From the NCBI GenBank assembly GCA_036003045.1, contig DASYSS010000057.1:1-64000 (forward strand): 64,000 bases of DNA, written 5' to 3'. Positions 1-64,000 of this stretch are shown piece by piece. Source of the stretch: Gemmatimonadaceae bacterium (GTDB lineage Bacteria; Gemmatimonadota; Gemmatimonadetes; Gemmatimonadales; Gemmatimonadaceae). The notes under the pieces were generated by a model. The model saw only the letters and a list, made by a program, of their open reading frames with translations. It was not told where the DNA came from and ran no database searches. The position numbers and the translations under genes are program-made. Numbering within the stretch: the first letter of the stretch is position 1; each line of letters opens with the position of its first letter.

Positions 1-1
1 G

Positions 2-322
2 CAGGCGAAGGTGACGCGTGACAACGCGAACTACGCCCTCAAGGCCCGCCAACTCCAGGTCACCACTGACGTCACCAACGCGTACCTGTCGTTGATCGCC
101 GCCGCGAAGACGGTGCAATTGCAGGAGCAAACGGCTCAGAAAGCCGCCGAGGAGCTCGCGGCGGTGGAAGAGCGGTACAAGGTCGGCGCGGCGACGTTCC
201 TCGAAGTCACCACGTCGCGCGGCTCGTACGAAACGGCGCAGATCGGCCGGGTCAACTCCATCTACGATTACCATACGGCGTTCGCCAATCTCGAGAGCGC
301 AGTCGGGCGCCCACTCCGCTGA
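2..322 (+). CDS. TolC-family outer-membrane efflux protein, C-terminal fragment
   Basis: This is the last 106 residues of a gene that begins before the window; the frame is open from base 2. The sequence is alpha-helical and rich in Ala, Glu and Gln. It carries the pattern ERYKVGAATFLEVTTSR followed by a helix ending in NLESAVGRPL, which is typical of the second helical hairpin of TolC/OEP proteins. These trimeric channels carry substrate across the outer membrane for tripartite pumps. It lies 15 nt upstream of a MacA-like adaptor on the same strand, so it most likely forms the exit duct for that ABC system. The family is clear; the substrate is unknown. Confidence 0.85.
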   Translation, partial: QAKVTRDNANYALKARQLQVTTDVTNAYLSLIAAAKTVQLQEQTAQKAAEELAAVEERYKVGAATFLEVTTSRGSYETAQIGRVNSIYDYHTAFANLESAVGRPLR

Positions 323-337
323 GGACTGCTGACCATC

Positions 338-1627
338 ATGGGTAAGAAATCGAAGATCGCGATCGGAGTCGTGGCCCTGGCGGGCCTCGTATCCGTCTTC
401 GCGTTCAGTGCCTCCAAACGGGGCAACAAGGCGGTCGAAGTCCGCATCGAACCGGTGCAAAAGCGCGATCTGATCGCGTCGGTCACCGCGAGCGGACAGG
501 TTCGGCCGCAGACGAAAGTCGACGTCGCCTCCGACGTGAGCGGCAAGATCACCAAGCTCGCCGTCAAGGAAGGCCAGATGGTGAAGCGGGGCGACCTGCT
601 GCTGCAGATCGATCCGACGCAGGCGCAGGCCGCCGTCGAGCGCGCCGAGGCGGTGCTTGCGTCGAGCAAGGCCCAGCTGACCCAGTCGCAAGCGAATCTC
701 GAGCAGGCCCAGAAGAGCTACGATCGCTCCGCACAAATCAAGAAGGCGAACGCGCAGCTCATATCCGATGAGCAGCTCGAACAGCTGAAAACCGCCGTGG
801 ACGTGAACGCGGCGTTGGTTGACGCGGCAAAGCACGCGGTCGATCAGGCAGTCGCCGGCGTCAACGACACCAAGAGCTCGCTGGACAAAACGACCATCTA
901 CGCGCCGATGTCTGGCCAGATCACGCGTCTCGACGTCGAGCAGGGTGAGACGGCCATCCAGGGCACGCTGAACAAGGACGCGGCGACGCTCCTCACGATC
1001 AGCGACATGTCCGTGCTCGAGACGCGCGTGAAGGTCGACGAGACCGACGTTGCGCGCATCGCAGTCGGCGACTCGGCGCAGATCCAGCTCGACGCGTTCC
1101 CGGACACGACCTTCCTGGGCCGGGTCACGCGCATCTCGAACAGCTCGGTCAAGGGCACGAGCGCCACCACGACGACCGACCAGGCCGTCGACTACGAGGT
1201 GACGATCCAGCTCCTGAACGCGCCCAGGGACACGCGTCCCGACTTCTCCGCCACCGCCAAGGTGATCACGGACAAGAAGACGCACGTCCTGTCGGTGCCG
1301 ATCATCGCCCTCACGGTGCGCGAGAACCAGGCGCTCCAGCAGGGAGATACGGCCGTGGGGTTGGGCAAAACCAAACCCGCGAAAGAAGTTGGCAAGAAGG
1401 ACGTGGAAGGGGTCTTCGTGGTCGGCACGGACAACAAAGTGACCTTCCGGCCCGTAAAAGTAGGTATAGCCGGCGAGAAGCACTTTGAGATTCTCGACGG
1501 TGTCAAAGAGGGAGACCGGATCGTCGCCGGTACCTACCAGGCGATCCGCGACCTGAAGGACGGGACCATCGTTCGAGAGACCAAGCCGGACCCAAAGAAA
1601 GCCGCCACCCCGGGGACCAAGTCGTGA
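338..1627 (+). CDS. Efflux periplasmic adaptor subunit (HlyD/MacA-like)
   Basis: A 429-residue membrane-fusion protein. One N-terminal membrane anchor spans about residues 6-25. A split lipoyl-like domain follows: the first half is near residues 64-93 ([19 protein letters not shown]) and the second near 187-205 ([17 protein letters not shown]). Between them is a long Ala/Gln-rich coiled-coil hairpin. Beta-barrel and membrane-proximal domains make up the rest. In MacA-type systems this protein bridges the inner-membrane ABC transporter and TolC. The stop overlaps the GTG start of the ATPase gene (GTGA), and the TolC fragment ends 15 nt upstream, so these are one operon. A GAGG motif overlapping the tolC stop may act as the ribosome site. 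Confidence 0.93.
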
Positions 1628-2430
1628 ACCCAATCGTAGAAACACCGCTCGGCGAAACCGCCGAGCGGCAGGTCGTTACAGGCAAGCCAGGAGCCGCGCC
1701 AGAGTCGAAGTGGATCATCGTAACGCGCGGTGTGAAGCGCGAGTACGACATGGGCGGCGAAGTCGTCCGCGCACTGCGCGGCGTCGACCTCGCCATCGGG
1801 CGCAACGAGTACGTCGCCATCATGGGTCCGTCGGGCTCGGGCAAGTCGACGCTGATGAACGTGCTCGGATGCCTCGACACGCCGAACGGCGGCGAGTACT
1901 GGCTCAACGGCCAGCTCGTCTCGAAGATGAGCGACGACGCTCTGGCTCGCGTGCGGAACAAGGAGATCGGGTTCGTCTTTCAGACGTTCAACCTCCTTCC
2001 CCGCGCGACGGCACTGCACAACGTCGAGCTGCCGCTCGTGTACGCCGGCGTCGGCGCCGACGAGCGGAAGCGGCGCGCCATCGAAGCGCTGACCAAGGTG
2101 CAGCTCCAGGACCGCATGGACCACCGGCCGAACGAGCTCTCCGGCGGTCAGCGCCAACGCGTCGCGATCGCCCGCGCGCTGGTCAACAATCCCTCGATGC
2201 TGCTCGCCGACGAGCCGACCGGTAACCTCGATTCTCAGACCTCCGAAGAGATCATGAGAGTGTTCGAGTCCCTTGCCGACGCGGGACAAACGGTCGTCAT
2301 GGTGACCCACGAGCCGGACATCGCGTCTCATGCGCGCCGAATCGTCGTGCTGCGCGACGGGCTCATCTCGACGGATGAGCGCCGGGAACAGTTCACCGCC
2401 CGCCTCGGCGCGACGAACGCGCACTCGTAA
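1624..2430 (+). CDS. ABC transporter ATP-binding protein (MacB/LolD-type)
   Basis: A 268-residue stand-alone nucleotide-binding domain. Visible motifs are Walker [10 protein letters not shown] at residues 68-76, Q-loop Gln120 in VFQTFNLLP, signature LSGGQ at 172-176, Walker [13 protein letters not shown] from 192 and switch His229. The TFNLLP and ADEPTGNLD blocks are typical of the MacB/LolD branch. Translation starts at a GTG overlapping the adaptor stop. About 30 residues precede the NBD core, and an internal start is possible. It is the only ATPase next to four permease genes, so it probably powers more than one permease pair. It acts at the cytoplasmic face of the inner membrane. Confidence 0.95.
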
Positions 2431-2456
2431 CTTCGCCTGCGGTTTTCCCGTAAGAA

Positions 2457-2505
2457 CGGGAGACGTCTGACGGCGGGGGGCATCCCGACCCGAAAGCGTC
2501 TCCCG
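2457..2505. repeat. 9-bp perfect inverted repeat between ATPase and first permease gene
   Basis: CGGGAGACG at 2457-2465 pairs with CGTCTCCCG at 2497-2505 around a 31-nt G-rich loop. It fills the middle of the 90-nt gap between the ATPase and the first permease, the only sizeable gap in this operon. No T-run follows. It could be an attenuator or an RNA-stability element setting ATPase to permease ratios; that is inference. Confidence 0.55.
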
Positions 2506-2520
2506 CTCGCATTTCAGACC

Positions 2521-3765
2521 ATGTCATTCTTCCAAGCCGTTCGACTTGCGTGGGAAACGATCCGCGTGCAGAAGCTGAAAAGCTTCTTCACCGTGATCGG
2601 TGTGACGATCGGCGTGACGTTTCTCATCGCCGTCGTCTCGATCGTCAGCGGAATGGGTCGCTACATGAAGGACGACCTGATCGGCAAGCTCATCGCCGTC
2701 AACTCGTTCAACCTCCGCTCCCGACCCGATATCCAACTGGGCGACGTGACCCAGGACGAGCTGCGCGAATGGCGTAAGCGCCCGCACATCATGGACTCCG
2801 ATGTGCCCGCGGTGGCGGCGGCGCTCGCGCCCGACGTCCTCTGGGCCACCGAGAGCGGCAGCAACCTGAACGTGGAATCGGCGTACGCCTCGCCGCGCAA
2901 CACGCAGTGCTCGACCGTATCCGAGCAGTGGTTCACCATCAAGAAGATGGGCGTGTCGCAAGGTCGCCCGATCGCGCCGCAGGAATACGAGATCGGGGCG
3001 CCGGTCGTGATCGTCGGACAGGACGTCGCCGACCACTTCTTTCCAAATCTGAATCCGATCGGGCGCGCCGTTCGCATCCAGGGCATTCCCTACACCGTCG
3101 TCGGCGTGGCCGAGTCGCAGGGGAGCGTGTTCGGCATGTCGCTCGACAAGTTCCTGATCGCGCCCGAGCGTGCGCCGCTCAACCGCTGGGTGAACCCGCA
3201 CGGCGTGATCGACCAGATGGTCATTCAGGGGCCCTCCGACGAAGGAATGAAGGAGGCCATGGAGGCCACGCGCTCGGTGATGCGGGCACGGCACCATTTG
3301 CACCCGTCGCAACGGGACAACTTCGCGCTCGAGACGTCGGATTCAGCGCTCGAGTTCTGGAACAAGCTGCAGGGCTATCTCATCGTCGCCGGCATCGCGT
3401 TGCCGACGGTGGGGCTTGTCGTCGGCGCGATCGTGATCATGAACATCATGCTCGTCGCCGTCGCCGAGCGCACGCGTGAGATCGGAATCCGGAAGTCGCT
3501 CGGCGCGCGCCGCCGCGACATTCTGAACCAGTTCCTGGTCGAATCGGCGACGCTGGCGACCATCGGCGCCGCGTTGGGCGTCGCCCTCGGCATCGGCTTC
3601 GCCAAGGCACTCGCCGCGATCTCGCCGCTGCCGGCGTCCGTTGAGATCTGGTCGATCTTCGTCGGCGTCGGCGTCGGCGCCGGAGTCGGCCTCATCGCGG
3701 GCGTCTATCCCGCGAGTCGCGCGGCGATGCTCGATCCGATCGCCGCCATGCGCCAGGAGACCTGA
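2521..3765 (+). CDS. ABC transporter permease, FtsX/MacB family (pair 1, type A)
   Basis: A 414-residue permease with the MacB layout. It has one N-terminal membrane helix (residues about 20-45, in FFTVIGVTIGVTFLIAVVS), a large MacB-type extracytoplasmic domain and three C-terminal helices (about 287-310, 335-360 and 376-396). The conserved cytoplasmic motif RTREIGIRKSLGA follows helix 2. It has no fused ATPase, unlike E. coli MacB. It closely resembles the permease at 5023-6264; both share VQKLKSFFT and GMGRYM near the N-terminus. It lies one nucleotide upstream of the type B permease. Such proteins work by mechanotransmission on periplasmic substrates; the substrate here is unknown. Confidence 0.92.
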   Translation: MSFFQAVRLAWETIRVQKLKSFFTVIGVTIGVTFLIAVVSIVSGMGRYMKDDLIGKLIAVNSFNLRSRPDIQLGDVTQDELREWRKRPHIMDSDVPAVAAALAPDVLWATESGSNLNVESAYASPRNTQCSTVSEQWFTIKKMGVSQGRPIAPQEYEIGAPVVIVGQDVADHFFPNLNPIGRAVRIQGIPYTVVGVAESQGSVFGMSLDKFLIAPERAPLNRWVNPHGVIDQMVIQGPSDEGMKEAMEATRSVMRARHHLHPSQRDNFALETSDSALEFWNKLQGYLIVAGIALPTVGLVVGAIVIMNIMLVAVAERTREIGIRKSLGARRRDILNQFLVESATLATIGAALGVALGIGFAKALAAISPLPASVEIWSIFVGVGVGAGVGLIAGVYPASRAAMLDPIAAMRQET

Positions 3766-3766
3766 C

Positions 3767-5023
3767 ATGTCCGATCTTGGCGTGCGGGTCTTCAGCCTGT
3801 TCGAGGGAGTCGGCATCGCGCTCGACTCGCTCAAGTCCAATCGGGTCCGCGCCGCGCTGACGATTCTCGGCGTCGCCGTCGGCGTGTTCGTCGTCGTCGT
3901 CATCTCGGCGGCGATTCATGGGATCAATGCCAGCGTCGCTCGGGATTTCGAGAAGGCGGGGCCGAAGACGTTCTTCCTGTCGCGCTACCCGATCACGTTC
4001 GAAGCGTGCGATGGCACGGACGACACGTGCAAATGGCGCCACAATCCGCATTTCAATCTGTCCGACGCGCAGATGCTCAACACCTTGCCGAGCATCATGG
4101 CCGCCGAGGCGCAGCTCGGGCTGAGCAAAGAAGTGCGGTATCACGACAACGTATTGAGCAGCACGCAGGTCATTGGCGCGATGGCGAACTGGACGCTCAT
4201 CGACCACGCCGGCGATCTGTATCCCGGGCGTAGCTTTACCGAGGCCGAGGCGGCGAACGCCGAACGCGTCGTGATCGTGAACGACGAGATGGCCAAGCGG
4301 CTGTTCGGCGACTCCGATCCACTCGACAAGGTCGTGACGATCGGCGGGTCACCGTTCACGGTGATCGGCGTGTACCACTACGAGGCCAGCTTCCTCACCG
4401 GCGGCAACCGGCCGCGCGCGATCGTGCCGTTCGAGACGGCGTATCGCACGCTCAAGGGCGGCATCGGCAACATGGGGATCGCGATCCTCCCGCGCGACGA
4501 AGTGACGCGCGACGAGGCGGAGGACGACGTCATCGCCGCCATGCGAGCGCGGCGCGGGCTTCGGCCCGGCGTCGACAACAACTTCGCGATCATCACGCAG
4601 GATCAGCTGCTCAACACGTACAACAAGATCTTCGGGATGTTCTTCCTCGTCATGATCGTGTTGTCCGCCATTGGGCTGATGGTGGGCGGCGTCGGCGTCG
4701 TGGCGATCATGATGATTTCGGTCACGGAGCGCACGCGTGAGATCGGCGTCCGCAAGGCGCTCGGCGCGACGCGGCTGACGATCCTCTGGCAGTTCCTCGT
4801 CGAAGCGGTGACGCTCACCGCCATCGGCGCGATCATCGGCCTGCTCTTCGGCGGCATCGCGTCGGTGATCATCCGCAACGCGACGCCGATCAAGGCGTCG
4901 GTCCCTCCGCTCGCGATCGTGGCGGCGCTCGGCGCGAGCGCGATCACGGGCGTGTTGTTCGGAATGCTGCCCGCGATGCGGGCGTCCAAGCTGGATCCGG
5001 TCGAAGCCTTGCGCTACGAATAA
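3767..5023 (+). CDS. ABC transporter permease, FtsX/MacB family (pair 1, type B)
   Basis: A 418-residue MacB-type permease starting at the ATG one base after the preceding stop; the reading frame is open further upstream, but this start gives the expected family length. It has an N-terminal helix within RAALTILGVAVGVFVVVVIS, a periplasmic domain and three C-terminal helices with RTREIGVRKALGA. Near residue 85 it has a cysteine pair (CDGTDDTC) that is also present, slightly rearranged, in the 6261-7526 paralogue. This suggests a disulfide in the extracytoplasmic domain of the B-type subunits. The stop overlaps the next start by one base (TAATG). It probably forms a heterodimer with the type A neighbour. 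Confidence 0.92.
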   Translation: MSDLGVRVFSLFEGVGIALDSLKSNRVRAALTILGVAVGVFVVVVISAAIHGINASVARDFEKAGPKTFFLSRYPITFEACDGTDDTCKWRHNPHFNLSDAQMLNTLPSIMAAEAQLGLSKEVRYHDNVLSSTQVIGAMANWTLIDHAGDLYPGRSFTEAEAANAERVVIVNDEMAKRLFGDSDPLDKVVTIGGSPFTVIGVYHYEASFLTGGNRPRAIVPFETAYRTLKGGIGNMGIAILPRDEVTRDEAEDDVIAAMRARRGLRPGVDNNFAIITQDQLLNTYNKIFGMFFLVMIVLSAIGLMVGGVGVVAIMMISVTERTREIGVRKALGATRLTILWQFLVEAVTLTAIGAIIGLLFGGIASVIIRNATPIKASVPPLAIVAALGASAITGVLFGMLPAMRASKLDPVEALRYE

Positions 5024-6264
5024 TGCCGATCTTCGAGGCAGTGCGCCTCGCGCTCGCCCAGATTCGCGTCCAGAAGCTCAAGAGCTTCTTCACGCTTCTG
5101 GGTGTGATGATCGGTGTGATGTTCTTGATCGCGGTCGTGTCGATCGTCGAAGGCATGGGCCGCTACATGGAAGACGACTTCGCCGGTCGTCTCCTCGGCG
5201 CCAACACGTTCACGCTTCGCCGCTTTCCGTGGTTCGGCAACCACGTGACTCGCGACGAATGGCTCGAGTGGCAGCGGCGCCCGCGTTTCTATCAGGCGGA
5301 CGTGGCGTTCGTGCGGTCGGTCCTGCCGCCGGCGGCGCGCTGGGCCGTGGAGAGCCAGGACAACACCAACGCGTCGACGCAGTACGCACGCCCGCGACAG
5401 GTCGACGCCCACGCCGTCGACGGCGACTACTTCGTCATCAAGAAGTACGATCTCGCGTCGGGACGCACGATCGCGCCGCAGGAGTACGAGCTCGGCACGC
5501 CCGTCGTCGTGATCGGTGAGGAAGTCGGGAAGTATTTCTTTCCGAACCTGAATCCGCTCGGCCGCGAGCTGCGCATCGGCGGCATCCCGTACCAGGTCAT
5601 CGGCGTGATCGCGCACCAGGGGTCGCTGTTCGGCCAGTCGCTCGACCAGATGGTGATCGCGCCGTTCGGTTCTCCGCTCCACCGCCTCACGAATCCGCGC
5701 GGCGACATCGATGGACTGCTCGTGCAGTCGTCGAGCACGATGATGATGGACGATCTGATGGAGGTCGTGCGCGAAGCGCTGCGCGCGCACCGGCATTTGC
5801 GTCCGGCGCAGCAAGACAACTTCGTGATGGAGACGACCGCGTCGGCGCTCCAGTTTTTCGAGCGCATCAAGAACACGATGACGATCATCGGCGCCGCGCT
5901 GCCCGGACTCAGCTTGGTCGTCGGCGGCATGGTGATCATGAACATCATGCTCGTTTCCGTCGCCGAGCGGACACACGAAATCGGGATCAGAAAATCCCTC
6001 GGCGCTCGACGGCGCGACATTCTCCGCCAATTCCTCGTCGAATCCGCGACGCTCAGCACGGTCGGTGCGATGATCGGCATCGCGCTCGGCATCGCGGCCG
6101 CCAAGATCATTTCTATGAAAACGCCGCTGCCTGCGGCAGTGGCGCCCTGGTCGCTCGTCGCGGCGACGCTGCTCGGTACGGTCGTCGGGATCGCGTCGGG
6201 CGTCTATCCCGCGCGCCGCGCGTCGCGACTCGACCCCATCGAAGCGCTGAGACACGAGACGTGA
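5023..6264 (+). CDS. ABC transporter permease, FtsX/MacB family (pair 2, type A)
   Basis: A 413-residue permease with the same domain order as the 2521-3765 gene and clearly paralogous to it (VQKLKSFFTLLGVMIGV, GMGRYMEDDF, RTHEIGIRKSLGARRRDIL). The order A-B-A-B indicates duplication of a two-gene block. The N-terminal thirds are nearly superimposable, while the periplasmic domains differ more. That would fit a change in substrate or partner. The start overlaps the previous stop by one base and the gene ends in a GTGA overlap with the next, so the permeases are probably translationally coupled. Confidence 0.92.
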   Translation: MPIFEAVRLALAQIRVQKLKSFFTLLGVMIGVMFLIAVVSIVEGMGRYMEDDFAGRLLGANTFTLRRFPWFGNHVTRDEWLEWQRRPRFYQADVAFVRSVLPPAARWAVESQDNTNASTQYARPRQVDAHAVDGDYFVIKKYDLASGRTIAPQEYELGTPVVVIGEEVGKYFFPNLNPLGRELRIGGIPYQVIGVIAHQGSLFGQSLDQMVIAPFGSPLHRLTNPRGDIDGLLVQSSSTMMMDDLMEVVREALRAHRHLRPAQQDNFVMETTASALQFFERIKNTMTIIGAALPGLSLVVGGMVIMNIMLVSVAERTHEIGIRKSLGARRRDILRQFLVESATLSTVGAMIGIALGIAAAKIISMKTPLPAAVAPWSLVAATLLGTVVGIASGVYPARRASRLDPIEALRHET

Positions 6265-7526
6265 GATTCCTCGCGCATGCATACGAGGGCGTGTTCATCG
6301 CGCTCGAGGCGATCCGCGGGAACAAGTTTCGCGCGGCGCTCACCATCATGGGCGTGGCGGTCGGCGTGTTCGTGGTGGTGGCGCTGTCGTCGGTCGTGCG
6401 CGGCGTGAACGAATCGTTCGCGCGCGACGTCGCGGCGGCGGGACCCACGTCGTTCTTCGTCTATCGCCGGCCGCTCAATCCGTTCCAGAGTTGCGACCCC
6501 AGCGATCCCGATGCCTGCCCCGAGCGCCGCAACCCGGCGATCACCAACGACGAAGCGAACGGCATCGGGGCGCTGGCGACGATCTACGCCGTCACGCAAC
6601 ACGTCGCCGGCGGCGCGGAGTTCAAGTACAAGGACCGCTCGCTCAACGCGGGCATCGAGTACTACTCGGCGAATTGGACCGACGTCGACGGCGGCGACAT
6701 CCAGCCGGGACGCAGCTTCACCCAAGCCGAGAATGCCGGCGGCGCGCGCGTCGTGATCGTGAACGACAAGATGGCGCAGCAGCTCTTCGGCGCCTCGGAC
6801 CCGATCGACAAAGTGGTGATGGTCAACGGCGCACCGTTCACGGTGATCGGGCTCTATCACTACACCGCGAGCCCGATGGGCACGCCGACGTCGGCGGGCG
6901 GCGGTGACTCGCCGAAGGCGATCATCCCGATCGAGACGGGCCGGCGCCACATGAACCTGTGGGTCCGCGGAAACAACCTCATCGTCAAGCCGCGCGCGGG
7001 TGTCGGCGTACAGGACGCGGTCGACGACGTCACGGCCTATCTGCGCTCGAAGCGAGGCCTGCGCCCGCGCGACCGCACCAACTTCGCCGTCGTTACGCAA
7101 GACCGGCTGATGGACGTCTACAATCAGCTGTTCGGGACGTTCTTCGTCGTCGGAATCGCGCTCTCCTCCGTCGGACTTCTCGTTGGCGGCATCGGGGTCA
7201 TCGCGATCATGATGATCTCGGTCACCGAGCGCACGCGCGAGATCGGCGTCCGCAAGGCGCTCGGCGCGACGCGCGGCACGATCCTGTGGCAGTTCCTCGT
7301 GGAGGCGGTGACGCTCACGGGCATCGGCGCGGCGGTCGGACTGATTCTCGGGTTCGCCGCGACCGTCATCGTGCGTACCGCGTGGCCGTCCATTCCGGCC
7401 TCGACGCCGCTCTCGTCGATCATTTCCGCGCTCGCCGCCAGCGCCGTCACCGGCGTGGTGTTCGGCATGCTGCCGGCCGTCCGCGCAGCTCGCCTCGATC
7501 CCGTCGCCGCGCTGCGCTACGAGTGA
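6261..7526 (+). CDS. ABC transporter permease, FtsX/MacB family (pair 2, type B)
   Basis: A 421-residue permease, paralogous to the gene at 3767-5023. Shared features are RAALTIMGVAVGVFVVV near the N-terminus, an extracytoplasmic cysteine pair (CDPSDPDAC) and the C-terminal RTREIGVRKALGATRGTIL. It starts at GTG within the stop of the previous gene. It is the last gene of the efflux operon; a 36-nt gap separates it from bshB1. Four permeases, one adaptor, one ATPase and one TolC imply that two alternative permease dimers share the other components, or that all four form a larger assembly. The sequence alone cannot decide between these. Confidence 0.92.
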   Translation: MRFLAHAYEGVFIALEAIRGNKFRAALTIMGVAVGVFVVVALSSVVRGVNESFARDVAAAGPTSFFVYRRPLNPFQSCDPSDPDACPERRNPAITNDEANGIGALATIYAVTQHVAGGAEFKYKDRSLNAGIEYYSANWTDVDGGDIQPGRSFTQAENAGGARVVIVNDKMAQQLFGASDPIDKVVMVNGAPFTVIGLYHYTASPMGTPTSAGGGDSPKAIIPIETGRRHMNLWVRGNNLIVKPRAGVGVQDAVDDVTAYLRSKRGLRPRDRTNFAVVTQDRLMDVYNQLFGTFFVVGIALSSVGLLVGGIGVIAIMMISVTERTREIGVRKALGATRGTILWQFLVEAVTLTGIGAAVGLILGFAATVIVRTAWPSIPASTPLSSIISALAASAVTGVVFGMLPAVRAARLDPVAALRYE

Positions 7527-7562
7527 CCCGGGCGGCGACAGGGCCCCTGTAGATTTCGCGCC

Positions 7563-8306
7563 ATGTCCGCCCCCTCCCCTTCCGACAACGGCCGAGTGGA
7601 CGTGCTCGCGATCGCCGCGCACCGCGACGATTGTGAGTTGACCTGCGGTGGAACGCTCGCCCGCGCCGTGCGCCAGGGCCACCGCGTCGGCATTCTGGAT
7701 CTCACGCAGGGTGAGATGGGCACTCGCGGATCCGCGGAGGTTCGCGCGGACGAAGCGACGCGAGCGGCGAAGGTGCTCGGCATTACCCTCCGCGAGAACC
7801 TGGCCCTCCCCGACGCCGCGATCATGAACGACCCGCCGACTCGGGAAAAGCTGGCGCGCGCGATTCGCCGGCTCCAACCGCGCGTGGTCATAGCGCCGGC
7901 GCTCGAAGGCCGCCACCCGGACCATCACGTATCGGCCCAGCTCGTGCGCGACGCGTGCTTCATCGCCGGATTGGCGAAGGTCGCCCCCGATCGGGCGAAA
8001 CATCGCCCGCTCAAGATCCTCCATTGTCTCGCCTACCGGCAGGACTTCATCCGGCCCTCGTTCGTCGTCGACGTCTCGGACACGTTCGAGCTGAAGATGG
8101 AAGCCATTCGCTGCTACAAGTCGCAGTTCGAGGGGGAGACGCAAGCCGGCGAGGTGTACCCGAGCGGCGAGCCGCTCGAGGACGTCGTTCGCCACTACGG
8201 CGCGTATTACGGAACGCTCATTCGGCGTCGCTACGGCGAGCCCTATTTCACGACGGAGATGGTCGCGGTGGACGACGTCGCCGCGCTCGAGGTGTCGACG
8301 TTTTGA
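7563..8306 (+). CDS. bshB1: N-acetyl-alpha-D-glucosaminyl L-malate deacetylase (bacillithiol, BshB1-type)
   Basis: A 247-residue PIG-L/LmbE-fold zinc deacetylase. Blocks diagnostic of BshB1 are present: GILDLTQGEMGTRGSAE at about 43-59, REN(L)ALPD at about 77-84, HPDHH at 118-122 and YKSQF near residue 180. BshB1 removes the acetyl group from GlcNAc-malate in bacillithiol synthesis. The N-terminal metal motif reads AHRDD (His20, Asp23) where the family usually has AHPDD; the metal ligands are kept and only the proline is changed. The other bacillithiol genes are not in the window. The stop overlaps the TTG start of the dioxygenase gene. Confidence 0.85.
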   Translation: MSAPSPSDNGRVDVLAIAAHRDDCELTCGGTLARAVRQGHRVGILDLTQGEMGTRGSAEVRADEATRAAKVLGITLRENLALPDAAIMNDPPTREKLARAIRRLQPRVVIAPALEGRHPDHHVSAQLVRDACFIAGLAKVAPDRAKHRPLKILHCLAYRQDFIRPSFVVDVSDTFELKMEAIRCYKSQFEGETQAGEVYPSGEPLEDVVRHYGAYYGTLIRRRYGEPYFTTEMVAVDDVAALEVSTF

Positions 8307-9052
8307 GCGAGGTCAACTACCAGTCGTATCTCTCGCTCGACGAGCTGCTGTCGCTCCAGCGGCCGCTCTCGTCGCCGGAGCACCCCGACGAGCTGCTGTT
8401 CATCGTCGTGCATCAGGCGAGCGAGCTGTGGTTCAAGGCGATCCTGCACGACATCGACGGGCTCGTGGACTCGCTCGTCAAGCACGACGCCGGACAGACG
8501 CTTTGGCACGTGCAGCGGCTGAACGGTCTCATGCGAATCGTGTCGGCGCAGCTCTCTTCGCTCGAGACGCTCCCGCCGCAGCACTTCGCCCAGTTCCGGA
8601 AATTCCTGGGCACGTCGAGCGGACAACAGAGCGTGCAGTTCCGGGCGATCGAAGCGGCGTCCGGGCTTCGTGACGCGCACTTCATGCAAGTGCTCGAGGA
8701 ACACGGCTCGATCCCCGATCTCGTCCGCCGAGCGCTCGACCGGCCGACGCTTCAGGATCTCTTTCTGCGGCTGGTCGAGGCAAGCAACACGACGTTGGAG
8801 GACCTCTACCTTGGGCCGGGCCCGAAGATGCTCTTTTTCGTGGCCGAGGCCTTGCTCGAATACGAGCAACAGTTCGCCCAGTGGCGCTTCAAGCACGTCC
8901 AGCTCGTGGAACGGGTGCTCGGCCCGAATACCGGCGGCACCGGCGGAACGCTCGGTTCCCGCTATCTAATGCGGACGATCGACCAGCGCTTTTTCCCCCG
9001 CCTCTGGGAGGTCCGCTCGCGGTTCTTCGGCAGCCCTGATCGAAAGACGTAA
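8303..9052 (+). CDS. kynA: Tryptophan 2,3-dioxygenase
   Basis: A 249-residue heme dioxygenase that opens the indole ring of L-tryptophan to N-formylkynurenine, the first step of the kynurenine route. Conserved elements seen are NYQSYLSLDELLSLQ at the N-terminus, HQASELWFK with distal His37, VQFR with substrate-binding Arg114, heme-ligand His198 in FKHVQLVERVLG and the GTGGT loop at about 212-216. The frame is open further upstream, but the match to the family begins right after a TTG at 8303 that overlaps the bshB1 stop (TTGA), so I use that start. No kynureninase or formamidase gene is nearby. Confidence 0.9.
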   Translation: MSEVNYQSYLSLDELLSLQRPLSSPEHPDELLFIVVHQASELWFKAILHDIDGLVDSLVKHDAGQTLWHVQRLNGLMRIVSAQLSSLETLPPQHFAQFRKFLGTSSGQQSVQFRAIEAASGLRDAHFMQVLEEHGSIPDLVRRALDRPTLQDLFLRLVEASNTTLEDLYLGPGPKMLFFVAEALLEYEQQFAQWRFKHVQLVERVLGPNTGGTGGTLGSRYLMRTIDQRFFPRLWEVRSRFFGSPDRKT

Positions 9053-9070
9053 AGAGCCTATATTGTTGCC

Positions 9071-10240
9071 ATGCCGGAGCCTATCTACCTCGACCACGCC
9101 GCCACGACCCCGGTCCGCGCCGAGGTGCTCGAGGCCATGCTGCCGTTCTACGGGCCGCGCTTCGGGAACCCGTCGAGCATCCATCGTTGGGGGCGCGACG
9201 CTCGCACGGCGCTGGACGAGGCGCGCGAGCGCGTCGCCCACTGTCTTGGCGCGCAGCCCGACGAAATCTGCTTCACGTCGGGCGGTACCGAGGCGGACAA
9301 TTTCGCGATTCTGGGCACCTGGCGCGCGCTCCACGGAAGCAGCCGGAACGCCGTCGTTACCTCGCCGATCGAGCACAAGGCCGTGCTCGGCGCGGTTCAT
9401 CAGGCGGGGCACGAGGGAGCCGCAGAGCGTCAGTGCGCGGTGCTTTCGACAGGCGTCGTCGACGCCGCATCGTTCACTTCGGTCGTCCGCGACGATACGA
9501 CGATCGCCAGCGTCATGTGGGTGAACAACGAGATCGGCACGGTTCAGCCGGTCGCCGAGCTGGCCGCCCACGCGAAGAGCGTCGGCGCGATCTTCCACAC
9601 CGACGCCGTACAGGCGTTCGGCAAGATCACGATCGACGCCGCAGCGACTCCGTTCGACCTCCTCTCGGTGTCCGGCCACAAGATCGGCGCGCCCAAGGGA
9701 ATCGGCGCGATGTTCATCCGCCGAGGCATCGGGATTGAGCCGCTGTTGCACGGTGGCACGCAGGACCGCGGCCGTCGCGCCGGCACGGAGAACGTCGCCG
9801 CGATCGTCGGTCTGGCTCGCGCCGCGGAGCTGGCCGTTGCAGAGCGTGAGGAAGACTGTACGCGACTCTCGGCGTTCCGCGACCGCCTCGAGCAGGCGCT
9901 CGTCGCGCGGATTCCCGATGTCGTGATCCACGGCCGCGGCGCCCCAAAGCGCGCGCCGCACATCCTGAACGTCTCCGTGCCCGGCACCGACAGCGAATCG
10001 ATGCTCATGGCGCTCGACCTTCGGGGCATCGCCTGTTCGGCCGGTTCGGCGTGTCAGAGCGGAAGCGTCAACGCGTCGCACGTCCTCGAGGCCATCGGCG
10101 TCCCGCCGGAGCTCGGCAACGCGGCGATTCGCATGAGCGTCGGCTCGCTTACGACCGACGCCGCGATCGATCGCGTGGCCGAAGTCTTCCCGGCCGTCGT
10201 CAACAAGGTGCGCGGCATGTCCGCCGCCGCCGCGGACTGA
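9071..10240 (+). CDS. Cysteine desulfurase (IscS/NifS family)
   Basis: A 389-residue PLP enzyme that takes sulfur from cysteine and passes it on as a persulfide. Seen are the N-terminal YLDHAATTP, FTSGGTEADN at about 68-77, the PLP lysine Lys204 in SVSGHKIGAPKG and catalytic Cys328 in the loop SAGSACQSG. mnmA starts 7 nt downstream, which suggests it feeds sulfur to tRNA 2-thiouridine synthesis; a wider role in Fe-S assembly is possible. No iscU or iscR is adjacent. The gene starts at ATG 9071 after a short gap (9053-9070) that contains TATATT. Confidence 0.93.
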   Translation: MPEPIYLDHAATTPVRAEVLEAMLPFYGPRFGNPSSIHRWGRDARTALDEARERVAHCLGAQPDEICFTSGGTEADNFAILGTWRALHGSSRNAVVTSPIEHKAVLGAVHQAGHEGAAERQCAVLSTGVVDAASFTSVVRDDTTIASVMWVNNEIGTVQPVAELAAHAKSVGAIFHTDAVQAFGKITIDAAATPFDLLSVSGHKIGAPKGIGAMFIRRGIGIEPLLHGGTQDRGRRAGTENVAAIVGLARAAELAVAEREEDCTRLSAFRDRLEQALVARIPDVVIHGRGAPKRAPHILNVSVPGTDSESMLMALDLRGIACSAGSACQSGSVNASHVLEAIGVPPELGNAAIRMSVGSLTTDAAIDRVAEVFPAVVNKVRGMSAAAAD

Positions 10241-10247
10241 TGGATCG

Positions 10248-11402
10248 ATGAACGTAGTCAGCAGTTCCGGTCCACCCGTCCACTCGTCCACCCGTCCACC
10301 CGCTCGAGGGCGCGTTCTCGTCGCCATGTCCGGCGGAGTCGACTCTTCGGTCGCCGCCGCGCTTCTCGTTGAACAGGGCTACGACGTCGTGGGCGCGACG
10401 ATGAAGCTCTTTTGCCACGACGGCGACCTGCCGGACCGCCCCTGCTGTTCGCTCGATTCGGTGAACGATGCGCGCCGCGTCTGCCACACGCTCGGCATTC
10501 CGCACTACGTGCTGAACCTCGAGAGCGCGTTCGGCCGCGACGTCGTCGACGATTTCGTCGGCGAGTATTCGCGCGGACGCACTCCGATTCCGTGCGTCCG
10601 CTGCAACACGTTCACGAAGTTCCGCGACCTCGTCGCCAAGGCCGACGGAATCGACGCGCGCTGGGTGGCCACCGGACACTACGCTCGCGTCGTCGATGGC
10701 GTGTTGCATCGCGGCGTCGATCCGTCGAAGGACCAGTCGTACTTCCTCTGGGGAATCAACCGCTCCGTGCTATCGCGGATGATCCTGCCCGTGGGCTCGC
10801 AGACGAAGCCGGAGACACGCGCCGTCGCGCACCGCCTCGGCCTCGAGGTGGTGGCGGAGAAGACCGAGAGTCAGGACATCTGCTTCGTCCCCGACGGCGA
10901 CCACACGAAGATCATTCGCCAGCGACTCGGCGACGACGCGCCGTCGCTCGCGCGCGGACCGTTCGTGCTCTCCAACGGAGAGATCGCCGGCACGCACGAC
11001 GGCTTCGCACGGTTCACGATCGGGCAGCGCCGTGGCCTGCCGGGCGGATTCCGCGTGCCGATGTTCGTCGTGGAAATTCGTCCGGAAGACCGCGCGGTCG
11101 TGATCGGCCCGCGCGAGGAGTTGCTCGGACGCGGCGTGATCGCGCGCGGCATGAATTGGCTCGTCGACGCGCCCGATGTCGGCGCCCGAGTCGAAGTTCA
11201 GGTGCGCCACCGCGCGGCGCCCGCCCGCGCCGAGATCGTGCGCGTAGACAGCGACGAAGTCGAACTGGCGCTCGACGAACCGGTCGCCGCGATCACGCCG
11301 GGCCAATCGCTCGTCCTGTACGACGGCGCGCGTGTGCTCGGCGGTGGCTTGATCGAGCGTGGAATGCGGGGGCGGGGGGCGTTGCCGGTTTTAGCGGCGT
11401 AA
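10248..11402 (+). CDS. mnmA: tRNA-specific 2-thiouridylase MnmA
   Basis: A 384-residue ATP pyrophosphatase that thiolates U34 of tRNAs. Visible are the PP-loop SGGVDSSV near residues 28-35, the catalytic cysteine region PCVRCNTFTKF, TGHYAR, KDQSYFL and the second cysteine in SQDICFVPDGD. The core normally begins with a strand such as RVLVAMSGG. Here about 20 extra N-terminal residues precede it, and residues 8-19 are encoded by a copy of the octamer repeat. No in-frame ATG, GTG or TTG lies between ATG 10248 and the PP-loop methionine, so the repeat appears to be translated. The gene is probably co-transcribed with the cysteine desulfurase. Confidence 0.95.
   Translation: MNVVSSSGPPVHSSTRPPARGRVLVAMSGGVDSSVAAALLVEQGYDVVGATMKLFCHDGDLPDRPCCSLDSVNDARRVCHTLGIPHYVLNLESAFGRDVVDDFVGEYSRGRTPIPCVRCNTFTKFRDLVAKADGIDARWVATGHYARVVDGVLHRGVDPSKDQSYFLWGINRSVLSRMILPVGSQTKPETRAVAHRLGLEVVAEKTESQDICFVPDGDHTKIIRQRLGDDAPSLARGPFVLSNGEIAGTHDGFARFTIGQRRGLPGGFRVPMFVVEIRPEDRAVVIGPREELLGRGVIARGMNWLVDAPDVGARVEVQVRHRAAPARAEIVRVDSDEVELALDEPVAAITPGQSLVLYDGARVLGGGLIERGMRGRGALPVLAA
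10271..10302 (-). repeat. Octamer repeat array 1 (4 units), inside the mnmA 5' end
   Basis: Four consecutive 8-bp units TCCACCCG, one with a T variant (TCCACTCG). The G-rich strand is the minus strand. It encodes GPPVHSSTRPP of MnmA, the reading seen when an 8-bp repeat is translated (24 nt = 8 residues). Confidence 0.85.
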
Positions 11403-11405
11403 AAA

Positions 11406-11433
11406 GGGGTGGACGGGTGGACGGGTGGACGGG
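11406..11433 (+). repeat. Octamer repeat array 2 (3 units) with canonical G-quadruplex pattern
   Basis: Three units GGTGGACG directly after the mnmA stop. The strand reads GGGG-N5-GGG-N5-GGG-N5-GGG, which satisfies the usual G3+N1-7 rule for intramolecular G-quadruplexes. It faces array 3 (11470-11493) as an inverted partner. Confidence 0.85.
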
Positions 11434-11469
11434 AAACTACCTCAGTTCTCAGATCTCGGTGGTTCGCTG

Positions 11470-11493
11470 TCCACCTGTCCACCTGTCCACCTA
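11470..11493 (-). repeat. Octamer repeat array 3 (3 units), abutting the dnaJ stop codon
   Basis: Three units TCCACCTG. The final one is TCCACCTA, whose CTA is the complement of the dnaJ TAG stop. Together with array 2 it makes an inverted pair with a 38-nt loop between the converging mnmA and dnaJ genes. It is therefore a plausible bidirectional terminator. Confidence 0.8.
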
Positions 11494-12636
11494 GTACTTC
11501 AATCCCCCCGCATCGGCGAAGTCCCGCATCGCCTTCTCCTGCTCTTCGGTGAGCTTTTCTGGCACGCTCACCTGCACCTCGATGATCAGGTCGCCCTTGT
11601 GGTCGTCCTTCGTGATGCCCTGACCTCGCACGCGAAAGCGTTTTCCCGCGGGAGTGCCGGGTGGGATTTTGATCGCGACTTTTTTGCCGTCGAGCGTCCG
11701 CACGCTGATCTTCGAGCCCAGCGTCGCTTGCGCGATGTTGATCGGCACTGGCGCGACGACGTCGAGGCCTTCGCGCCGGAAAAAGCGGTCCGGTTCGACT
11801 TGGAACGTGATTAGCAGATCGCCGGCGGGGCCGTTTCGCGTGCCGCGCCCGCCCTGTCCCTTGAGACGAATCTTCGTTCCCGTGTCGACGCCCGGCGCAA
11901 CGGTGATCATCACCTTCTTTCGCGTACGAACCTCGCCGACGCCGTTGCACGTCGGACATCGCTCGCTGGGAACGGTTCCCTTCCCGAGACACATCGGGCA
12001 AGGACGCTGCACCGCGAACCCGCCCTGGCCGAACGAGATCGTTCCGCGGCCCGAGCACTCAGGACACGTCTGAATCTTCGCGCCGGGCGCGGCACCGGTG
12101 CCGTGGCAGGTCGGACACTCCTCGTTCACCTCGAGCTCGATCGGCACTTTGCCGCCGAGGGCCGCGACGCGAAACGGAATGTTGAGTTGCGACTCGATGT
12201 CCTGTCCCCGCTCCGGTCCCCGCGGCCGCGATCCGCGAGCGGCCCCTCCGCCGCCGAACATCGAGCTGAAGAGGTCTCCGATGCCGCCCAACCCGACGTC
12301 GTTGAAGTCCTCGAACCGGAATGACCCGCTGGCGAACGGATTCTGCGCGCCAGCCCCCCCGGGCTGCTGCCCAGGCCGTCGCTGCCCTCCGCCGCCCCCG
12401 AAGCCGCCGAATGCGCCGAGTGAGCGCATCGTGTCGTACTGTTTGCGCTTCTCGGCGTCGCCCAACACCTGGTAGGCTTCCGAGATTTCCTTAAAGCGCT
12501 CGGCGGCCTTTGGGTCGTTGGGGTTTTTGTCGGGATGGTGCTTGGCGGCGAGCTTCCGGTACTGCTTCTTGACCTCGTCCTGCGAAGCGGAAGCGGGCAC
12601 GCCAAGGACCGAGTAGTAGTCCTTCGTCTGAGCCAT
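11491..12636 (-). CDS. dnaJ: Chaperone protein DnaJ
   Basis: A 381-residue type I J-protein and co-chaperone of DnaK. The J domain occupies residues 5-70 with HPD at 34-36. A Gly/Phe-rich linker follows (about 74-135). The zinc domain carries four CxxCxGxG motifs, with cysteines at 174/177, 191/194, 213/216 and 227/230. The two C-terminal substrate-binding beta domains complete the protein. It lies 16 nt downstream of grpE and is probably co-transcribed with it; dnaK is not in the window. The stop codon is part of an octamer repeat array. Confidence 0.96.
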
Positions 12637-12652
12637 ATCGATCAGTACGTGC

Positions 12653-13285
12653 TCAGCCGTTCCACTGCTTCACGACCACGCGCGCCGGGCGTAAAAGCTG
12701 GCCGTTGAACAAGTAGCCCACCTGGAAGACGCGCGAAACGACGTGGTCGTCCTCGGGCGATAGGGCCGGTTCCGTGACTACCGCCTCATGGAGGGCGGGG
12801 TCGAAAGTTTGGTCGATTGGGTTGATCAGCTGAAGACCCGCCGCGCCAAGCGACTTCAAGAACTTCCGCTCGACCATCTCTACGCCCTGTACGAGGGTCG
12901 AGGGATCGACCGTAGCGGGATCGACGTGCGCGAACCGCCCAAGGTCGTCGAGCGCGTCGAGTAAGTGCTTGGCGAGATCGGCCTGAGCCCGGCTCGTCAA
13001 CTCCCCCCGCTCCCGCGCGGTTCGCTTGCGATAGTTGTCGTATTCGGCGGCGAGCCGAAGGTATTTGTCGCGTTCGGCAGTCAGCTCTCTCTGGGCATTT
13101 CCGCCACCCACGACCGGGTCGGCCTGGGCGACGTCGGAGTCGCCGGGATCAGCCTCGGGCGCGAACGCCTCCGCCGGAAGCTCGCGGATTTCGTCGGTCG
13201 GACTGGCCGCGTCCCCGTCGGCTTGGCGGCCGGCCCCGTCGGCCGCGCGTGAGGACTCGGCCTCTGGCTTTTTCGGATGCTTCAT
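12653..13285 (-). CDS. grpE: Nucleotide exchange factor GrpE
   Basis: A 210-residue GrpE. It releases ADP from DnaK in the DnaK/DnaJ/GrpE cycle. About 65 acidic, low-complexity N-terminal residues are followed by the coiled coil ([19 protein letters not shown]) and the C-terminal beta domain ([27 protein letters not shown]). The start was set at ATG 13285, where the protein begins [11 protein letters not shown] and an AGGA lies a few bases upstream. An upstream in-frame extension lacks family features. The gene reads away from the ydhR-like gene at 13431. Confidence 0.94.
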
Positions 13286-13430
13286 CGTTCCTGAATGTTC
13301 GCGGTACCGGTGGCGGGGTGCAACGGCCATACCCTGTATCACTGCCGGATCGACAGCACGCCTCTGGCAGCCCCCTCCGAAGGGTCGTACGGTAAAGCCT
13401 CAGGTAATCCACTTCAATTCGGAGCCCGTC

Positions 13431-13760
13431 ATGGCCGACCATCTGCTGCAGATCAACTTCACGCTGTCGGTTCCGGTCGAGGAATACGAGCATGCGACCG
13501 AGGCTGCTTCACACGCGATCTCCGGCGTCTCCGGCCTGCGATGGAAGATCTGGATCGCGAACGCGGAGACTCACGAAGCGGGCGGAATCTACTGTTTCGA
13601 GAGCCGCGAGTCGGCGGACGCGTACCTCAACGGCCCAATCGTCGCCGCTCTCAAATCGGCGCCGTTCGCCCACGACGTGAGCGTCAAGCACTTCGACTAT
13701 CTCGAGAACGCGACCGCGCTCTGTCGTGGACCGGTCGCCACGGCGTTGCAGGGTGTGTAG
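13431..13760 (+). CDS. YdhR-like small protein (putative mono-oxygenase, dimeric alpha/beta barrel)
   Basis: A 109-residue protein with the ferredoxin-like pattern of the YdhR family. Features are an N-terminal strand (HLLQINFTL), a helix with EEYEHATEAASHAI, SGLRWKIWIAN, then EAGGIYCFESRESADAYL. The frame is open well upstream, but the domain begins at this ATG and the family length is about 100 residues. The exact reaction of YdhR proteins is not settled in my knowledge, so no substrate is assigned. It is monocistronic and convergent with cinA, with a hairpin between the two. Confidence 0.7.
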   Translation: MADHLLQINFTLSVPVEEYEHATEAASHAISGVSGLRWKIWIANAETHEAGGIYCFESRESADAYLNGPIVAALKSAPFAHDVSVKHFDYLENATALCRGPVATALQGV

Positions 13761-13767
13761 GTCCGAT

Positions 13768-13793
13768 CGTCGTCGATAGACTATCGCGCGACG
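13768..13793. terminator. Hairpin between convergent ydhR-like gene and cinA
   Basis: CGTCGTCGATAG at 13768-13779 is largely complementary to CTATCGCGCGACG at 13781-13793 (one bulged base), directly after the ydhR-like stop and over the cinA stop. No clear T-run follows, so it may only be a 3' end stabiliser. Confidence 0.35.
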
Positions 13794-15100
13794 CTTACAC
13801 TGGCACCCCGCACCGCCGGCGCTGATTGATTCGCGAGCAAACGCACACGCAACTGATCCAGCGTGTACTGAGCAGCGCGCTCGCGAATCTCCGCGCGGTC
13901 TCCCCACAGATGGTGAAGCTGCGTCGTCACATCTCCGTCGATGTCGACGGCCAGCCACACCGTGCCCACGGGTTTCTCCGGAGTGCCCCCGGAGGGCCCG
14001 GCGATTCCGGTGATCGCCAGGCCGACGTTCGCGCCGGTGACGCGACGCGCGCCGGCGGCCATTTCTCGAACGACTTCGTCACTGACCGCGCCATGCGCGG
14101 CGAGCGTTGCGTCGCTCACACCGAGCGTCTCGCGCTTCACGTCGTTGTGGTACGCGATGACGCCGCCCAACACTGCGTCGCTCGAGCCGGGAATCGCGGT
14201 GAGTCGAGCGCCGAGTAGGCCGCCCGTGCAGCTTTCGGCGACGCCGATCGTCAGCCCGCGCGACCGGCACATCTCGAGCACGACGGCCGCCAAGTCGGCG
14301 TCGTCCTCCCCGTAGATCCACTGGCCCGCGCGATCGCGCAGACGCGATGCCGCGCGCGCGATGGTGCCCATGGCGTCGCGCTCCGGCGCGTCGCGCACGG
14401 TGAGCCGGAGGTCGACGCCGGTGATCGACGGCAAATACGCCAACTCAACGCCGAGCGGACCGCCGTCCATCGAGCCGATCTTGTCGGCGAGGAGTGACTC
14501 GGAGATTCCCGTCGTTCGCAACGTGCGCGAGCGGACCACCGTCCCCGTCGCGACGCGCGATGCGAGCCGCGGAAGGAGCGAGTCGGCGAGCATGCCGCGC
14601 ATCTCGCGCGGAACGCCCGGAAGCATCGCGACCCAGCGGCCTCTTTCGTCCTCGAGCCAGACGCCCGGCGCGGAGCCGTGGTTGTTCTGCAGCTTCGTCG
14701 CCCCGACGGGCATCATCGCCTGCTGCTTGTTGGCGGCGGGAAGCGGGCGGTTGAAGCGCTTGAGCCAGCGCTCTTCCATCCATCGGAAATGCTCCTCGTC
14801 GAGCTCCATTCGTCGGCCGAACAGCTCGGCGATCGATTGCTTGGTGAGGTCGTCCGACGTCGGACCCAGCCCGCCGGTCGTGATGACGGCGCCGCTGCGC
14901 TCGAGGGCTTCGGCGACCGCGCGCTGAATCGCCGTCGCGGTGTCGCCGACGGTCGCGCGCCGCACGACGTGCATACCGAGCGACGCAAGCGCGCGCGCCA
15001 GATGCGCGGCGTTCGAGTCGACGGTGAAGCCGAGCAGGAGCTCGTCGCCGATCGTGACGATCTCCACCGCGGTGCCGCGCTGCAGTTCCTGCGAGGTCAT
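13781..15100 (-). CDS. cinA: CinA: competence/damage-inducible protein with NMN amidohydrolase domain
   Basis: A 439-residue two-domain CinA. The N-terminal MoCF-like domain (IVTIGDELLLG and ITTGGLGPTSDDLTKQ) corresponds to the ADP-ribose-type pyrophosphatase. The C-terminal domain (GVAESCTGGLLGARLT, GVIAYHNDVK, ITGIAGPSGGTPEKPVGTVW) corresponds to nicotinamide-nucleotide amidase PncC. Known members recycle NMN in NAD salvage. The ATG at 15100 overlaps the pgsA stop by 4 nt (ATGA); translation of the frame upstream of that point lies on pgsA and is not real. It is co-transcribed with pgsA, an arrangement I know from other bacteria. Confidence 0.94.
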   Translation of the reverse strand: MTSQELQRGTAVEIVTIGDELLLGFTVDSNAAHLARALASLGMHVVRRATVGDTATAIQRAVAEALERSGAVITTGGLGPTSDDLTKQSIAELFGRRMELDEEHFRWMEERWLKRFNRPLPAANKQQAMMPVGATKLQNNHGSAPGVWLEDERGRWVAMLPGVPREMRGMLADSLLPRLASRVATGTVVRSRTLRTTGISESLLADKIGSMDGGPLGVELAYLPSITGVDLRLTVRDAPERDAMGTIARAASRLRDRAGQWIYGEDDADLAAVVLEMCRSRGLTIGVAESCTGGLLGARLTAIPGSSDAVLGGVIAYHNDVKRETLGVSDATLAAHGAVSDEVVREMAAGARRVTGANVGLAITGIAGPSGGTPEKPVGTVWLAVDIDGDVTTQLHHLWGDRAEIRERAAQYTLDQLRVRLLANQSAPAVRGASVSVAR

Positions 15101-15729
15101 TTTTGAGGGACGGTGGAAAAAATGCTCCCGAAGCTGCGCAAGTAGATCGCGAGCGAAAAGATCGTGAGCGCCACGGCGACGATCATCGCGAGCCATCCGA
15201 CGGTGCCGTTGAACATGGCGAACGCTTCCCACAATTCGCCGCGCCACGACTGTGCTTCTTTGAGCGCCACGGCGAAGAACCAACAGTAGGCGCATCCTTG
15301 CCAGAACAGCTGAATCGCCGTCTTCCACTTCGCCGGGCCGATCGCGGCGATCACCACGCCGCGCCGCGCCGCCGCTTGCCGAAAGAGCGTCATGAACAGC
15401 TCTCGCCCAAGCACGACCAACACGACCCACAACGGGAGGCCCATCAAGCCGAGCGGCGTAACGAACGGGAGATGCGGCGCGAGCAAGTACATCGGGATCA
15501 GCGTCGCGACGAGGAGCAGCTTGTCGGCGAGCGGATCGAGAAGTCGGCCGAGGTCGGTTTCCTCTTTGCGCGAACGCGCGAGATATCCGTCGATGTAGTC
15601 GGTGACGGCCGCGATGACGAAGAGAACGAACGCCGTGAGACGAAGCCCCCAAGAGTTTGCCAGCGGCAGCGTCGCAATGAGCGGCGTCGCGACGATGCGG
15701 CCAACCGTGAGGGCGTTCGGCAGATTCAT
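15097..15729 (-). CDS. pgsA: CDP-diacylglycerol--glycerol-3-phosphate 3-phosphatidyltransferase
   Basis: A 210-residue integral membrane enzyme that makes phosphatidylglycerol phosphate. The CDP-alcohol phosphotransferase motif D-x2-D-G-x2-A-R-x8-G-x3-D-x3-D is complete: Asp44, Asp47, Gly48, Ala51, Arg52, Gly61, Asp65 and Asp69. Several hydrophobic helices follow. The N-terminal MNLPNALTVGRI is typical of PgsA. The gene overlaps cinA downstream by 4 nt. A 128-nt gap separates it from mglA, which lies at higher coordinates on the same strand and therefore upstream; that gap holds octamer array 4. Confidence 0.95.
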   Translation of the reverse strand: MNLPNALTVGRIVATPLIATLPLANSWGLRLTAFVLFVIAAVTDYIDGYLARSRKEETDLGRLLDPLADKLLLVATLIPMYLLAPHLPFVTPLGLMGLPLWVVLVVLGRELFMTLFRQAAARRGVVIAAIGPAKWKTAIQLFWQGCAYCWFFAVALKEAQSWRGELWEAFAMFNGTVGWLAMIVAVALTIFSLAIYLRSFGSIFSTVPQK

Positions 15730-15822
15730 GTCGACGGGGAAACTACACAGGGTGACGGCGCTCTGGATCGCGCGGGCTTACCTAGAATCTCCCGCCCTCC
15801 AACGCCTGTTCCAAGACCTACG

Positions 15823-15852
15823 TCCACCTGTCTCCCCGTCCACCCGTCCACG
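15823..15852 (-). repeat. Octamer repeat array 4
   Basis: Units TCCACCTG, TCTCCCCG, TCCACCCG and a partial TCCACG lie between the mglA stop (15858) and the pgsA start (15729). The G-rich strand is the minus strand, the same as the flanking transcripts. One unit is degenerate, so this looks like an older copy. Confidence 0.75.
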
Positions 15853-15857
15853 CACGC

Positions 15858-16535
15858 TCAGGCGAGCGACTTCAGCACCAGCTTGCTGACGATCTTGAGC
15901 GTGTCGAAGACCCCGTCGCCGTTCACCGCCACCGCTTCGATGTAGGGGGCGCGCTCGATCCATTCGCCGGTCCCCAGCTGCTCGACCAGGCGCTCGCCCG
16001 GGTGCGCGGCATCGTTCATCACGCGCCTTCGCGCCGGATCGGTGACCTCCCAGCCCGGGTTGAGCGCCGACTGGAGCTCGCGGATCGAGGAGGCGTTCGG
16101 CAGATCGCGCTTGTTGTACTGAATCACGAATGGCATCGACGTCAGGTCGTACCCGTACTCGGCCATGTTGTCGTACAGGTTCTGCATGGCCTCCTGATTC
16201 GCCTCCATGCGCTCAATCTGCGAGTCGCCGACGAAGACGATGCCGTCGACGCCCTTGAGGATCAGCTTCCGGCTCGCGTTGTAGTAGACCTGGCCGGGCA
16301 CCGTATAGAGGTGGAACCGCGTCTTGAACCCGCGGATCGTGCCCAGGTCCACGGGAAGAAAATCGAAGAAGAGCGTGCGCTCGGTCTCGGTGGCGAGCGA
16401 GATGAGCTTGCCCCGAGTGTCCGGCTCGACCTGGCCGTAGACGTGCTCGAGGTTCGTCGTCTTTCCGCCCAACCCGGGACCGTAGTAGACGATCTTGCAG
16501 TTGATCTCGCGTGACGCGTAGTTGATCATCGACAT
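15858..16535 (-). CDS. mglA: MglA-like Ras-family GTPase with C-terminal-half insertion
   Basis: A 225-residue small GTPase of the bacterial polarity type. P-loop GPGLGGKTT lies at 19-27, [21 protein letters not shown] at about 78-98 covers the switch II region, and NKRDLP lies at 141-146. In Myxococcus, MglA sets cell polarity and motility, with MglB as its GAP. Family members are usually about 195 residues. Here roughly 30 extra residues lie between the NKRD helix and the final [15 protein letters not shown] block (about 155-195). The mglB-like gene ends 12 nt upstream, so the pair is one operon. No motility gene is in view. Confidence 0.93.
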
Positions 16536-16547
16536 GGCTGCGTTCCG

Positions 16548-17033
16548 CTATTGAAACAGCTTGTCGATTTCGTCGTCGGCGCCGGCCAGGATGCTGGGTC
16601 CGGCCGCTTGCGCGCTCCGCGTGAATACGGTTTCGAACAACTGTGAAAGCTCTCCGACGGTTTGGCGAAGCTTGAGCCGCACCAAGCCGAGCGTGGTTCG
16701 ATTGTCGAACAGCACGACGAGGATGACGCGGCGGGCGATGTCGGCGAGATACATCGACTCCTTCTCGCCTTGATGGAACAGCGAGTTGAAGTCGTTCTCG
16801 CCGATCAGCTTCGCGAGTTGATCGTTAGCGCTGAAATCGGCGGCGGTGAGGGTCGCGAACGCGGTCGGATCGAACGTCGGGCGCTCGCCAACCGTCGCGA
16901 TCAGTTGGCCCGTCCGGTCGACGAGCAGCGCGCACCGCGCGTTGCAGTCAACGAGAAACCGGTCGAGGGCCTTCGTGATCGCGCCAAAATCATCTTCGGT
17001 GAACGACCAACTGGCGCTCACGGAAGGGGCCAT
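16548..17033 (-). CDS. mglB: MglB-like roadblock/LC7 domain protein
   Basis: A 161-residue roadblock protein, the expected GAP partner of MglA. The core runs from DFGAITKALDRFLVDCNARC through LLVDRTGQLIATVGE and NDFNSLFHQGEKESMYLADI to LVVLFDNRTTLGLVRLKLR, followed by a helical tail ending in Leu-Phe-Gln. The frame is open upstream, but the domain begins shortly after the ATG at 17033. I saw no good Shine-Dalgarno there, so the start is less certain than the identity. It lies between the small membrane protein gene and mglA. Confidence 0.88.
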   Translation of the reverse strand: MAPSVSASWSFTEDDFGAITKALDRFLVDCNARCALLVDRTGQLIATVGERPTFDPTAFATLTAADFSANDQLAKLIGENDFNSLFHQGEKESMYLADIARRVILVVLFDNRTTLGLVRLKLRQTVGELSQLFETVFTRSAQAAGPSILAGADDEIDKLFQ

Positions 17034-17046
17034 TTCGAGGGAAGTC

Positions 17047-17385
17047 CTATTCGAGGTGGGAATCCAAGCGACGGAGGAGCCGTTCACCCGTTCGCCGAAG
17101 CAACGGACGGCGTTCCCACGCCACGTAATCATGCAACAGGTGAACGGTCTCGGGCCCCGGTTTGCGACCGAGGTATCCAAGCGCCGCCAGGCGCCTGACG
17201 GGCTTCCTGCTGAACAAGTCACGCCGCGACCGCTGAATCTGCGAATTCCACGCGGCCGCCCCGAGTATTAGACCGACGAGGAAGCCCCCCGTCACGGCCC
17301 ATCCTGTTCCATTTGCGCGGCTTCGGCGCTTTCTCGCCGTCCCGGCCCACCGGTCCACCGGTCCACCGGCCCATCTGCCGTTCAC
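17047..17385 (-). CDS. Small single-pass membrane protein, unknown function
   Basis: A 112-residue open frame starting at a GTG that overlaps the recR stop (GTGA). It has one hydrophobic segment (WAVTGGFLVGLILGAAAW, about residues 29-46) followed by an Arg-rich basic tail with a YLGRKPGPETVHLLHDYVAW stretch that looks like a folded cytoplasmic motif. The first 15 or so residues (GRWAGGPVDRWAG) are encoded by octamer array 5 and may be dispensable or not translated. I do not recognise the family. Position and overlap suggest it is made with RecR or MglB; coding status is likely but not certain. Confidence 0.55.
   Translation of the reverse strand: MNGRWAGGPVDRWAGTARKRRSRANGTGWAVTGGFLVGLILGAAAWNSQIQRSRRDLFSRKPVRRLAALGYLGRKPGPETVHLLHDYVAWERRPLLRRTGERLLRRLDSHLE
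17345..17376 (-). repeat. Octamer repeat array 5
   Basis: Units GCCCACCG, GTCCACCG, GTCCACCG and GCCCATCT, in the CCGG-rich variant. The array lies within the 5' end of the small membrane protein gene just after recR. The minus strand is G-rich. Confidence 0.75.
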
Positions 17386-17984
17386 ATCGCCCTCCGCGCG
17401 CTGATCGCCTGCGCGATGGTCACTCCGTCGGCGTACTCCAGATCTCCTCCCACTGGCAGCCCGCGCGCGATGCGCGACACCGCGACTCCCGTTGGCGCGA
17501 GCTGTGTTTGGACGTACAAGGCGGTCGCCTCCCCCTCCAAACTCGGATTCGTCGCGAGGATGATCTCGCGCACGGCGTTCCCGGTTTCGTCCGCGGGATT
17601 CACCCGACTCAGTAACGCGTCCACAGTCAGGTCCGCGGGACCCACGCCGTCGAGCGGAGCGAGCCGTCCGCCGAGGACATGGTAGAGGCCTTTGAACTCG
17701 CCGGCCCGCTCGATCGCGCCAATGTCCGACGCCTGCTCCACGACGCAGATCAACGACGGATCACGCCGCGGGTCGCGGCAGATCGAACAGACGTCGTCTT
17801 CCGTGAGGTTGAAGCAGCGCGCGCAGGTTCGCACGCGTTCGCCGAGCGTGACGAGCGCGTTCGCCAGACGTTTGCTCTGCTCCGGCGATTGTCGGAGCAG
17901 GTAGTACGTGAGACGGAGCGCCGTCTTGCGACCGATTCCGGGGAGGCGCGCGAGTTCCGTCGCGAGATCGTCGATCGCCGACAC
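17382..17984 (-). CDS. recR: Recombination mediator protein RecR
   Basis: A 200-residue RecR, part of the RecFOR gap-repair pathway. The helix-hairpin-helix LARLPGIGRKTALRL lies at 11-25, and the zinc finger has Cys54, Cys57, Cys66 and Cys69 (CARCFNLTEDDVCSIC). The Toprim domain (LICVVEQASDIGAIERAG and YHVLGG) and the C-terminal Walker-like block complete it. Translation begins at a GTG. It is downstream of dnaX and ybaB, a gene order conserved in many bacteria. Confidence 0.96.
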   Translation of the reverse strand: MSAIDDLATELARLPGIGRKTALRLTYYLLRQSPEQSKRLANALVTLGERVRTCARCFNLTEDDVCSICRDPRRDPSLICVVEQASDIGAIERAGEFKGLYHVLGGRLAPLDGVGPADLTVDALLSRVNPADETGNAVREIILATNPSLEGEATALYVQTQLAPTGVAVSRIARGLPVGGDLEYADGVTIAQAISARRAM

Positions 17985-18023
17985 GTCTTGGGTCGCCCTA
18001 CTCGAGGCTGGCGGGTTCGCCGC

Positions 18024-18341
18024 TCAGAACGGGAGCTTGAACGGCAGCTGAAGACCGCCCGTGATTTTGCCCATCTGCTCCTGCGCGGCCGCCTGCGCCT
18101 TCTGCTGCGCGTCGGCCACCGCGACGACGACGAGATCCTCGAGCATCTCGATGTCCGACGGATTCACGACGCTCGCGTCCAGCTTGATCTTGGTGATTTG
18201 TCCGGTCCCGGTGACTTCCGCGGTCACCATGCCGCCGCCCGCGGAACCGGAGACACGCTGCTGCTGCAGCTCGTCCTGGATCTTCTGAAAGCGGCCCTGC
18301 ACTTCCTGCGCTTGCTGCAGGATTTTCATGAAATCAGGCAT
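18024..18341 (-). CDS. ybaB: YbaB/EbfC family nucleoid-associated protein
   Basis: A 105-residue DNA-binding protein of the EbfC family. It starts MPDFMKILQQAQEVQGRF, followed by a basic/Gln-rich helix, the beta unit GMVTAEVTGTGQITKIKLD and the C-terminal helix DLVVVAVADAQQKAQ. Known members bind DNA as dimers and sit between dnaX and recR, as here. Octamer array 6 lies directly upstream of its start codon, within the 114-nt gap from dnaX, so its leader RNA would contain both that array and its inverted partner. Confidence 0.95.
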   Translation of the reverse strand: MPDFMKILQQAQEVQGRFQKIQDELQQQRVSGSAGGGMVTAEVTGTGQITKIKLDASVVNPSDIEMLEDLVVVAVADAQQKAQAAAQEQMGKITGGLQLPFKLPF

Positions 18342-18348
18342 GGAAAGC

Positions 18349-18377
18349 GGGTGGACGGGTGGATGGGTGGACGGGTG
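18349..18377 (+). repeat. Octamer repeat array 6 with canonical G-quadruplex pattern
   Basis: Units GGTGGACG, GGTGGATG, GGTGGACG and a degenerate fourth. The + strand reads GGG-N5-GGG-N5-GGG-N5-GGG (18349-18375). The G-rich strand is antisense to the dnaX-ybaB transcript, so the RNA carries the C-rich version. Confidence 0.85.
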
Positions 18378-18403
18378 AACCGCGGTGCGGTTGGACTTTG
18401 CTG

Positions 18404-18435
18404 TCCACCCGTCTACCGGTCCACCTGTCCACCTG
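18404..18435 (-). repeat. Octamer repeat array 7, inverted partner of array 6
   Basis: Units TCCACCCG, TCTACCGG, TCCACCTG and TCCACCTG. It faces array 6 across 26 bases, forming an imperfect long inverted repeat between the dnaX stop and the ybaB start. It could fold into an RNA hairpin within the dnaX-ybaB-recR transcript. Confidence 0.8.
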
Positions 18436-18455
18436 AAAAGTTAGAACCCAGCACG

Positions 18456-20285
18456 TCAATCAGCCACGTCGAGGTCCAGCGCCTCGATCGCGGCGTCGAG
18501 CACCGGGTCGCGCTTCCTGAGAGCAGCCACGCGCTCGGCACGCACCATCTCGTCCGTCAGCCGCTTGGGCGGCGCGGCGACGGCCTGTTCATCCCGCCGC
18601 AATTCGACACGGTCGACGCCGACGAACCTCTCGCGCAATGCGGCAACGATCTCGCCGCGCGCGGTGTTGATGGCGTGCGCGTAGATGTCGTTCGGCTCGT
18701 CGAGCTCGATCGTGACGACACCGTTCGCCGTGACCGCGGCGGGCAGCGCATGCGAGAGCGCGGTCGCGAGCATCGGCTTCGACGCGCGCAGGCGATGCAC
18801 GACCGAATCCCAGTGCGACGTGAGCTTACTCATCTCGAGCGGTACGACGCCCGCCATTTTCCCGTCGGGTCCGGCCACCGCGACCATCTCCATCCACTCC
18901 CCACGGAGCGCAACGGGCGCCGCGTCCGCGAGTTCGGCTCGAACGGCTGGTCCGTCGGCGCGAGCGCTGGGGCGCGGAGACGGCGACGGTGTGACCGGCC
19001 GCGGCGTGGGAGCGGCACTCGGCGTCGGCGCGGCCGCTGCGTCAACGCGTGCGTCACGGCGCGAAGTCGGCGACGGAGTCGACTGCGGCCGCATGGATGA
19101 ACCGCCGGAGCTCGAGCCACCTGAACCGCCGTCGCCGGCGCCGCTGCCGATCGACCGGATCAATCCTTCAATGTCGACCGCGCGATCCATCAGGGCGAAC
19201 CGGACGAGCAGCGTCTCGACGAGCAATTGTTGTTGGCCGCTCTTCTTGAAGCGCGGCTCGATCTCGGTGATGAGCTGGAGCATGCGCAGCAAGTCGGACG
19301 TGGCGATGCGGTCGCGCCGAGCCTCGAGCGCTTCGCGCCCGCGCTCGGACACTTCCGTCGCCGCACCGCCGAGGGCGACGGTGAGCAGCGACCGAAGCGT
19401 CTCGGCGAGCCCGTTGAGGAAACCGCCGAAGTCGATGCCCGCATCGGCGAGTCGCGACACCGCGGGAAACACGTCGGCCGCGCGCCGATCGGCGATGATG
19501 TCGATGAGCGCGACGAATTCGTCTTCGGCGACCAGACCGAGCGCGTCGCGGACGCGATCGGCCGTGACGCGGCCGTCGCCCATCGAAAGCACCTGGTCGG
19601 TGAGACTCAGCGCATCGCGCATCGACCCGTCGGCCGCGCGCGCGATCGACGCGAGGGCTTCGGGTTCGGATGAAATTTTCTCTTCGGCTAGCACGTGCGA
19701 GAGCCGGTCGCGAATCTCCGCGGCACCGATGCGCTTGAAGTCGAATCGCTGCAGACGGCTCAAGACCGGCGCGGCCGACTGGGCGATCTTTTGCGGCTCG
19801 GTCGTCGCGAAGACGAAGACGACACGCGGCGGCGGCTCCTCGAGAATCTTGAGGAGGGCGTTCCACGCATCCTTCGTGAGCATGTGGGCTTCGTCGACGA
19901 TGTAGACCTTGTGGTGGTCGACACCGGACGGGGCGTACATGGCGCGCTCGCGCAGATCGCGTGCGTCGTCGACGCCGCGGTTGGACGCCGCGTCGATCTC
20001 GACGACGTCGAGACTCGCCGCGCCGCTCCAGATGCGCGTGCACGACGTGCATTCACCGCACGGCTCGCCGTCGAGCGACGGATCAGCCCGCCTCTCGCAG
20101 TTGAGCGCCATCGCCAGCACTCGGGCGAGCGTCGTCTTGCCGACACCGCGCGGCCCGCAGAGCAGATAGCCGTGCGCCACGCGGCCACGCGCGATCGCGC
20201 CCTTGAGCGTCGACGACACGTGCGACTGCACGGCGACGTCGGCGAACTTTTTTGGGCGGTACTTCCTGGCGAGCGCGAGTGACAA
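18456..20285 (-). CDS. dnaX: DNA polymerase III subunit gamma/tau
   Basis: A 609-residue clamp-loader ATPase. It starts LALARKYRPKKFADV and has Walker A GPRGVGKT at 44-51, a four-cysteine zinc module (Cys63, 76, 79 and 82), the DEAHML block and an SRC-like arginine region. A Ser/Pro/Ala-rich linker follows (about 400-480) and a tau-like C-terminal domain. The family start MxxxALARKYRP corresponds to a TTG codon at 20285; the frame is open 28 codons further upstream but that stretch has no family match. I saw no slippery site for a shorter gamma form. It lies downstream of the SRP RNA gene and heads the dnaX-ybaB-recR group. Confidence 0.94.
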   Translation of the reverse strand: MSLALARKYRPKKFADVAVQSHVSSTLKGAIARGRVAHGYLLCGPRGVGKTTLARVLAMALNCERRADPSLDGEPCGECTSCTRIWSGAASLDVVEIDAASNRGVDDARDLRERAMYAPSGVDHHKVYIVDEAHMLTKDAWNALLKILEEPPPRVVFVFATTEPQKIAQSAAPVLSRLQRFDFKRIGAAEIRDRLSHVLAEEKISSEPEALASIARAADGSMRDALSLTDQVLSMGDGRVTADRVRDALGLVAEDEFVALIDIIADRRAADVFPAVSRLADAGIDFGGFLNGLAETLRSLLTVALGGAATEVSERGREALEARRDRIATSDLLRMLQLITEIEPRFKKSGQQQLLVETLLVRFALMDRAVDIEGLIRSIGSGAGDGGSGGSSSGGSSMRPQSTPSPTSRRDARVDAAAAPTPSAAPTPRPVTPSPSPRPSARADGPAVRAELADAAPVALRGEWMEMVAVAGPDGKMAGVVPLEMSKLTSHWDSVVHRLRASKPMLATALSHALPAAVTANGVVTIELDEPNDIYAHAINTARGEIVAALRERFVGVDRVELRRDEQAVAAPPKRLTDEMVRAERVAALRKRDPVLDAAIEALDLDVAD

Positions 20286-20411
20286 TGGCCGAGTGCGGAG
20301 GGCGGTGTGCGGAGTACAGCCGCGAGACGCGAAGAACGAGAGCGGGTTGGACAATGTACCGAAAAGCAAAGCGCGGGGACATCGCTCACCTCGAGCGTGT
20401 TCCCCGCGCGA

Positions 20412-20511
20412 TACCCCAGGTCTGACGAAGCAACATCAGACACCTCTTACCGCTGCTACCTTCGGGGTCCTGACGGAGTTTGAAGGCTGACGCCCTCCGG
20501 GACCTGAGGCA
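20412..20511 (-). ncRNA. ffs: Bacterial signal recognition particle RNA (4.5S-type)
   Basis: On the minus strand the conserved SRP domain IV appears as GTCAGGACCCCGAAGGTAGC followed by AGCGGTAAG, matching the GGA-tetraloop/AGCAG internal-loop signature. The closing stem is CCTCAGGTC (20509-20501) with GACCTGGGG (20422-20414), nine pairs including one G-U. The small form of about 100 nt binds Ffh. Placement just upstream of dnaX is common in bacteria. The ends are set from the closing helix and could be off by a few bases. A TAAATT lies about 12 nt before the 5' end and may be a -10 element. Confidence 0.92.
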
Positions 20512-20626
20512 AGGAGAAATTTAGGCAGCGTGGAGTCCGACGAGAAGTCTGCGGTCCGACTTCAGATGTTCGGGCGTCCGATTTCTCGCCGTTCGCGTCG
20601 CTTCATGGCGGTGCCTTGCGCCGCGA

Positions 20627-21142
20627 ATGAGCTCCTGTCATGTTACCGAACAAATGCCGAAAAGCGTCTCACGCTCGCGAGCGACGGCCAAGCGGCCGTC
20701 GAAAATGACCAAACGGCGATCCAAGCCGAAACCCGCCGCGAAGGATCCCCTGTCGCGTCTCCGCTCGATCTGTCTCGGACTCCCGCAGAGCACCGAGGTC
20801 GAAGCGTGGGGCGCCCCCACGTTCCGCGTCGGAAAGCTGTTCGCGATGTACGCCTCGCCGTCGTCGCACCACAGCGGTGGGCGCCCCGCCGTTTGGATTT
20901 ACTCCGTGAGCGTCGAACAAGACCTCGTCATTCGCTCTCGCCCCGACAAGTACTTCAAGCCGGCGTACGTCGGCGCGTACGGATGGGTCGGCGCGTGGCT
21001 CGACCAGAATCCGCCGTGGGAGGAGATCGAGGAGCTTCTGCGCGACGCCTGGCGACGCCGCGCGCCGAAGAAGGTCATCCCCCTGCTCGACGGCGTCGAA
21101 GCGCCTCCGGAAAAAGCGCAGCGGTCCAAGCGCGCGCGCTGA
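20627..21142 (+). CDS. MmcQ/YjbR-like protein
   Basis: Up to 171 residues; the recognisable domain covers about 40-150. Typical YjbR/MmcQ elements are LRSICLGLPQSTEVEAWGAPTFRVG near the start, KLFAMY, then RPDKYFKPAYVGAYGWVGAWL and a helix EEIEELLRDAWRRRAPKKV. The fold resembles a phosphate- or nucleic-acid-binding double-wing, but the role is unknown. Three in-frame ATGs (20627, 20654 and 20705) are possible; the Lys/Arg-rich leader between them is not conserved. I give the longest form. It is convergent with the threonine dehydratase gene. Confidence 0.72.
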   Translation: MSSCHVTEQMPKSVSRSRATAKRPSKMTKRRSKPKPAAKDPLSRLRSICLGLPQSTEVEAWGAPTFRVGKLFAMYASPSSHHSGGRPAVWIYSVSVEQDLVIRSRPDKYFKPAYVGAYGWVGAWLDQNPPWEEIEELLRDAWRRRAPKKVIPLLDGVEAPPEKAQRSKRAR

Positions 21143-21172
21143 CGCGTCGCCGCCGCGGAATTCGTCGGCGAA

Positions 21173-22132
21173 CTAGTTCCAGTTCAACCCGCGAAGCTGA
21201 TCGAGATTGACGTTGCCGCCCGATAGTACGGCGACCACGCGCGATCCCTTTGGCAGCTTCACGAGCCCGTGCAGCAGCGCGCCGACCGGCGCCGCCGCCG
21301 CGCCCTCGACGACGAGCTTGCACCGCTCCATCACCCAGATCATCGCCTCGAAGATCTCGCGATCGGGGAGGGTGACGATCTCGTCGACGAAGCGCTGGAC
21401 GACCGAGAGATTCAGTTCGCCGACGCGTCGCACGCGGAGGCCGTCGATGATCGTGTTGCAGTCGATCGTCTCGAGCCTGCCCGCTTCGACGCTGCGCTGC
21501 ATCGCCGGACCATCGGATGACTCGACGCCGATCACGCGGATCTTCGGATTGTGTCCCTTCACCGCCATCGACACGCCGGAGATCAATCCCCCGCCGCCGA
21601 TCGGCACGACCACGGCGTCCACGTTCGGCCAATCCTGTACGATCTCGAGGCCGAGCGTACCCTGCCCCGCGATGAGCTGCGCGTCGTCGAACGGGTGCAC
21701 GTAGGTGAGCCCTTCGTCGCGGACAAGTTCTTTGGCCTTCTCATTCGCTTCATCCCATATCTGGCCGTGCAGCACGACCTCGGCGCCATATGCCTTTGTT
21801 GCGGCGATCTTGGCCGGCGTGGCGTTCGTTGCCATGCAGACGACCGCTCGAATCCCGTGAATGCGCGCGGCGAGCGCCACGCCCTGCGCGTGGTTGCCCG
21901 CCGACGAGCAGACCACGCCGCGCCGTTTGTCCTCGTCCGACATCAACGCGAACTTGTTGAGCGGCCCGCGAATCTTGTACGAGCCGACGCGTTGAAAGAG
22001 CTCGGCCTTGAGCCGAACGTCGAAGCCGGTCACGTCGCTCAACTGCTGCGACGTCAAGAGCGGCGTGTGCTTGATGTGCGGCGCGATGCGCGCGCGGGTT
22101 TGGACGAAATCGTCGAGCGTCAGCGTCAGCAT
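21173..22132 (-). CDS. Threonine/serine dehydratase (threonine ammonia-lyase), PLP-dependent
   Basis: A 319-residue fold-type II PLP enzyme converting L-threonine to 2-oxobutanoate and ammonia. PLP lysine Lys53 is in VGSYKIRGP, the phosphate-binding loop in GGGGLISG (179-186), and SSAGNHAQG lies at 76-84. The C-terminal ACT regulatory domain of biosynthetic IlvA is absent, so this is the short catabolic type, possibly also acting on serine. Its ATG directly follows the aldolase stop (TGAATG), so the two threonine-degrading enzymes are made together. Confidence 0.9.
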   Translation of the reverse strand: MLTLTLDDFVQTRARIAPHIKHTPLLTSQQLSDVTGFDVRLKAELFQRVGSYKIRGPLNKFALMSDEDKRRGVVCSSAGNHAQGVALAARIHGIRAVVCMATNATPAKIAATKAYGAEVVLHGQIWDEANEKAKELVRDEGLTYVHPFDDAQLIAGQGTLGLEIVQDWPNVDAVVVPIGGGGLISGVSMAVKGHNPKIRVIGVESSDGPAMQRSVEAGRLETIDCNTIIDGLRVRRVGELNLSVVQRFVDEIVTLPDREIFEAMIWVMERCKLVVEGAAAAPVGALLHGLVKLPKGSRVVAVLSGGNVNLDQLRGLNWN

Positions 22133-23167
22133 TCAGTGTCCACGCGTGAGGGCCGAACGCAGCACGGTCGCCGCGCGGCGGCAATCGTCCGCGCTCACGT
22201 CGATGTGCGTCACCAGCCGAATTCGAGTCGAGCTCCATTCGGAAACGAGCACTCCGTGTTCCTTCGCCGAGGCGGCCAGGTCGGCCACCGACTGTCCCGC
22301 GAGCAGGTCCACCATCACGATGTTGGTGTCCGGCGAAACGATCTCGACGCCGGGAATGCCTTGGAGCGCCTCCGCCATGTCGCGCGCGTTGGCGTGATCG
22401 TCGGCGAGACGCGCCAGCTGATGATCGAGCGCGTAGAGCGCCGCCGCCGCGAGGATGCCGGACTGACGCATCGCGCCGCCGAACAACTTGCGCGCGGTCC
22501 AGGCCCGCTCCATGGCCTCGCGCGTCCCGGCGAGCATCGCGCCGATCGGCGCGCCCAGCCCCTTCGACAGGTCGACCATCACGGTATCCGCCGGCGCGGC
22601 CAACTCGGGGAGCGACACGCCGCTCGCGATGCTCGCGTTCCACAGCCGTGCGCCGTCGAGGTGAACGGGAATTCCGTGCTCGCGCGCGATCGCGCACATC
22701 TCACAGAGGTCGCCGAGCGGGACGATCACGCCGCCGGCGCCGTTGTGCGTGTTCTCGACGCATACCAGTCCCGGCGCGGGATAGTATCGCGAGCGCGGCC
22801 GAAAGGCACGCCGCAAATCGTCCGCCGACATGACCCGTCCCGCCCCGTCGGGCACGACGGCGAGAATCTGCGCCCCCGCCAATGCCGCGACGCCGGCGAT
22901 CTCGCTGTGCACGATGTGCGCGTCGACGTCGGCCAACACCTCGGTGGCTCGCGGCGCGAGCAGCCACACGGCCGCCTGGTTCGCCATCACACCGCTCGGA
23001 AAGAAGAGCGAATCCTCTTTGCCCAGCATCTTGGCGACGCGCTCCTCGAGGCGGCGAGTCGTCGGATCGCCGTCGCGCTCGTCGTCGCCGACATCGGCCA
23101 CGGCCATCGCGGCGCGCATTCCCGGCGTCGGCTTCGTGACCGTGTCGCTTCGCAGGTCGATCGGCAT
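22133..23167 (-). CDS. ltaE: Low-specificity L-threonine aldolase
   Basis: A 344-residue fold-type I PLP enzyme that splits L-threonine or allo-threonine into glycine and acetaldehyde. It begins PIDLRSDTVTKPTPGMR, has HLDGARLWNA with Asp171, and VDLSKGLGAPIG with PLP lysine Lys202. An in-frame ATG 15 codons upstream (23212) is also possible, but the family normally starts at MIDLRSDTVT. I chose 23167. Coupling with the dehydratase gene gives the cell two ways to break down threonine. The 17-bp repeat cluster lies upstream. Confidence 0.9.
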   Translation of the reverse strand: MPIDLRSDTVTKPTPGMRAAMAVADVGDDERDGDPTTRRLEERVAKMLGKEDSLFFPSGVMANQAAVWLLAPRATEVLADVDAHIVHSEIAGVAALAGAQILAVVPDGAGRVMSADDLRRAFRPRSRYYPAPGLVCVENTHNGAGGVIVPLGDLCEMCAIAREHGIPVHLDGARLWNASIASGVSLPELAAPADTVMVDLSKGLGAPIGAMLAGTREAMERAWTARKLFGGAMRQSGILAAAALYALDHQLARLADDHANARDMAEALQGIPGVEIVSPDTNIVMVDLLAGQSVADLAASAKEHGVLVSEWSSTRIRLVTHIDVSADDCRRAATVLRSALTRGH

Positions 23168-23253
23168 CGACGGAATATCGCGTCGGTGCGCGAAACCCGC
23201 GAATTCGTTCATGAGGGAGGCGGGGTTCGTGGGAACGACGACGTCTTAACGGC

Positions 23254-23304
23254 GCTGACGTCCTTACGACGCTGACGTCCTTACGACGCTGACGTCCTTA
23301 CGAC
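23254..23304. repeat. 17-bp tandem repeat, left arm (3 units)
   Basis: Three perfect copies of GCTGACGTCCTTACGAC, preceded by a partial degenerate unit. Orientation is opposite to the right arm at 23338-23490; the two share the core CGCTGACGTCCTT when one is reverse-complemented. Confidence 0.9.
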
Positions 23305-23310
23305 GCCCTA

Positions 23311-23335
23311 AGGGCGCCGTCCGTTGCGGCGCCCT
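23311..23335. repeat. Central hairpin of the 17-bp repeat cluster
   Basis: A perfect 9-bp stem (AGGGCGCCG with CGGCGCCCT) around a 7-nt loop sits exactly between the two inverted arms, so the whole block 23254-23490 can fold back on itself. Confidence 0.75.
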
Positions 23336-23337
23336 CT

Positions 23338-23490
23338 GGACGTCAGCGCTCTAAGGACGTCAGCGCTCCAAGGACGTTAGCGCTCCAAGGACGTCAGCGC
23401 TCCAAGGACGTCAGCGCTCCAAGGACGTCAGCGCTCCAAGGACGTCAGCGCTCCAAGGACGTCAGCGCTCCAAGGACGTCAGCGCCCTTA
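23338..23490. repeat. 17-bp tandem repeat, right arm (9 units)
   Basis: Nine head-to-tail copies of GGACGTCAGCGCTCCAA with a few substitutions (one T in place of C in units 1 and 3; the last unit ends CCCTTA). Each contains GACGTC and AGCGCT palindromes. The last unit includes the complement of the yihY TAA stop. There are no spacers, so it is not a CRISPR array. It lies just downstream of yihY. Confidence 0.92.
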
Positions 23491-24432
23491 GTCTGTCAAA
23501 ACCTCACGCTGCAACCTCCGCACTCTCCTCAACTCGTATACTTGTCCGACCTCCCCCCCCAGTATGAAGATGAGCGCCGCGTAGTAACACCAGACGACGA
23601 CGAACACGATCGCGGTGAGCGTCCCCCTGTACATGCCGCCGGGGTTGAAGCTCCGCGTGTAGTTCGCGAAGAGGATGCGCGCTCCCTCGAAGCAGACGCT
23701 CGTGAACCCCGCGGCAACCCACGCCGACGCCGTCGTGACGCGGCGGATGGGCAGAAACTTGTAGAGCGCGTAGAACATCAGGGCGAGGAACGCGAAGCCG
23801 AGGACGCGGCCCACCCAGTAGTCGACGCCGCTCAACACGTCGGTGCGCAGCCCCACCGACACGAGCGCGTGCGACGCGAGACCGACGTACGTCGTGACCG
23901 TGACGCTCGCCACGAACAAGAGCGTCGACACGATGGTGATCTTCACGTCGAACACCTTGCCGGCGATGATGCCGCGCTCCGTCTCGATGTCGAACACGCT
24001 CGCCAGCACAGTGCGCAGCGATCCGAACAGCCGCGTGGAGAACCACACGAAGCCGATGGCGCTGTAGATCGTGATCGACCTGCGCGCGCTCAGCAGGTCG
24101 TTGATCAGCCTGTGGACCGGCGAATTGGTCTCGACATGCGCCGGGAGCAGGCGGTCGAGGAAGACGCCGATCTGGTCGGTCGAGTCGATCGACCCGGCGT
24201 ACACGATCGGCAGGATGAACGTGATGCCCGCCGCGAGGAGCAACAGGAACGGCAGCGCGGCGAGCAGAATGTTGAACGCGATCCCGCCGGCGAGGAACAG
24301 CACGTTGTCCTCACCGCTGTTGTCCCAGACCCGCTTTATGTAGTCGCGGGCGGTCCAGACAAACTCACCAATCGGAGAGCGACGAGCCCCGCCTTCGCCC
24401 CCCGTCTCTCCCGCGCTTACGCTCGAGGACAA
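23488..24432 (-). CDS. YihY/BrkB family inner-membrane protein
   Basis: A 314-residue protein with about six membrane helices. Family blocks include the GGIAFNILLAALPFLLLLAAG helix, GFVWFSTRLFGSLRTVLASVFDIE, VGRVLGFAFLALMFYALYKFLP and the C-terminal region with GTLTAIVFVVVWCYYAALIFILGGE. Members were once called ribonuclease BN, but the family is now regarded as membrane proteins of uncertain role. It follows the YtxH gene by 43 nt, suggesting a shared envelope function. Its stop codon lies in the last 17-bp repeat unit. Confidence 0.9.
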   Translation of the reverse strand: MSSSVSAGETGGEGGARRSPIGEFVWTARDYIKRVWDNSGEDNVLFLAGGIAFNILLAALPFLLLLAAGITFILPIVYAGSIDSTDQIGVFLDRLLPAHVETNSPVHRLINDLLSARRSITIYSAIGFVWFSTRLFGSLRTVLASVFDIETERGIIAGKVFDVKITIVSTLLFVASVTVTTYVGLASHALVSVGLRTDVLSGVDYWVGRVLGFAFLALMFYALYKFLPIRRVTTASAWVAAGFTSVCFEGARILFANYTRSFNPGGMYRGTLTAIVFVVVWCYYAALIFILGGEVGQVYELRRVRRLQREVLTD

Positions 24433-24475
24433 TGGACGCGCGAACGTGGGGCTGGCCGATCAGCGGGCAATCCGA

Positions 24476-24967
24476 TCAGCCCTCGACCGGCTCGTCGGCC
24501 CCCGTGTCGTGCGCGCGCTTCGCCGCTTTCACGCCCGCGGTGTACGCGGCCTTCGTCGTGGCGAGCCGGTTCTCCAGATCCTCACGCGCGTCGTGCGCCG
24601 CAGCGCGACCGGCGTCGACCGCGTCGCGAGCGGCCGCGCGGCCCGCCTCGACGGCGCGCGAAACCTGCCGGCGCTTGAGCTCGACCGCGTCCTTCGCGCT
24701 GTCGATCGTGTCTTCGACGCGGCGGCGCGCGTCCTGATACGTCTCGTTGACCGTATCGCCCAGCTCCTGCGCCTTTCGCTCGGCGAGCTTGCGCGCGCGG
24801 ATGGCGCGTCGCTTGAGGTCGCGACGCGTTTCCTCGCCGGATTTCGGCGCGAACAGGAGCGCGACGCCGGCGCCGAGCGCCAGCCCGACGATGAACGGCA
24901 TCACGCTCGTCGAGCGCTGCTCGATCACCACGTACGGATCGTTGTCTTCGAAGTCTCGGCGTGACAT
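24476..24967 (-). CDS. YtxH domain-containing membrane-anchored protein
   Basis: A 163-residue protein. A membrane segment (PFIVGLALGAGVALLFAPKSG, about 24-44) ends in the APKSGEETR motif that marks YtxH proteins. The remainder is a long charged, Ala-rich helix (about 45-155) likely to form a coiled coil. YtxH proteins are often general-stress or envelope-associated; the molecular role is unknown. The start is 16 nt downstream of the NtrC-type regulator stop, so it may be co-transcribed with it. Confidence 0.85.
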   Translation of the reverse strand: MSRRDFEDNDPYVVIEQRSTSVMPFIVGLALGAGVALLFAPKSGEETRRDLKRRAIRARKLAERKAQELGDTVNETYQDARRRVEDTIDSAKDAVELKRRQVSRAVEAGRAAARDAVDAGRAAAHDAREDLENRLATTKAAYTAGVKAAKRAHDTGADEPVEG

Positions 24968-24983
24968 CGCGATCTCCTCTCGG

Positions 24984-26504
24984 TTAGCGTTTGCGCGCCA
25001 ACGGCTTCTTCACCGAAGCCAAGACGCGCTCTTGTGGAAGGTCGGCTTTCGCCCGGCCGTTGGTCGTTGTGTCGTCCGCGGCGTGAGCGGCGGGCGTCGC
25101 GGTCGTCAGCGTCGCTGTGGGAGGCGGCTGCATCTCGCCGCTCAGGAACGACATCAGGTCTCGTCGCACGTCGTCCCCGCTGATCCCCAGGAGCTTGGAC
25201 GTCTTGTCCATGTCGCCCGACGTGGACGCGAACGTTTGCAGCGCGAGCAACCGCCGCCCTTCCGTGGCGCTCGCGCCGACTGGGATCGTCACCGAGGTCG
25301 GGGCCACACCCGAGTCGCGCAGATGTCGCGGCATCACGTCGCTCAGACTGATCGCGTCGCCGCGCGCCATGATCACCGCGCGCTCGACCGCGTTCTTCAA
25401 CTCGCGCACGTTCCCCGGCCAGTGGTACGCGAGGATCCACCCCCACGCCGCATCGTCGAAGTCGGCGATCTTCTTTCCGTTCTGCTCGGCGTACCGCGCG
25501 AGAAACTCGGTGGCGAGGAGATGGATGTCTTCCGTCCGCTCGCGCAGCGGCGGCAGGGAGATCTCGACGACCGCGAGACGGTAGTAGAGATCCTCGCGGA
25601 TGTCTCCGTCGGTGATCGCTTGCTGCAGATCCTTGTTCGTCGCCGCGACAATGCGGATATCGACGGAGATCTCTTTCTTTCCGCCGAGGCGGCGAACCTG
25701 CCGCGTCTCGAGTGCGCGAAGCAGCTTGACCTGAATGTCCGGCGACATCTCAGCGACTTCGTCGAGGAAAATCGTGCCGCCGCTCGCCATTTCGAACGCG
25801 CCGGGTTTCTCGTTTACCGAGCCGGTGAACGCGCCCTTCTCGTGGCCGAACAACTCGTTTTCGAGAATCTCCTTCGGCAGCGCGGCGCAGTTCAGCGCGA
25901 AGAACGGCCCGCTGGCCCGCTCGCTCTTGCTGTGCAGTGCCCGGGCGACCAGCTCCTTGCCGGTGCCGGACTCGCCGAGGATGAGCACGCTCGCCGTGGA
26001 CGGAGCGACCGCGTCGATGACCTGGTAGACGCCCCGCATCACCTCCGACTGGCCGGTGAGCTCGCCATAGTGGGTGAGTCCCTCGAGCCGCGACGTGAGC
26101 TCGCGGTTCTTTTCCTGGACCTCGAACTTCTCGAGGGCCTTGGGAATCAACGCCTTGAGTCGGTTGAGCTTGTCCGCGTTGAGCGGCTTTTCGATGTAGT
26201 CGTATGCGCCTTGTTGCATCGCCTGGACAGCCGAGTCCACGGTGGCCTGCCCGGTGATGATGATGCATTCCGTGGCAATTCGGCGTTGCTGTAGCTCACG
26301 AAGCAGCGCCAAACCGTCGAGTTTGGGCATCTTCAAGTCGGCGAGCGCCACCCCGTAGCGATCGTTGGCCAGCCGCTCGAGCGCTTTCTGGCCGTCCGGG
26401 GCGATGTCGACCGTGTACCCCTCGTCGGTCAGAATGGCGCTCAGGCCTGACGTAATCGCCTGCTCGTCGTCCGCAATCAGAATCTTCGCGTTCGTGTGTT
26501 TCAT
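24984..26504 (-). CDS. Sigma-54-type response regulator (NtrC family), GAFTGS variant
   Basis: A 506-residue protein. The receiver domain (7-120) has acidic residues Asp12/Asp13, phospho-acceptor Asp56 and Lys106. The AAA+ domain has Walker A GESGTGKE at 177-184, the sigma-54 contact loop at 224-229, Walker B IFLDE at 245-249 and WPGNVREL near residue 370. A C-terminal Fis-like region (TSKLLGISGDDVRRDL) follows, then a Thr/Ala-rich tail. The contact loop reads GAFTGS instead of GAFTGA. It probably responds to the kinase-like protein upstream. Targets are unknown; I found no clear sigma-54 promoter by eye. Confidence 0.93.
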   Translation of the reverse strand: MKHTNAKILIADDEQAITSGLSAILTDEGYTVDIAPDGQKALERLANDRYGVALADLKMPKLDGLALLRELQQRRIATECIIITGQATVDSAVQAMQQGAYDYIEKPLNADKLNRLKALIPKALEKFEVQEKNRELTSRLEGLTHYGELTGQSEVMRGVYQVIDAVAPSTASVLILGESGTGKELVARALHSKSERASGPFFALNCAALPKEILENELFGHEKGAFTGSVNEKPGAFEMASGGTIFLDEVAEMSPDIQVKLLRALETRQVRRLGGKKEISVDIRIVAATNKDLQQAITDGDIREDLYYRLAVVEISLPPLRERTEDIHLLATEFLARYAEQNGKKIADFDDAAWGWILAYHWPGNVRELKNAVERAVIMARGDAISLSDVMPRHLRDSGVAPTSVTIPVGASATEGRRLLALQTFASTSGDMDKTSKLLGISGDDVRRDLMSFLSGEMQPPPTATLTTATPAAHAADDTTTNGRAKADLPQERVLASVKKPLARKR

Positions 26505-26537
26505 GCGCTGTCGGGATACCCCGGGGCGTTCCGCCCT

Positions 26538-27149
26538 TTAGGTAGGGAACGTAATCGTAGCGCCGCTTTCGAAGATGTCGAGATGGACGCCAGCACTATG
26601 CGCCGCGGAAACGACCTCGTCGCTCAGCGCAAATCTCGAACCGTCGCGCTCGGCGTAAGAGATACGCATCGCGGGGCCTCCGGGCCCCTCCACGGCGGCG
26701 CAGACGACGTCGTCCGAGACCTCGACCGCGGCCATCAGGACGGCCGCGATCGCGAGCCGGGCCGCCGATGCCGGCACGCTCGTCGTCCCGAGCCGTTCTA
26801 CCCCCTTGTCGACCGTAAGGCGCGTTCCGGCCTCGCTCGCGGCTGCGCCGCGCGAGGCCAGCACGGCCACGTCGCGAGTGATCTTCGCGATGTCGGTGGC
26901 TCCCCCGCCACGCGGCGACCTCGCCAGAGAGAGCATCGCCTCCGCCGATTGGATCACCGATTCCAACTCGGCCGCCGCCGCCTCGGCGAACGGGCGTACC
27001 GTAGACGTGTCGGCGTCCGCCTTCGTACTGCGCGACCGTACGACCTCCAAGTTCACGGCCACGCCATTCAGCGCGCCCTTGAATTGGTGCGCCGTCGCGT
27101 CACAGAGCCGCTGGAAGACCCCCAGCCACAGCTCGTCGGCCGTCGCCAA
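26538..27149 (-). CDS. Degenerate histidine-kinase-like protein (HisKA-type helix, no ATP-binding motifs)
   Basis: A 203-residue protein starting at TTG, 3 nt after the aldolase stop. The N-terminal helix contains ATAHQFKGALNGVAVNLEVV with His21, recalling the H-box of sensor kinases (H-E-x-x-N-P-L-x-x-I), followed by a second long helix. The C-terminal half resembles the shell of a kinase ATPase domain and ends in GVHLDIFESGATITFPT. I see no N-box asparagine and no GxGxG lid. It may act as a phosphotransferase or anti-kinase for the NtrC-type regulator 33 nt downstream. This is inference from position and pattern. Confidence 0.6.
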   Translation of the reverse strand: MATADELWLGVFQRLCDATAHQFKGALNGVAVNLEVVRSRSTKADADTSTVRPFAEAAAAELESVIQSAEAMLSLARSPRGGGATDIAKITRDVAVLASRGAAASEAGTRLTVDKGVERLGTTSVPASAARLAIAAVLMAAVEVSDDVVCAAVEGPGGPAMRISYAERDGSRFALSDEVVSAAHSAGVHLDIFESGATITFPT

Positions 27150-27152
27150 TCG

Positions 27153-28559
27153 TCAGTCGCTCAACTCCGCGTCGTCCGGCGCTGCCGCCACCGACACGGC
27201 ACGCGTTGGATCGTCGCGATGGATGGCGATGGGCTTCACGAATCGCGCGACCATCGGTGCGGTATCGCCGATGGCCAGCTGATCGAACAGGAAACCGAAC
27301 TTCTGGTCGTACGCGGCGTCGAGCGCGGCGCGCGTCGCTTCGGGCAGGTCCCAGAATTTTCGCTTGAACGGGCCCAGCGCCTTTTTGCGAGTCTTGTAAT
27401 AGAACTGTTCGTCGGAATCCTTCGGCTTGCGCTCGTCCTTGGCGTTCTCGTCGAGCCACTTATAGATCTCGGCGCGCAGCGAATCCGGAATGTGGTCGAA
27501 CAACATGTTCTGGAAGTTCGTCGCCAGGTGGATCTCGGCGGTCTCGCACTTCGGGAAATTGTGGAAGGCGGTTTCCGGTAGCGTGGACGCTCCGTGTTGA
27601 ACCGCGCCGGCGAGCCCGTACTCGTCGCGCGCGACCTTCGACAGCCGCTCGAGCGTGTCGAAATCGAGCTTCACGTCGGCGATCGAGCCGTCGGGCAGCA
27701 CGACGCCGCCGTGCGACGTCCCGGACTGCACGCTGATCTTCGACAGGCCGACCTCGCCCTTCGGCAGACGACGAATCAGTCCGTCCACGTAGGCGCGCAG
27801 TTCTTCGGCCGTGCTGTTTTGCGTGCCGATTTCGCCGATCTCGCCGCCGATGGAAATCGTGATCCCGTCGGGCTCCAGCTCGCGCACCGTCTTGAAGATG
27901 TCGGCGCCGACCTCACAATTCAGCCGCTGCTGCTCGTCGAGCGTCGACTTGGAGATGTCGACGAGGGTGGACGTATCGATGTCGATGTTGAAGAAGCCGG
28001 CGGCGATGGCTTCGCGGGCCAGCGCTTTGACGGCGTCGACTTCGGGCTTCGGATCGGCGGCGTACTTCTTGGCGTTCACCTGGAAGTGGTCGCCCTGGAT
28101 GAATACCGGACCGCGAAACCCTTCTCGAATCGCCGCGGCCAGCACGACGGCGACGTACTCGCCGGGCCGCTGGTCCGTGTAGGCGATCTCCGAACGCGCG
28201 ATTTCGAGAATGAACGCGCCGGCCTTCTTGGCGAGCGCCGTCCGGAAGATCGATCGCGCCGTGTTGTACGCCATCCCGCGCACGTTGATCGCGGGCACGG
28301 TGAACCCGTGACACGCACCGCGCCCGCGGGCCTTGTACAACTCGTGAATCGATGACGGTATCACTCCGACTGCCTGCGCGATTTCCCAGATCAGCCAGCG
28401 CGCATGCTCCTTCTCCGGCCCGGACTCGAAGACCGCCGCCCTCACCAGCGTGTCCATCGCCGCCGTCGCGACGGCATCAGCGTTCTTCACCGTCACGCGG
28501 CCGTCGCGGACCTTGACGTCAGCGCCGAACAATTCGTTGAGCGATTCGATTGAGTTCAT
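27153..28559 (-). CDS. Class II fructose-bisphosphate aldolase family protein
   Basis: A 468-residue TIM-barrel aldolase of the zinc class II superfamily, longer than the usual 285-360 residues. Features are a strand GPVFIQGDHFQVN with a metal-binding-type His, FFNIDIDTSTLVDIS, SIGGEIGEIG, SVQSGTSHGG and GAVQHGASTLPE. The extra length is an N-terminal helical part (about 1-90) and a C-terminal extension (about 400-468). The start was set at ATG 28559, where the protein begins MNSIESLNELF; the upstream frame would run through octamer array 8. In a cluster with pgi, pyk and tal, a role in fructose-1,6-bisphosphate cleavage or synthesis is likely, but a related sugar bisphosphate cannot be excluded. 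Confidence 0.82.
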   Translation of the reverse strand: MNSIESLNELFGADVKVRDGRVTVKNADAVATAAMDTLVRAAVFESGPEKEHARWLIWEIAQAVGVIPSSIHELYKARGRGACHGFTVPAINVRGMAYNTARSIFRTALAKKAGAFILEIARSEIAYTDQRPGEYVAVVLAAAIREGFRGPVFIQGDHFQVNAKKYAADPKPEVDAVKALAREAIAAGFFNIDIDTSTLVDISKSTLDEQQRLNCEVGADIFKTVRELEPDGITISIGGEIGEIGTQNSTAEELRAYVDGLIRRLPKGEVGLSKISVQSGTSHGGVVLPDGSIADVKLDFDTLERLSKVARDEYGLAGAVQHGASTLPETAFHNFPKCETAEIHLATNFQNMLFDHIPDSLRAEIYKWLDENAKDERKPKDSDEQFYYKTRKKALGPFKRKFWDLPEATRAALDAAYDQKFGFLFDQLAIGDTAPMVARFVKPIAIHRDDPTRAVSVAAAPDDAELSD

Positions 28560-28589
28560 GAGATTCGTCCGTCGTCTCGATCGTTCCGG

Positions 28590-28621
28590 TCCATCGGTCC
28601 ACCGGTCCACCGGCCTATCGG
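28590..28621 (-). repeat. Octamer repeat array 8
   Basis: Units TCCATCGG, TCCACCGG, TCCACCGG and a degenerate CCTATCGG that contains the complement of the pgi TAG stop. It fills the gap between pgi and the aldolase gene. The minus strand is G-rich (CCGGTGGA). Confidence 0.75.
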
Positions 28622-30015
28622 CCCTCCGCCTTCCAGGCATACCTCGCATCCGGCTTCGGCAACAGATTCCATTCCTTCCGCGCCTGTTCCGCGTCGACGC
28701 GGCCGAGTTGCGCGTAGGTGAACTGCTTGCCGAGCTCCACGCCCGGCTGGTCGAGCGGATTCACTCCGTAGAGCGCGCCCGCGTATATCGTTGCGATCTC
28801 CAGCAGCATGAACAGCGCGCCCAAATGCCACGCGTCCACACGATCGATATGGATCGTCATACTCAGCCGACCGCGCCTCGCGAGCGCGCCGGCAGTCGCT
28901 CGCTGTTCGATCGACAACAGCTCGCCCAGTCGGTGCCCGCCGAGGTAGCCGAGCTCCTTCACATCTGAATGTAGCGAAGGAATGGTCACGTCCGACGGTG
29001 ATTCACGAACGGCGATGAACGTGACCGTTTTGTCGAGTGGCCCTTCCATGAAGAGCTGCACCTTGCTGTGCTGGTCGGTCGCGCCCAACGCGGCAAGCGG
29101 CGTCGGACCGACTCCATGGTCGCCGGGTTGCCGATGCTTACCGAGACTCTCTGCCCAAAGCTGCACGAACCAGTCGGCGAGATTGCGCAGCGGGTCGGAA
29201 TACGGCATCAGCACGTGGATGTGCCGGCCGGCGGTCGAGTCCGCGAGGTATTGGAGCGTCGCGAAGAGCGCCGCCGGATTCTTCGACAGGTCTTTTCCCG
29301 TGCAGCCCGCGGCGATGTCGTGCGCTCCCGCGAGAAGCTGGGCGGTGTCCATCCCCGTCAAAGCCGCCGGAAGAATCCCGACCGGCGTGAGCACGCTGTA
29401 GCGCCCGCCGACGGCCGGCGGAATATCGACCGCGGGAATCCCCTCGGAGTTCGCGATCTCTCGCAGCGCGCCGTTCTTGGGATCGGTGACGAACACGAGA
29501 TGCGCTTTCGCGTCCTTCGTTCCCTTGTTCAACCGATCGCGCACGACGAGATACTGCGCCATCGTCTCGGCCGTGCCACCCGACTTGGAGATCACGACGA
29601 ACAGCGACCGTTCGAGCGAGAGGCGATCGAGCAGCGCGGCGATGGTGTACGGGTCGACGTTGTCGAGCACATGAAGGCGCGGATTTCCGGCGCGTTCCGC
29701 GTCGGTCAGCGCGTTCCAGTCGGGCGCGAGCAGCGCGGTGCGCAGCGCGATGGGGCCCAATGCCGAGCCGCCGATGCCAAGCACGACGACGTCATCATAC
29801 TTGCCCTTCGCGCTGGCGGCGAAATCACTGGACTGCTTGTGAAGCTCCGTGTCGTCGGGGAGGGCAAGAAAACCGAGCTCACCCGCGGCTCTTCGCTTGC
29901 CGAACGTGTCGTGCGCTGCTCTGAACGCGTTGGGGGCGGACGTCCAATCGGCCGTCGTGATCCCACCGCCGACGACATCCCCCATCATGTTCGAGAAATC
30001 GAGATCGAGCGTCAT
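28615..30015 (-). CDS. pgi: Glucose-6-phosphate isomerase
   Basis: A 466-residue phosphoglucose isomerase interconverting glucose-6-P and fructose-6-P. Visible are VVVLGIGGSALGP, the sugar-phosphate SIS loop SKSGGTAETM, LTPVGILPAALTG, HVLMPYSD, GDHGVGPTPLAALGATDQHS and the catalytic region near the C-terminus. It is shorter than the 550-residue enterobacterial form, fitting the Bacillus-like subgroup. It is followed by the aldolase gene and preceded by a metallo-hydrolase gene 35 nt away, within a central-carbon cluster on one strand. Confidence 0.95.
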   Translation of the reverse strand: MTLDLDFSNMMGDVVGGGITTADWTSAPNAFRAAHDTFGKRRAAGELGFLALPDDTELHKQSSDFAASAKGKYDDVVVLGIGGSALGPIALRTALLAPDWNALTDAERAGNPRLHVLDNVDPYTIAALLDRLSLERSLFVVISKSGGTAETMAQYLVVRDRLNKGTKDAKAHLVFVTDPKNGALREIANSEGIPAVDIPPAVGGRYSVLTPVGILPAALTGMDTAQLLAGAHDIAAGCTGKDLSKNPAALFATLQYLADSTAGRHIHVLMPYSDPLRNLADWFVQLWAESLGKHRQPGDHGVGPTPLAALGATDQHSKVQLFMEGPLDKTVTFIAVRESPSDVTIPSLHSDVKELGYLGGHRLGELLSIEQRATAGALARRGRLSMTIHIDRVDAWHLGALFMLLEIATIYAGALYGVNPLDQPGVELGKQFTYAQLGRVDAEQARKEWNLLPKPDARYAWKAEGR

Positions 30016-30050
30016 GAGCGTGGTGTGAAGTGCGGCGCGCGTTACGCACG

Positions 30051-30830
30051 TCAGTCGACGCGAACCACCAGACCGTCGAACGCCGGCGTAATGCCGTGCG
30101 GCAGCTCTGCCTCGAGGTCCGCGTGGAAATTGTCGTGCGTGAGGTGCGTGAGATAGGTGCGCTCCGCTCCGACTTGACGCGCGGCGCTCACCGCCTCGGG
30201 GAGACTCAGGTGCGTAGGATGTTCCGTTCGAAAGAGGGCGTTGATCACGAGCACCTTCGCGCCGGCCAGCAAGCGGAGCGCGTCGGGTGGAAGCGACTTG
30301 GCATCCGTGACGTACGCCAACGGCCCGATTCGATATGCAAAGACCGTGACAGCTCCGTGAGGCACCCCGACCGGCAGCACTTCCATGTCGCCGACCATGA
30401 ACGGAACGCCTGCGGCGACCGGATGCGCCTTTCCTTCGGGCTTCGACGTCCCGGGCAAAGGCCGGATTTGATCGTCGAAGATGTAGCGGAACTTCGACTC
30501 CAGCTCGTCCAGCGTCTCCTTCGGCCCATAAATCGGAAGCGGCGCCTCACGATTCACCGTGATCGCCCGCAAGTCGTCGATGCCGTGCGTGTGATCGGCG
30601 TGGCTATGCGTGTAGGCAACCGCGTCGACGCGGTCGATTGCCGCGGCGATCAGCTGGAGGCGCAGTTCCGGCGGCGTGTCGATGAGAAGCCGAGTCCCGT
30701 GAAAGTTCTCCACGACCGCGCCGACGCGATTTCGCTTGTCGCGCGGATCCGGCGACGTACACACCGCGCAGCGACACCCAATCTTGGGGACGCCGAAACT
30801 GGTGCCGGTGCCGAGGAAGGTGAGTTTCAC
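30051..30830 (-). CDS. MBL-fold metallo-hydrolase, PhnP-like
   Basis: A 259-residue metallo-beta-lactamase-fold protein. It starts at GTG with LTFLGTGTSFGVPKIGC, then a Cys cluster Cys19, Cys21 and Cys24 like the structural zinc site of PhnP. The metal motif THSHADH has His75, His77, Asp79 and His80. Further histidine blocks are VGVPHGAVTV and YLTHLTHDNFH. PhnP cleaves a ribose 1,2-cyclic phosphate; close homologues in other contexts are unassigned. Located between pgi and pyk, it may repair or drain a cyclic sugar phosphate. The family is firm; the substrate is inference. Confidence 0.85.
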   Translation of the reverse strand: MKLTFLGTGTSFGVPKIGCRCAVCTSPDPRDKRNRVGAVVENFHGTRLLIDTPPELRLQLIAAAIDRVDAVAYTHSHADHTHGIDDLRAITVNREAPLPIYGPKETLDELESKFRYIFDDQIRPLPGTSKPEGKAHPVAAGVPFMVGDMEVLPVGVPHGAVTVFAYRIGPLAYVTDAKSLPPDALRLLAGAKVLVINALFRTEHPTHLSLPEAVSAARQVGAERTYLTHLTHDNFHADLEAELPHGITPAFDGLVVRVD

Positions 30831-30859
30831 GGAGTCACGGTGCGACGGGCGCCCGCCCG

Positions 30860-32266
30860 TTACACCGTCTCGACCTTGAGCAGGTTCGTCGTGCCGGGAA
30901 CGTCGAACGGCACGCCCGCCGTGACCACGACGCGATCGCCATCGCGGGCGAGCCCGCGGCGTTGCACGGCTTCGAGAGCGAGCTGCACCATCTCGTCGTA
31001 CGTGTTGCAGTGCTTCACGAGCTCCGGGATCACGCCCCACACGAGCGCGAGCTGGCGAAACGTGCGCGGTACGTCGGTCAGCACCAGAATCGGCACCCTC
31101 GGCCGGTGGGCGGCGACGACGCGCGCGCTGAAGCCGCTCTTCGTGAATACGATCAGCACAGGCGCATCGAGCATCGTGACCGCGGCCGCGCTCGCCGCGG
31201 CGATCGCAAACTCGGTGGACACCGCCGTCTCGTCTTTTCGGCGTTCGTCGCGCTGACCGCGGGGACGCGCGCGAGTCTCGATCTCCGTGATGATGCGGGT
31301 CATCGCTTCGACGGCCAACCGCGGATATTGTCCCGCCGCGGTCTCGGCCGACAGCATGACCGCGTCGGTGCCGTCGAGGATCGCGTTGGCGACGTCGCTC
31401 GCCTCGGCGCGCGTCGGACGCGGATGCGTGATCATGGACTCGAGCATCTGTGTCGCGGTGATCACCGGCCGTCCAAGCCGGTTGCACAGCGCGATGATCC
31501 GTTTCTGCGCCCACGGCACCTCCTCGAACGGCAGCTCCACGCCGAGGTCGCCGCGCGCGACCATGATGCCGTCCGAGGCGCGCACGATCGACTCGATGTT
31601 CTCGAGCGCCGAATCTTTCTCGATCTTCGCGACGACGAGCATGTGCTTCGGCACGAGCTGCCGCAGCTCGGCGATGTCCTGCGCCCGCCGCACGAAGCTC
31701 AGCGCGACGTACTCGAGCTCCTGCTGCACGGCGAAGGCGATGTCCTCGCGATCCTTCGACGTGATCGACGGCGCCGACACCTGCACGCCGGGCAGGTTGA
31801 TTCCCTTGTGGCTGGAGAGCGTGCCGCCGTGTACGACGCGCGCCGTCACGCGAGGCTTGGCGACATCCAGAACGACGAGCTCGATCAGTCCGTCGTTGAT
31901 GAGGATCCGGTCACCGTCGTTGACGTCGTCGGCGAGCGCCTCGTAGGTCACGGGCACTTCGTCGCCCTTCTCTTTCCCCTCCGGCGCGAACACGACGTCG
32001 CTCCCGTCGAGAAGCTCGCGCGTATTCCCCAGCTCACCGATGCGGATTCGCGGACCCTGGAGATCGCCGAGAATGGCGATCGGCCGCTTCGTCTCGGTGG
32101 CAACCTCGCGAATCAGCGCGATCGTCGCCGCGTGCTGTTCGTGCGTGCTATGTGAGAAGTTGATCCGGGCGACGTTCAGGCCGGCGCCGACGAGGCCGCG
32201 TAACGCGTCGCGCGTCGAGCTCGATGGGCCCAACGTGCACACGATCTTGGTTCGGCAGTAGCGCAA
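30860..32266 (-). CDS. pyk: Pyruvate kinase
   Basis: A 468-residue pyruvate kinase, making ATP and pyruvate from phosphoenolpyruvate. Seen are TKIVCTLGPSS, NVARINFSHS, ILGDLQGPRIRIG, the catalytic-lysine strand VVAKIEKDSALENI, MVARGDLGVELPFEEVP, the signature TATQMLESMI and DAVMLSAETAAGQYP. A full C-terminal allosteric domain follows. The start codon is TTG. It lies 27 nt downstream of the transaldolase gene, consistent with co-transcription. Confidence 0.97.
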   Translation of the reverse strand: MRYCRTKIVCTLGPSSSTRDALRGLVGAGLNVARINFSHSTHEQHAATIALIREVATETKRPIAILGDLQGPRIRIGELGNTRELLDGSDVVFAPEGKEKGDEVPVTYEALADDVNDGDRILINDGLIELVVLDVAKPRVTARVVHGGTLSSHKGINLPGVQVSAPSITSKDREDIAFAVQQELEYVALSFVRRAQDIAELRQLVPKHMLVVAKIEKDSALENIESIVRASDGIMVARGDLGVELPFEEVPWAQKRIIALCNRLGRPVITATQMLESMITHPRPTRAEASDVANAILDGTDAVMLSAETAAGQYPRLAVEAMTRIITEIETRARPRGQRDERRKDETAVSTEFAIAAASAAAVTMLDAPVLIVFTKSGFSARVVAAHRPRVPILVLTDVPRTFRQLALVWGVIPELVKHCNTYDEMVQLALEAVQRRGLARDGDRVVVTAGVPFDVPGTTNLLKVETV

Positions 32267-32293
32267 TAGTGGAGTTCGTGTTGACGGCGTGAG

Positions 32294-33436
32294 TTAGTGG
32301 CTCTCGACCAGCTCCTTCCCCAGCGCCTTCGTCTTCGCCTGCAGTCCGGCCAGCAGCGTGTCGTACGACTTCTGGAAACTCGCGATGCCGTCGACCAGCA
32401 GCTTCTGCGTCACGTCGTCGATCGAGATTCCGTACGTGCCGAGCTCGTCGATCGTGGCCTGCGCCTCGTCGACGTCCTTGTCCACCGTGCGCGAGACGTT
32501 ACCGTGGTTGCGGAACGCGTCCACGGTCTGCGGTGGCATCGTGTTCACGGTGTTCGGGCCGATGAGGTCCTCGACGTACATCACGTCGCGGTACGCCGGA
32601 TTCTTGGTGCTCGTGCTGGCCCACAGCGGACGCTGGATCGTGGCGCCCTTCGCCGACAGCGCCATCCATCTCGGCGAGGCCTTCCGCTCCTGAAAGAGCT
32701 TGTAGGCGAGCTTTGCGTTGGCGATCGCCGCCTTGCCTTTCAACCCCTCGAGCGCTTTCGCGTCGCCCGGGCGTAACTTCGCGGCGGCGTCGAGCCGCTT
32801 GTCCGTCTCGGTGTCTACGCGGCTCACGAAGAAGCTGGCCACCGAATGAATGTTCGTGATGTCCTTGCCCGCTTCGACACGCTCCTCGAGCCCCGCCATG
32901 TATGCGTCGATGACCCGCGCGTACGCCTCGATCGCGAACAGCAACGTGATGTTGATGTTGACGCCGGCGGCCGTGAGTCGCTGCACCGCCTTCGCGCCTT
33001 CGACGGTGCCGGGTACCTTCACGAACGCGTTCGGGCGATCCACCGTTTTCCAGAGTCGCGTCGCTTCGTCGATCGTCGCCGCGGCATCGTTGGCCGCGCC
33101 GGGCGACACCTCGATCGACACGAAGCCGTCGGCGCCGTGGAGCCCGTCGAACGTCGGACGGAAGATGTCGCACGCGTCGCGCACGTCGGTCGTCGCGATC
33201 CGCTCGAACAGCTCCATCGCCGTGAAGTCGCCGGCGGAGAACCGAATCTGATCGTCGTACGTCGTGCCCTCGGCCAACGCCTTCTCGAAGATCGTCGGGT
33301 TCGACGTCATTCCGGTCACGGCATCGTCGCGAATTCGGCGCGCCAAGTCGCCGTTCTTCAGGATCGTGCGATCGATGAAGTCCAACCAGATCGCCACGCC
33401 CGCATCATGAAGATCCTTGAGTCGATTCTCACTCAC
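32294..33436 (-). CDS. tal: Transaldolase
   Basis: A 380-residue transaldolase of the longer actinobacterial/cyanobacterial type. It transfers a dihydroxyacetone unit between sugar phosphates in the pentose phosphate pathway. Features are AIWLDFIDR, TGMTSNPTIFEKA at 41-53, VSIEVSP, Schiff-base Lys140 in AFVKVPGT, then GVNINITLLF and PLWASTSTKNPAY. The start was placed at GTG 33436, which has a GGGGGAGAGAG ribosome site just upstream. An in-frame extension to 33517 would translate octamer array 9 and has no family match. It is first in the carbon cluster. Confidence 0.94.
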   Translation of the reverse strand: MSENRLKDLHDAGVAIWLDFIDRTILKNGDLARRIRDDAVTGMTSNPTIFEKALAEGTTYDDQIRFSAGDFTAMELFERIATTDVRDACDIFRPTFDGLHGADGFVSIEVSPGAANDAAATIDEATRLWKTVDRPNAFVKVPGTVEGAKAVQRLTAAGVNINITLLFAIEAYARVIDAYMAGLEERVEAGKDITNIHSVASFFVSRVDTETDKRLDAAAKLRPGDAKALEGLKGKAAIANAKLAYKLFQERKASPRWMALSAKGATIQRPLWASTSTKNPAYRDVMYVEDLIGPNTVNTMPPQTVDAFRNHGNVSRTVDKDVDEAQATIDELGTYGISIDDVTQKLLVDGIASFQKSYDTLLAGLQAKTKALGKELVESH

Positions 33437-33479
33437 TTCTCTCTCTCCCCCGAACTCTTCGCTGTTCAAGCGGTTCCCG

Positions 33480-33511
33480 TCCACCTGTCCACCTGTCCAC
33501 CTGTCCACCTG
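33480..33511 (-). repeat. Octamer repeat array 9 (4 perfect units)
   Basis: Four identical TCCACCTG units, the most regular array in the window, between the sugar dehydrogenase stop and the transaldolase start. The minus strand reads CAGGTGGA. Confidence 0.9.
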
Positions 33512-33530
33512 TTTCACAACCTAGCCGATC

Positions 33531-34823
33531 CTACTTCTTGTCGTACACGATCTTGTAGATGCGTCCGCCCGCGTCGTCGGCGACGAACAGCGAGCCGTCG
33601 GTTCCCTGGGCAAGACCCGTGGGCCGGTGGTTGCCCGGGTTTCGCGGCCCGAAGCCCTCGGCGAAAACCTCAAAAGCGCCGGCGGCCTTGCCGCCGTTCA
33701 GAGGTTGGAACACGACGTTGTAGCCCTGCTGCGGCTCCGGGGCCCGATTCCACGATCCGTGGAACGCGATGAACGCGCCACTCTTGTACTTCGCCGGGAA
33801 CGACGAGCCCGTGTAGAACATGAGTCCGTTCGGCGCCCAGTGCGCGGGAAAGACCGCGACCGGCTCCTTCTTCGGCGCGCATTGGCCGGTCTTCTTGCCG
33901 TCACCGCCATACTCGGGCGCGAGCACCAGATGGTGTTCCTCCACTGCGTAGTAGCAATACGGCCAGCCAAAGTCATCGCCCTGATTGGGCTGAATCAGTT
34001 CTTCCGCGGGGTTCTCGGCGTTGTAGTGCGCGCTTTGCGGCCACTGTCCAGAGTTCTCCGGCTCGCCGCCGAGTCCGTCGCGACCGTGCTGCGTCGTCCA
34101 CAGCTTTCCGTCCAGCGGGTTCATCGCGATGCCGACCGCGTTGCGAATGCCGCGGGCGAAATGATTCTCGGCGCTCGGTTTCTGGTGCAATTTCCGCGCG
34201 TCGAACTTCCAGATCCCTCCGCGAATTTCGACTTCGTCGCACGGATTTTTCCCCGGGGATTCCTTCTGACGGTCGGCCGTCTGACACGAGTTGGTCGCCG
34301 TACCGAAGTTCACATATAGGTTGCCCGCGCGGTCGATCGTGAACGTCTTGACCTGGTGGCTCCCGCCCTTCGGCAATTCCTCGGCGACGGTGTCCGCGTT
34401 TCCCGCGGCAGCGAACGTTCCGGTCGGAAACGGATAGCGAAGAATCTCCGTGCTGGTTTCCGTATAGAGGTGTCCGTCGAACAGCGCGACCTCCGACGAG
34501 GTGAATCCGCGCGCGAAGTGGACCGCCTTGTCGGCCTTTCCGTCGCCGTTCTCGTCGCGAAGAATCCAGACGCCGCCGACGCCACCGCGCCCCTGCGCCG
34601 AAACGATCACGTCGCCGTTCGGCGCGACGACCATGTGACGCGGGTTCTTCAGCGTATCGCCGTCGACGCCGATTTTCTCCGCGTAGACGGTCGCGCAGAA
34701 GCCCTGTGGAAGCCTGATTCCGGCGTTCTCAGGGTCGCACTTTTCCGATCCACGCGGCTGCGCGCCGAGAAGGGCCGGGGCCGCCAAGAGCGCGACCGCG
34801 GCAACGGACAAAAATCGTCTCAT
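33531..34823 (-). CDS. Secreted PQQ-dependent-type sugar dehydrogenase (beta-propeller)
   Basis: A 430-residue protein with a signal peptide (MRRFLSVAAVALLAAPALLGAQ) and a six-bladed propeller like soluble aldose/sorbosone dehydrogenases. It begins RLPQGFCATVYAE, has PRHMVVAPNGDVIVSAQG, a central FARGIRNAVGIAMNPLDG and GDDFGWPYCYYAV, and ends NHRPTGLAQGTDGSLFVADD. The ATG at 34823 has AGGAA upstream and overlaps the esterase stop by 4 nt (ATGA). It probably oxidises sugars or related alcohols in the periplasm with PQQ; PQQ binding is inferred from the family. Confidence 0.85.
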   Translation of the reverse strand: MRRFLSVAAVALLAAPALLGAQPRGSEKCDPENAGIRLPQGFCATVYAEKIGVDGDTLKNPRHMVVAPNGDVIVSAQGRGGVGGVWILRDENGDGKADKAVHFARGFTSSEVALFDGHLYTETSTEILRYPFPTGTFAAAGNADTVAEELPKGGSHQVKTFTIDRAGNLYVNFGTATNSCQTADRQKESPGKNPCDEVEIRGGIWKFDARKLHQKPSAENHFARGIRNAVGIAMNPLDGKLWTTQHGRDGLGGEPENSGQWPQSAHYNAENPAEELIQPNQGDDFGWPYCYYAVEEHHLVLAPEYGGDGKKTGQCAPKKEPVAVFPAHWAPNGLMFYTGSSFPAKYKSGAFIAFHGSWNRAPEPQQGYNVVFQPLNGGKAAGAFEVFAEGFGPRNPGNHRPTGLAQGTDGSLFVADDAGGRIYKIVYDKK

Positions 34824-35923
34824 TGATGGTTCCTGCCAGTTGTCGGTGAAGGACCGAACTCGAGAGTTCGCGAAAAGAATGGTAACACCTTGGTGATGAT
34901 TCGCTGGCCGATGCCGTTGGTGTGCGTGCCGTCGTAGGTCTCGAAGGTGTGCGGCACCCCGGCACGCGTGAGCGCCGTGTCCATCGTGACGAGCTGCGAC
35001 GGCGGCACGAGCTCGTCGCGCGTGCCGATGTCGAACGCGAACCCAGCGAGACGCTTCAGCCGGTCCGCCGAGCGCGGAATCATGTCGAGCGGAAAATGCT
35101 CGGTCCACTTCGCCGCTACTTCGTCCATCAGTCGCCAGCTGCTGTCCCGACGCTCCGCGGGGAAGTCCACGAAGAGTGGCGGCCGGTTCGGATTCGGCGT
35201 GAACGCGGCAGCCATCGCGAGATCGACCGATGCGCCGAACGGCAAGCGCTTCGCGTCATCGAGTGACGCCAGGTCCTCGACGAGCCCCCACGCCGCAGCG
35301 GCACCGGGATCCGCGGACATCCGAAAGTGCGTGCAGCACGCGCTGAGGGCGTATGCGGCGCCGTAGACGTCGCCGGCGTGTCGCATGGCCAAGTACAACG
35401 TGCCGAATCCACCCATCGAGTGGCCGGCGATTCCTCGGCTGCGCGGAGTGGCGAGCGTGCGGTACTTGCCGTCGATGTACGACACGAGCTCGGCGACCGT
35501 GAAGTCCTCCCAGCCGCCGGCCGACGAGGAGTTGGTGTAAAAGCTGCCGAGCAGGCGGTTTCGCTCGTTCGGCATCACGATGATCATCTCTCGCACCGCG
35601 CCGGCGGCGACGAGCGAGTCTGTGGAGCGGCCGATGTCGAACCCGGCGTAACCGCGCGCCCACGAAAGCTCGTTCGCGGTGAAGCCGTGGAGCAGGTAGA
35701 CGACCGGGTATCGCTTCGTCGGACTCGAGCCGTAGCTCGGCGGCAGGTACACGAGCACCGAGCGATTCGGCGAATCGCCGTACTTGTTCCCCTCGAGCGC
35801 CGCCGAATGAACCGTATCGTGGACGAGCCGCGTCGCGGGCGCCGCCGCCTGCCCTTGCAGCGCCGCGGCGAGGAAAACCGAGAACAGCACAAACTGGCCG
35901 CGAGGGCGGAGGCGTGTCGTCAT
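34820..35923 (-). CDS. Secreted esterase, alpha/beta hydrolase (esterase D/Fes-like)
   Basis: About 367 residues from the ATG at 35923; ten more residues are possible upstream. An N-terminal signal sequence (FVLFSVFLAAALQGQAAA) is followed by a PF00756-type esterase: NRSVLVYLPPSY, PVVYLLHGFTANELSW, MIIVMPNERN, the nucleophile elbow AGHSMGGFG with Ser169, and a late His in DGTHTNGI. Relatives include feruloyl, S-formylglutathione and trehalose mycolyl-type esterases. Overlap with the sugar dehydrogenase suggests the two act together on an extracytoplasmic, perhaps esterified, sugar. Confidence 0.85.
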   Translation of the reverse strand: MTTRLRPRGQFVLFSVFLAAALQGQAAAPATRLVHDTVHSAALEGNKYGDSPNRSVLVYLPPSYGSSPTKRYPVVYLLHGFTANELSWARGYAGFDIGRSTDSLVAAGAVREMIIVMPNERNRLLGSFYTNSSSAGGWEDFTVAELVSYIDGKYRTLATPRSRGIAGHSMGGFGTLYLAMRHAGDVYGAAYALSACCTHFRMSADPGAAAAWGLVEDLASLDDAKRLPFGASVDLAMAAAFTPNPNRPPLFVDFPAERRDSSWRLMDEVAAKWTEHFPLDMIPRSADRLKRLAGFAFDIGTRDELVPPSQLVTMDTALTRAGVPHTFETYDGTHTNGIGQRIITKVLPFFSRTLEFGPSPTTGRNHQ

Positions 35924-36004
35924 CGCCGTGTCACGAGTTGTCTGGTCGAACACGATGACTTACGCCGCGGGCGCCGCGAACGCAACCGCGGCCGTCTATT
36001 GGAT

Positions 36005-36029
36005 CGGGCGCGGGTGAGCACCGCGCCCG
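36005..36029 (-). terminator. Hairpin downstream of the lipoprotein gene
   Basis: CGGGCGCGG at 36005-36013 pairs perfectly with CCGCGCCCG at 36021-36029 (7-nt loop), 12 nt beyond the stop of the lipoprotein gene at 36042 on the minus strand. There is no strong T-run, so it is a possible terminator or 3' protecting hairpin. Confidence 0.5.
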
Positions 36030-36041
36030 CGCACTGATCGC

Positions 36042-36512
36042 TCAGCGCGCGACGGGCGTACCGGTTTGGGCCGTCCCGGCGGCATTGGCCCCGCCGTTCT
36101 TCAAAAACCCCTTCTCCACCGCGATCAGTGCTGCCGACGTGAGGAACGCTGCGAACAGTGTCCGCGTTGGCGAGAAGCCACGAATGTCGATTTCGCGAAT
36201 CAACGGCCGTGGTACCTGGACGACCTCCTGCTTCCACGGGGCGCCTGTTCCATCGCGTCGCACCGACTCATCCATTGCGACGGAGAGCGAGGTCAAATCT
36301 TCGGCGACCACGCTTCCGCGCAGCTGCTCGATGGCCGGCCCCACCTTCGCCGCCATGATGACGGAGCCGGAGTCGGTCAGCGTCGCTTGCACTTGGCGTC
36401 CGGTGAGGTGCTCGGTCTCCGCGATGTGCGGCGTGGTATACGCGTAGCACCCCGAAGCGAGCACGCCGGCGACGACCGTAACCGTGGCGCGATGAGCTTG
36501 TTTCATGATCAT
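36042..36512 (-). CDS. Small lipoprotein of unknown function
   Basis: A 156-residue protein with a lipoprotein-like signal ending LASGC (Cys22), a middle part with beta-like segments (GRQVQATLTDSGSVIMAAKVG and GSVVAEDLTSLSVAMDE) and a late hydrophobic helix (RTLFAAFLTSAALIAVEKG, about 116-134). A ribosome site AGGAG lies 9 nt before the first ATG. I do not recognise the family; similar small lipoproteins with an SH3-like core occur in Gemmatimonadota as far as I recall. It is bracketed by hairpins and probably transcribed alone. Confidence 0.65.
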   Translation of the reverse strand: MIMKQAHRATVTVVAGVLASGCYAYTTPHIAETEHLTGRQVQATLTDSGSVIMAAKVGPAIEQLRGSVVAEDLTSLSVAMDESVRRDGTGAPWKQEVVQVPRPLIREIDIRGFSPTRTLFAAFLTSAALIAVEKGFLKNGGANAAGTAQTGTPVAR

Positions 36513-36536
36513 GCGACGTCACTCCTGCAAAGGATC

Positions 36537-36569
36537 GCGGGGAGGGCGAGGCACGCTCACCCTCCCCGC
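36537..36569 (-). terminator. Strong hairpin downstream of the susCD-like operon
   Basis: GCGGGGAGGGCGAG at 36537-36550 pairs with CTCACCCTCCCCGC at 36556-36569 with one mismatch and a 5-nt loop, about 45 nt past the SusD stop on the minus strand. A short T-rich stretch (CCTTTGC) follows. It also sits just upstream of the lipoprotein gene. Confidence 0.6.
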
Positions 36570-36614
36570 ATCAACGCTAGCACTTCAACTCCATTCCCGC
36601 GCCGGGACGGCGAT

Positions 36615-37973
36615 TTACGGACAGCCGTTCGGGTCGTTCCAGTTTCGGCCGCTGGCGAGCCCTGGCTCGTTCGTCGGCGCGTTCGTGTTCGTCTGCATCT
36701 CGGTCGATCCATACAGGAAGCGGCCGGGGATCGCCGTCTTGTTGCGAGCCGGCTTGAGCGCCGGGAGACAGGTGCGCTTGTAGTCGTTCCACGCTTCGAC
36801 GTTCTGGAACGTGAGGATGTACTTCTCGGTCATGATGTCGTTGAGCGTGGGGCTTGCGATCGGTGCCTTGCTGTACCGCGCACGCACGTTGTTGAGGGCC
36901 GTCGTCGCGGTGGTTTTGTCGTTGGTCTGGAAGGCCGCCTCGGCGATGATCAACTGCGTCTCGTCGTACGTGATGATCGGCTGCTGGAACTCCGCGTCGT
37001 TGGTGCGGTTCGATCCAAGAATCGACGAGACCGAATCGGCCGGCGTGGTCTGCGTCGTGACGTCGTAGCCGGCGTACCCGCCGTGCGAGTTCTTGGCGAA
37101 GTAGTCGGGCAGGCGCTTGTCGTTCTGGGCGACCATGATCTTGGCGAGGACGGAACCCGCGACGAGGTCCTGGCCGAACGACGTGAGCTGGAACTGCGCC
37201 CACAGGTTGCGCTCCGACGTGGCCGACGAGTGCACCGTGAGCCAGTCGTTGGCGGGCGTCGAGATACCCTTCTTGGCCTCGTTGAGCGCGCTCGTGTACT
37301 GCGCCGCACCGAGCTTCTCCTCCTGGTGGAGATAGATGCGGGCCTTGAGCGTGTGCGCGGTTTCGATCCACTTCGCGGTGTTGCCACCGTAGATGAGATC
37401 GTACGCGCCGGGACCCGCGCCACCGGAGCCCATGTCCGTAATGGCCTTGTCCAGGAGGGTCAGCAGATCGGCGTAGATCTGCTGCTGCGGGTCGAAATGA
37501 GGCGACGAGTTGCCGCCGACCGCTTCGCGGTACGGCATGTCGCCCCAGATGTCCACGCCCCACAGCACGTCCATCGCCTCGACCACCTCGGCGATGCCGA
37601 GATACACCTTGTCGTTCGCGGCCGTGGCGTTCGCCTCCACCTGGCGGATCTGGATCAATCCACCCGTGGTGTAGATGGACTGGAACGACCCGTCGAAACT
37701 GTCCGAGTCGATCGCGTAGGTGCCCTGCAGGTCGACGAACCGTCCGCCCTGGCCGGCGCACTGCTGCATCCACTCGCAGATGTTCATCGCCACCGGGCCT
37801 TCCTGCTGGCCCATGATGTTGGCGATCGCGCCGCCGAACAGCTGGTTGGTCGTGGCGGCCGTCGGAGCGTTGGGGTTGGCGACGGCGGTTTGAGAGTCGA
37901 GGAAGCTGCCGCACGCGCTGGGGAGCGCGAGCGCGACGACCCCGACGAACGCGGCGTATTTGGAGATTCGCAT
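36615..37973 (-). CDS. SusD/RagB-family outer-membrane lipoprotein
   Basis: A 452-residue surface lipoprotein. The N-terminal signal ends LPSAC (Cys21) and is followed by the SusD N-terminal pattern FLDSQTAVANPNAPT. TPR-like helices appear throughout (VYLGIAEVVEAMDVLWGVDIWGD, LLTLLDKAITDMG), then the typical late block TYDETQLIIAEAAF and EKYILTFQNVEAWNDYKRT. SusD partners form the lid on a SusC channel and bind the incoming nutrient. It lies 15 nt downstream of the SusC-like gene. No glycosidase or peptidase directly adjoins the pair, so the cargo (glycan or peptide) cannot be told. Confidence 0.92.
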   Translation of the reverse strand: MRISKYAAFVGVVALALPSACGSFLDSQTAVANPNAPTAATTNQLFGGAIANIMGQQEGPVAMNICEWMQQCAGQGGRFVDLQGTYAIDSDSFDGSFQSIYTTGGLIQIRQVEANATAANDKVYLGIAEVVEAMDVLWGVDIWGDMPYREAVGGNSSPHFDPQQQIYADLLTLLDKAITDMGSGGAGPGAYDLIYGGNTAKWIETAHTLKARIYLHQEEKLGAAQYTSALNEAKKGISTPANDWLTVHSSATSERNLWAQFQLTSFGQDLVAGSVLAKIMVAQNDKRLPDYFAKNSHGGYAGYDVTTQTTPADSVSSILGSNRTNDAEFQQPIITYDETQLIIAEAAFQTNDKTTATTALNNVRARYSKAPIASPTLNDIMTEKYILTFQNVEAWNDYKRTCLPALKPARNKTAIPGRFLYGSTEMQTNTNAPTNEPGLASGRNWNDPNGCP

Positions 37974-37988
37974 TCGAGAGTCCTCGCG

Positions 37989-40900
37989 TTAACGGTTGAG
38001 GCTGACCGAGACGACGAACGAACGGGTGAGCGGGAGGTTGAAGTAATCCGCCGCGCCGACCTGCTCGAACGGTCCCGCGACGTTGGTCTCGGGATCGAGC
38101 CCCTGGTACTTGGTCCACGTCTTGAGATTCCGACCGGCGACGCGGATGGTCATGGTGTTCAGGTTGAGCAGCCGGTTGACCCAGGCGCCGTCGAACGTGT
38201 ACGCGGCCGAGATCTCGCGCAGCTTCACGAAGCCGGCGTTCTCGAGGCACGGCTCGTCGATGCCCGTGAAGGGACAGGCGGCGATGCCGCTCGTGCGATA
38301 CCAGTTCTCGCCGATCGGAATCTTCTGGCCGGCGCCCGGACCGGTGACCGGCCCCGGGTACCAATCGGGATCACCGAATGCGTGCAGGTTGCCCGAACAC
38401 GAGGCGTTCGACGAGCCCGTGCAGATCGCGCGGTTCTTCGTGTCGCCCGCGGTGCCGTAGCTCCACAGGGCGCCCCGCGTGCCGTCCCACATCAAACCGC
38501 CGTGACGGATATCGAGCAGTCCCGACAGCTCGAGCTTCTTGTACTTGAAGCTGGAGTGCATGTTGCCGGTCCACTTCGGATTCGGATCGCCGAGGATGCG
38601 CTGGTTGTCGAAATCGCCGCACGGCATGCCGGCGTTCGCGCAGCCATTCGTGCCGTCGTCGATGTACAGCGTGCCCTTCGCCTTGCCCTGGCACGCCGCG
38701 GCCGCGGACGGATAGTTGGCCTGTAGATAGTCGGTCGGCGTGACGCCGCAGCGGATCCACCCCAGACCGCGGATGACGCCGAGCGGCTGACCGACCATCG
38801 CCACCGTGCCGATGAACGACGACCCCGTGAACAGGAACTGCGCGCCGGCGATGTTCTCGACGAGCGACTGGTTCTTGCCCCAACCGAAGCCGAGGTCCCA
38901 CTGGTAATTCGTGCCCATCAGCGGACGCAGGTTGAGCGAGAGCTCGGCGCCACTGTTGCGGAAGACGCCGGCATTCTTCGCCTCGCTGCCGAAGCCCGTC
39001 GACGGTGAGATCGGCGTCACGAGAATGACGTCCGTCGTGCGCGACTTGTACCACGTGGCGCTCAGGTCGGCCTTCTCACCCCAGAAGCCGAGATCGAAGC
39101 CTGCTTCCCTCTCTGTCGTGCGCTCGGGCTTGAGCGCCGTGGCAGGCTTCACGCCCGTGAAGAAGAGACCACCGAGGCCGCTCTGCGTCGGGGTGAGGCC
39201 CGTGCCCTGCGCAATGCCGCCGACCGTTCCTTGGCCGTTGAACACCGCGGACGTCAGGTACGGCTGCGGCTCGTTGCCCGCCTGACCGTAGGACAGGCGA
39301 AGCTTACCGTACGTGAGTCCCTTCACGCTGTGGAAGTTCGTGAAGTTCCATGCGGCGCTCGCCTTGGGAAACGCGGCCGTCTTGTTCGAGTGGCCAAACG
39401 TCGTCGAGCCGTCGCTTCGCAGCGCGCCCGTGAGATAGAGCTGCTGGTGGATGTCGAACGTCGCCTGACCGAAGTACGACTCGTTGTGGATCTGCGTCTG
39501 GAAATCGCTCGCCGGATCGCGCGACAGCGTGTTGATGATGTCCATCGGCTGCGGCGCGATGAGCGTGCGCCCAACGACGGAGAACGTGCGGAAATTGCGC
39601 GCGTTCAGGTTCTGGCCCGCGGTGAAGGTGCCGCCGAAGTTCGGGTTCAGGTTCCAGGTCGCCGTCGCCGTGAGGTTATGGTCGATCTGGTAGTCGACGA
39701 TCTTCCCTTCGGTGACGCGGCCGGTGGCGGCAACGTCGGAGCACTCGGCCGGGCACCCCTCGGTGCGCTCGTCGTTGGAATAATCCGCGCCGAGTGTGTA
39801 CGCGAACGTGAGCCAATTGTTCGCGATGTACTGCGCGTTCATGTTGCCGAACGTGCGTCCGGCCTTCTGATCGTTCAGCTCATCCTCGAGCGAGAAGATC
39901 GGATTGTTGAACCCGCGCGACTGTCCGGCGGTTTCCGGCGTCGGATCTTGGAGGCGGTACGAACGGTGGAGCCCCGTCTTGGGATCGAGCGCTGGGAAGT
40001 TGTTGAAGCCCGGCGGCGTCCGGAACAAGCCGAGGAGCAGGCCGTTCACGTTGTTGCCGCGCTGCGTCAAGTGGCCGCGCGTATCGGCGTACGAGAAGTT
40101 GCCGCCGAGCGTGAAGTTGTCCGTCAGGTGGTGCGTGGCGTTCAGGCGAACCGTGCCACGGTTGAAGTAGTTGTTCGGCCCGATGAACACGCCCTGGTTG
40201 TTGTTGTAGTTGCCCGACAGGTAGAAGGTCGTGCGATCGTTGCCGCCCGACGCGCTGAGCGTGTTGTCGAGGATGTGGCCGGTGTCGAATGCTTCGCTCG
40301 CGTGATCGTACGTCGGCGTACCGGCTGGAATCGCCGGGCCCCAGCTGCGCAGGCAGCTCCCCTTGCCGATGTCGTCGCACGTACCGGCGGCCACGTTCTG
40401 CAGCCCCTGGCCGAAGCCGCGCTGCAGCGGTTCTTTGCGCGTGACCTGGTCGTTGGAGCCGGACGAGCGCAGCTCGTAGTGCGTCTGCCCAGAGCGGCCG
40501 TGCTTCGTCGTGATCAGGATGACACCGTTCGCGGCGCGCGCACCGTAGATCGCCGCGGCGGCCGCGCCCTTGAGAATCTCGATGTTCTCGATGTCGTCCG
40601 GATTGATGTCCATCATGCGGTTGGGAGCCGAGGTGCCCTCGAACTCGCCGCCGTTGTCCTGTCCGCCGACGCCGCCGCCGCCCGCGTCGATCGGATTGAA
40701 GTTCGTCGTCGAGAAGGTTTCGTTGTTCGCTGGAACGCCGTCGACGACGAATAGCGGCTGCGTCTGCCCGTTGAGGGTGCGCAGACCGCGGATCTGAATC
40801 TTCGACGCGGCGCCCGGATCGCCCGCCGATTGGTTCACCACGACGTTGGGCGCCTTCGCCGCCAACGCCTGAACCACGTTCGACTCGTTCGACTTTTGAA

Positions 40901-41327
40901 CGAGGGTCGAGTCGACTTGGTTGCGTACGTTGCCAAGCTTCTCGACTTGCATCGTCGTGCCCGCGCCCGTTACCACGACTTCACCCAGTTGCAGCGGATT
41001 CGCTTCGAGCGTGAAGTCCTGCGTGATCGTGCCGGGGTTCAGCGTGACGCGCGCGGTTTTCGGCTTGTAGCCCACGCGTCGCGCCGTGATCGTGACGGCC
41101 GCCCGCGTGACACGCGCGCCGGGGACGGTGAACAGATACGTCCCATTGTCTTTCGTCGATCCACCGAGTCCCAACTCTGGGATCGACACTGCCACGCCGG
41201 CCAAACCACTGCCGCCTTCACCGGTGACCTTTCCGGTAATCGTCGCGGGCTGCTGCGCCGCGAGCGCGACCGGCACCGCTACTGCGACAGCCCACGAAGC
41301 AAGGATGCCGCGGAACGAGAGTGCCAT
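37989..41327 (-). CDS. SusC/RagA-family TonB-linked outer-membrane protein
   Basis: A 1112-residue TonB-dependent importer. A signal peptide (MALSFRGILASWAVAVAVPV) is followed by a carboxypeptidase-regulatory-like domain (ATITGKVTGEGGSGLAGVAV). The plug has SusC marks QIRGLRTLNGQTQPLFVVDG and NIEILKGAAAAAIYGARAAN, and a 22-strand-type barrel follows. ATG 41327 is preceded by GGAGGAGG, a strong ribosome site; the upstream frame lacks homology. Co-transcribed with SusD, it imports oligomeric nutrients using TonB energy. Confidence 0.94.
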   Translation of the reverse strand: MALSFRGILASWAVAVAVPVALAAQQPATITGKVTGEGGSGLAGVAVSIPELGLGGSTKDNGTYLFTVPGARVTRAAVTITARRVGYKPKTARVTLNPGTITQDFTLEANPLQLGEVVVTGAGTTMQVEKLGNVRNQVDSTLVQKSNESNVVQALAAKAPNVVVNQSAGDPGAASKIQIRGLRTLNGQTQPLFVVDGVPANNETFSTTNFNPIDAGGGGVGGQDNGGEFEGTSAPNRMMDINPDDIENIEILKGAAAAAIYGARAANGVILITTKHGRSGQTHYELRSSGSNDQVTRKEPLQRGFGQGLQNVAAGTCDDIGKGSCLRSWGPAIPAGTPTYDHASEAFDTGHILDNTLSASGGNDRTTFYLSGNYNNNQGVFIGPNNYFNRGTVRLNATHHLTDNFTLGGNFSYADTRGHLTQRGNNVNGLLLGLFRTPPGFNNFPALDPKTGLHRSYRLQDPTPETAGQSRGFNNPIFSLEDELNDQKAGRTFGNMNAQYIANNWLTFAYTLGADYSNDERTEGCPAECSDVAATGRVTEGKIVDYQIDHNLTATATWNLNPNFGGTFTAGQNLNARNFRTFSVVGRTLIAPQPMDIINTLSRDPASDFQTQIHNESYFGQATFDIHQQLYLTGALRSDGSTTFGHSNKTAAFPKASAAWNFTNFHSVKGLTYGKLRLSYGQAGNEPQPYLTSAVFNGQGTVGGIAQGTGLTPTQSGLGGLFFTGVKPATALKPERTTEREAGFDLGFWGEKADLSATWYKSRTTDVILVTPISPSTGFGSEAKNAGVFRNSGAELSLNLRPLMGTNYQWDLGFGWGKNQSLVENIAGAQFLFTGSSFIGTVAMVGQPLGVIRGLGWIRCGVTPTDYLQANYPSAAAACQGKAKGTLYIDDGTNGCANAGMPCGDFDNQRILGDPNPKWTGNMHSSFKYKKLELSGLLDIRHGGLMWDGTRGALWSYGTAGDTKNRAICTGSSNASCSGNLHAFGDPDWYPGPVTGPGAGQKIPIGENWYRTSGIAACPFTGIDEPCLENAGFVKLREISAAYTFDGAWVNRLLNLNTMTIRVAGRNLKTWTKYQGLDPETNVAGPFEQVGAADYFNLPLTRSFVVSVSLNR

Positions 41328-41516
41328 GCCTCCTCCATCGACCGTACTGCTTGGGTGAGTGGCCGATATCGCGATTTGGCGAGCGCGTGCGAAGTCCTTT
41401 ACTCGAGAATCGCAATTCGGCGCGAGCACGAACCTGCGACCTGCGCGGACCACGAGCGCTACGGGGACGCTCGTCCCACCGGTGGTCCCACCGGCGTCAC
41501 GCAAACAACCCTGCGA

Positions 41517-41547
41517 GGTGACAAATCGTCACCCAGAAATTGACAAA
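41517..41547. promoter_or_regulatory. Candidate operator: TGACAAA direct repeats plus GGTGAC palindrome
   Basis: GGTGAC-N5-GTCACC (41517-41533) is a perfect 6-bp inverted repeat. TGACAAA occurs at 41519-41525 and again at 41541-41547, exactly 22 bp apart (two helical turns). BTAD/SARP regulators are known to bind heptamer direct repeats in helical phase, and a BTAD gene is adjacent. Binding by that protein is inference. Confidence 0.4.
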
Positions 41548-41562
41548 ACCTCGACGCATATA

Positions 41563-41579
41563 TTATCCAATCCTGATAA
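41563..41579. promoter_or_regulatory. TTATC-N7-GATAA palindrome in the AT-rich patch
   Basis: A perfect 5-bp inverted repeat, overlapping the candidate minus-strand -10 element (TAATAT). It is a possible repressor or activator site for the SusC/D operon; no regulator can be assigned. Confidence 0.3.
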
Positions 41580-41724
41580 CTTGGCTAGATCGCGCGCCAA
41601 TCGTTTCAGATGCGTAAACCGGCCTCGTTTGGGACGGTTCGTCACACGGAAACCGCGCTGACCGTTAGCTGATAGGGACCAATTGATCGGCGCGAGTCGC
41701 GGCCGACGACTCGGGCCGCTACGT

Positions 41725-44652
41725 TCAGCGGCTCGTCGGGATCAAGCGCTCGCGGGCGGCGCGCACAACCGCCGTGTCTCCCAGCTCCGTCGCGAGATCG
41801 ATCTGGAGCCGCAGCCCCGTCTCTTTGTAACGCGGCCACCCACGGCCGAACGATCGGCGTAACAAGGCCGAGAGGGCGTGGCGCGAGTCGCCGGCCGCGC
41901 GGTACTCGCGCGCGACGAGAAGATTCGCATACCGCATGGCGTCGCCCACCGCCGGACCGCTGAGCATTAAGGAATCCAAATGGGCGAGGCGCTCGCGCGC
42001 GGTCGGCGCGTTCGACTCGATCGCGATCGCTGCGTCGAGCAGCGTTGCGCACGTGCTCGGGCTCGCGCCGACGGGCACTGGGAACGCCGGCGTGCCGCCG
42101 GCGCGCAGCATGGCGAGCGCGTCGCGCGCGCCGCGCACGTCGCCCGTCTCGAGACGCCACTGGCCGACCACGCACGCGTCCGCCAATCGCACCGCACTGT
42201 CCGCTACCGACGCGGTACTCGGAGCCCGCAAATGATCGCTCAGCGCGTCCGCTTCACGACGCGCCGACACCGGCACGTCGCCGGAGTACAGCGCATCGAG
42301 CACGCGGAGTCGAAGGCCGGCGTGCAATCCCGGCGGAAACGACTCGAGGTCGCGCGCGATCGCGTTCGCCGCGACACGATCGCCGCGATTCAGCGCGCGG
42401 CTGTGGCGCGCCAGCGCGACGTCTACGCGCTCGCCGTCGGTGATCGCCCGCCGCGCGAGGATTTCGATCGCCCGGTCGCCATCGGGCACGTCGATGCCGT
42501 CGAACTGCGACGTCATCGCGATGTTCCGCAGCGCGCCGCTCGGCGCGTCGCCAAGATGCGCGCGGACACGGCGCACCTCCTGCGAATCGCCTAGCGCGTG
42601 CGCGACGCGCCATCGTACGAAAACGCTCAACGCGTCGCTCGAGTCCGCCGCCGGGACGCTCGACACGAGCCGGCGCAGCGACGCCGTGTCGCGCAGCCGG
42701 GCGTAAAGGAGCGCGAGCATGCGGCGCGACGGGCCGGACGACGGGTCGAGTTGCAGCGCGCGCGAGAACGCTTCGCTCGAGCGTGCCGCGGCGTCACGCA
42801 TTCCGATGATCTCGCCGTCGTTGTACAAGCTCTCGCCGAGCTCGTACCACGCGTCGGCGCGGTCGGGCGCGAGGCGCACCACCGCGCGCCACGCCTCGAG
42901 GATTTCCGAGGCCGACGACGGTTGCGGATATCGCGGGCCCGCGAACGCACGCAAGAACGCGCGATCCGCCGGCGGCAGCGAGGCCTGGTGCGCCCAAGCG
43001 ATCGCCACGCCGCGATCGTGCTGTTCCGCCGAGTTCGCCTTGTCCGCCGACATCGCCAACCCGAGCGCGGCGAGCGCGAAGCTCGGCTCCTCGGCGAGCG
43101 CTTGTCCGTACGCGCGAAGCGCGAGGTTGTAGTCGCTCAACCGATATGCGGCGCGGCCGGCCACGTAGTCGCGCAGCGCCGACGGTGAGATGCTCGGCGG
43201 CTCGGGCAGCGACGACGATCGGTCGCCGGATTCTCGCAGAATCAGACCGGCGACGATCTTGTCGACGAGCGCGGTCAAACTGTCGGGCGGGCCGGAGACA
43301 CGCACCGACGCGGCGATCTGCGACTTGCGCACGTCGACGAGCGTCGCGGCAATCGCCACGGTTCCGTTGGGCGCGGGCTCGATCGAGCCGGCGACGATTT
43401 CATCGACGCTCAGCGACTTGGCCAATCGCACGGCGTCGGCGATCGTCGGCGTCGTGGCTCCGTCGTTCATGAATCCGGTCGAGCGCGCGGCGCGCAAGAC
43501 GCGCGACGGATCCGTCTCTCGCTTTCCGTCGGCGAGGGCGATGCGCGAGCCGAGCAACTCGAGAAGGCCCTCGCGGACATACGAGGCCGATGCGTCCGAC
43601 GCTTCGACGTGGAACGGCGCGACGGCGACCACAGGCTCATGGTCCGCCGCTCGAGCCGTGGCCAGACGCCACGCCGATGCCGACAACGCGCCGATCGCCA
43701 CCAGAATCGTGGCGGCAAATCCCATCCACGCCGCTGACGACGCTTTGAGCCGCTTCGTGATGCCCGCGTCGCGATCGTCGCTCGGAACGACGCTCACGCC
43801 GATCGTCGAAACGGCCGCCGCATCAGGCGCCGATACGAGCGCCTCCGACGGATGCTCCGATGGAAGGACATCCTCGGTCTCAGTGCTCGGCACTTCTCGC
43901 GTCGGCGTCGAACGGCGAAGCTTGACCAACAACTCCGCGACTTCGGGAGCGGGTGGAAGGTCGAGCTCGCTCTGCATCCGGATCTCGTGCCAACGTCCGC
44001 GCTGCAGAGCACCGACCTGATCGCCGCTCTCCGCGAGCGCCGTCATGAGTCCCGCCATTGCGACGCCGTTCAGCGGATCCTGATCGGCGAGCCGAATTCG
44101 CCACTGGATTTCGCCCTGGCGATCACCGGCCTCGTGGGCTTCGCGCGCGAGCGATTCGAGTGACTGCGCGAACGCGCGCGACAGTCGATCTCGTTCAGTG
44201 GCGGCCCAGAACTCGAAGTCAGGATCCCCGTTGAGATAAAAACCATCGAGAAACGGACCGCGGTAGACCTTCACCGCGTCGGCGAGACGGCCCTGCGCGA
44301 GTGCGAGCTGGAAGTCGCCGACGTCGGACGTCATCGCGGCGGGATCGATGCGTAAGTCCGCACCGCTAAGAAAGATTCGCTCGACGCCGAGTGCTTTTCT
44401 TATATGGTACAGCGACTGGGTGAGCGCGTGTCGCGATTTGTCAGGCTCGCCCTCAGACCAGAGCAGTCCGAGCAGCTTATCGCGAGACATTCCGCGTTCG
44501 CCGACGGATGCGAGGATCGTGAGAATCGCGAGCAGGCGACGCTGCCCCGCGGCCCCCGACAGAATCTCCCCGTCCCGCGACAGGTAAACGCTACCAAAGG
44601 TGCTGAGTCGAAAGGGGGGGATCATCGGGCCGGCGGCGAGACCGTCTGACAT
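41725..44652 (-). CDS. Membrane-spanning BTAD (SARP-like) transcriptional regulator with TPR sensor part
   Basis: A 975-residue protein. Residues about 12-100 form an OmpR-like winged helix (LSTFGSVYLSRDGE, AGQRRLLAILTILAS, SRDKLLGLLWSEGEPDKSRHALTQSLYHIRKALG). Residues about 108-248 form the BTAD helical domain. A hydrophobic helix follows at about 307-329 (SSAAWMGFAATILVAIGALS), then a FlgO/TolB-like domain starting VAVAPFHVEASDASASYVREGL, and TPR-like repeats to the end. The AfsR NB-ARC ATPase is missing. The topology resembles CadC/ToxR: cytoplasmic DNA-binding end, periplasmic sensor. It lies upstream of the SusC/D genes on the same strand and may control them. Confidence 0.82.
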   Translation of the reverse strand: MSDGLAAGPMIPPFRLSTFGSVYLSRDGEILSGAAGQRRLLAILTILASVGERGMSRDKLLGLLWSEGEPDKSRHALTQSLYHIRKALGVERIFLSGADLRIDPAAMTSDVGDFQLALAQGRLADAVKVYRGPFLDGFYLNGDPDFEFWAATERDRLSRAFAQSLESLAREAHEAGDRQGEIQWRIRLADQDPLNGVAMAGLMTALAESGDQVGALQRGRWHEIRMQSELDLPPAPEVAELLVKLRRSTPTREVPSTETEDVLPSEHPSEALVSAPDAAAVSTIGVSVVPSDDRDAGITKRLKASSAAWMGFAATILVAIGALSASAWRLATARAADHEPVVAVAPFHVEASDASASYVREGLLELLGSRIALADGKRETDPSRVLRAARSTGFMNDGATTPTIADAVRLAKSLSVDEIVAGSIEPAPNGTVAIAATLVDVRKSQIAASVRVSGPPDSLTALVDKIVAGLILRESGDRSSSLPEPPSISPSALRDYVAGRAAYRLSDYNLALRAYGQALAEEPSFALAALGLAMSADKANSAEQHDRGVAIAWAHQASLPPADRAFLRAFAGPRYPQPSSASEILEAWRAVVRLAPDRADAWYELGESLYNDGEIIGMRDAAARSSEAFSRALQLDPSSGPSRRMLALLYARLRDTASLRRLVSSVPAADSSDALSVFVRWRVAHALGDSQEVRRVRAHLGDAPSGALRNIAMTSQFDGIDVPDGDRAIEILARRAITDGERVDVALARHSRALNRGDRVAANAIARDLESFPPGLHAGLRLRVLDALYSGDVPVSARREADALSDHLRAPSTASVADSAVRLADACVVGQWRLETGDVRGARDALAMLRAGGTPAFPVPVGASPSTCATLLDAAIAIESNAPTARERLAHLDSLMLSGPAVGDAMRYANLLVAREYRAAGDSRHALSALLRRSFGRGWPRYKETGLRLQIDLATELGDTAVVRAARERLIPTSR

Positions 44653-44751
44653 CCATCTGAGGGGGGAACCTTATAGATGGACCGCCGACTACGGAAACGC
44701 AACATCCGGCGGCGGCATTCGGTTCGCATTTCTCCCACCCAGACGCACGCG

Positions 44752-45588
44752 ATGTCCGCTGCGGTACCTCTGAACCTGTCCGCTCTGCGCGAGGGGACTT
44801 CGCTCGCCTCCGTCGACGCCGCGCCGCAACACGGCATCGCGGTCAGCGTCGTGATTCCGACGCTCAACGAGGCGGCGCAAATCGCTCAAGCTGTCGCCGA
44901 CCTGTCTTGGGCGAACGAAGTCATCGTCGTGGATGGCGGTTCGACCGATCGGACACCCGCGATCGCTGAAGCGGCTGGGGCGCGCGTGATCATGGTCTGC
45001 GGCGAGACCATCGCGGCGCAGCGGAACGCCGGGATCGAGGCGGCCCAGAATCGCTGGATTCTCGCATTGGACGCGGATGAACGCGTCACGTCCCAGCTGC
45101 GAGCCGAGATCTCCCAGATCGTGACCGGCCGGAACCCGACGCGCGCGGCCTACCGCATGAAGTTCCGCAACCACTACCTCGGCCGGGAGCTGCACTACGG
45201 ACCGTGGGGGCGCGATTGGCACGTTCGGCTGTTCACGAACGAGCGTCGCTACGTGTGCCATCGCGTGCACGAGCACCTCGAGCCGATCGAAGACATCGGG
45301 ACGCTCACCGGCCCGATCGTGCACTATCCGTATCGCGACCTCGCCCACCATGTTGCGAAGATCGTGAAGTATGCGCGGTGGGGGGCGGAGGATTTGTACG
45401 CTCGCGGGCGCGAAGCGCGCATGCGCGACTTGGTGGGTCGTCCGGCGTGGCGTTTCTTCCGCGACTACTTCGTGTACTCGGGATGGCGCGACGGAAGCGT
45501 CGGCTTCGTGGCTTCGGCGCTCAGCTCCTTCGCGTCGTTTCTGAAATACGCCTTCCTGTTTTCCAGGAGCCGATCGACCGAGGGATGA
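44752..45588 (+). CDS. Glycosyltransferase family 2 (WaaE/KdtX-like)
   Basis: A 278-residue GT-A glycosyltransferase. Residues 31-66 hold VSVVIPTLNEAAQIAQAV and DGGSTD (61-66), and the metal/nucleotide-binding DADE lies at 107-110. Downstream blocks FRNHYLGRELHYGPWGRDWH and VHEHLEP match the lipopolysaccharide core beta-glucosyltransferase-like group, with a C-terminal amphipathic or hydrophobic helix. The start was set at ATG 44752, since the frame upstream (from 44677) is basic and lacks homology. It overlaps the polysaccharide deacetylase gene by 4 nt (ATGA), indicating joint work on a cell-surface glycan. Confidence 0.9.
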   Translation: MSAAVPLNLSALREGTSLASVDAAPQHGIAVSVVIPTLNEAAQIAQAVADLSWANEVIVVDGGSTDRTPAIAEAAGARVIMVCGETIAAQRNAGIEAAQNRWILALDADERVTSQLRAEISQIVTGRNPTRAAYRMKFRNHYLGRELHYGPWGRDWHVRLFTNERRYVCHRVHEHLEPIEDIGTLTGPIVHYPYRDLAHHVAKIVKYARWGAEDLYARGREARMRDLVGRPAWRFFRDYFVYSGWRDGSVGFVASALSSFASFLKYAFLFSRSRSTEG

Positions 45589-46301
45589 AGCTCACGATCC
45601 TGATGTATCACAAGGTCGATGAGCTTCCGTCGGACGTTCGGACGCCAGGCAACTTCGTCGCGCCGGAGCTCTTCGCGGCGCAGCTCGACGCGCTGCGTGC
45701 GCTGGGCTATCGCACGATCGATTTCGCCGACTGGCTCGCCCATCGCGACGGTGGCCGTCCCCTGCCGAAACGACCGCTGATCCTCACATTCGACGACGGG
45801 TACACTTGCTTCGACGAGCGGGCGTGGCCGGCGCTCCGCTCGCGCGACATGGGCGCCTGGGTCTTCCTCGTCGCCAGTCAGATCGGCGGCACGAACGCCT
45901 GGGACCGCGGCGAGCACTCGTTCCCCCTGCTCGGCCCCGAACGCATCGCCGCGCTGCGGCGCGACGGCGTACGATTTGGGTCGCACGGCGATCTCCACGT
46001 GCCGCTGGCCCGCGTCCCGCTCGAACAAGCCGCCGCCGATCTGCGCCGATCCCGAGAGACGTTGAGCGAGCTGCTCGGCCACTCAGTGGACGTCGTGGCG
46101 TACCCGTTCAGTAACCAGAGCCGCGCCATCCGCCACGCCGCCCGCGCCGCCGGCTACCGTTGCGCCGTGCGCGGCAAGGGCCGTATGAATTCCGGCCTCA
46201 CCGACCGCTTCGGCCTCCGCCGCATCAAGATGGATTCGACGATGACCGTCGAGCGCTTAGAGCGGATCCTTTTCGTGGAGCGTTATTTCAGATTTCTATA
46301 G
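45585..46301 (+). CDS. Polysaccharide deacetylase (NodB domain)
   Basis: A 238-residue carbohydrate esterase family 4 protein. MT1 LTFDDGY has Asp70 and Asp71, MT2 SHGDLHVPL has metal ligands His134 and His138, and VAYPFSN represents MT3. The N-terminal MKLTILMYHKV is typical of this branch. No signal peptide or membrane segment is evident, so it probably acts in the cytoplasm on a lipid-linked sugar, or is exported by another route. ATGA overlap with the glycosyltransferase suggests they modify the same glycan. A nested inverted repeat follows the gene. Confidence 0.9.
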   Translation: MKLTILMYHKVDELPSDVRTPGNFVAPELFAAQLDALRALGYRTIDFADWLAHRDGGRPLPKRPLILTFDDGYTCFDERAWPALRSRDMGAWVFLVASQIGGTNAWDRGEHSFPLLGPERIAALRRDGVRFGSHGDLHVPLARVPLEQAAADLRRSRETLSELLGHSVDVVAYPFSNQSRAIRHAARAAGYRCAVRGKGRMNSGLTDRFGLRRIKMDSTMTVERLERILFVERYFRFL

Positions 46302-46356
46302 ACCAGTCGGCGGAACAATGCGCCGTGCGCGCGCTCGACTGCAACTGAACTGCTCA

Positions 46357-46519
46357 CCGCAAGAGACGCGGAGGACGCAGAGACACGCAGAGAGAAGACG
46401 ACGAGAGGACCGTTTGCAACCGACCCCGGGAAGCCACGCTAGGGCATCCCGGGGTCGCTTCACAATGTCTCGCTGGTGCTTTCCTCCGCGCCTCTCTGCG
46501 TCCTCCGCGTCTCTGCGGT
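46357..46519. repeat. Long inverted repeat built of GCAGAGACGCGGAGGAC-type motifs
   Basis: Left arm 46357-46394 (CCGC..AGAGACGCGGAGGACGCAGAG) and right arm 46483-46519, its reverse complement with a few mismatches. Each arm contains tandem GACGC(A/G)GAG-like units. The arms lie between the convergent deacetylase and VPS10-like genes and enclose a second perfect hairpin. Confidence 0.85.
46421..46457. terminator. Inner perfect hairpin between convergent genes
   Basis: CGACCCCGGGA at 46421-46431 pairs perfectly (11 bp) with TCCCGGGGTCG at 46447-46457 around a 15-nt loop. Nested inside the longer inverted repeat, it could serve as a bidirectional terminator. No T-run is present. Confidence 0.5.
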
Positions 46520-46562
46520 CGAGTCGTTGCGGTTTCCGCAGAAGCACAGTCGCGCGCACGGG

Positions 46563-49676
<3,114 letters not shown>

Positions 49677-50012
49677 GACAGGCTCGAGGATGGTCGGGGC
49701 GAAGAGAAAACTGGCGTGAACGCGCCGAGTTGCCAGTGGGTGCGGCATCAGCGGCGCGCACTAAAGGGGACCTCCGTGGGGCGAACATTCTAGTCGTCAG
49801 CGACCGGCGGCAGCGTCAGGCGAAACAGCGCCGTCTGGACTGGCGCCCGTCGCTGACGCTGACGACTAGAGCGCCAGCGGCCACAACAGCCCCCTTTCAG
49901 CCGCGCCGCGCCGTTACAAAACCCAACGAGTCGCCCCGCTATCTCGTAGTCTGTCGACTCTTACGCCCTCGAAAGCCGTGGCGTATCGTCAACGGCCCTC
50001 AATCCTTCCTCG
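49677..50012. other. 336-bp divergent intergenic region
   Basis: It lies between the divergent VPS10-like gene and the M14 peptidase gene and should hold both promoters. The clearest feature is the inverted repeat at 49790-49869. I saw no confident -35/-10 pair and no credible small gene; open frames here are overlaps of neighbouring genes in other frames. Confidence 0.6.
49790..49869. repeat. 13-bp perfect inverted repeat (CTAGTCGTCAGCG) in a divergent promoter region
   Basis: CTAGTCGTCAGCG at 49790-49802 pairs with CGCTGACGACTAG at 49857-49869. A second CGCTGACG copy precedes the right arm, and GCAGCGTCAGGCG lies inside the left. The core CGTCAGCG is also the core of the 17-bp repeats at 23254-23490, so the two may be related elements. 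Confidence 0.8.
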
Positions 50013-52349
50013 ATGCGCCTTCGTGCTTTCGCCGTAACGAGCCTCGCCGCCTGCGTCGCTGTCCCCGTCGCCGCGCAGCGTACGGCGATTCCGACGCCCG
50101 CCTCCATCCTCGGCTTCGAGCCGGGCGCCGACCGGCATCTGCCCAGCTGGAAACAGATCACCGACTACTTCACGGCCCTCGACAAAGCGAGTCCGCGCGT
50201 CACGACGCGGGTGCTTGGCAAGACGACGCTCGGCCGGCCGTTCCTCGCGGTCTTCATCTCCGACTCGGCGACGCTGGCGAACCTGGACCATTATCGCGAG
50301 ATCCAACGGCGATTGATGGATCCGCGGCTTCAGGGGGCGCGTGGCGACCGCGAAAAGCTGATCGACGAAGGAAAAAACGTCATCCTCGTCACGTCGGCGA
50401 TCCATTCGAACGAGTCGGGCGGCTTCACGACGCCGATCGTCCTCGCGGATCGTCTGGCGCGCGCGCAGGACCGTGAAGCGAAGGAGATCCTCGCCAACAC
50501 GATCATCATCCTCGTGCCGTCGCAGAACCCCGACGGCGTGGACATCATCGGCGACTACTACCGCTCGACGCTCGGCACGCCGCAGGAGGGACGTGACCCG
50601 CCGGTGCTCTACCACAAGTACGTCGGCCACGACGACAACCGCGACTGGTACGCGTTCACGCAGCCCGAGACGCGGTACACGGTGGATTCGCTCTACACGC
50701 CGTGGGACCCGGAAATCGTGAACGACATCCACCAGCAGGGATCGAACGCGGGTCGAATCTTCATTCCGCCCTACATGGACCCGATCGAGCCCAACATCGA
50801 TCCGATTCTCACGGCGGCGACGAACGGCCTCGGCATGTCGATCGTGTGGCGGATGACGAACGAGGGATTCACGGGGATCGGCAGCAACGCATCCTATGAC
50901 CAGTGGTCGCCGGCGCGGCAATATTCGCTGTATCACCGCGGCGCGCGACTGCTCACCGAGACGGCGAGCGCGCGTCTCGCGACGGCAATCGACATTCCCT
51001 TCGACCAGCTCGGCGCCGGTCGAGGGTATGAGGCGAAAACGGTGTCGTGGAATTTCCCGTCGCTCTGGGTGGGCGGGCATTGGGGCTACGGCGACATCGT
51101 GCGGTATCAAGTCGCGGCAAGCTGGGCGCTCTTCCTCGACGCGGCGCTCAACCGCCGCGCGTGGCTCGAGGGCTACGCGGCGCAGGCCGATCGCGCGATG
51201 GGCGATCTTCCGGCGTGGGGGCGCGACAAGTGGCCATCGGCGATCGTGATTCCGAAGACGCAACCCGATACGCAGGCGCTCCAGCGTTTGATCTGGACGC
51301 TCCAGCACGGCCAGGTCGAGGTGCGTGAATCGACCGCGCCGACGACGATCGACGACAAATCGTATCCCGCCGGCAGCTACGTGGTCCTCACGAAGCAGCC
51401 GTTCGGCGCCTACGCGAAAGCGCTTCTCGAGCGCCAGCACTATCCGGATCTCTTCGACTACCCGGGCGGGCCGCCGAAGCGCCCGTACGACGTCACCGCG
51501 CACACGCTGCCGCTGCTCTTCGGCGTCGACGTCGCGCACGCCATGGACGCTGCGCCCGCGACGGGACCGGTGATCAAGGGGGTGCCCGAGCCGAAGGTCA
51601 GCGCGAAGATCTCGTCGTCGAAACGAATCGCGCTGCTGCGCCCGAGCACCAACGAGCCGATCGACGAGGGTTGGACGCACTGGATTCTCGATCTCTACAA
51701 GGTGCCGTTCACGCCAATCACCGAGAAAGACGTCGAGCCGGGTTCGTTGAACGACAAGTTCGACGTGATCGTGATTCCCGAAGGCGGCATCGCGGGCGCA
51801 GGTGGGCGCGGCGGCGGTGGCGGTGGCGGCCGCGGTGGTCGAGGTGGCGGCGGTGGCGGCGGTGGTGGAGGCGCGGCCGATTCGTTCGCCGCGTTGGACA
51901 GCTTCGTGAAAAACGGCGGATCCGTTCTGGCGTTCAACACGGCGTCGACTGCGCTGATCAGTGGACTCAAGCTGCCGGTGAAAAACGTGCTCGCCGGCGT
52001 CTCGAGCAATGATTTCTACTGTCCCGGTTCGATACTCGCCGTGGAGCTCGATCGCTCGAGTCCGCTTGTGAAAGGCTTCACATCCAATGTTCCCGCGATT
52101 TGGTTTGAGAACGGCCCCGCGTTCGAGATTTCAGACCCCTCCCAAGCGACCGCGGTGGCGACCTATCCCGTTACAGGAAATCCACTCCTTTCAGGGTGGC
52201 TCCTTGGCGGGTCGAAGCTCAATGGCAAGGCCGCGCTAGTTGATGTGAAACTGGGCCGCGGGCATGTGGTGCTGTACGGGTTCCGGCCGCAGTATCGCGG
52301 CCAGTCGATGGCGACCTACCCGCTGATTTGGAGTGCCATTGGGCAATGA
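50013..52349 (+). CDS. Secreted M14-family zinc carboxypeptidase
   Basis: A 778-residue protein with a signal peptide (AFAVTSLAACVAVPVAAQ). The M14 zinc site is visible: His131 and Glu134 in HSNESGG, then SQNPDGVDI at 170-178 and a third ligand His240 in VNDIHQQG. The catalytic domain ends near residue 400. The C-terminal half resembles a glutamine-amidotransferase-like fold that often follows M14 domains in this group. Residues about 594-622 are an almost pure Gly/Arg tract, a low-complexity linker. It probably trims peptides outside the cytoplasm. Confidence 0.9.
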   Translation: MRLRAFAVTSLAACVAVPVAAQRTAIPTPASILGFEPGADRHLPSWKQITDYFTALDKASPRVTTRVLGKTTLGRPFLAVFISDSATLANLDHYREIQRRLMDPRLQGARGDREKLIDEGKNVILVTSAIHSNESGGFTTPIVLADRLARAQDREAKEILANTIIILVPSQNPDGVDIIGDYYRSTLGTPQEGRDPPVLYHKYVGHDDNRDWYAFTQPETRYTVDSLYTPWDPEIVNDIHQQGSNAGRIFIPPYMDPIEPNIDPILTAATNGLGMSIVWRMTNEGFTGIGSNASYDQWSPARQYSLYHRGARLLTETASARLATAIDIPFDQLGAGRGYEAKTVSWNFPSLWVGGHWGYGDIVRYQVAASWALFLDAALNRRAWLEGYAAQADRAMGDLPAWGRDKWPSAIVIPKTQPDTQALQRLIWTLQHGQVEVRESTAPTTIDDKSYPAGSYVVLTKQPFGAYAKALLERQHYPDLFDYPGGPPKRPYDVTAHTLPLLFGVDVAHAMDAAPATGPVIKGVPEPKVSAKISSSKRIALLRPSTNEPIDEGWTHWILDLYKVPFTPITEKDVEPGSLNDKFDVIVIPEGGIAGAGGRGGGGGGGRGGRGGGGGGGGGGAADSFAALDSFVKNGGSVLAFNTASTALISGLKLPVKNVLAGVSSNDFYCPGSILAVELDRSSPLVKGFTSNVPAIWFENGPAFEISDPSQATAVATYPVTGNPLLSGWLLGGSKLNGKAALVDVKLGRGHVVLYGFRPQYRGQSMATYPLIWSAIGQ

Positions 52350-52429
52350 GCCGCGCGTTTCCGCTCGGCTGCACCAAAAACTGACGCTTTGCTGAAACGT
52401 TGTGGTGGAGTCCGGGTACGAGTGACACA

Positions 52430-52445
52430 TGTGACTTAGGTCACT
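52430..52445. promoter_or_regulatory. CRP/FNR-like palindrome upstream of the matrixin gene
   Basis: TGTGA-CTTAGG-TCACT matches the CRP-family consensus TGTGA-N6-TCACA at 9 of 10 positions, 100 bp before the protease start codon. A further GTGACAC half-site lies just before it. No CRP-family gene is in the window, so the regulator is unknown. Confidence 0.4.
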
Positions 52446-52545
52446 TCCCCGCCTCCAAAGGCAGTGAGACGCCCGGTCTCTCTCGCCGGCTCGAACGAAG
52501 AACCTTCCTCCTCCGGGCACAGTCGCTCCCTCCTCCGCAGGTCAA

Positions 52546-53265
52546 ATGCAGCATCGCCGGTCTGTTCTCGCGCTTGGGCGCGTCGCAGGCATCACGGGCA
52601 CCGCGCTTTTCGCGGCGGCCGCGCTCAATTGCACCGCGTACACGGCCGGTGGCCGTGACGGATCGCTCGACGGCTTCACGGAGCCGCGCCGAGCTCCCAG
52701 CGATTTCATCTCGCGCGAGGCCGTGCTGTCCGCGGCTCCAGGCACGTACATCGAAGCAGTTCTCGCCGATCGCGACTCGACGATCGAGCGCTGGCCGGCG
52801 CGTGTGGCGCAGCCGATCCGCGTCTGGATCGACTCTTCTTCGCTCTGCGACGGCCCGCAGGCCAGCTTCCCGGCGGCCGTTCGTACCGCCTTCACCACGT
52901 GGGGCACCGCCGGCATCCCCGTTCGCTTCGCGTTCGTTCCCTCGAGCCGCGACGCCGACATCCGCGTCCACTGGACGACGCACCTCGATCACAAGACCGG
53001 TTCAACCACCTGGCGCACCGACCGAAACGGTTGGCTGACGCAGGGCGACATCACGCTGGCCACGCACATCAGCGATGGAATGCCGCTCGATTCACGCGGC
53101 ATGCGCGCGATCGCGCTCCATGAGGTGGGTCACTCGCTTGGCTTGAGCCACAGCACAAATCCGCAGGACATCATGGCGCCTCTCATTCGTGTGGACGTCT
53201 TGAGCTTGTCCGACCGAAACACGATCAAGCTGTTATACTCCTTTCCGGCAGGTCCCATCCACTAA
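52546..53265 (+). CDS. Matrixin-like zinc metalloprotease
   Basis: A 239-residue secreted protein. An N-terminal hydrophobic segment (about 12-28) is followed by a metzincin catalytic domain. The zinc motif HEVGHSLGLSH has His192, Glu193, His196 and His202, and the Met-turn residue is Met210 in QDIM. Before it, DADIRVHWTTH and ITLATHIS match the structural region of M10 matrixins. A propeptide cysteine switch is not evident. It is likely a small extracellular or periplasmic endopeptidase. The lipoprotein gene follows 37 nt downstream. Confidence 0.88.
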   Translation: MQHRRSVLALGRVAGITGTALFAAAALNCTAYTAGGRDGSLDGFTEPRRAPSDFISREAVLSAAPGTYIEAVLADRDSTIERWPARVAQPIRVWIDSSSLCDGPQASFPAAVRTAFTTWGTAGIPVRFAFVPSSRDADIRVHWTTHLDHKTGSTTWRTDRNGWLTQGDITLATHISDGMPLDSRGMRAIALHEVGHSLGLSHSTNPQDIMAPLIRVDVLSLSDRNTIKLLYSFPAGPIH

Positions 53266-53302
53266 CACTCCCCTTTTTTTGTTCACCCCGGCCCCCGGTA
53301 CA

Positions 53303-54241
53303 ATGCGCAAACTCGGTCTGCTCATCCCCGTCGCCGCGGTCTCGATGCTGGCAGCATGTGACCCACAGGCAGGAAGTAAGCTCAAAGCGCTCGCGCACGC
53401 GGATTCGCTGCGCACCGACTCGCTGATCTCGATCAAGAACGACCTCCTGAATGAGGTCATGTCGTCGACACAGTTCGTCAACGACCTCAATAACGAGATC
53501 GCAAAGCTCAAAGCCAAACAAAACGCCGCGCTCACGACGAAGCTGACGAGCGAATCCGACATGGCCGCCATCAAGGAAGAGCGCGCGGCCGTCGTAAAGC
53601 GCATTCAGAATCTGGTTGCGCGGCTCGATTCGAGCGAAGCGCACGTGTCGGCGCTCCGCAAGCGCGCCTCGACGCTCGCCGTGCGCGACTCGACGCTCGT
53701 CGCGCAAGTCGCCGAATACGAAAAGACGATCGCCGATCTGCGCCACACGGTCGACCAGCAGCGCGCCGACTACGAAGCGACGATCGCCAAGCAGACCGCC
53801 GAAATCGCCACGCTGAACTCGAAGGTCGATACCGTGACCACCGAGAACACGCGTCTCATGGGCGAGGCGAAGACGCTTACCGATACGGTCACTCAGCTCA
53901 CGACGGCCGTGAACACGGCCTACTATGTGATCGGGACGAAGGACGAACTGGTCCAGAAGGGCATCCTCGTCGAGGAAGGCCACCGGCGCTTCTACCTGTT
54001 CGGTGGACGCACGATGTCCGCGGCCCGCGAGCTCGATCCCTCGAAGTTCACGCGCATCGACCGCGCGAAGGACAAGGTGATCAACTTTCCCGACGGCGAC
54101 TACGTGATCTTCACGCGCCAGAACCCGGCGTACGCGTCGCCGTTCGCGTCGAAGGACGGCGCGATCTCCGGCGGCCTGCGCATCGATCAGCCGGATCGGT
54201 TCTGGGAAGCGTCGAAGTTCTTGATCATCGTGAAGACGTGA
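53303..54241 (+). CDS. Coiled-coil lipoprotein of unknown function
   Basis: A 312-residue protein with a clear lipobox LAAC (Cys19) followed by Asp. In enterobacteria Asp at +2 retains lipoproteins in the inner membrane, though this rule may not hold here. Residues about 35-200 form a long coiled coil (heptads such as DLNNEIAKLKAKQNAALTT and TVDQQRADYEATIAKQTAEI). The C-terminal about 100 residues form a small beta-rich domain (YYVIGTKDELVQKGIL, then FTRIDRAKDKVINFPDGDYV). I do not know the family name. The start was taken at the ATG next to the lipobox signal. An intrinsic terminator follows. Confidence 0.75.
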   Translation: MRKLGLLIPVAAVSMLAACDPQAGSKLKALAHADSLRTDSLISIKNDLLNEVMSSTQFVNDLNNEIAKLKAKQNAALTTKLTSESDMAAIKEERAAVVKRIQNLVARLDSSEAHVSALRKRASTLAVRDSTLVAQVAEYEKTIADLRHTVDQQRADYEATIAKQTAEIATLNSKVDTVTTENTRLMGEAKTLTDTVTQLTTAVNTAYYVIGTKDELVQKGILVEEGHRRFYLFGGRTMSAARELDPSKFTRIDRAKDKVINFPDGDYVIFTRQNPAYASPFASKDGAISGGLRIDQPDRFWEASKFLIIVKT

Positions 54242-54245
54242 GGCG

Positions 54246-54285
54246 GGTGGACGGGTGGACCGGTGGACAGGCGGACCGGTAGACC
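54246..54285 (+). repeat. Octamer repeat array 10 (5 units)
   Basis: Units GGTGGACG, GGTGGACC, GGTGGACA, GGCGGACC and GGTAGACC, increasingly degenerate, between the lipoprotein stop and its terminator. The G-rich strand is the coding strand, so it lies in the 3' UTR. Confidence 0.8.
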
Positions 54286-54304
54286 CGACAACAGCGAAGT
54301 TTGG

Positions 54305-54333
54305 AGGGCCGGCTGAAAATCAGCCGGCCCTTT
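54305..54333 (+). terminator. Intrinsic terminator after the coiled-coil lipoprotein gene
   Basis: GGGCCGGCTGA (54306-54316), loop AAA, then TCAGCCGGCCC (54320-54330): a perfect 11-bp stem, extended by an A-T pair, followed by TTT. It is the best terminator in the window. It lies just before the HrpB start, so hrpB needs its own promoter or readthrough. Confidence 0.85.
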
Positions 54334-54345
54334 GCATCTTCACAC

Positions 54346-56865
54346 ATGGCGCTTCCGATCGAGCCGATTCTGCCAGCCATCCGCGACGCGTTGGGCGAGC
54401 GCGGGTGCGTCGTCGTGCAGGCGCCGCCAGGGGCGGGAAAGACGACGATGGTGCCGCTTGCGCTCCTCGATGCTCCGTGGCTCACCGGGCAGTCTATCGT
54501 GATGCTCGAGCCTCGCCGGGTCGCGACACGCGCGGCGGCCTGGCGGCTGGCGGAGCTGCGCGGTGAAGAAATCGGCGAGACGATCGGCTATCGCATGCGC
54601 GGCGAGCGGCGAGTCGGACGCGCCACGCGTGTCGAGGTGGTCACGGAAGGCGTGCTCACGCGGCGTCTCCAGCGCGATCCGACGCTCGACGGCGTCGGCA
54701 TCCTGATCTTCGACGAATTCCACGAGCGAAGTCTCGACGCGGATCTCGGGCTCGCGCTCGCCCTTCGCACCAGGGCGATGCTGCGCGACGACCTGCGCAT
54801 CGTCGTCATGTCGGCGACGCTCGACGGCGAATCCGTCGCGCGGCTCCTTGGCGACGCGCAGATCGTGACGAGTCAGGGCCGGACGTACGCGGTCGAGACC
54901 CGCTACGTCGAGCCGCGGCGCGAGCCGCGCATCGAAGGCGCGGTGACCAACGCGGTCGTCGACGCGCTGCGGCGCGACGATGGCGACGTGCTCGTGTTTT
55001 TGCCCGGCGCTGGCGAGATCCGCCGCGTCGAGGCATCGCTCGCCGAACGTGTCGATCGGAGCGTGATCGTAGCGCCGCTGTACGGGATGCTCGAGCGCGA
55101 CGCGCAAGACCGCGCGCTGTTCCCGGACCGCGGCGGGCGCCGCAAAGTCGTGCTGTCGACGTCGATCGCCGAAACGAGCCTCACGATCGAGGGAATTCGA
55201 ATCGTCGTCGACAGCGGGCTTTCCCGCGCGCCGCGCTTCTCGCCGCGCACCGGCATGACGCGACTCGAGACGGTACGCGTCTCGAAATCGTCGGCGGACC
55301 AGCGGCGCGGACGCGCCGGCCGTACAGCGCCGGGCGTCTGCTACCGGCTCTGGGCCGAGCACGAAACCACGCACCTTCTCGAGCAGTCGCCGCCCGAGAT
55401 CCTCCACGCCGACTTGTCTCCGCTGGCGTTGGATCTCGCCGTCGCCGGGGTGACCGACCCCTCGGAGCTCGCTTGGCTCGACACGCCGCCGGCCGCTGCC
55501 TTCGCGCAGGCGCGCGAGCTCTTGGCCGAGCTCGAGGCGATCGATGCATCCGGCGTCGCGACCGCGCACGGCCGCGCCATGGGAGAGCTCGCGGTGCACC
55601 CGCGGCTCGCGCACATGCTGATTCGCGCGACAGAGCTGGGCGCCGCGAAGATCGCCTGCGACATCGCCGCGCTTCTCTCGGAGCGCGACGTCGTTCGCTT
55701 TCAGGAAGGCTCGAGTGATTCGGATCTCGCGCGCCGGCTCGATCTCATGCGTGCATCCCGCGACGCGTCGGCCGACGTCGACCGCGACGCTCTTCGGCGA
55801 GCGAGGACGGAGTCGGATCGCCTCGCCGAGCGACTGGAGTCCGTCTCAGTCACCGGCCGTCCACCTGTCCACCCGTCCACCCGTCCACCGGATCCGGGCG
55901 CGCTGATCGCACTCGCCTACCCCGACCGCGTCGCGAAGCGTCGTTCCGCGACCGGCCCGGGGACACGGGCGCGTTTCGTTTTGCGCAACGGTCGCGGCGC
56001 CGAAGTGCGAGAGAGCGATTCGCTCGCCGCGTCGCCGTTCATCGTCGTCGCGCAGTTGGACGACCGGAAGCCCGAAGCGCAGATCTTTCTCGCGGCGGCG
56101 GTCGACGAGGATGACGTGCGCCGCTTGTTCGGCGATCAGATCGTGACCGACGAGTCGGTGGACCTCGACGATTCGACGGGCGCCGTCGCCGCTCGGCGTG
56201 TCGAGCGACTCGGCGCGATCGTGCTGCGCGAATCTTCGCTCGCCGCGCCGTCGGAGGAGTCGGCGCGCGCGGCGCTCCTCCGGGCGATTCGGCGCCGCGG
56301 CGTGTCGGGGTTGCCATGGTCCGACGCCGCGACCCGTCTGCGCCAACGCATGTCGTTCGTCGCGTTTCACGATCGTGAATGGCCCGACGTGTCCGACGAC
56401 GCGCTCACGGCGCGCCTCGACGAGTGGTTGGCGCCGTCGCTCGCCGGCGTTCGTCGGCTCTCCGCGCTTCAGCAGGTGGATCTCTCCGAAGCGCTCTCGT
56501 CGTTGCTCGACTGGCGGCGGCGGCGGGCGCTCGACAACCTCGCTCCGTCGCACGTCGTCGTTCCCACCGGCTCGCGCATTCCCATCGACTACTCGGATCC
56601 CGCCGCGCCCAAGGTCGCGGTCCGCTTGCAAGAGGTGTTCGGGCTGACGGAATCGCCCCGGGTGCTGGACGGCCGCGTTCCCGTCACGATGCAGCTTCTT
56701 TCGCCGGCGCACCGTCCGGTGCAGACCACGCGCGACCTCGCCGGATTCTGGCGCACGAGTTACTTCGACGTGCGAAAGGATCTACGCGGGCGATATCCCC
56801 GTCACGAATGGCCGGAGGATCCGCTCACCGCTGCGCCGACGAAACGCGCGAAGCCGCGGCGCTGA
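54346..56865 (+). CDS. hrpB: ATP-dependent helicase HrpB
   Basis: An 839-residue DEAH-box helicase. Motif I is QAPPGAGKTT (Lys32), motif II DEFH at 123-126, and motif III SATLDGE near residue 155. The C-terminal helicase domain has STSIAETSLTIEGIRIVVDSG and QRRGRAGRTAPG, followed by the HA2 region and the HrpB C-terminal domain (SRIPIDYSDPAAPKVAVRLQEVFGL). The start is ATG 54346; the upstream frame runs through the terminator. Residues about 505-515 (RPPVHPSTRPP) are encoded by octamer array 11, inserted in frame just before the LIALAYPDRVAKRR block. Cellular role is uncertain, probably RNA-related. Confidence 0.94.
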   Translation: MALPIEPILPAIRDALGERGCVVVQAPPGAGKTTMVPLALLDAPWLTGQSIVMLEPRRVATRAAAWRLAELRGEEIGETIGYRMRGERRVGRATRVEVVTEGVLTRRLQRDPTLDGVGILIFDEFHERSLDADLGLALALRTRAMLRDDLRIVVMSATLDGESVARLLGDAQIVTSQGRTYAVETRYVEPRREPRIEGAVTNAVVDALRRDDGDVLVFLPGAGEIRRVEASLAERVDRSVIVAPLYGMLERDAQDRALFPDRGGRRKVVLSTSIAETSLTIEGIRIVVDSGLSRAPRFSPRTGMTRLETVRVSKSSADQRRGRAGRTAPGVCYRLWAEHETTHLLEQSPPEILHADLSPLALDLAVAGVTDPSELAWLDTPPAAAFAQARELLAELEAIDASGVATAHGRAMGELAVHPRLAHMLIRATELGAAKIACDIAALLSERDVVRFQEGSSDSDLARRLDLMRASRDASADVDRDALRRARTESDRLAERLESVSVTGRPPVHPSTRPPDPGALIALAYPDRVAKRRSATGPGTRARFVLRNGRGAEVRESDSLAASPFIVVAQLDDRKPEAQIFLAAAVDEDDVRRLFGDQIVTDESVDLDDSTGAVAARRVERLGAIVLRESSLAAPSEESARAALLRAIRRRGVSGLPWSDAATRLRQRMSFVAFHDREWPDVSDDALTARLDEWLAPSLAGVRRLSALQQVDLSEALSSLLDWRRRRALDNLAPSHVVVPTGSRIPIDYSDPAAPKVAVRLQEVFGLTESPRVLDGRVPVTMQLLSPAHRPVQTTRDLAGFWRTSYFDVRKDLRGRYPRHEWPEDPLTAAPTKRAKPRR
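55860..55891 (-). repeat. Octamer repeat array 11, inside hrpB
   Basis: Units TCCACCTG, TCCACCCG, TCCACCCG and TCCACCGG. It encodes PPVHPSTRPP in HrpB. The reading frame is kept on both sides, so the array replaces or extends a linker without breaking the gene. Confidence 0.85.
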
Positions 56866-56873
56866 GCGACTCG

Positions 56874-58409
56874 TTAGAATTGCCAGAACGGCACGCTGCG
56901 ATCGGCCGGCCGCTTCACGAATTCCAGATCGCGCACGCGGTTGATCGAGAGCGTGAACCCGTTCACCGCGCCCCGTTCGTTGCGCACGACGCGCAGCAGC
57001 ATCTGGTCGTTGTTCGTGAACAGGTCGGTCGTGAAGGTGACGAACCGCAGGTCGGACTCGTGCGGGCGCCGGAGCAGGAGAATGCCCTCTCGCGGCACGA
57101 GCGACACGGCGAGGTCGAGCTCGGGACTGTAGAACTCCCCGGCGAGCTGGGTCAGCTGGTCGTTTCGCTTACGAGCGATCGTCGAGTCGCCCGCCGTCGA
57201 CGCGGTGCCGACGCTGAACGGGCCCGCCGAGAAATCGATCGCGCGCGTGGCCGCGGCGGCCGCCACCGCGCGCTGCCTGGGGATCAAGCCGAGATGGATC
57301 GTCGCCACCTGGTCGACCAGGGTCGTCGGCGCGCCCGACGTGTTGCACAGGGAGATCACGCTCAGACGGCGCGAAGGGATCATGAGCATGGCGCTGCGAT
57401 AGCCGCCGTACGCCCCGCGATGTGAAAAAGTGCTCATGCCGGCCATGTCGCCCACGGTGAGCGCCAACGCGTACGGAATGGCCTGGCCGTTGTTCAGCCG
57501 GCCCGGTTCCTCGAGCTCGGCCACGCCATCCCGACCGCCGACGCGTCCCGATTCGAAATTCGCGTCCCACTTGGCCAGATCTTCGATCGTCGAGTAGACG
57601 CCGCCGTCGCCCACGACGTCGAGCTCGGGCTGGCTGATCCGATATCCCGAGGCCGTCGGTTGATAGCCGACCGCGCGATGCGGGATGAGCTGCGTGTGGT
57701 CGTCGCGAAACTCGGTGTGCGTCATGCCGAGCGGCTTGAAGATGTGGTCGGCTGCGTAGTCGCGGAGCGACTGGCCCGACGCGCGCTCGACGACCATGGC
57801 GAGCAGCGCGTAGCCCGTGTTGCTGTAGAGGAACTCGTCGCCGGGCGTAAAGTTCAGACTTTTCTGACGGCTGACCAAATCGATGAATTGCGACTCGGTG
57901 AGGAGGCCGTCGCTCGGCCACCCCGACAATGCGAGAAGTGTGAAGTAGTCGCGTAGCCCGCTCGTGTGGTGCAGCAGCTGGCGCAGCGTGATCGGCGAGC
58001 CGAACGAGGGCACCTGCGGCACCCAGCGCCGAACCCAGTCGTCGAGCGACAGACGCCCCTCTTGCGCGAGCAGCACGATGCTCATGGCCGTGAACTGCTT
58101 GGAGAGCGAAGCGATGTAGAAGCGCGTGGACGGTGTGATCGGCGTGTCGTGCTCGAGGTCGGCCATGCCGTACCCCTTGGCGAACGCGAGCTGCCCGTCA
58201 CGCACGACGCCCACGGCGCACCCCGGCGACGATGTCGAGCTGTACGGCGCGAAGATGGAGTCGACCCATCGATTCGCGGAATCGACCGGCGTCAACCGCG
58301 CCGCCGGCGCCGACCCTGCCTGCGCACCGGCGGCCGCGCCACCGACGACAAGCGCGACGATCACCCCGACAAAGGTGCGCCGAACCAAGCTCACGGAGGT
58401 GCCTCCCAT
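56874..58409 (-). CDS. Serine hydrolase, class C beta-lactamase/DD-peptidase fold
   Basis: About 511 residues. A signal peptide (FVGVIVALVVGGAAAGAQA) precedes a beta-lactamase-like domain with SLSK (Ser101, Lys104) as SxxK and YSN (Tyr195 to Asn197) as YxN. The third motif may be the FSHRGAYGGY region (HxG). A C-terminal lipocalin-like or beta domain of about 130 residues (LAGEFYSPELDLAVSLV) follows, as in many non-lactamase serine hydrolases and esterases. A role as peptidase or esterase is more likely than antibiotic resistance. It is convergent with hrpB and divergent from the GcvT-like operon. Confidence 0.87.
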   Translation of the reverse strand: MGGTSVSLVRRTFVGVIVALVVGGAAAGAQAGSAPAARLTPVDSANRWVDSIFAPYSSTSSPGCAVGVVRDGQLAFAKGYGMADLEHDTPITPSTRFYIASLSKQFTAMSIVLLAQEGRLSLDDWVRRWVPQVPSFGSPITLRQLLHHTSGLRDYFTLLALSGWPSDGLLTESQFIDLVSRQKSLNFTPGDEFLYSNTGYALLAMVVERASGQSLRDYAADHIFKPLGMTHTEFRDDHTQLIPHRAVGYQPTASGYRISQPELDVVGDGGVYSTIEDLAKWDANFESGRVGGRDGVAELEEPGRLNNGQAIPYALALTVGDMAGMSTFSHRGAYGGYRSAMLMIPSRRLSVISLCNTSGAPTTLVDQVATIHLGLIPRQRAVAAAAATRAIDFSAGPFSVGTASTAGDSTIARKRNDQLTQLAGEFYSPELDLAVSLVPREGILLLRRPHESDLRFVTFTTDLFTNNDQMLLRVVRNERGAVNGFTLSINRVRDLEFVKRPADRSVPFWQF

Positions 58410-58592
58410 CTCAGCAGCGCTCTTCAATCCTTCCATGGTACGCAAGGGATGTCCAGCAGAGGACTGAAATCCTTGCAAGCCGTAACCGCGCGGACAACCG
58501 CGACCTAGGGACTACGCCCGCGAGGGAGTGAAGGATTCGGGGCCGACGAGGCCATCTCGTGAGCGACTGATTCGCGGGCTAAGTTGGGCCGC

Positions 58593-59804
58593 ATGCCGAA
58601 CGCCGCCGTCGACCAGACGCTCAAGACTACCCCATTCCACGCTCGCACGGCCCCGCTCGTTCGCGCCCAAACGTGGCGTCGATGGGCGGGTTATCAGGTG
58701 GCGAGCGCATACGAGCCGCACCCTGATCGCGAGTACGCCGCTGTTCGCAATGCCGCGGCCCTGCTCGATGTGTCGCCGCTGTACAAATACCGAATTGCCG
58801 GGCCGGATGCGGCGCGCCTGCTCGATCGCATGGTCACTCGCGATGTCAGCAAGTGTCGCGTCGGCCAGGTGCTCTACACGCCGTGGTGCGACGTCCACGG
58901 CAAAGTGATCGACGACGGCACGATAAGCCGCCTCGACGAGCACACGTTCCGACTGACGAGCGCCGAGCCGAACCTGCGTTGGCTATCGATGAATTCCGTC
59001 GGGCTCGAGGTCTCCATCGAGGACGTCTCGGAGCGCACCGGCGCGCTTGCGCTGCAAGGTCCATCGTCCCGGACCATTCTCCAACACCTCACACCCGCGG
59101 ATCTCTCCGCCCTCAAGTATTTCCGTCTCGTGCACACCACTGTCCGCGAGATCCCGGTGACGATCTCGCGGACGGGCTATACCGGCGATCTCGGCTTTGA
59201 GCTCTGGGTCGACGCCGATCGCGCCACGGCTCTCTGGGACGCGCTGATCGAAGCTGGCACGCCGTACGGGATCACGCCGGCCGGCATTTGGGCGCTCGAT
59301 CTCGCGCGCATCGAGGCGGGCCTCGTGATGCTCGACGTCGACTACTACTCGTCGCATCGCGCCGTGATCGAGGACCAGAAATCGTCGCCGTTCGAGCTCA
59401 ATCTCGCGTGGACCGTGAGCGCCGACAAAGGTCCGTACAACGGCCGCCGCGCGCTACGCGCCGAACACGCGCGTGGACCCGCCTGGGGGTTCGTCGGCCT
59501 GGACGTCGACTGGGAGTCTCTCGAAAGGATCTACGCGGAGCGAGGGCTCCCGCCGCACCTGCCGACCGTCGCCTGGCGCACGAGCGCGCCCGTCTACAAG
59601 GACGGAAAACAAATCGGCTACGCGACCAGCGGTTGCTGGTCGCCGTTGCTCAAGAAGTATCTCGCGCTAGGCCACCTGGTGGCACCGCATTTTCAGCCCG
59701 GCGCCGGCGTGGAGCTCGAGGTTACCGTCGAGCACCGGCGCAAACGCGCACGCGCCGTTGTCCGCAAACTCCCGTTCTTCGATCCGCCGCGGAAGAAGGC
59801 ATGA
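58593..59804 (+). CDS. GcvT-family aminomethyltransferase-like protein (folate-dependent)
   Basis: A 403-residue protein of the glycine-cleavage T/dimethylglycine-oxidase C-terminal family. Seen are the N-terminal DREYAAVRNAAALLDVSPLYKYRIAG, LLDRMVTRDVSKCRVGQVLY, ALQGPSSRTIL, the tetrahydrofolate-region block SRTGYTGDLGFELW, and GIWALDLARIEAGL. The C-terminal barrel contains GYATSGCWSPLLKKYLALG. No other glycine-cleavage genes are near, and the gene heads an operon with oxidoreductases and a Rieske oxygenase. It probably moves a C1 unit from a methylated amine or sulfur compound to tetrahydrofolate. The start is ATG 58593; the stop overlaps the next ATG (ATGA). Confidence 0.85.
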   Translation: MPNAAVDQTLKTTPFHARTAPLVRAQTWRRWAGYQVASAYEPHPDREYAAVRNAAALLDVSPLYKYRIAGPDAARLLDRMVTRDVSKCRVGQVLYTPWCDVHGKVIDDGTISRLDEHTFRLTSAEPNLRWLSMNSVGLEVSIEDVSERTGALALQGPSSRTILQHLTPADLSALKYFRLVHTTVREIPVTISRTGYTGDLGFELWVDADRATALWDALIEAGTPYGITPAGIWALDLARIEAGLVMLDVDYYSSHRAVIEDQKSSPFELNLAWTVSADKGPYNGRRALRAEHARGPAWGFVGLDVDWESLERIYAERGLPPHLPTVAWRTSAPVYKDGKQIGYATSGCWSPLLKKYLALGHLVAPHFQPGAGVELEVTVEHRRKRARAVVRKLPFFDPPRKKA

Positions 59805-61384
59805 GTATGCCCGGTGTCCCAAAACAAGACGCCATCGTCGTCGGCGGCGGGCACAACGGACTGGTGTGCGCCGCCTACCTGGCGCGCGCGGGCCTCAGGA
59901 CGCTCGTCCTCGAGCGACGGCCTCTCGTCGGGGGCGCGGCCGTCACGGAAGAGGTGTTCCGCGGCTTCAAGTTTTCGGTGTTCTCGTATGTCGTGAGCCT
60001 TCTGCGGCCCGAGATCATCCGCGACCTCGACCTGCCGAGTCACGGGCTGCAGATACTGCCGCTCGAGAGTACGGTCACGCCGCTCGACAATGGCGACTAC
60101 CTCGCGGGGTGGGCCGATCCGGACGAGACGCGTCGCGAGCTCGCGCGGCATTCGCCTCGCGACGCCGAGGCGGCGATCGAGTTCGGGCGGATGATGCACC
60201 ACATGGCGATGGCCGTGAAGCCGATCCTCGCCATGGTGCCGCCCGACCCGTCGTCGCTGGCGCCGTCGGATTTGCGCGGCCTGCTCAAGCTCGGCGGCCA
60301 TCTGCGCGCGTTGGGAGCGGAGCGATTTCACGCGCTCTACAAGCTGATGACGATGAGCAGCGCCGATTATCTGGACGAGTGGTACGAGTTCGACGCACTC
60401 AAAGCGACAAAGTCCGCCAGCGGCATCATCGGCACCTTTCTCGGCCCCCGGTCGCCGGGTTCGGCGTACGTGCTGCTGCATCACTACATGGGTGAGATCG
60501 ACGGTGCGTTTCGCGCGTGGGGATTTCAGAAAGGCGGAACCGGCGCGATCAGCGAGGCCATCGCGTCGTCGGCGCGCGCACTCGGCGCCGAGATCCGCAC
60601 GAACGCGCCGGTCGACCGGGTTCTCGTCCAGGATGGGCGCGTGCGCGGCGTCGTGCTCGAGAACGGCGACGAGATCACCGCGCCGATCGTGGTCTCCGGG
60701 CTCGACCCCCGCCGCACGTTCCTGCAGCTGGTCGATCGCAAGGAGTTGCCGGGCGATCTCGTGGAGGAAGTCGAGCGGTACAAGTTCCGCGGCTCCTCGG
60801 GCAAGGTGAATCTCGCGTTGAGTGGCTTGCCGGAGTTCACCTGTCTGCCCGGCGTCGGTCCGCACCATCGCGGTGCGTTCTCGATCAGTCCGAGCGTCGA
60901 ATATCTCGAGCGCGCGTACGACGACGCCAAATACGGGAACTTCTCGCGCAATCCGTATATGGACATCGTGTTTCCGTCGATGATCGATCCCGGCATGGCG
61001 CCGCCGGGCAAGCACGTCATGAGCATTTTCGTCCAGTACGCGCCGTACAACGTGACGGGCGGTTGGGACGCCGTGAAGCGTGAGGCGTTCGGCGACGCGG
61101 TTGTGAAGACCGTCGCACGGTACGCGCCGAACATCGAATCGCTCATTCTGCACCGACAGGTGCTGACGCCGGCCGACATCGAACGGATCACGGGCCTCTC
61201 CGAAGGGAACATCTTCCAAGGCGAGCTCGCGCTGCACCAGCTCTTTTTTCTCCGGCCGGCGGCGCAATCGGCCAAGTATCGAACGCCAATCAAGGGCTAC
61301 TGGCAGTGCGGGGCCGGAACGCATCCCGGCGGCGGTATCATGGGCGCGTCGGGCCGACTCGCCGCGATGGAGATCGTCTCGTGA
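59801..61384 (+). CDS. FAD-dependent oxidoreductase, phytoene-desaturase/PYROXD2-like (copy 1)
   Basis: A 527-residue flavoprotein. The N-terminal dinucleotide fold is VVGGGHNGLVCAAYLARAG (GGGHNG at 15-20), LVLERRPLVGGAAVTEE follows, and a C-terminal FAD block reads YWQCGAGTHPGGGIMGASG. The central block HHYMGEIDGAFRAWGFQKGG with TGAISEAIA is typical of the CrtI/PYROXD2 branch, which spans carotenoid desaturases and uncharacterised oxidases. No carotenoid genes are nearby. Start ATG lies within the GcvT-like stop and the stop overlaps copy 2 (GTGA). The frame is open upstream but that part overlaps the GcvT-like gene. Confidence 0.88.
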   Translation: MSMPGVPKQDAIVVGGGHNGLVCAAYLARAGLRTLVLERRPLVGGAAVTEEVFRGFKFSVFSYVVSLLRPEIIRDLDLPSHGLQILPLESTVTPLDNGDYLAGWADPDETRRELARHSPRDAEAAIEFGRMMHHMAMAVKPILAMVPPDPSSLAPSDLRGLLKLGGHLRALGAERFHALYKLMTMSSADYLDEWYEFDALKATKSASGIIGTFLGPRSPGSAYVLLHHYMGEIDGAFRAWGFQKGGTGAISEAIASSARALGAEIRTNAPVDRVLVQDGRVRGVVLENGDEITAPIVVSGLDPRRTFLQLVDRKELPGDLVEEVERYKFRGSSGKVNLALSGLPEFTCLPGVGPHHRGAFSISPSVEYLERAYDDAKYGNFSRNPYMDIVFPSMIDPGMAPPGKHVMSIFVQYAPYNVTGGWDAVKREAFGDAVVKTVARYAPNIESLILHRQVLTPADIERITGLSEGNIFQGELALHQLFFLRPAAQSAKYRTPIKGYWQCGAGTHPGGGIMGASGRLAAMEIVS

Positions 61385-62964
61385 CCGCCGTTTCCACCTT
61401 CGACGCGATCGTCATCGGCGCGGGCTCGAATGGGCTCGTTGCCGCGGCGGCGCTCGGCAGGGCCGGGCGACGCGTGCTCGTTGTCGAGCGGGCGGAGGAG
61501 ATCGGAGGACAGCGACGAACGTCGGAGTTCGCGCCCGGCTTTCGCGCAGCGCTGTCCGCCGACACGGGCTGGCTTCCGCCGACGGTCGCCCGCGGGCTCG
61601 CGCTTCCGCCGATTGATGTGGTGACACCCGGCGTCGGCGCGTCTGTCGCCGGCGATGGCGGCGTGCTTGCCCTTTCCGCCGACCGCGGGTGGGCCGCGGA
61701 CTCGATTCGCCCATACTCGACACGAGACGCGGAACGGTGGGCCAATTTCACCGAGCGACTCGCAAAGCTCGCTGGTTTTCTCGAGGCGCTCTACCAGCTC
61801 CCGCCGCCCGACGTTGACGCGGCGCTGTCATTGGGTGAGCTCGCGCCGCTCCTGTCGCTCGGTCGCAAATTTCGCGCGCTCGGCCGCGCGGACATGCTCG
61901 AGCTGTTGCGCGTGCTGCCGATGTCGCTTCAGGATTTGCTCGACGACTGGTTCGAGAGCCCGCTGGTCAAGGCGGCCGTGGCCGCCGGCGGGGTTCGCGA
62001 CATCCGCCAAGGCCCGCGATCCGGCGGCACGTCGTTCGTGCTCCTGCACCACCTCATCGGCGCGCGAGCGGGCTCGGTTGGCGCGCGGCCGTGGTGGCGT
62101 GACGGGCCGGATGCGTTCATCAGCGCGGTCGCCGACGTCGCACGCGGCAACGACGTTGCCGTCCGCACCGGTGCCGGCGCCGCCACGATCGTCGTGCGCG
62201 ACGACGTCGTCACGGGCGTCGTCCTCGACACCGGCGAGGAGATCTCGGCACCGATCGTCGTTTCGACGGCCGATCCGGTGCTCACGTTGCTCGGCTTGGT
62301 CGATCCGGTCTGGCTCGATCCCGAATTTCTCCACGCGGTGCGGAACATCAAGCTCCGCGGATGCACTGCGTTCGTGCGTTTCGCCCTCGACCGCCTGCCC
62401 GACGTGTCGGGCTTCGACGATTCAACGTCGGCGCTCACCAGCACGATGAGCTTGACGCCGTCGCTCGATGCGCTCGAGCGCGCGTACGACGCGGCGAAGT
62501 ACGGCGGCGTTTGCGGCGAGCCGCACATCGAGATCACGGCGCCGACGACGCGCTGGCCGTCGCTCGCTCCCGCCGGACAGCACGTGCTCCTCGCCCGAGT
62601 GCACTACGCGCCGTATCAGTTGCGTGATGGTGCGGTGTGGGATGATACGCGTTCGTGCGAGCTCGGCGAGACCGTGATGGGGGCGATCGGCCGCGTCATG
62701 CCGGGCTTCGCCGACGCGGTGCTGCATCGAGAGGTCCTCACGCCGCCCGATATCGAGACGCGCTTCGGCGTCACGCACGGCGCGATGACGCACGGCGAGA
62801 TGACGCTCGATCAAATTTTGTTCATGCGCCCGGTACCCGGTTGGGGACGCTACTCCATGCCCATCGACGGCCTCTATCTGGCCGGATCCGGGGCGCATCC
62901 CGGCCCGGGCGTCCTCGGCGGGGCGGGATGGTTGGCGGCGAAACGGATCCTGAGGGGCAAATGA
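61381..62964 (+). CDS. FAD-dependent oxidoreductase, phytoene-desaturase/PYROXD2-like (copy 2)
   Basis: A 527-residue paralogue of copy 1, of the same length. It starts at GTG with FDAIVIGAGSNGLVAAAALG (GAGSNG at 13-18), ends GLYLAGSGAHPGPGVLGGAG, and shares RSGGTSFVLLHHLIGARAGS with the HH block of copy 1. The FQKGGTG motif of copy 1 is replaced by WWRDGPDAF. The two may form a heterodimer or act in sequence. The ATGA overlap with the Rieske gene indicates a single operon. Which substrate is oxidised is not known. Confidence 0.88.
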   Translation: MTAVSTFDAIVIGAGSNGLVAAAALGRAGRRVLVVERAEEIGGQRRTSEFAPGFRAALSADTGWLPPTVARGLALPPIDVVTPGVGASVAGDGGVLALSADRGWAADSIRPYSTRDAERWANFTERLAKLAGFLEALYQLPPPDVDAALSLGELAPLLSLGRKFRALGRADMLELLRVLPMSLQDLLDDWFESPLVKAAVAAGGVRDIRQGPRSGGTSFVLLHHLIGARAGSVGARPWWRDGPDAFISAVADVARGNDVAVRTGAGAATIVVRDDVVTGVVLDTGEEISAPIVVSTADPVLTLLGLVDPVWLDPEFLHAVRNIKLRGCTAFVRFALDRLPDVSGFDDSTSALTSTMSLTPSLDALERAYDAAKYGGVCGEPHIEITAPTTRWPSLAPAGQHVLLARVHYAPYQLRDGAVWDDTRSCELGETVMGAIGRVMPGFADAVLHREVLTPPDIETRFGVTHGAMTHGEMTLDQILFMRPVPGWGRYSMPIDGLYLAGSGAHPGPGVLGGAGWLAAKRILRGK

Positions 62965-64000
62965 CCACGTATCACCGTACGGTCGAAGCGTACAAGCAGG
63001 GCGCGCATACGATGCCGCGCGAGTATTACACGTCGCCCGACGTCCTCGTCGAGGAGCGCGAGCGTATTTTCGCGCGCCACTGGAACTGCGTCGGCCGAGC
63101 GAGCCGAATCGCGCGGCCGGGTGATTACATCGTGCGCACTGTCGCCGGAGAATCGCTGATCGTCCTTCGCGATCGCGACGGCGAGCTGCGCGCGTTCTTC
63201 AACGTCTGCCGGCACCGTGGTACCCAGATCTGCCGCGAAGCGTCGGGTCAGTTCTCCGAGACGATCCAGTGCCCGTACCATGCGTGGACCTATACGACCG
63301 ATGGACGGCTCATCGGCGCGCCGCATATGCACGAGGTCGAGGGATTCGACAAGCGCGATTTTCCGCTGCACGCGGCGGCCGTGGCTGAATACGGGGGCTT
63401 TCTGTTCGTGAACGTCAGCGACGAACCGCAGCCCTTCGACCAATATTTTGCGCCGATGATGCCTCGGCTCTCGCGCTTTGGTCTCTCCGATCTCGAGGTC
63501 GGTCACAGCGTACGCTACGAGGTGCAGGCGAACTGGAAGCTCGTCTTCCAGAATTACTCGGAGTGCCTGCACTGTCCGATGATTCACCCTGAGTTGTCGG
63601 TCGTCCTGCCGTACCAGAGCGGGGCCAACGATCTGATCGATGGACCGTTCCTCGGCGGATACATGGAAATCAGCGCGCCGCACGAGAGCGCGACACTCAG
63701 CGGCCGAGCCTGCGGACGACCGGTGGCTCCCGCGCTGCCCGAGGCCGATCGGCATCGCGCGTTCTACTACACGCTCATGCCCAACCTGATGCTGAGCATC
63801 CATCCGGACTACGTGAACTACTATCTGCTCACGCCCGACGGTGTCGATCGGACGATCGTCGAATCGGAGTGGATGTTTTCACCGGAGAACAGGCACGACC
63901 CGGACTTCAATCCGGCCGACGCGGTCGCATTTTGGGACGTGACCAACCGGCAGGATTGGGACATCGTCGCCTGGAGTCAAAGGGGAATCGGCTCGCGCCG
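62961..64000 (+). CDS. Rieske non-heme iron oxygenase, alpha subunit (truncated by window end)
   Basis: 346 residues to the window edge; probably about 30-50 more follow. The Rieske cluster motif has Cys83, His85, Cys104 and His107 (CRHRGTQIC and CPYHAWTY). The mononuclear iron site has His204 and His209 in NYSECLHCPMIHP, and an Asp (Asp332 in NRQDWDIV) fits the third ligand. The overall pattern (REYYTSPDVLVEERERIFARHW at the N-terminus) resembles choline/carnitine/betaine-type monooxygenases more than aromatic ring dioxygenases. No reductase gene is seen in the window. It is the last visible gene of the GcvT-like operon. Confidence 0.9.
   Translation, partial: MTTYHRTVEAYKQGAHTMPREYYTSPDVLVEERERIFARHWNCVGRASRIARPGDYIVRTVAGESLIVLRDRDGELRAFFNVCRHRGTQICREASGQFSETIQCPYHAWTYTTDGRLIGAPHMHEVEGFDKRDFPLHAAAVAEYGGFLFVNVSDEPQPFDQYFAPMMPRLSRFGLSDLEVGHSVRYEVQANWKLVFQNYSECLHCPMIHPELSVVLPYQSGANDLIDGPFLGGYMEISAPHESATLSGRACGRPVAPALPEADRHRAFYYTLMPNLMLSIHPDYVNYYLLTPDGVDRTIVESEWMFSPENRHDPDFNPADAVAFWDVTNRQDWDIVAWSQRGIGSR

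What the first reader, a model, noticed from the sequence alone, without database searches (positions are those of the whole stretch)
23254..23490. 17-bp tandem repeats with inverted arms (3 and 9 units) around a central hairpin
Left and right arms share the CGCTGACGTCC core in opposite orientation and can fold onto each other around a 9-bp hairpin. The last unit contains the yihY stop codon. Copy number differs between arms, suggesting recent slippage or amplification. It is not CRISPR and not a simple terminator. Function could be transcript insulation, replication-fork pausing or protein binding (every unit has GACGTC and AGCGCT).
Basis: seen in the sequence. Interest (0 to 1): 0.7.

Follow-up and report, generated by a model that had tools for sequence, protein, structure and literature searches.

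The report
Gene-less relative of mobile hairpin elements
The repeat block is most likely the leftover two ends of a small mobile element whose complete copies carry one small gene, that of the protein found in 'intervening sequences' of ribosomal RNA genes; the same end-gene-end layout was found across a bacterial phylum, in cyanobacteria and in one true ribosomal RNA insert, so it may explain two old repeat puzzles at once.

Summary
The array is real: 3 left and 9 right 17-bp units in opposite orientation around a GC hairpin, starting at the yihY stop codon. It is one of about 16 such arrays in this genome; exact units are absent from 58 relatives. At two other loci of the same genome (C74, C86) arrays of this repeat family flank a gene of the 23S rRNA intervening-sequence protein family (S23, PF05635). 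The layout 'tandem array - S23 gene - inverted tandem array' recurs at S23 genes across the phylum and on cyanobacterial plasmids, usually with 7-8 bp units, and surrounds the S23 gene inside a true 23S rRNA gene (Azospirillum). Six comparisons of related plasmids show the S23 gene plus both arrays present or absent as one unit behind a stop codon; one plasmid has an arms-only copy at the same site. Unit length follows the S23 protein tree. I conclude that the window holds an S23-less, MITE-like copy of an S23 hairpin element. How such elements move is unknown: no reverse transcriptase or Y1 transposase was detected in this genome. The window's link to S23 is by shared repeat family, not by an S23 gene on the spot. 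Insulator and fork-pause readings were not supported.

The parts
23236..23303 (+). Left arm: 3 identical 17-bp units CGCTGACGTCCTTACGA (23253-23303) plus one degenerate outer unit
23304..23337 (.). Centre with a 9-10 bp GC hairpin; no ORF, no T run
23338..23490 (-). Right arm: 9 units; read on the minus strand they are CGCTGACGTCC with spacers such as TTGGAG. The outermost unit contains the yihY stop codon
23488..24432 (-). yihY-like membrane protein gene directly upstream of the element on the minus strand
Evidence: ORF; orthologues in all six genus genomes.
22133..23212 (-). Threonine-aldolase-like gene downstream of the element, same strand
   Evidence: ORF; the same neighbour follows yihY in the relatives; name from sequence character

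Best explanation
The block is a non-autonomous, arms-only copy of a mobile hairpin element. A complete element is: a tandem array of short units, a gene for the four-helix-bundle S23 protein (23S rRNA intervening-sequence protein family), then the same array inverted. SHOWN here: this layout within the window's own repeat family; the S23 gene plus both arrays present or absent as one unit directly behind stop codons in related plasmids; an arms-only copy at such a site; unit length following the S23 protein family. INFERRED: the S23 protein (relative of the retroelement accessory protein Avd) recognises the arms, in DNA or RNA; the transcript folds into a long hairpin that can be trimmed by RNase III, as known for rRNA intervening sequences, so that insertion between genes does little harm; the arms grow and shrink by slippage; arms-only copies arise by loss of the gene or are mobilised in trans. 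The copying enzyme is unknown.
For: Own genome: L045 (C74) and L219 (C86) have S23 frames between 17-bp arms of this repeat family. Same genus: L105 with S23 among seven related elements of G005. Generality: inverted 11-mers between S23 flanks at 37 of 65 Gemmatimonadota-set loci and 11 of 20 plasmid loci, against 0.6% and 1.8% of mismatched pairs, 2 of 10 Uma2 and 3 of 41 other control loci; tandem array on at least one side at 71 of 85, both sides at 41. True 23S intervening sequence with the same arms: L266. Present/absent pairs and the arms-only L264. Different arrays at the same yihY position in three species, none in three others. Unit length tracks the S23 tree: 16-17 bp class 1 change, shuffled mean 5.8, minimum 4.
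Against: The window copy itself has no S23 remnant. No species-level empty site was available for it. The plasmid pairs do not show the direction of change, and no clear target-site duplication was seen. About 14 of 85 S23 loci had no array above the null. Unit-length clustering is partly expected from joint inheritance, the tree has many weak forks, and I assigned the unit lengths. No mobilising enzyme is known.
Confidence: 0.68

Rival explanations
1. Home-grown slippage: a hairpin or short repeat at a gene end expanded in place by replication slippage and template switching. S23 genes merely tolerate or favour such sites.
For: Identical neighbouring units and unequal arms fit slippage. Three species have unrelated arrays at the same gene end.
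Against: Present/absent pairs remove S23 and both arrays together. The same core recurs in about 16 distant arrays of one genome. Unit length follows the S23 tree.
Confidence: 0.17
2. A selected gene-end RNA structure: the hairpin insulates transcripts, stabilises the yihY mRNA end or binds a regulator.
For: Very stable fold; arrays tend to abut stop codons (18 of 21 elements against 45% of random positions).
Against: No T run or terminator signal; no array at this site in three of six genus genomes; many unrelated neighbours.
Confidence: 0.08
3. MITE of an ordinary DNA transposon, with S23 as a passenger gene.
For: Inverted ends, small size, multiple copies. One array pair holds a Uma2-like gene instead of S23.
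Against: Arms are tandem arrays whose unit differs between elements, not a fixed terminal repeat; no clear target duplication in six pairs; no Y1 transposase detected. Other transposase families were not searched.
Confidence: 0.06
4. Assembly artefact.
For: Contigs C17 and C34 end in arrays.
Against: Units carry different point changes and the window copy lies inside a 195-kb contig; the same layout is present in plasmid records described as complete.
Confidence: 0.01

Closest known systems
23S rRNA intervening sequences (IVS) with the S23 / IVP protein (PF05635, TIGR02436)
   Same: S23 gene enclosed by complementary arms that form a stem-loop; in Azospirillum (L266) and, as reported, Coxiella (PMC4990558) the arms or leader hold tandem heptamers.
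   Different: The window element lies between protein genes, has 17-bp units and no S23 gene.
Short tandemly repeated heptamers (STRR) of cyanobacteria; GGGAATC repeats of Xanthomonas (PMC4692102); TAACTGA repeats of Beggiatoaceae (PMC4679880)
   Same: Intergenic arrays of short tandem units; in Xanthomonas often in convergent pairs; cyanobacterial S23 genes lie between such arrays.
   Different: Units of 7 bp rather than 17; the two papers read here do not mention S23. The STRR identification rests partly on memory.
MITEs and foldback elements
   Same: Small, inverted arms, multiple copies, no gene in this copy; foldback elements (from memory, eukaryotic) have arms of tandem repeats.
   Different: No transposase-end match or target duplication shown.
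Diversity-generating retroelement protein Avd
   Same: Structural relative of S23 according to PMC10053308.
   Different: No reverse transcriptase detected in this genome.
REP/REPIN sequences with RAYT transposases
   Same: Dispersed intergenic palindromic repeats.
   Different: Tandem arrays; no Y1 transposase detected in this genome.

Membership tests
S23 hairpin element (proposed class) | Tandem arrays in inverted orientation, same family as arrays around an S23 gene | tested here: met
   L045, L219 in the same genome and L105 in the genus
S23 hairpin element (proposed class) | S23 gene inside this copy | tested here: not met
   The 34-bp centre has no ORF: an arms-only derivative
S23 hairpin element (proposed class) | Presence or absence as a unit at the same site | tested here: inconclusive
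   Seen for six cyanobacterial plasmid pairs. For the window site only array or no array between species
23S rRNA intervening sequence | Located within a 23S rRNA gene | tested here: not met
   Lies between two protein genes; no rRNA in the window
23S rRNA intervening sequence | Excised from the transcript by RNase III | not testable with these tools
   Long stable stem predicted; needs RNA data
MITE | Terminal inverted repeats matching an active transposase and target-site duplication | tested here: inconclusive
   No clear duplication in plasmid pairs; no Y1 transposase; other transposases not searched
REP/REPIN with RAYT | RAYT (Y1) transposase in the genome | tested here: not met
   No PF01797 match in G000
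Diversity-generating retroelement | Reverse transcriptase with template and variable repeats | tested here: not met
   No PF00078 match in G000
CRISPR array | Direct repeats of about 23-47 bp separated by unique spacers | tested here: not met
   17-bp contiguous units, no unique spacers
Intrinsic terminator | GC hairpin followed by a T run | tested here: not met
   Hairpin present, no T run

The most novel reading that the evidence does not exclude
23S rRNA intervening sequences, cyanobacterial heptamer repeats and these 17-bp arrays are one superfamily: mobile hairpin elements whose only gene is S23, whose arms are tandem arrays matched to that S23 family, and which seed the arms-only arrays scattered through many bacterial genomes.
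Probability: 0.5. Interest if true: 0.85.

Novelty: new variant of a known kind. Interest (0 to 1): 0.72.

Why it matters
The origin of short tandem heptamer repeats in cyanobacteria and other bacteria, and the role of the S23 protein of rRNA intervening sequences, are described as open in the papers read here (PMC4679880, PMC4990558). A shared anatomy, present/absent plasmid pairs and a protein tree that predicts repeat length turn both into one testable question: does S23 move or maintain these hairpins, and does it act on RNA or DNA?

Tried and rejected
CRISPR, intrinsic terminator, Rfam families (only SRP RNA), tRNA. An exact unit-pair search outside the species gave four hits in actinobacterial contigs that I did not examine and none in viral contigs. 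A rule that each paired array has one 'A' and one 'B' spacer arm was seen in the first arrays but failed at C74, so I dropped it. Uma2 as the general cargo: only 2 of 10 loci had inverted flanks. Reverse transcriptase and Y1 transposase as mobilisers in this genome: none found. S23 in phages or viral contigs: none found with one query. Ten literature searches found no paper joining S23 with tandem arrays except the Coxiella heptamers; the library holds open-licence papers only, so earlier reports elsewhere are possible.

Full report
OBSERVATION. The core is enriched in the window (16 sites with up to one mismatch against 5.5 expected, no shuffle of 100 as high). As RNA both strands fold far better than shuffles (z -11.8 and -12.0). 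Two details were off: the start is 23253, and not every unit has both GACGTC and AGCGCT.

GENOME-WIDE. The draft genome has 88 exact CGCTGACGTCC cores against 2 for the reversed pattern. They fall into about 16 arrays when variant cores (GGAAGTCAGCG, GGACGGCAGCG, GGACGTCGGCG) are included; many are pairs of inverted arms with different copy numbers. Two contigs end in arrays, so the repeats break the assembly, but the window copy is inside a long contig. The exact pair of units is absent from 58 relatives. With relaxed cores, the same-genus genome G005 has seven elements, all with inverted arms, and G002 has one weak array; the sampled genomes of 34 other genera of the family have none.

THE LINK TO S23. 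One of the seven G005 elements (L105) encloses an ORF of the 23S rRNA intervening-sequence protein family (PF05635, TIGR02436). All six genus genomes have several such genes. In the window's own genome, the C74 locus (L045) has arms of the window's unit around an S23 frame that is short at its end (100 aa, just under the Pfam cut-off, above the NCBIfam one), and C86 (L219) has 17-bp arms of the same family around an S23 ORF. So this repeat family has S23-bearing and S23-less copies in one genome, and the window copy is of the second type.

HOW GENERAL. S23 was found in 34 of 61 genomes of the phylum. Flanks of S23 genes share inverted 11-mers (at least 5) at 37 of 65 loci, against 0.6% of mismatched flank pairs, 2 of 10 Uma2 loci and 3 of 41 other control loci. 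A tandem array above the 95% null lies within 260 bp on at least one side at 71 of 85 S23 loci and on both sides at 41. Units are mostly 7-8 bp, in some clades 11-20 bp. S23 genes on cyanobacterial plasmids show the same, usually with heptamers such as AGTAGGG...ORF...TCCCTAC. These look like the heptamer repeats long known from cyanobacteria (identification from memory, supported by PMC4692102). The S23 gene on an Azospirillum plasmid lies inside a 23S rRNA gene (Rfam LSU, 2529 bits), that is, in a true intervening sequence, and it too has inverted heptamer arms: stem score 23.5 against a maximum of 13 in 43 control pairs. The Coxiella intervening sequence is reported to have tandem heptamers of variable number before its S23 gene (PMC4990558).

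PRESENCE AND ABSENCE. In six related-plasmid comparisons the S23 gene and both arrays are present in one and absent in the other, mostly with the break directly behind the stop codon of the upstream gene. The pair L187/L258 has 98.8% identical flanks but a less clean break. At the site of L192 two plasmids are empty and one, L264, has arms without S23, the same kind of derivative as the window copy. The pairs do not give the direction of change, and I saw no clear target-site duplication. At the window's own position, three species of the genus carry three different arrays and three carry none. Among the 17-bp elements 18 of 21 have a stop codon ending a long frame within 45 bp of an outer edge, against 45% of random positions; that control is not restricted to intergenic positions.

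REPEAT LENGTH AND PROTEIN. On a tree of 70 S23 proteins the 16-17 bp class is one branch (support 100) needing 1 change where shuffled labels need 5.8 on average (minimum 4); the three classes 7, 8-9 and long need 12 against 26. This suggests that protein and arms belong together, though joint inheritance contributes. The tree has few columns and many weak forks, and I assigned the unit lengths.

MECHANISM. I propose that S23 recognises its arms and promotes copying or maintenance of the element, that the transcript hairpin makes insertion behind genes tolerable, and that arm length drifts by slippage. Only the anatomy, distribution, presence/absence and tree are shown. The copying enzyme is unknown: no reverse transcriptase or Y1 transposase was detected in the window's genome; other transposases were not searched.

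STANDING. As far as the open-licence library goes, the link between S23 genes outside rRNA and inverted tandem arrays is not reported; the two papers on heptamer repeats that I read do not name S23. I rate it a new variant of a known kind, with a possible wider unification.

Noticed in passing
window 10270-10302, 11407-11433 and 11467-11492, 15821-15851, 17342-17373, 18348-18377 and 18401-18435, 28586-28613, 33479-33512, 54246-54285, 55857-55889: Ten short arrays of an 8-bp family (GTCCACCN / NGGTGGAC); two places are inverted pairs. They look like a second, octamer family of the same kind.
   Followed up: partly
L187, L201 (cas6 - S23 - cas4) and L194 (cas10 - S23 - cmr3): S23 genes with their arrays sit inside CRISPR-Cas operons on cyanobacterial plasmids; in a close relative (L258) the cas6-cas4 gap has no S23.
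   Followed up: partly
L114 (G000 C74:40751-41901): A Uma2-like gene lies between inverted 17-bp arrays of the window's family, as if the element could carry another gene in place of S23.
   Followed up: partly
L207, L208, L210 between yihY and the aldolase gene: Three relatives have a small lipoprotein-like ORF in this gap that the window genome lacks.
   Followed up: no
window 20412-20508, minus strand: Bacterial small SRP RNA (RF00169, 49.8 bits) directly upstream of a dnaX-like ORF.
   Followed up: no
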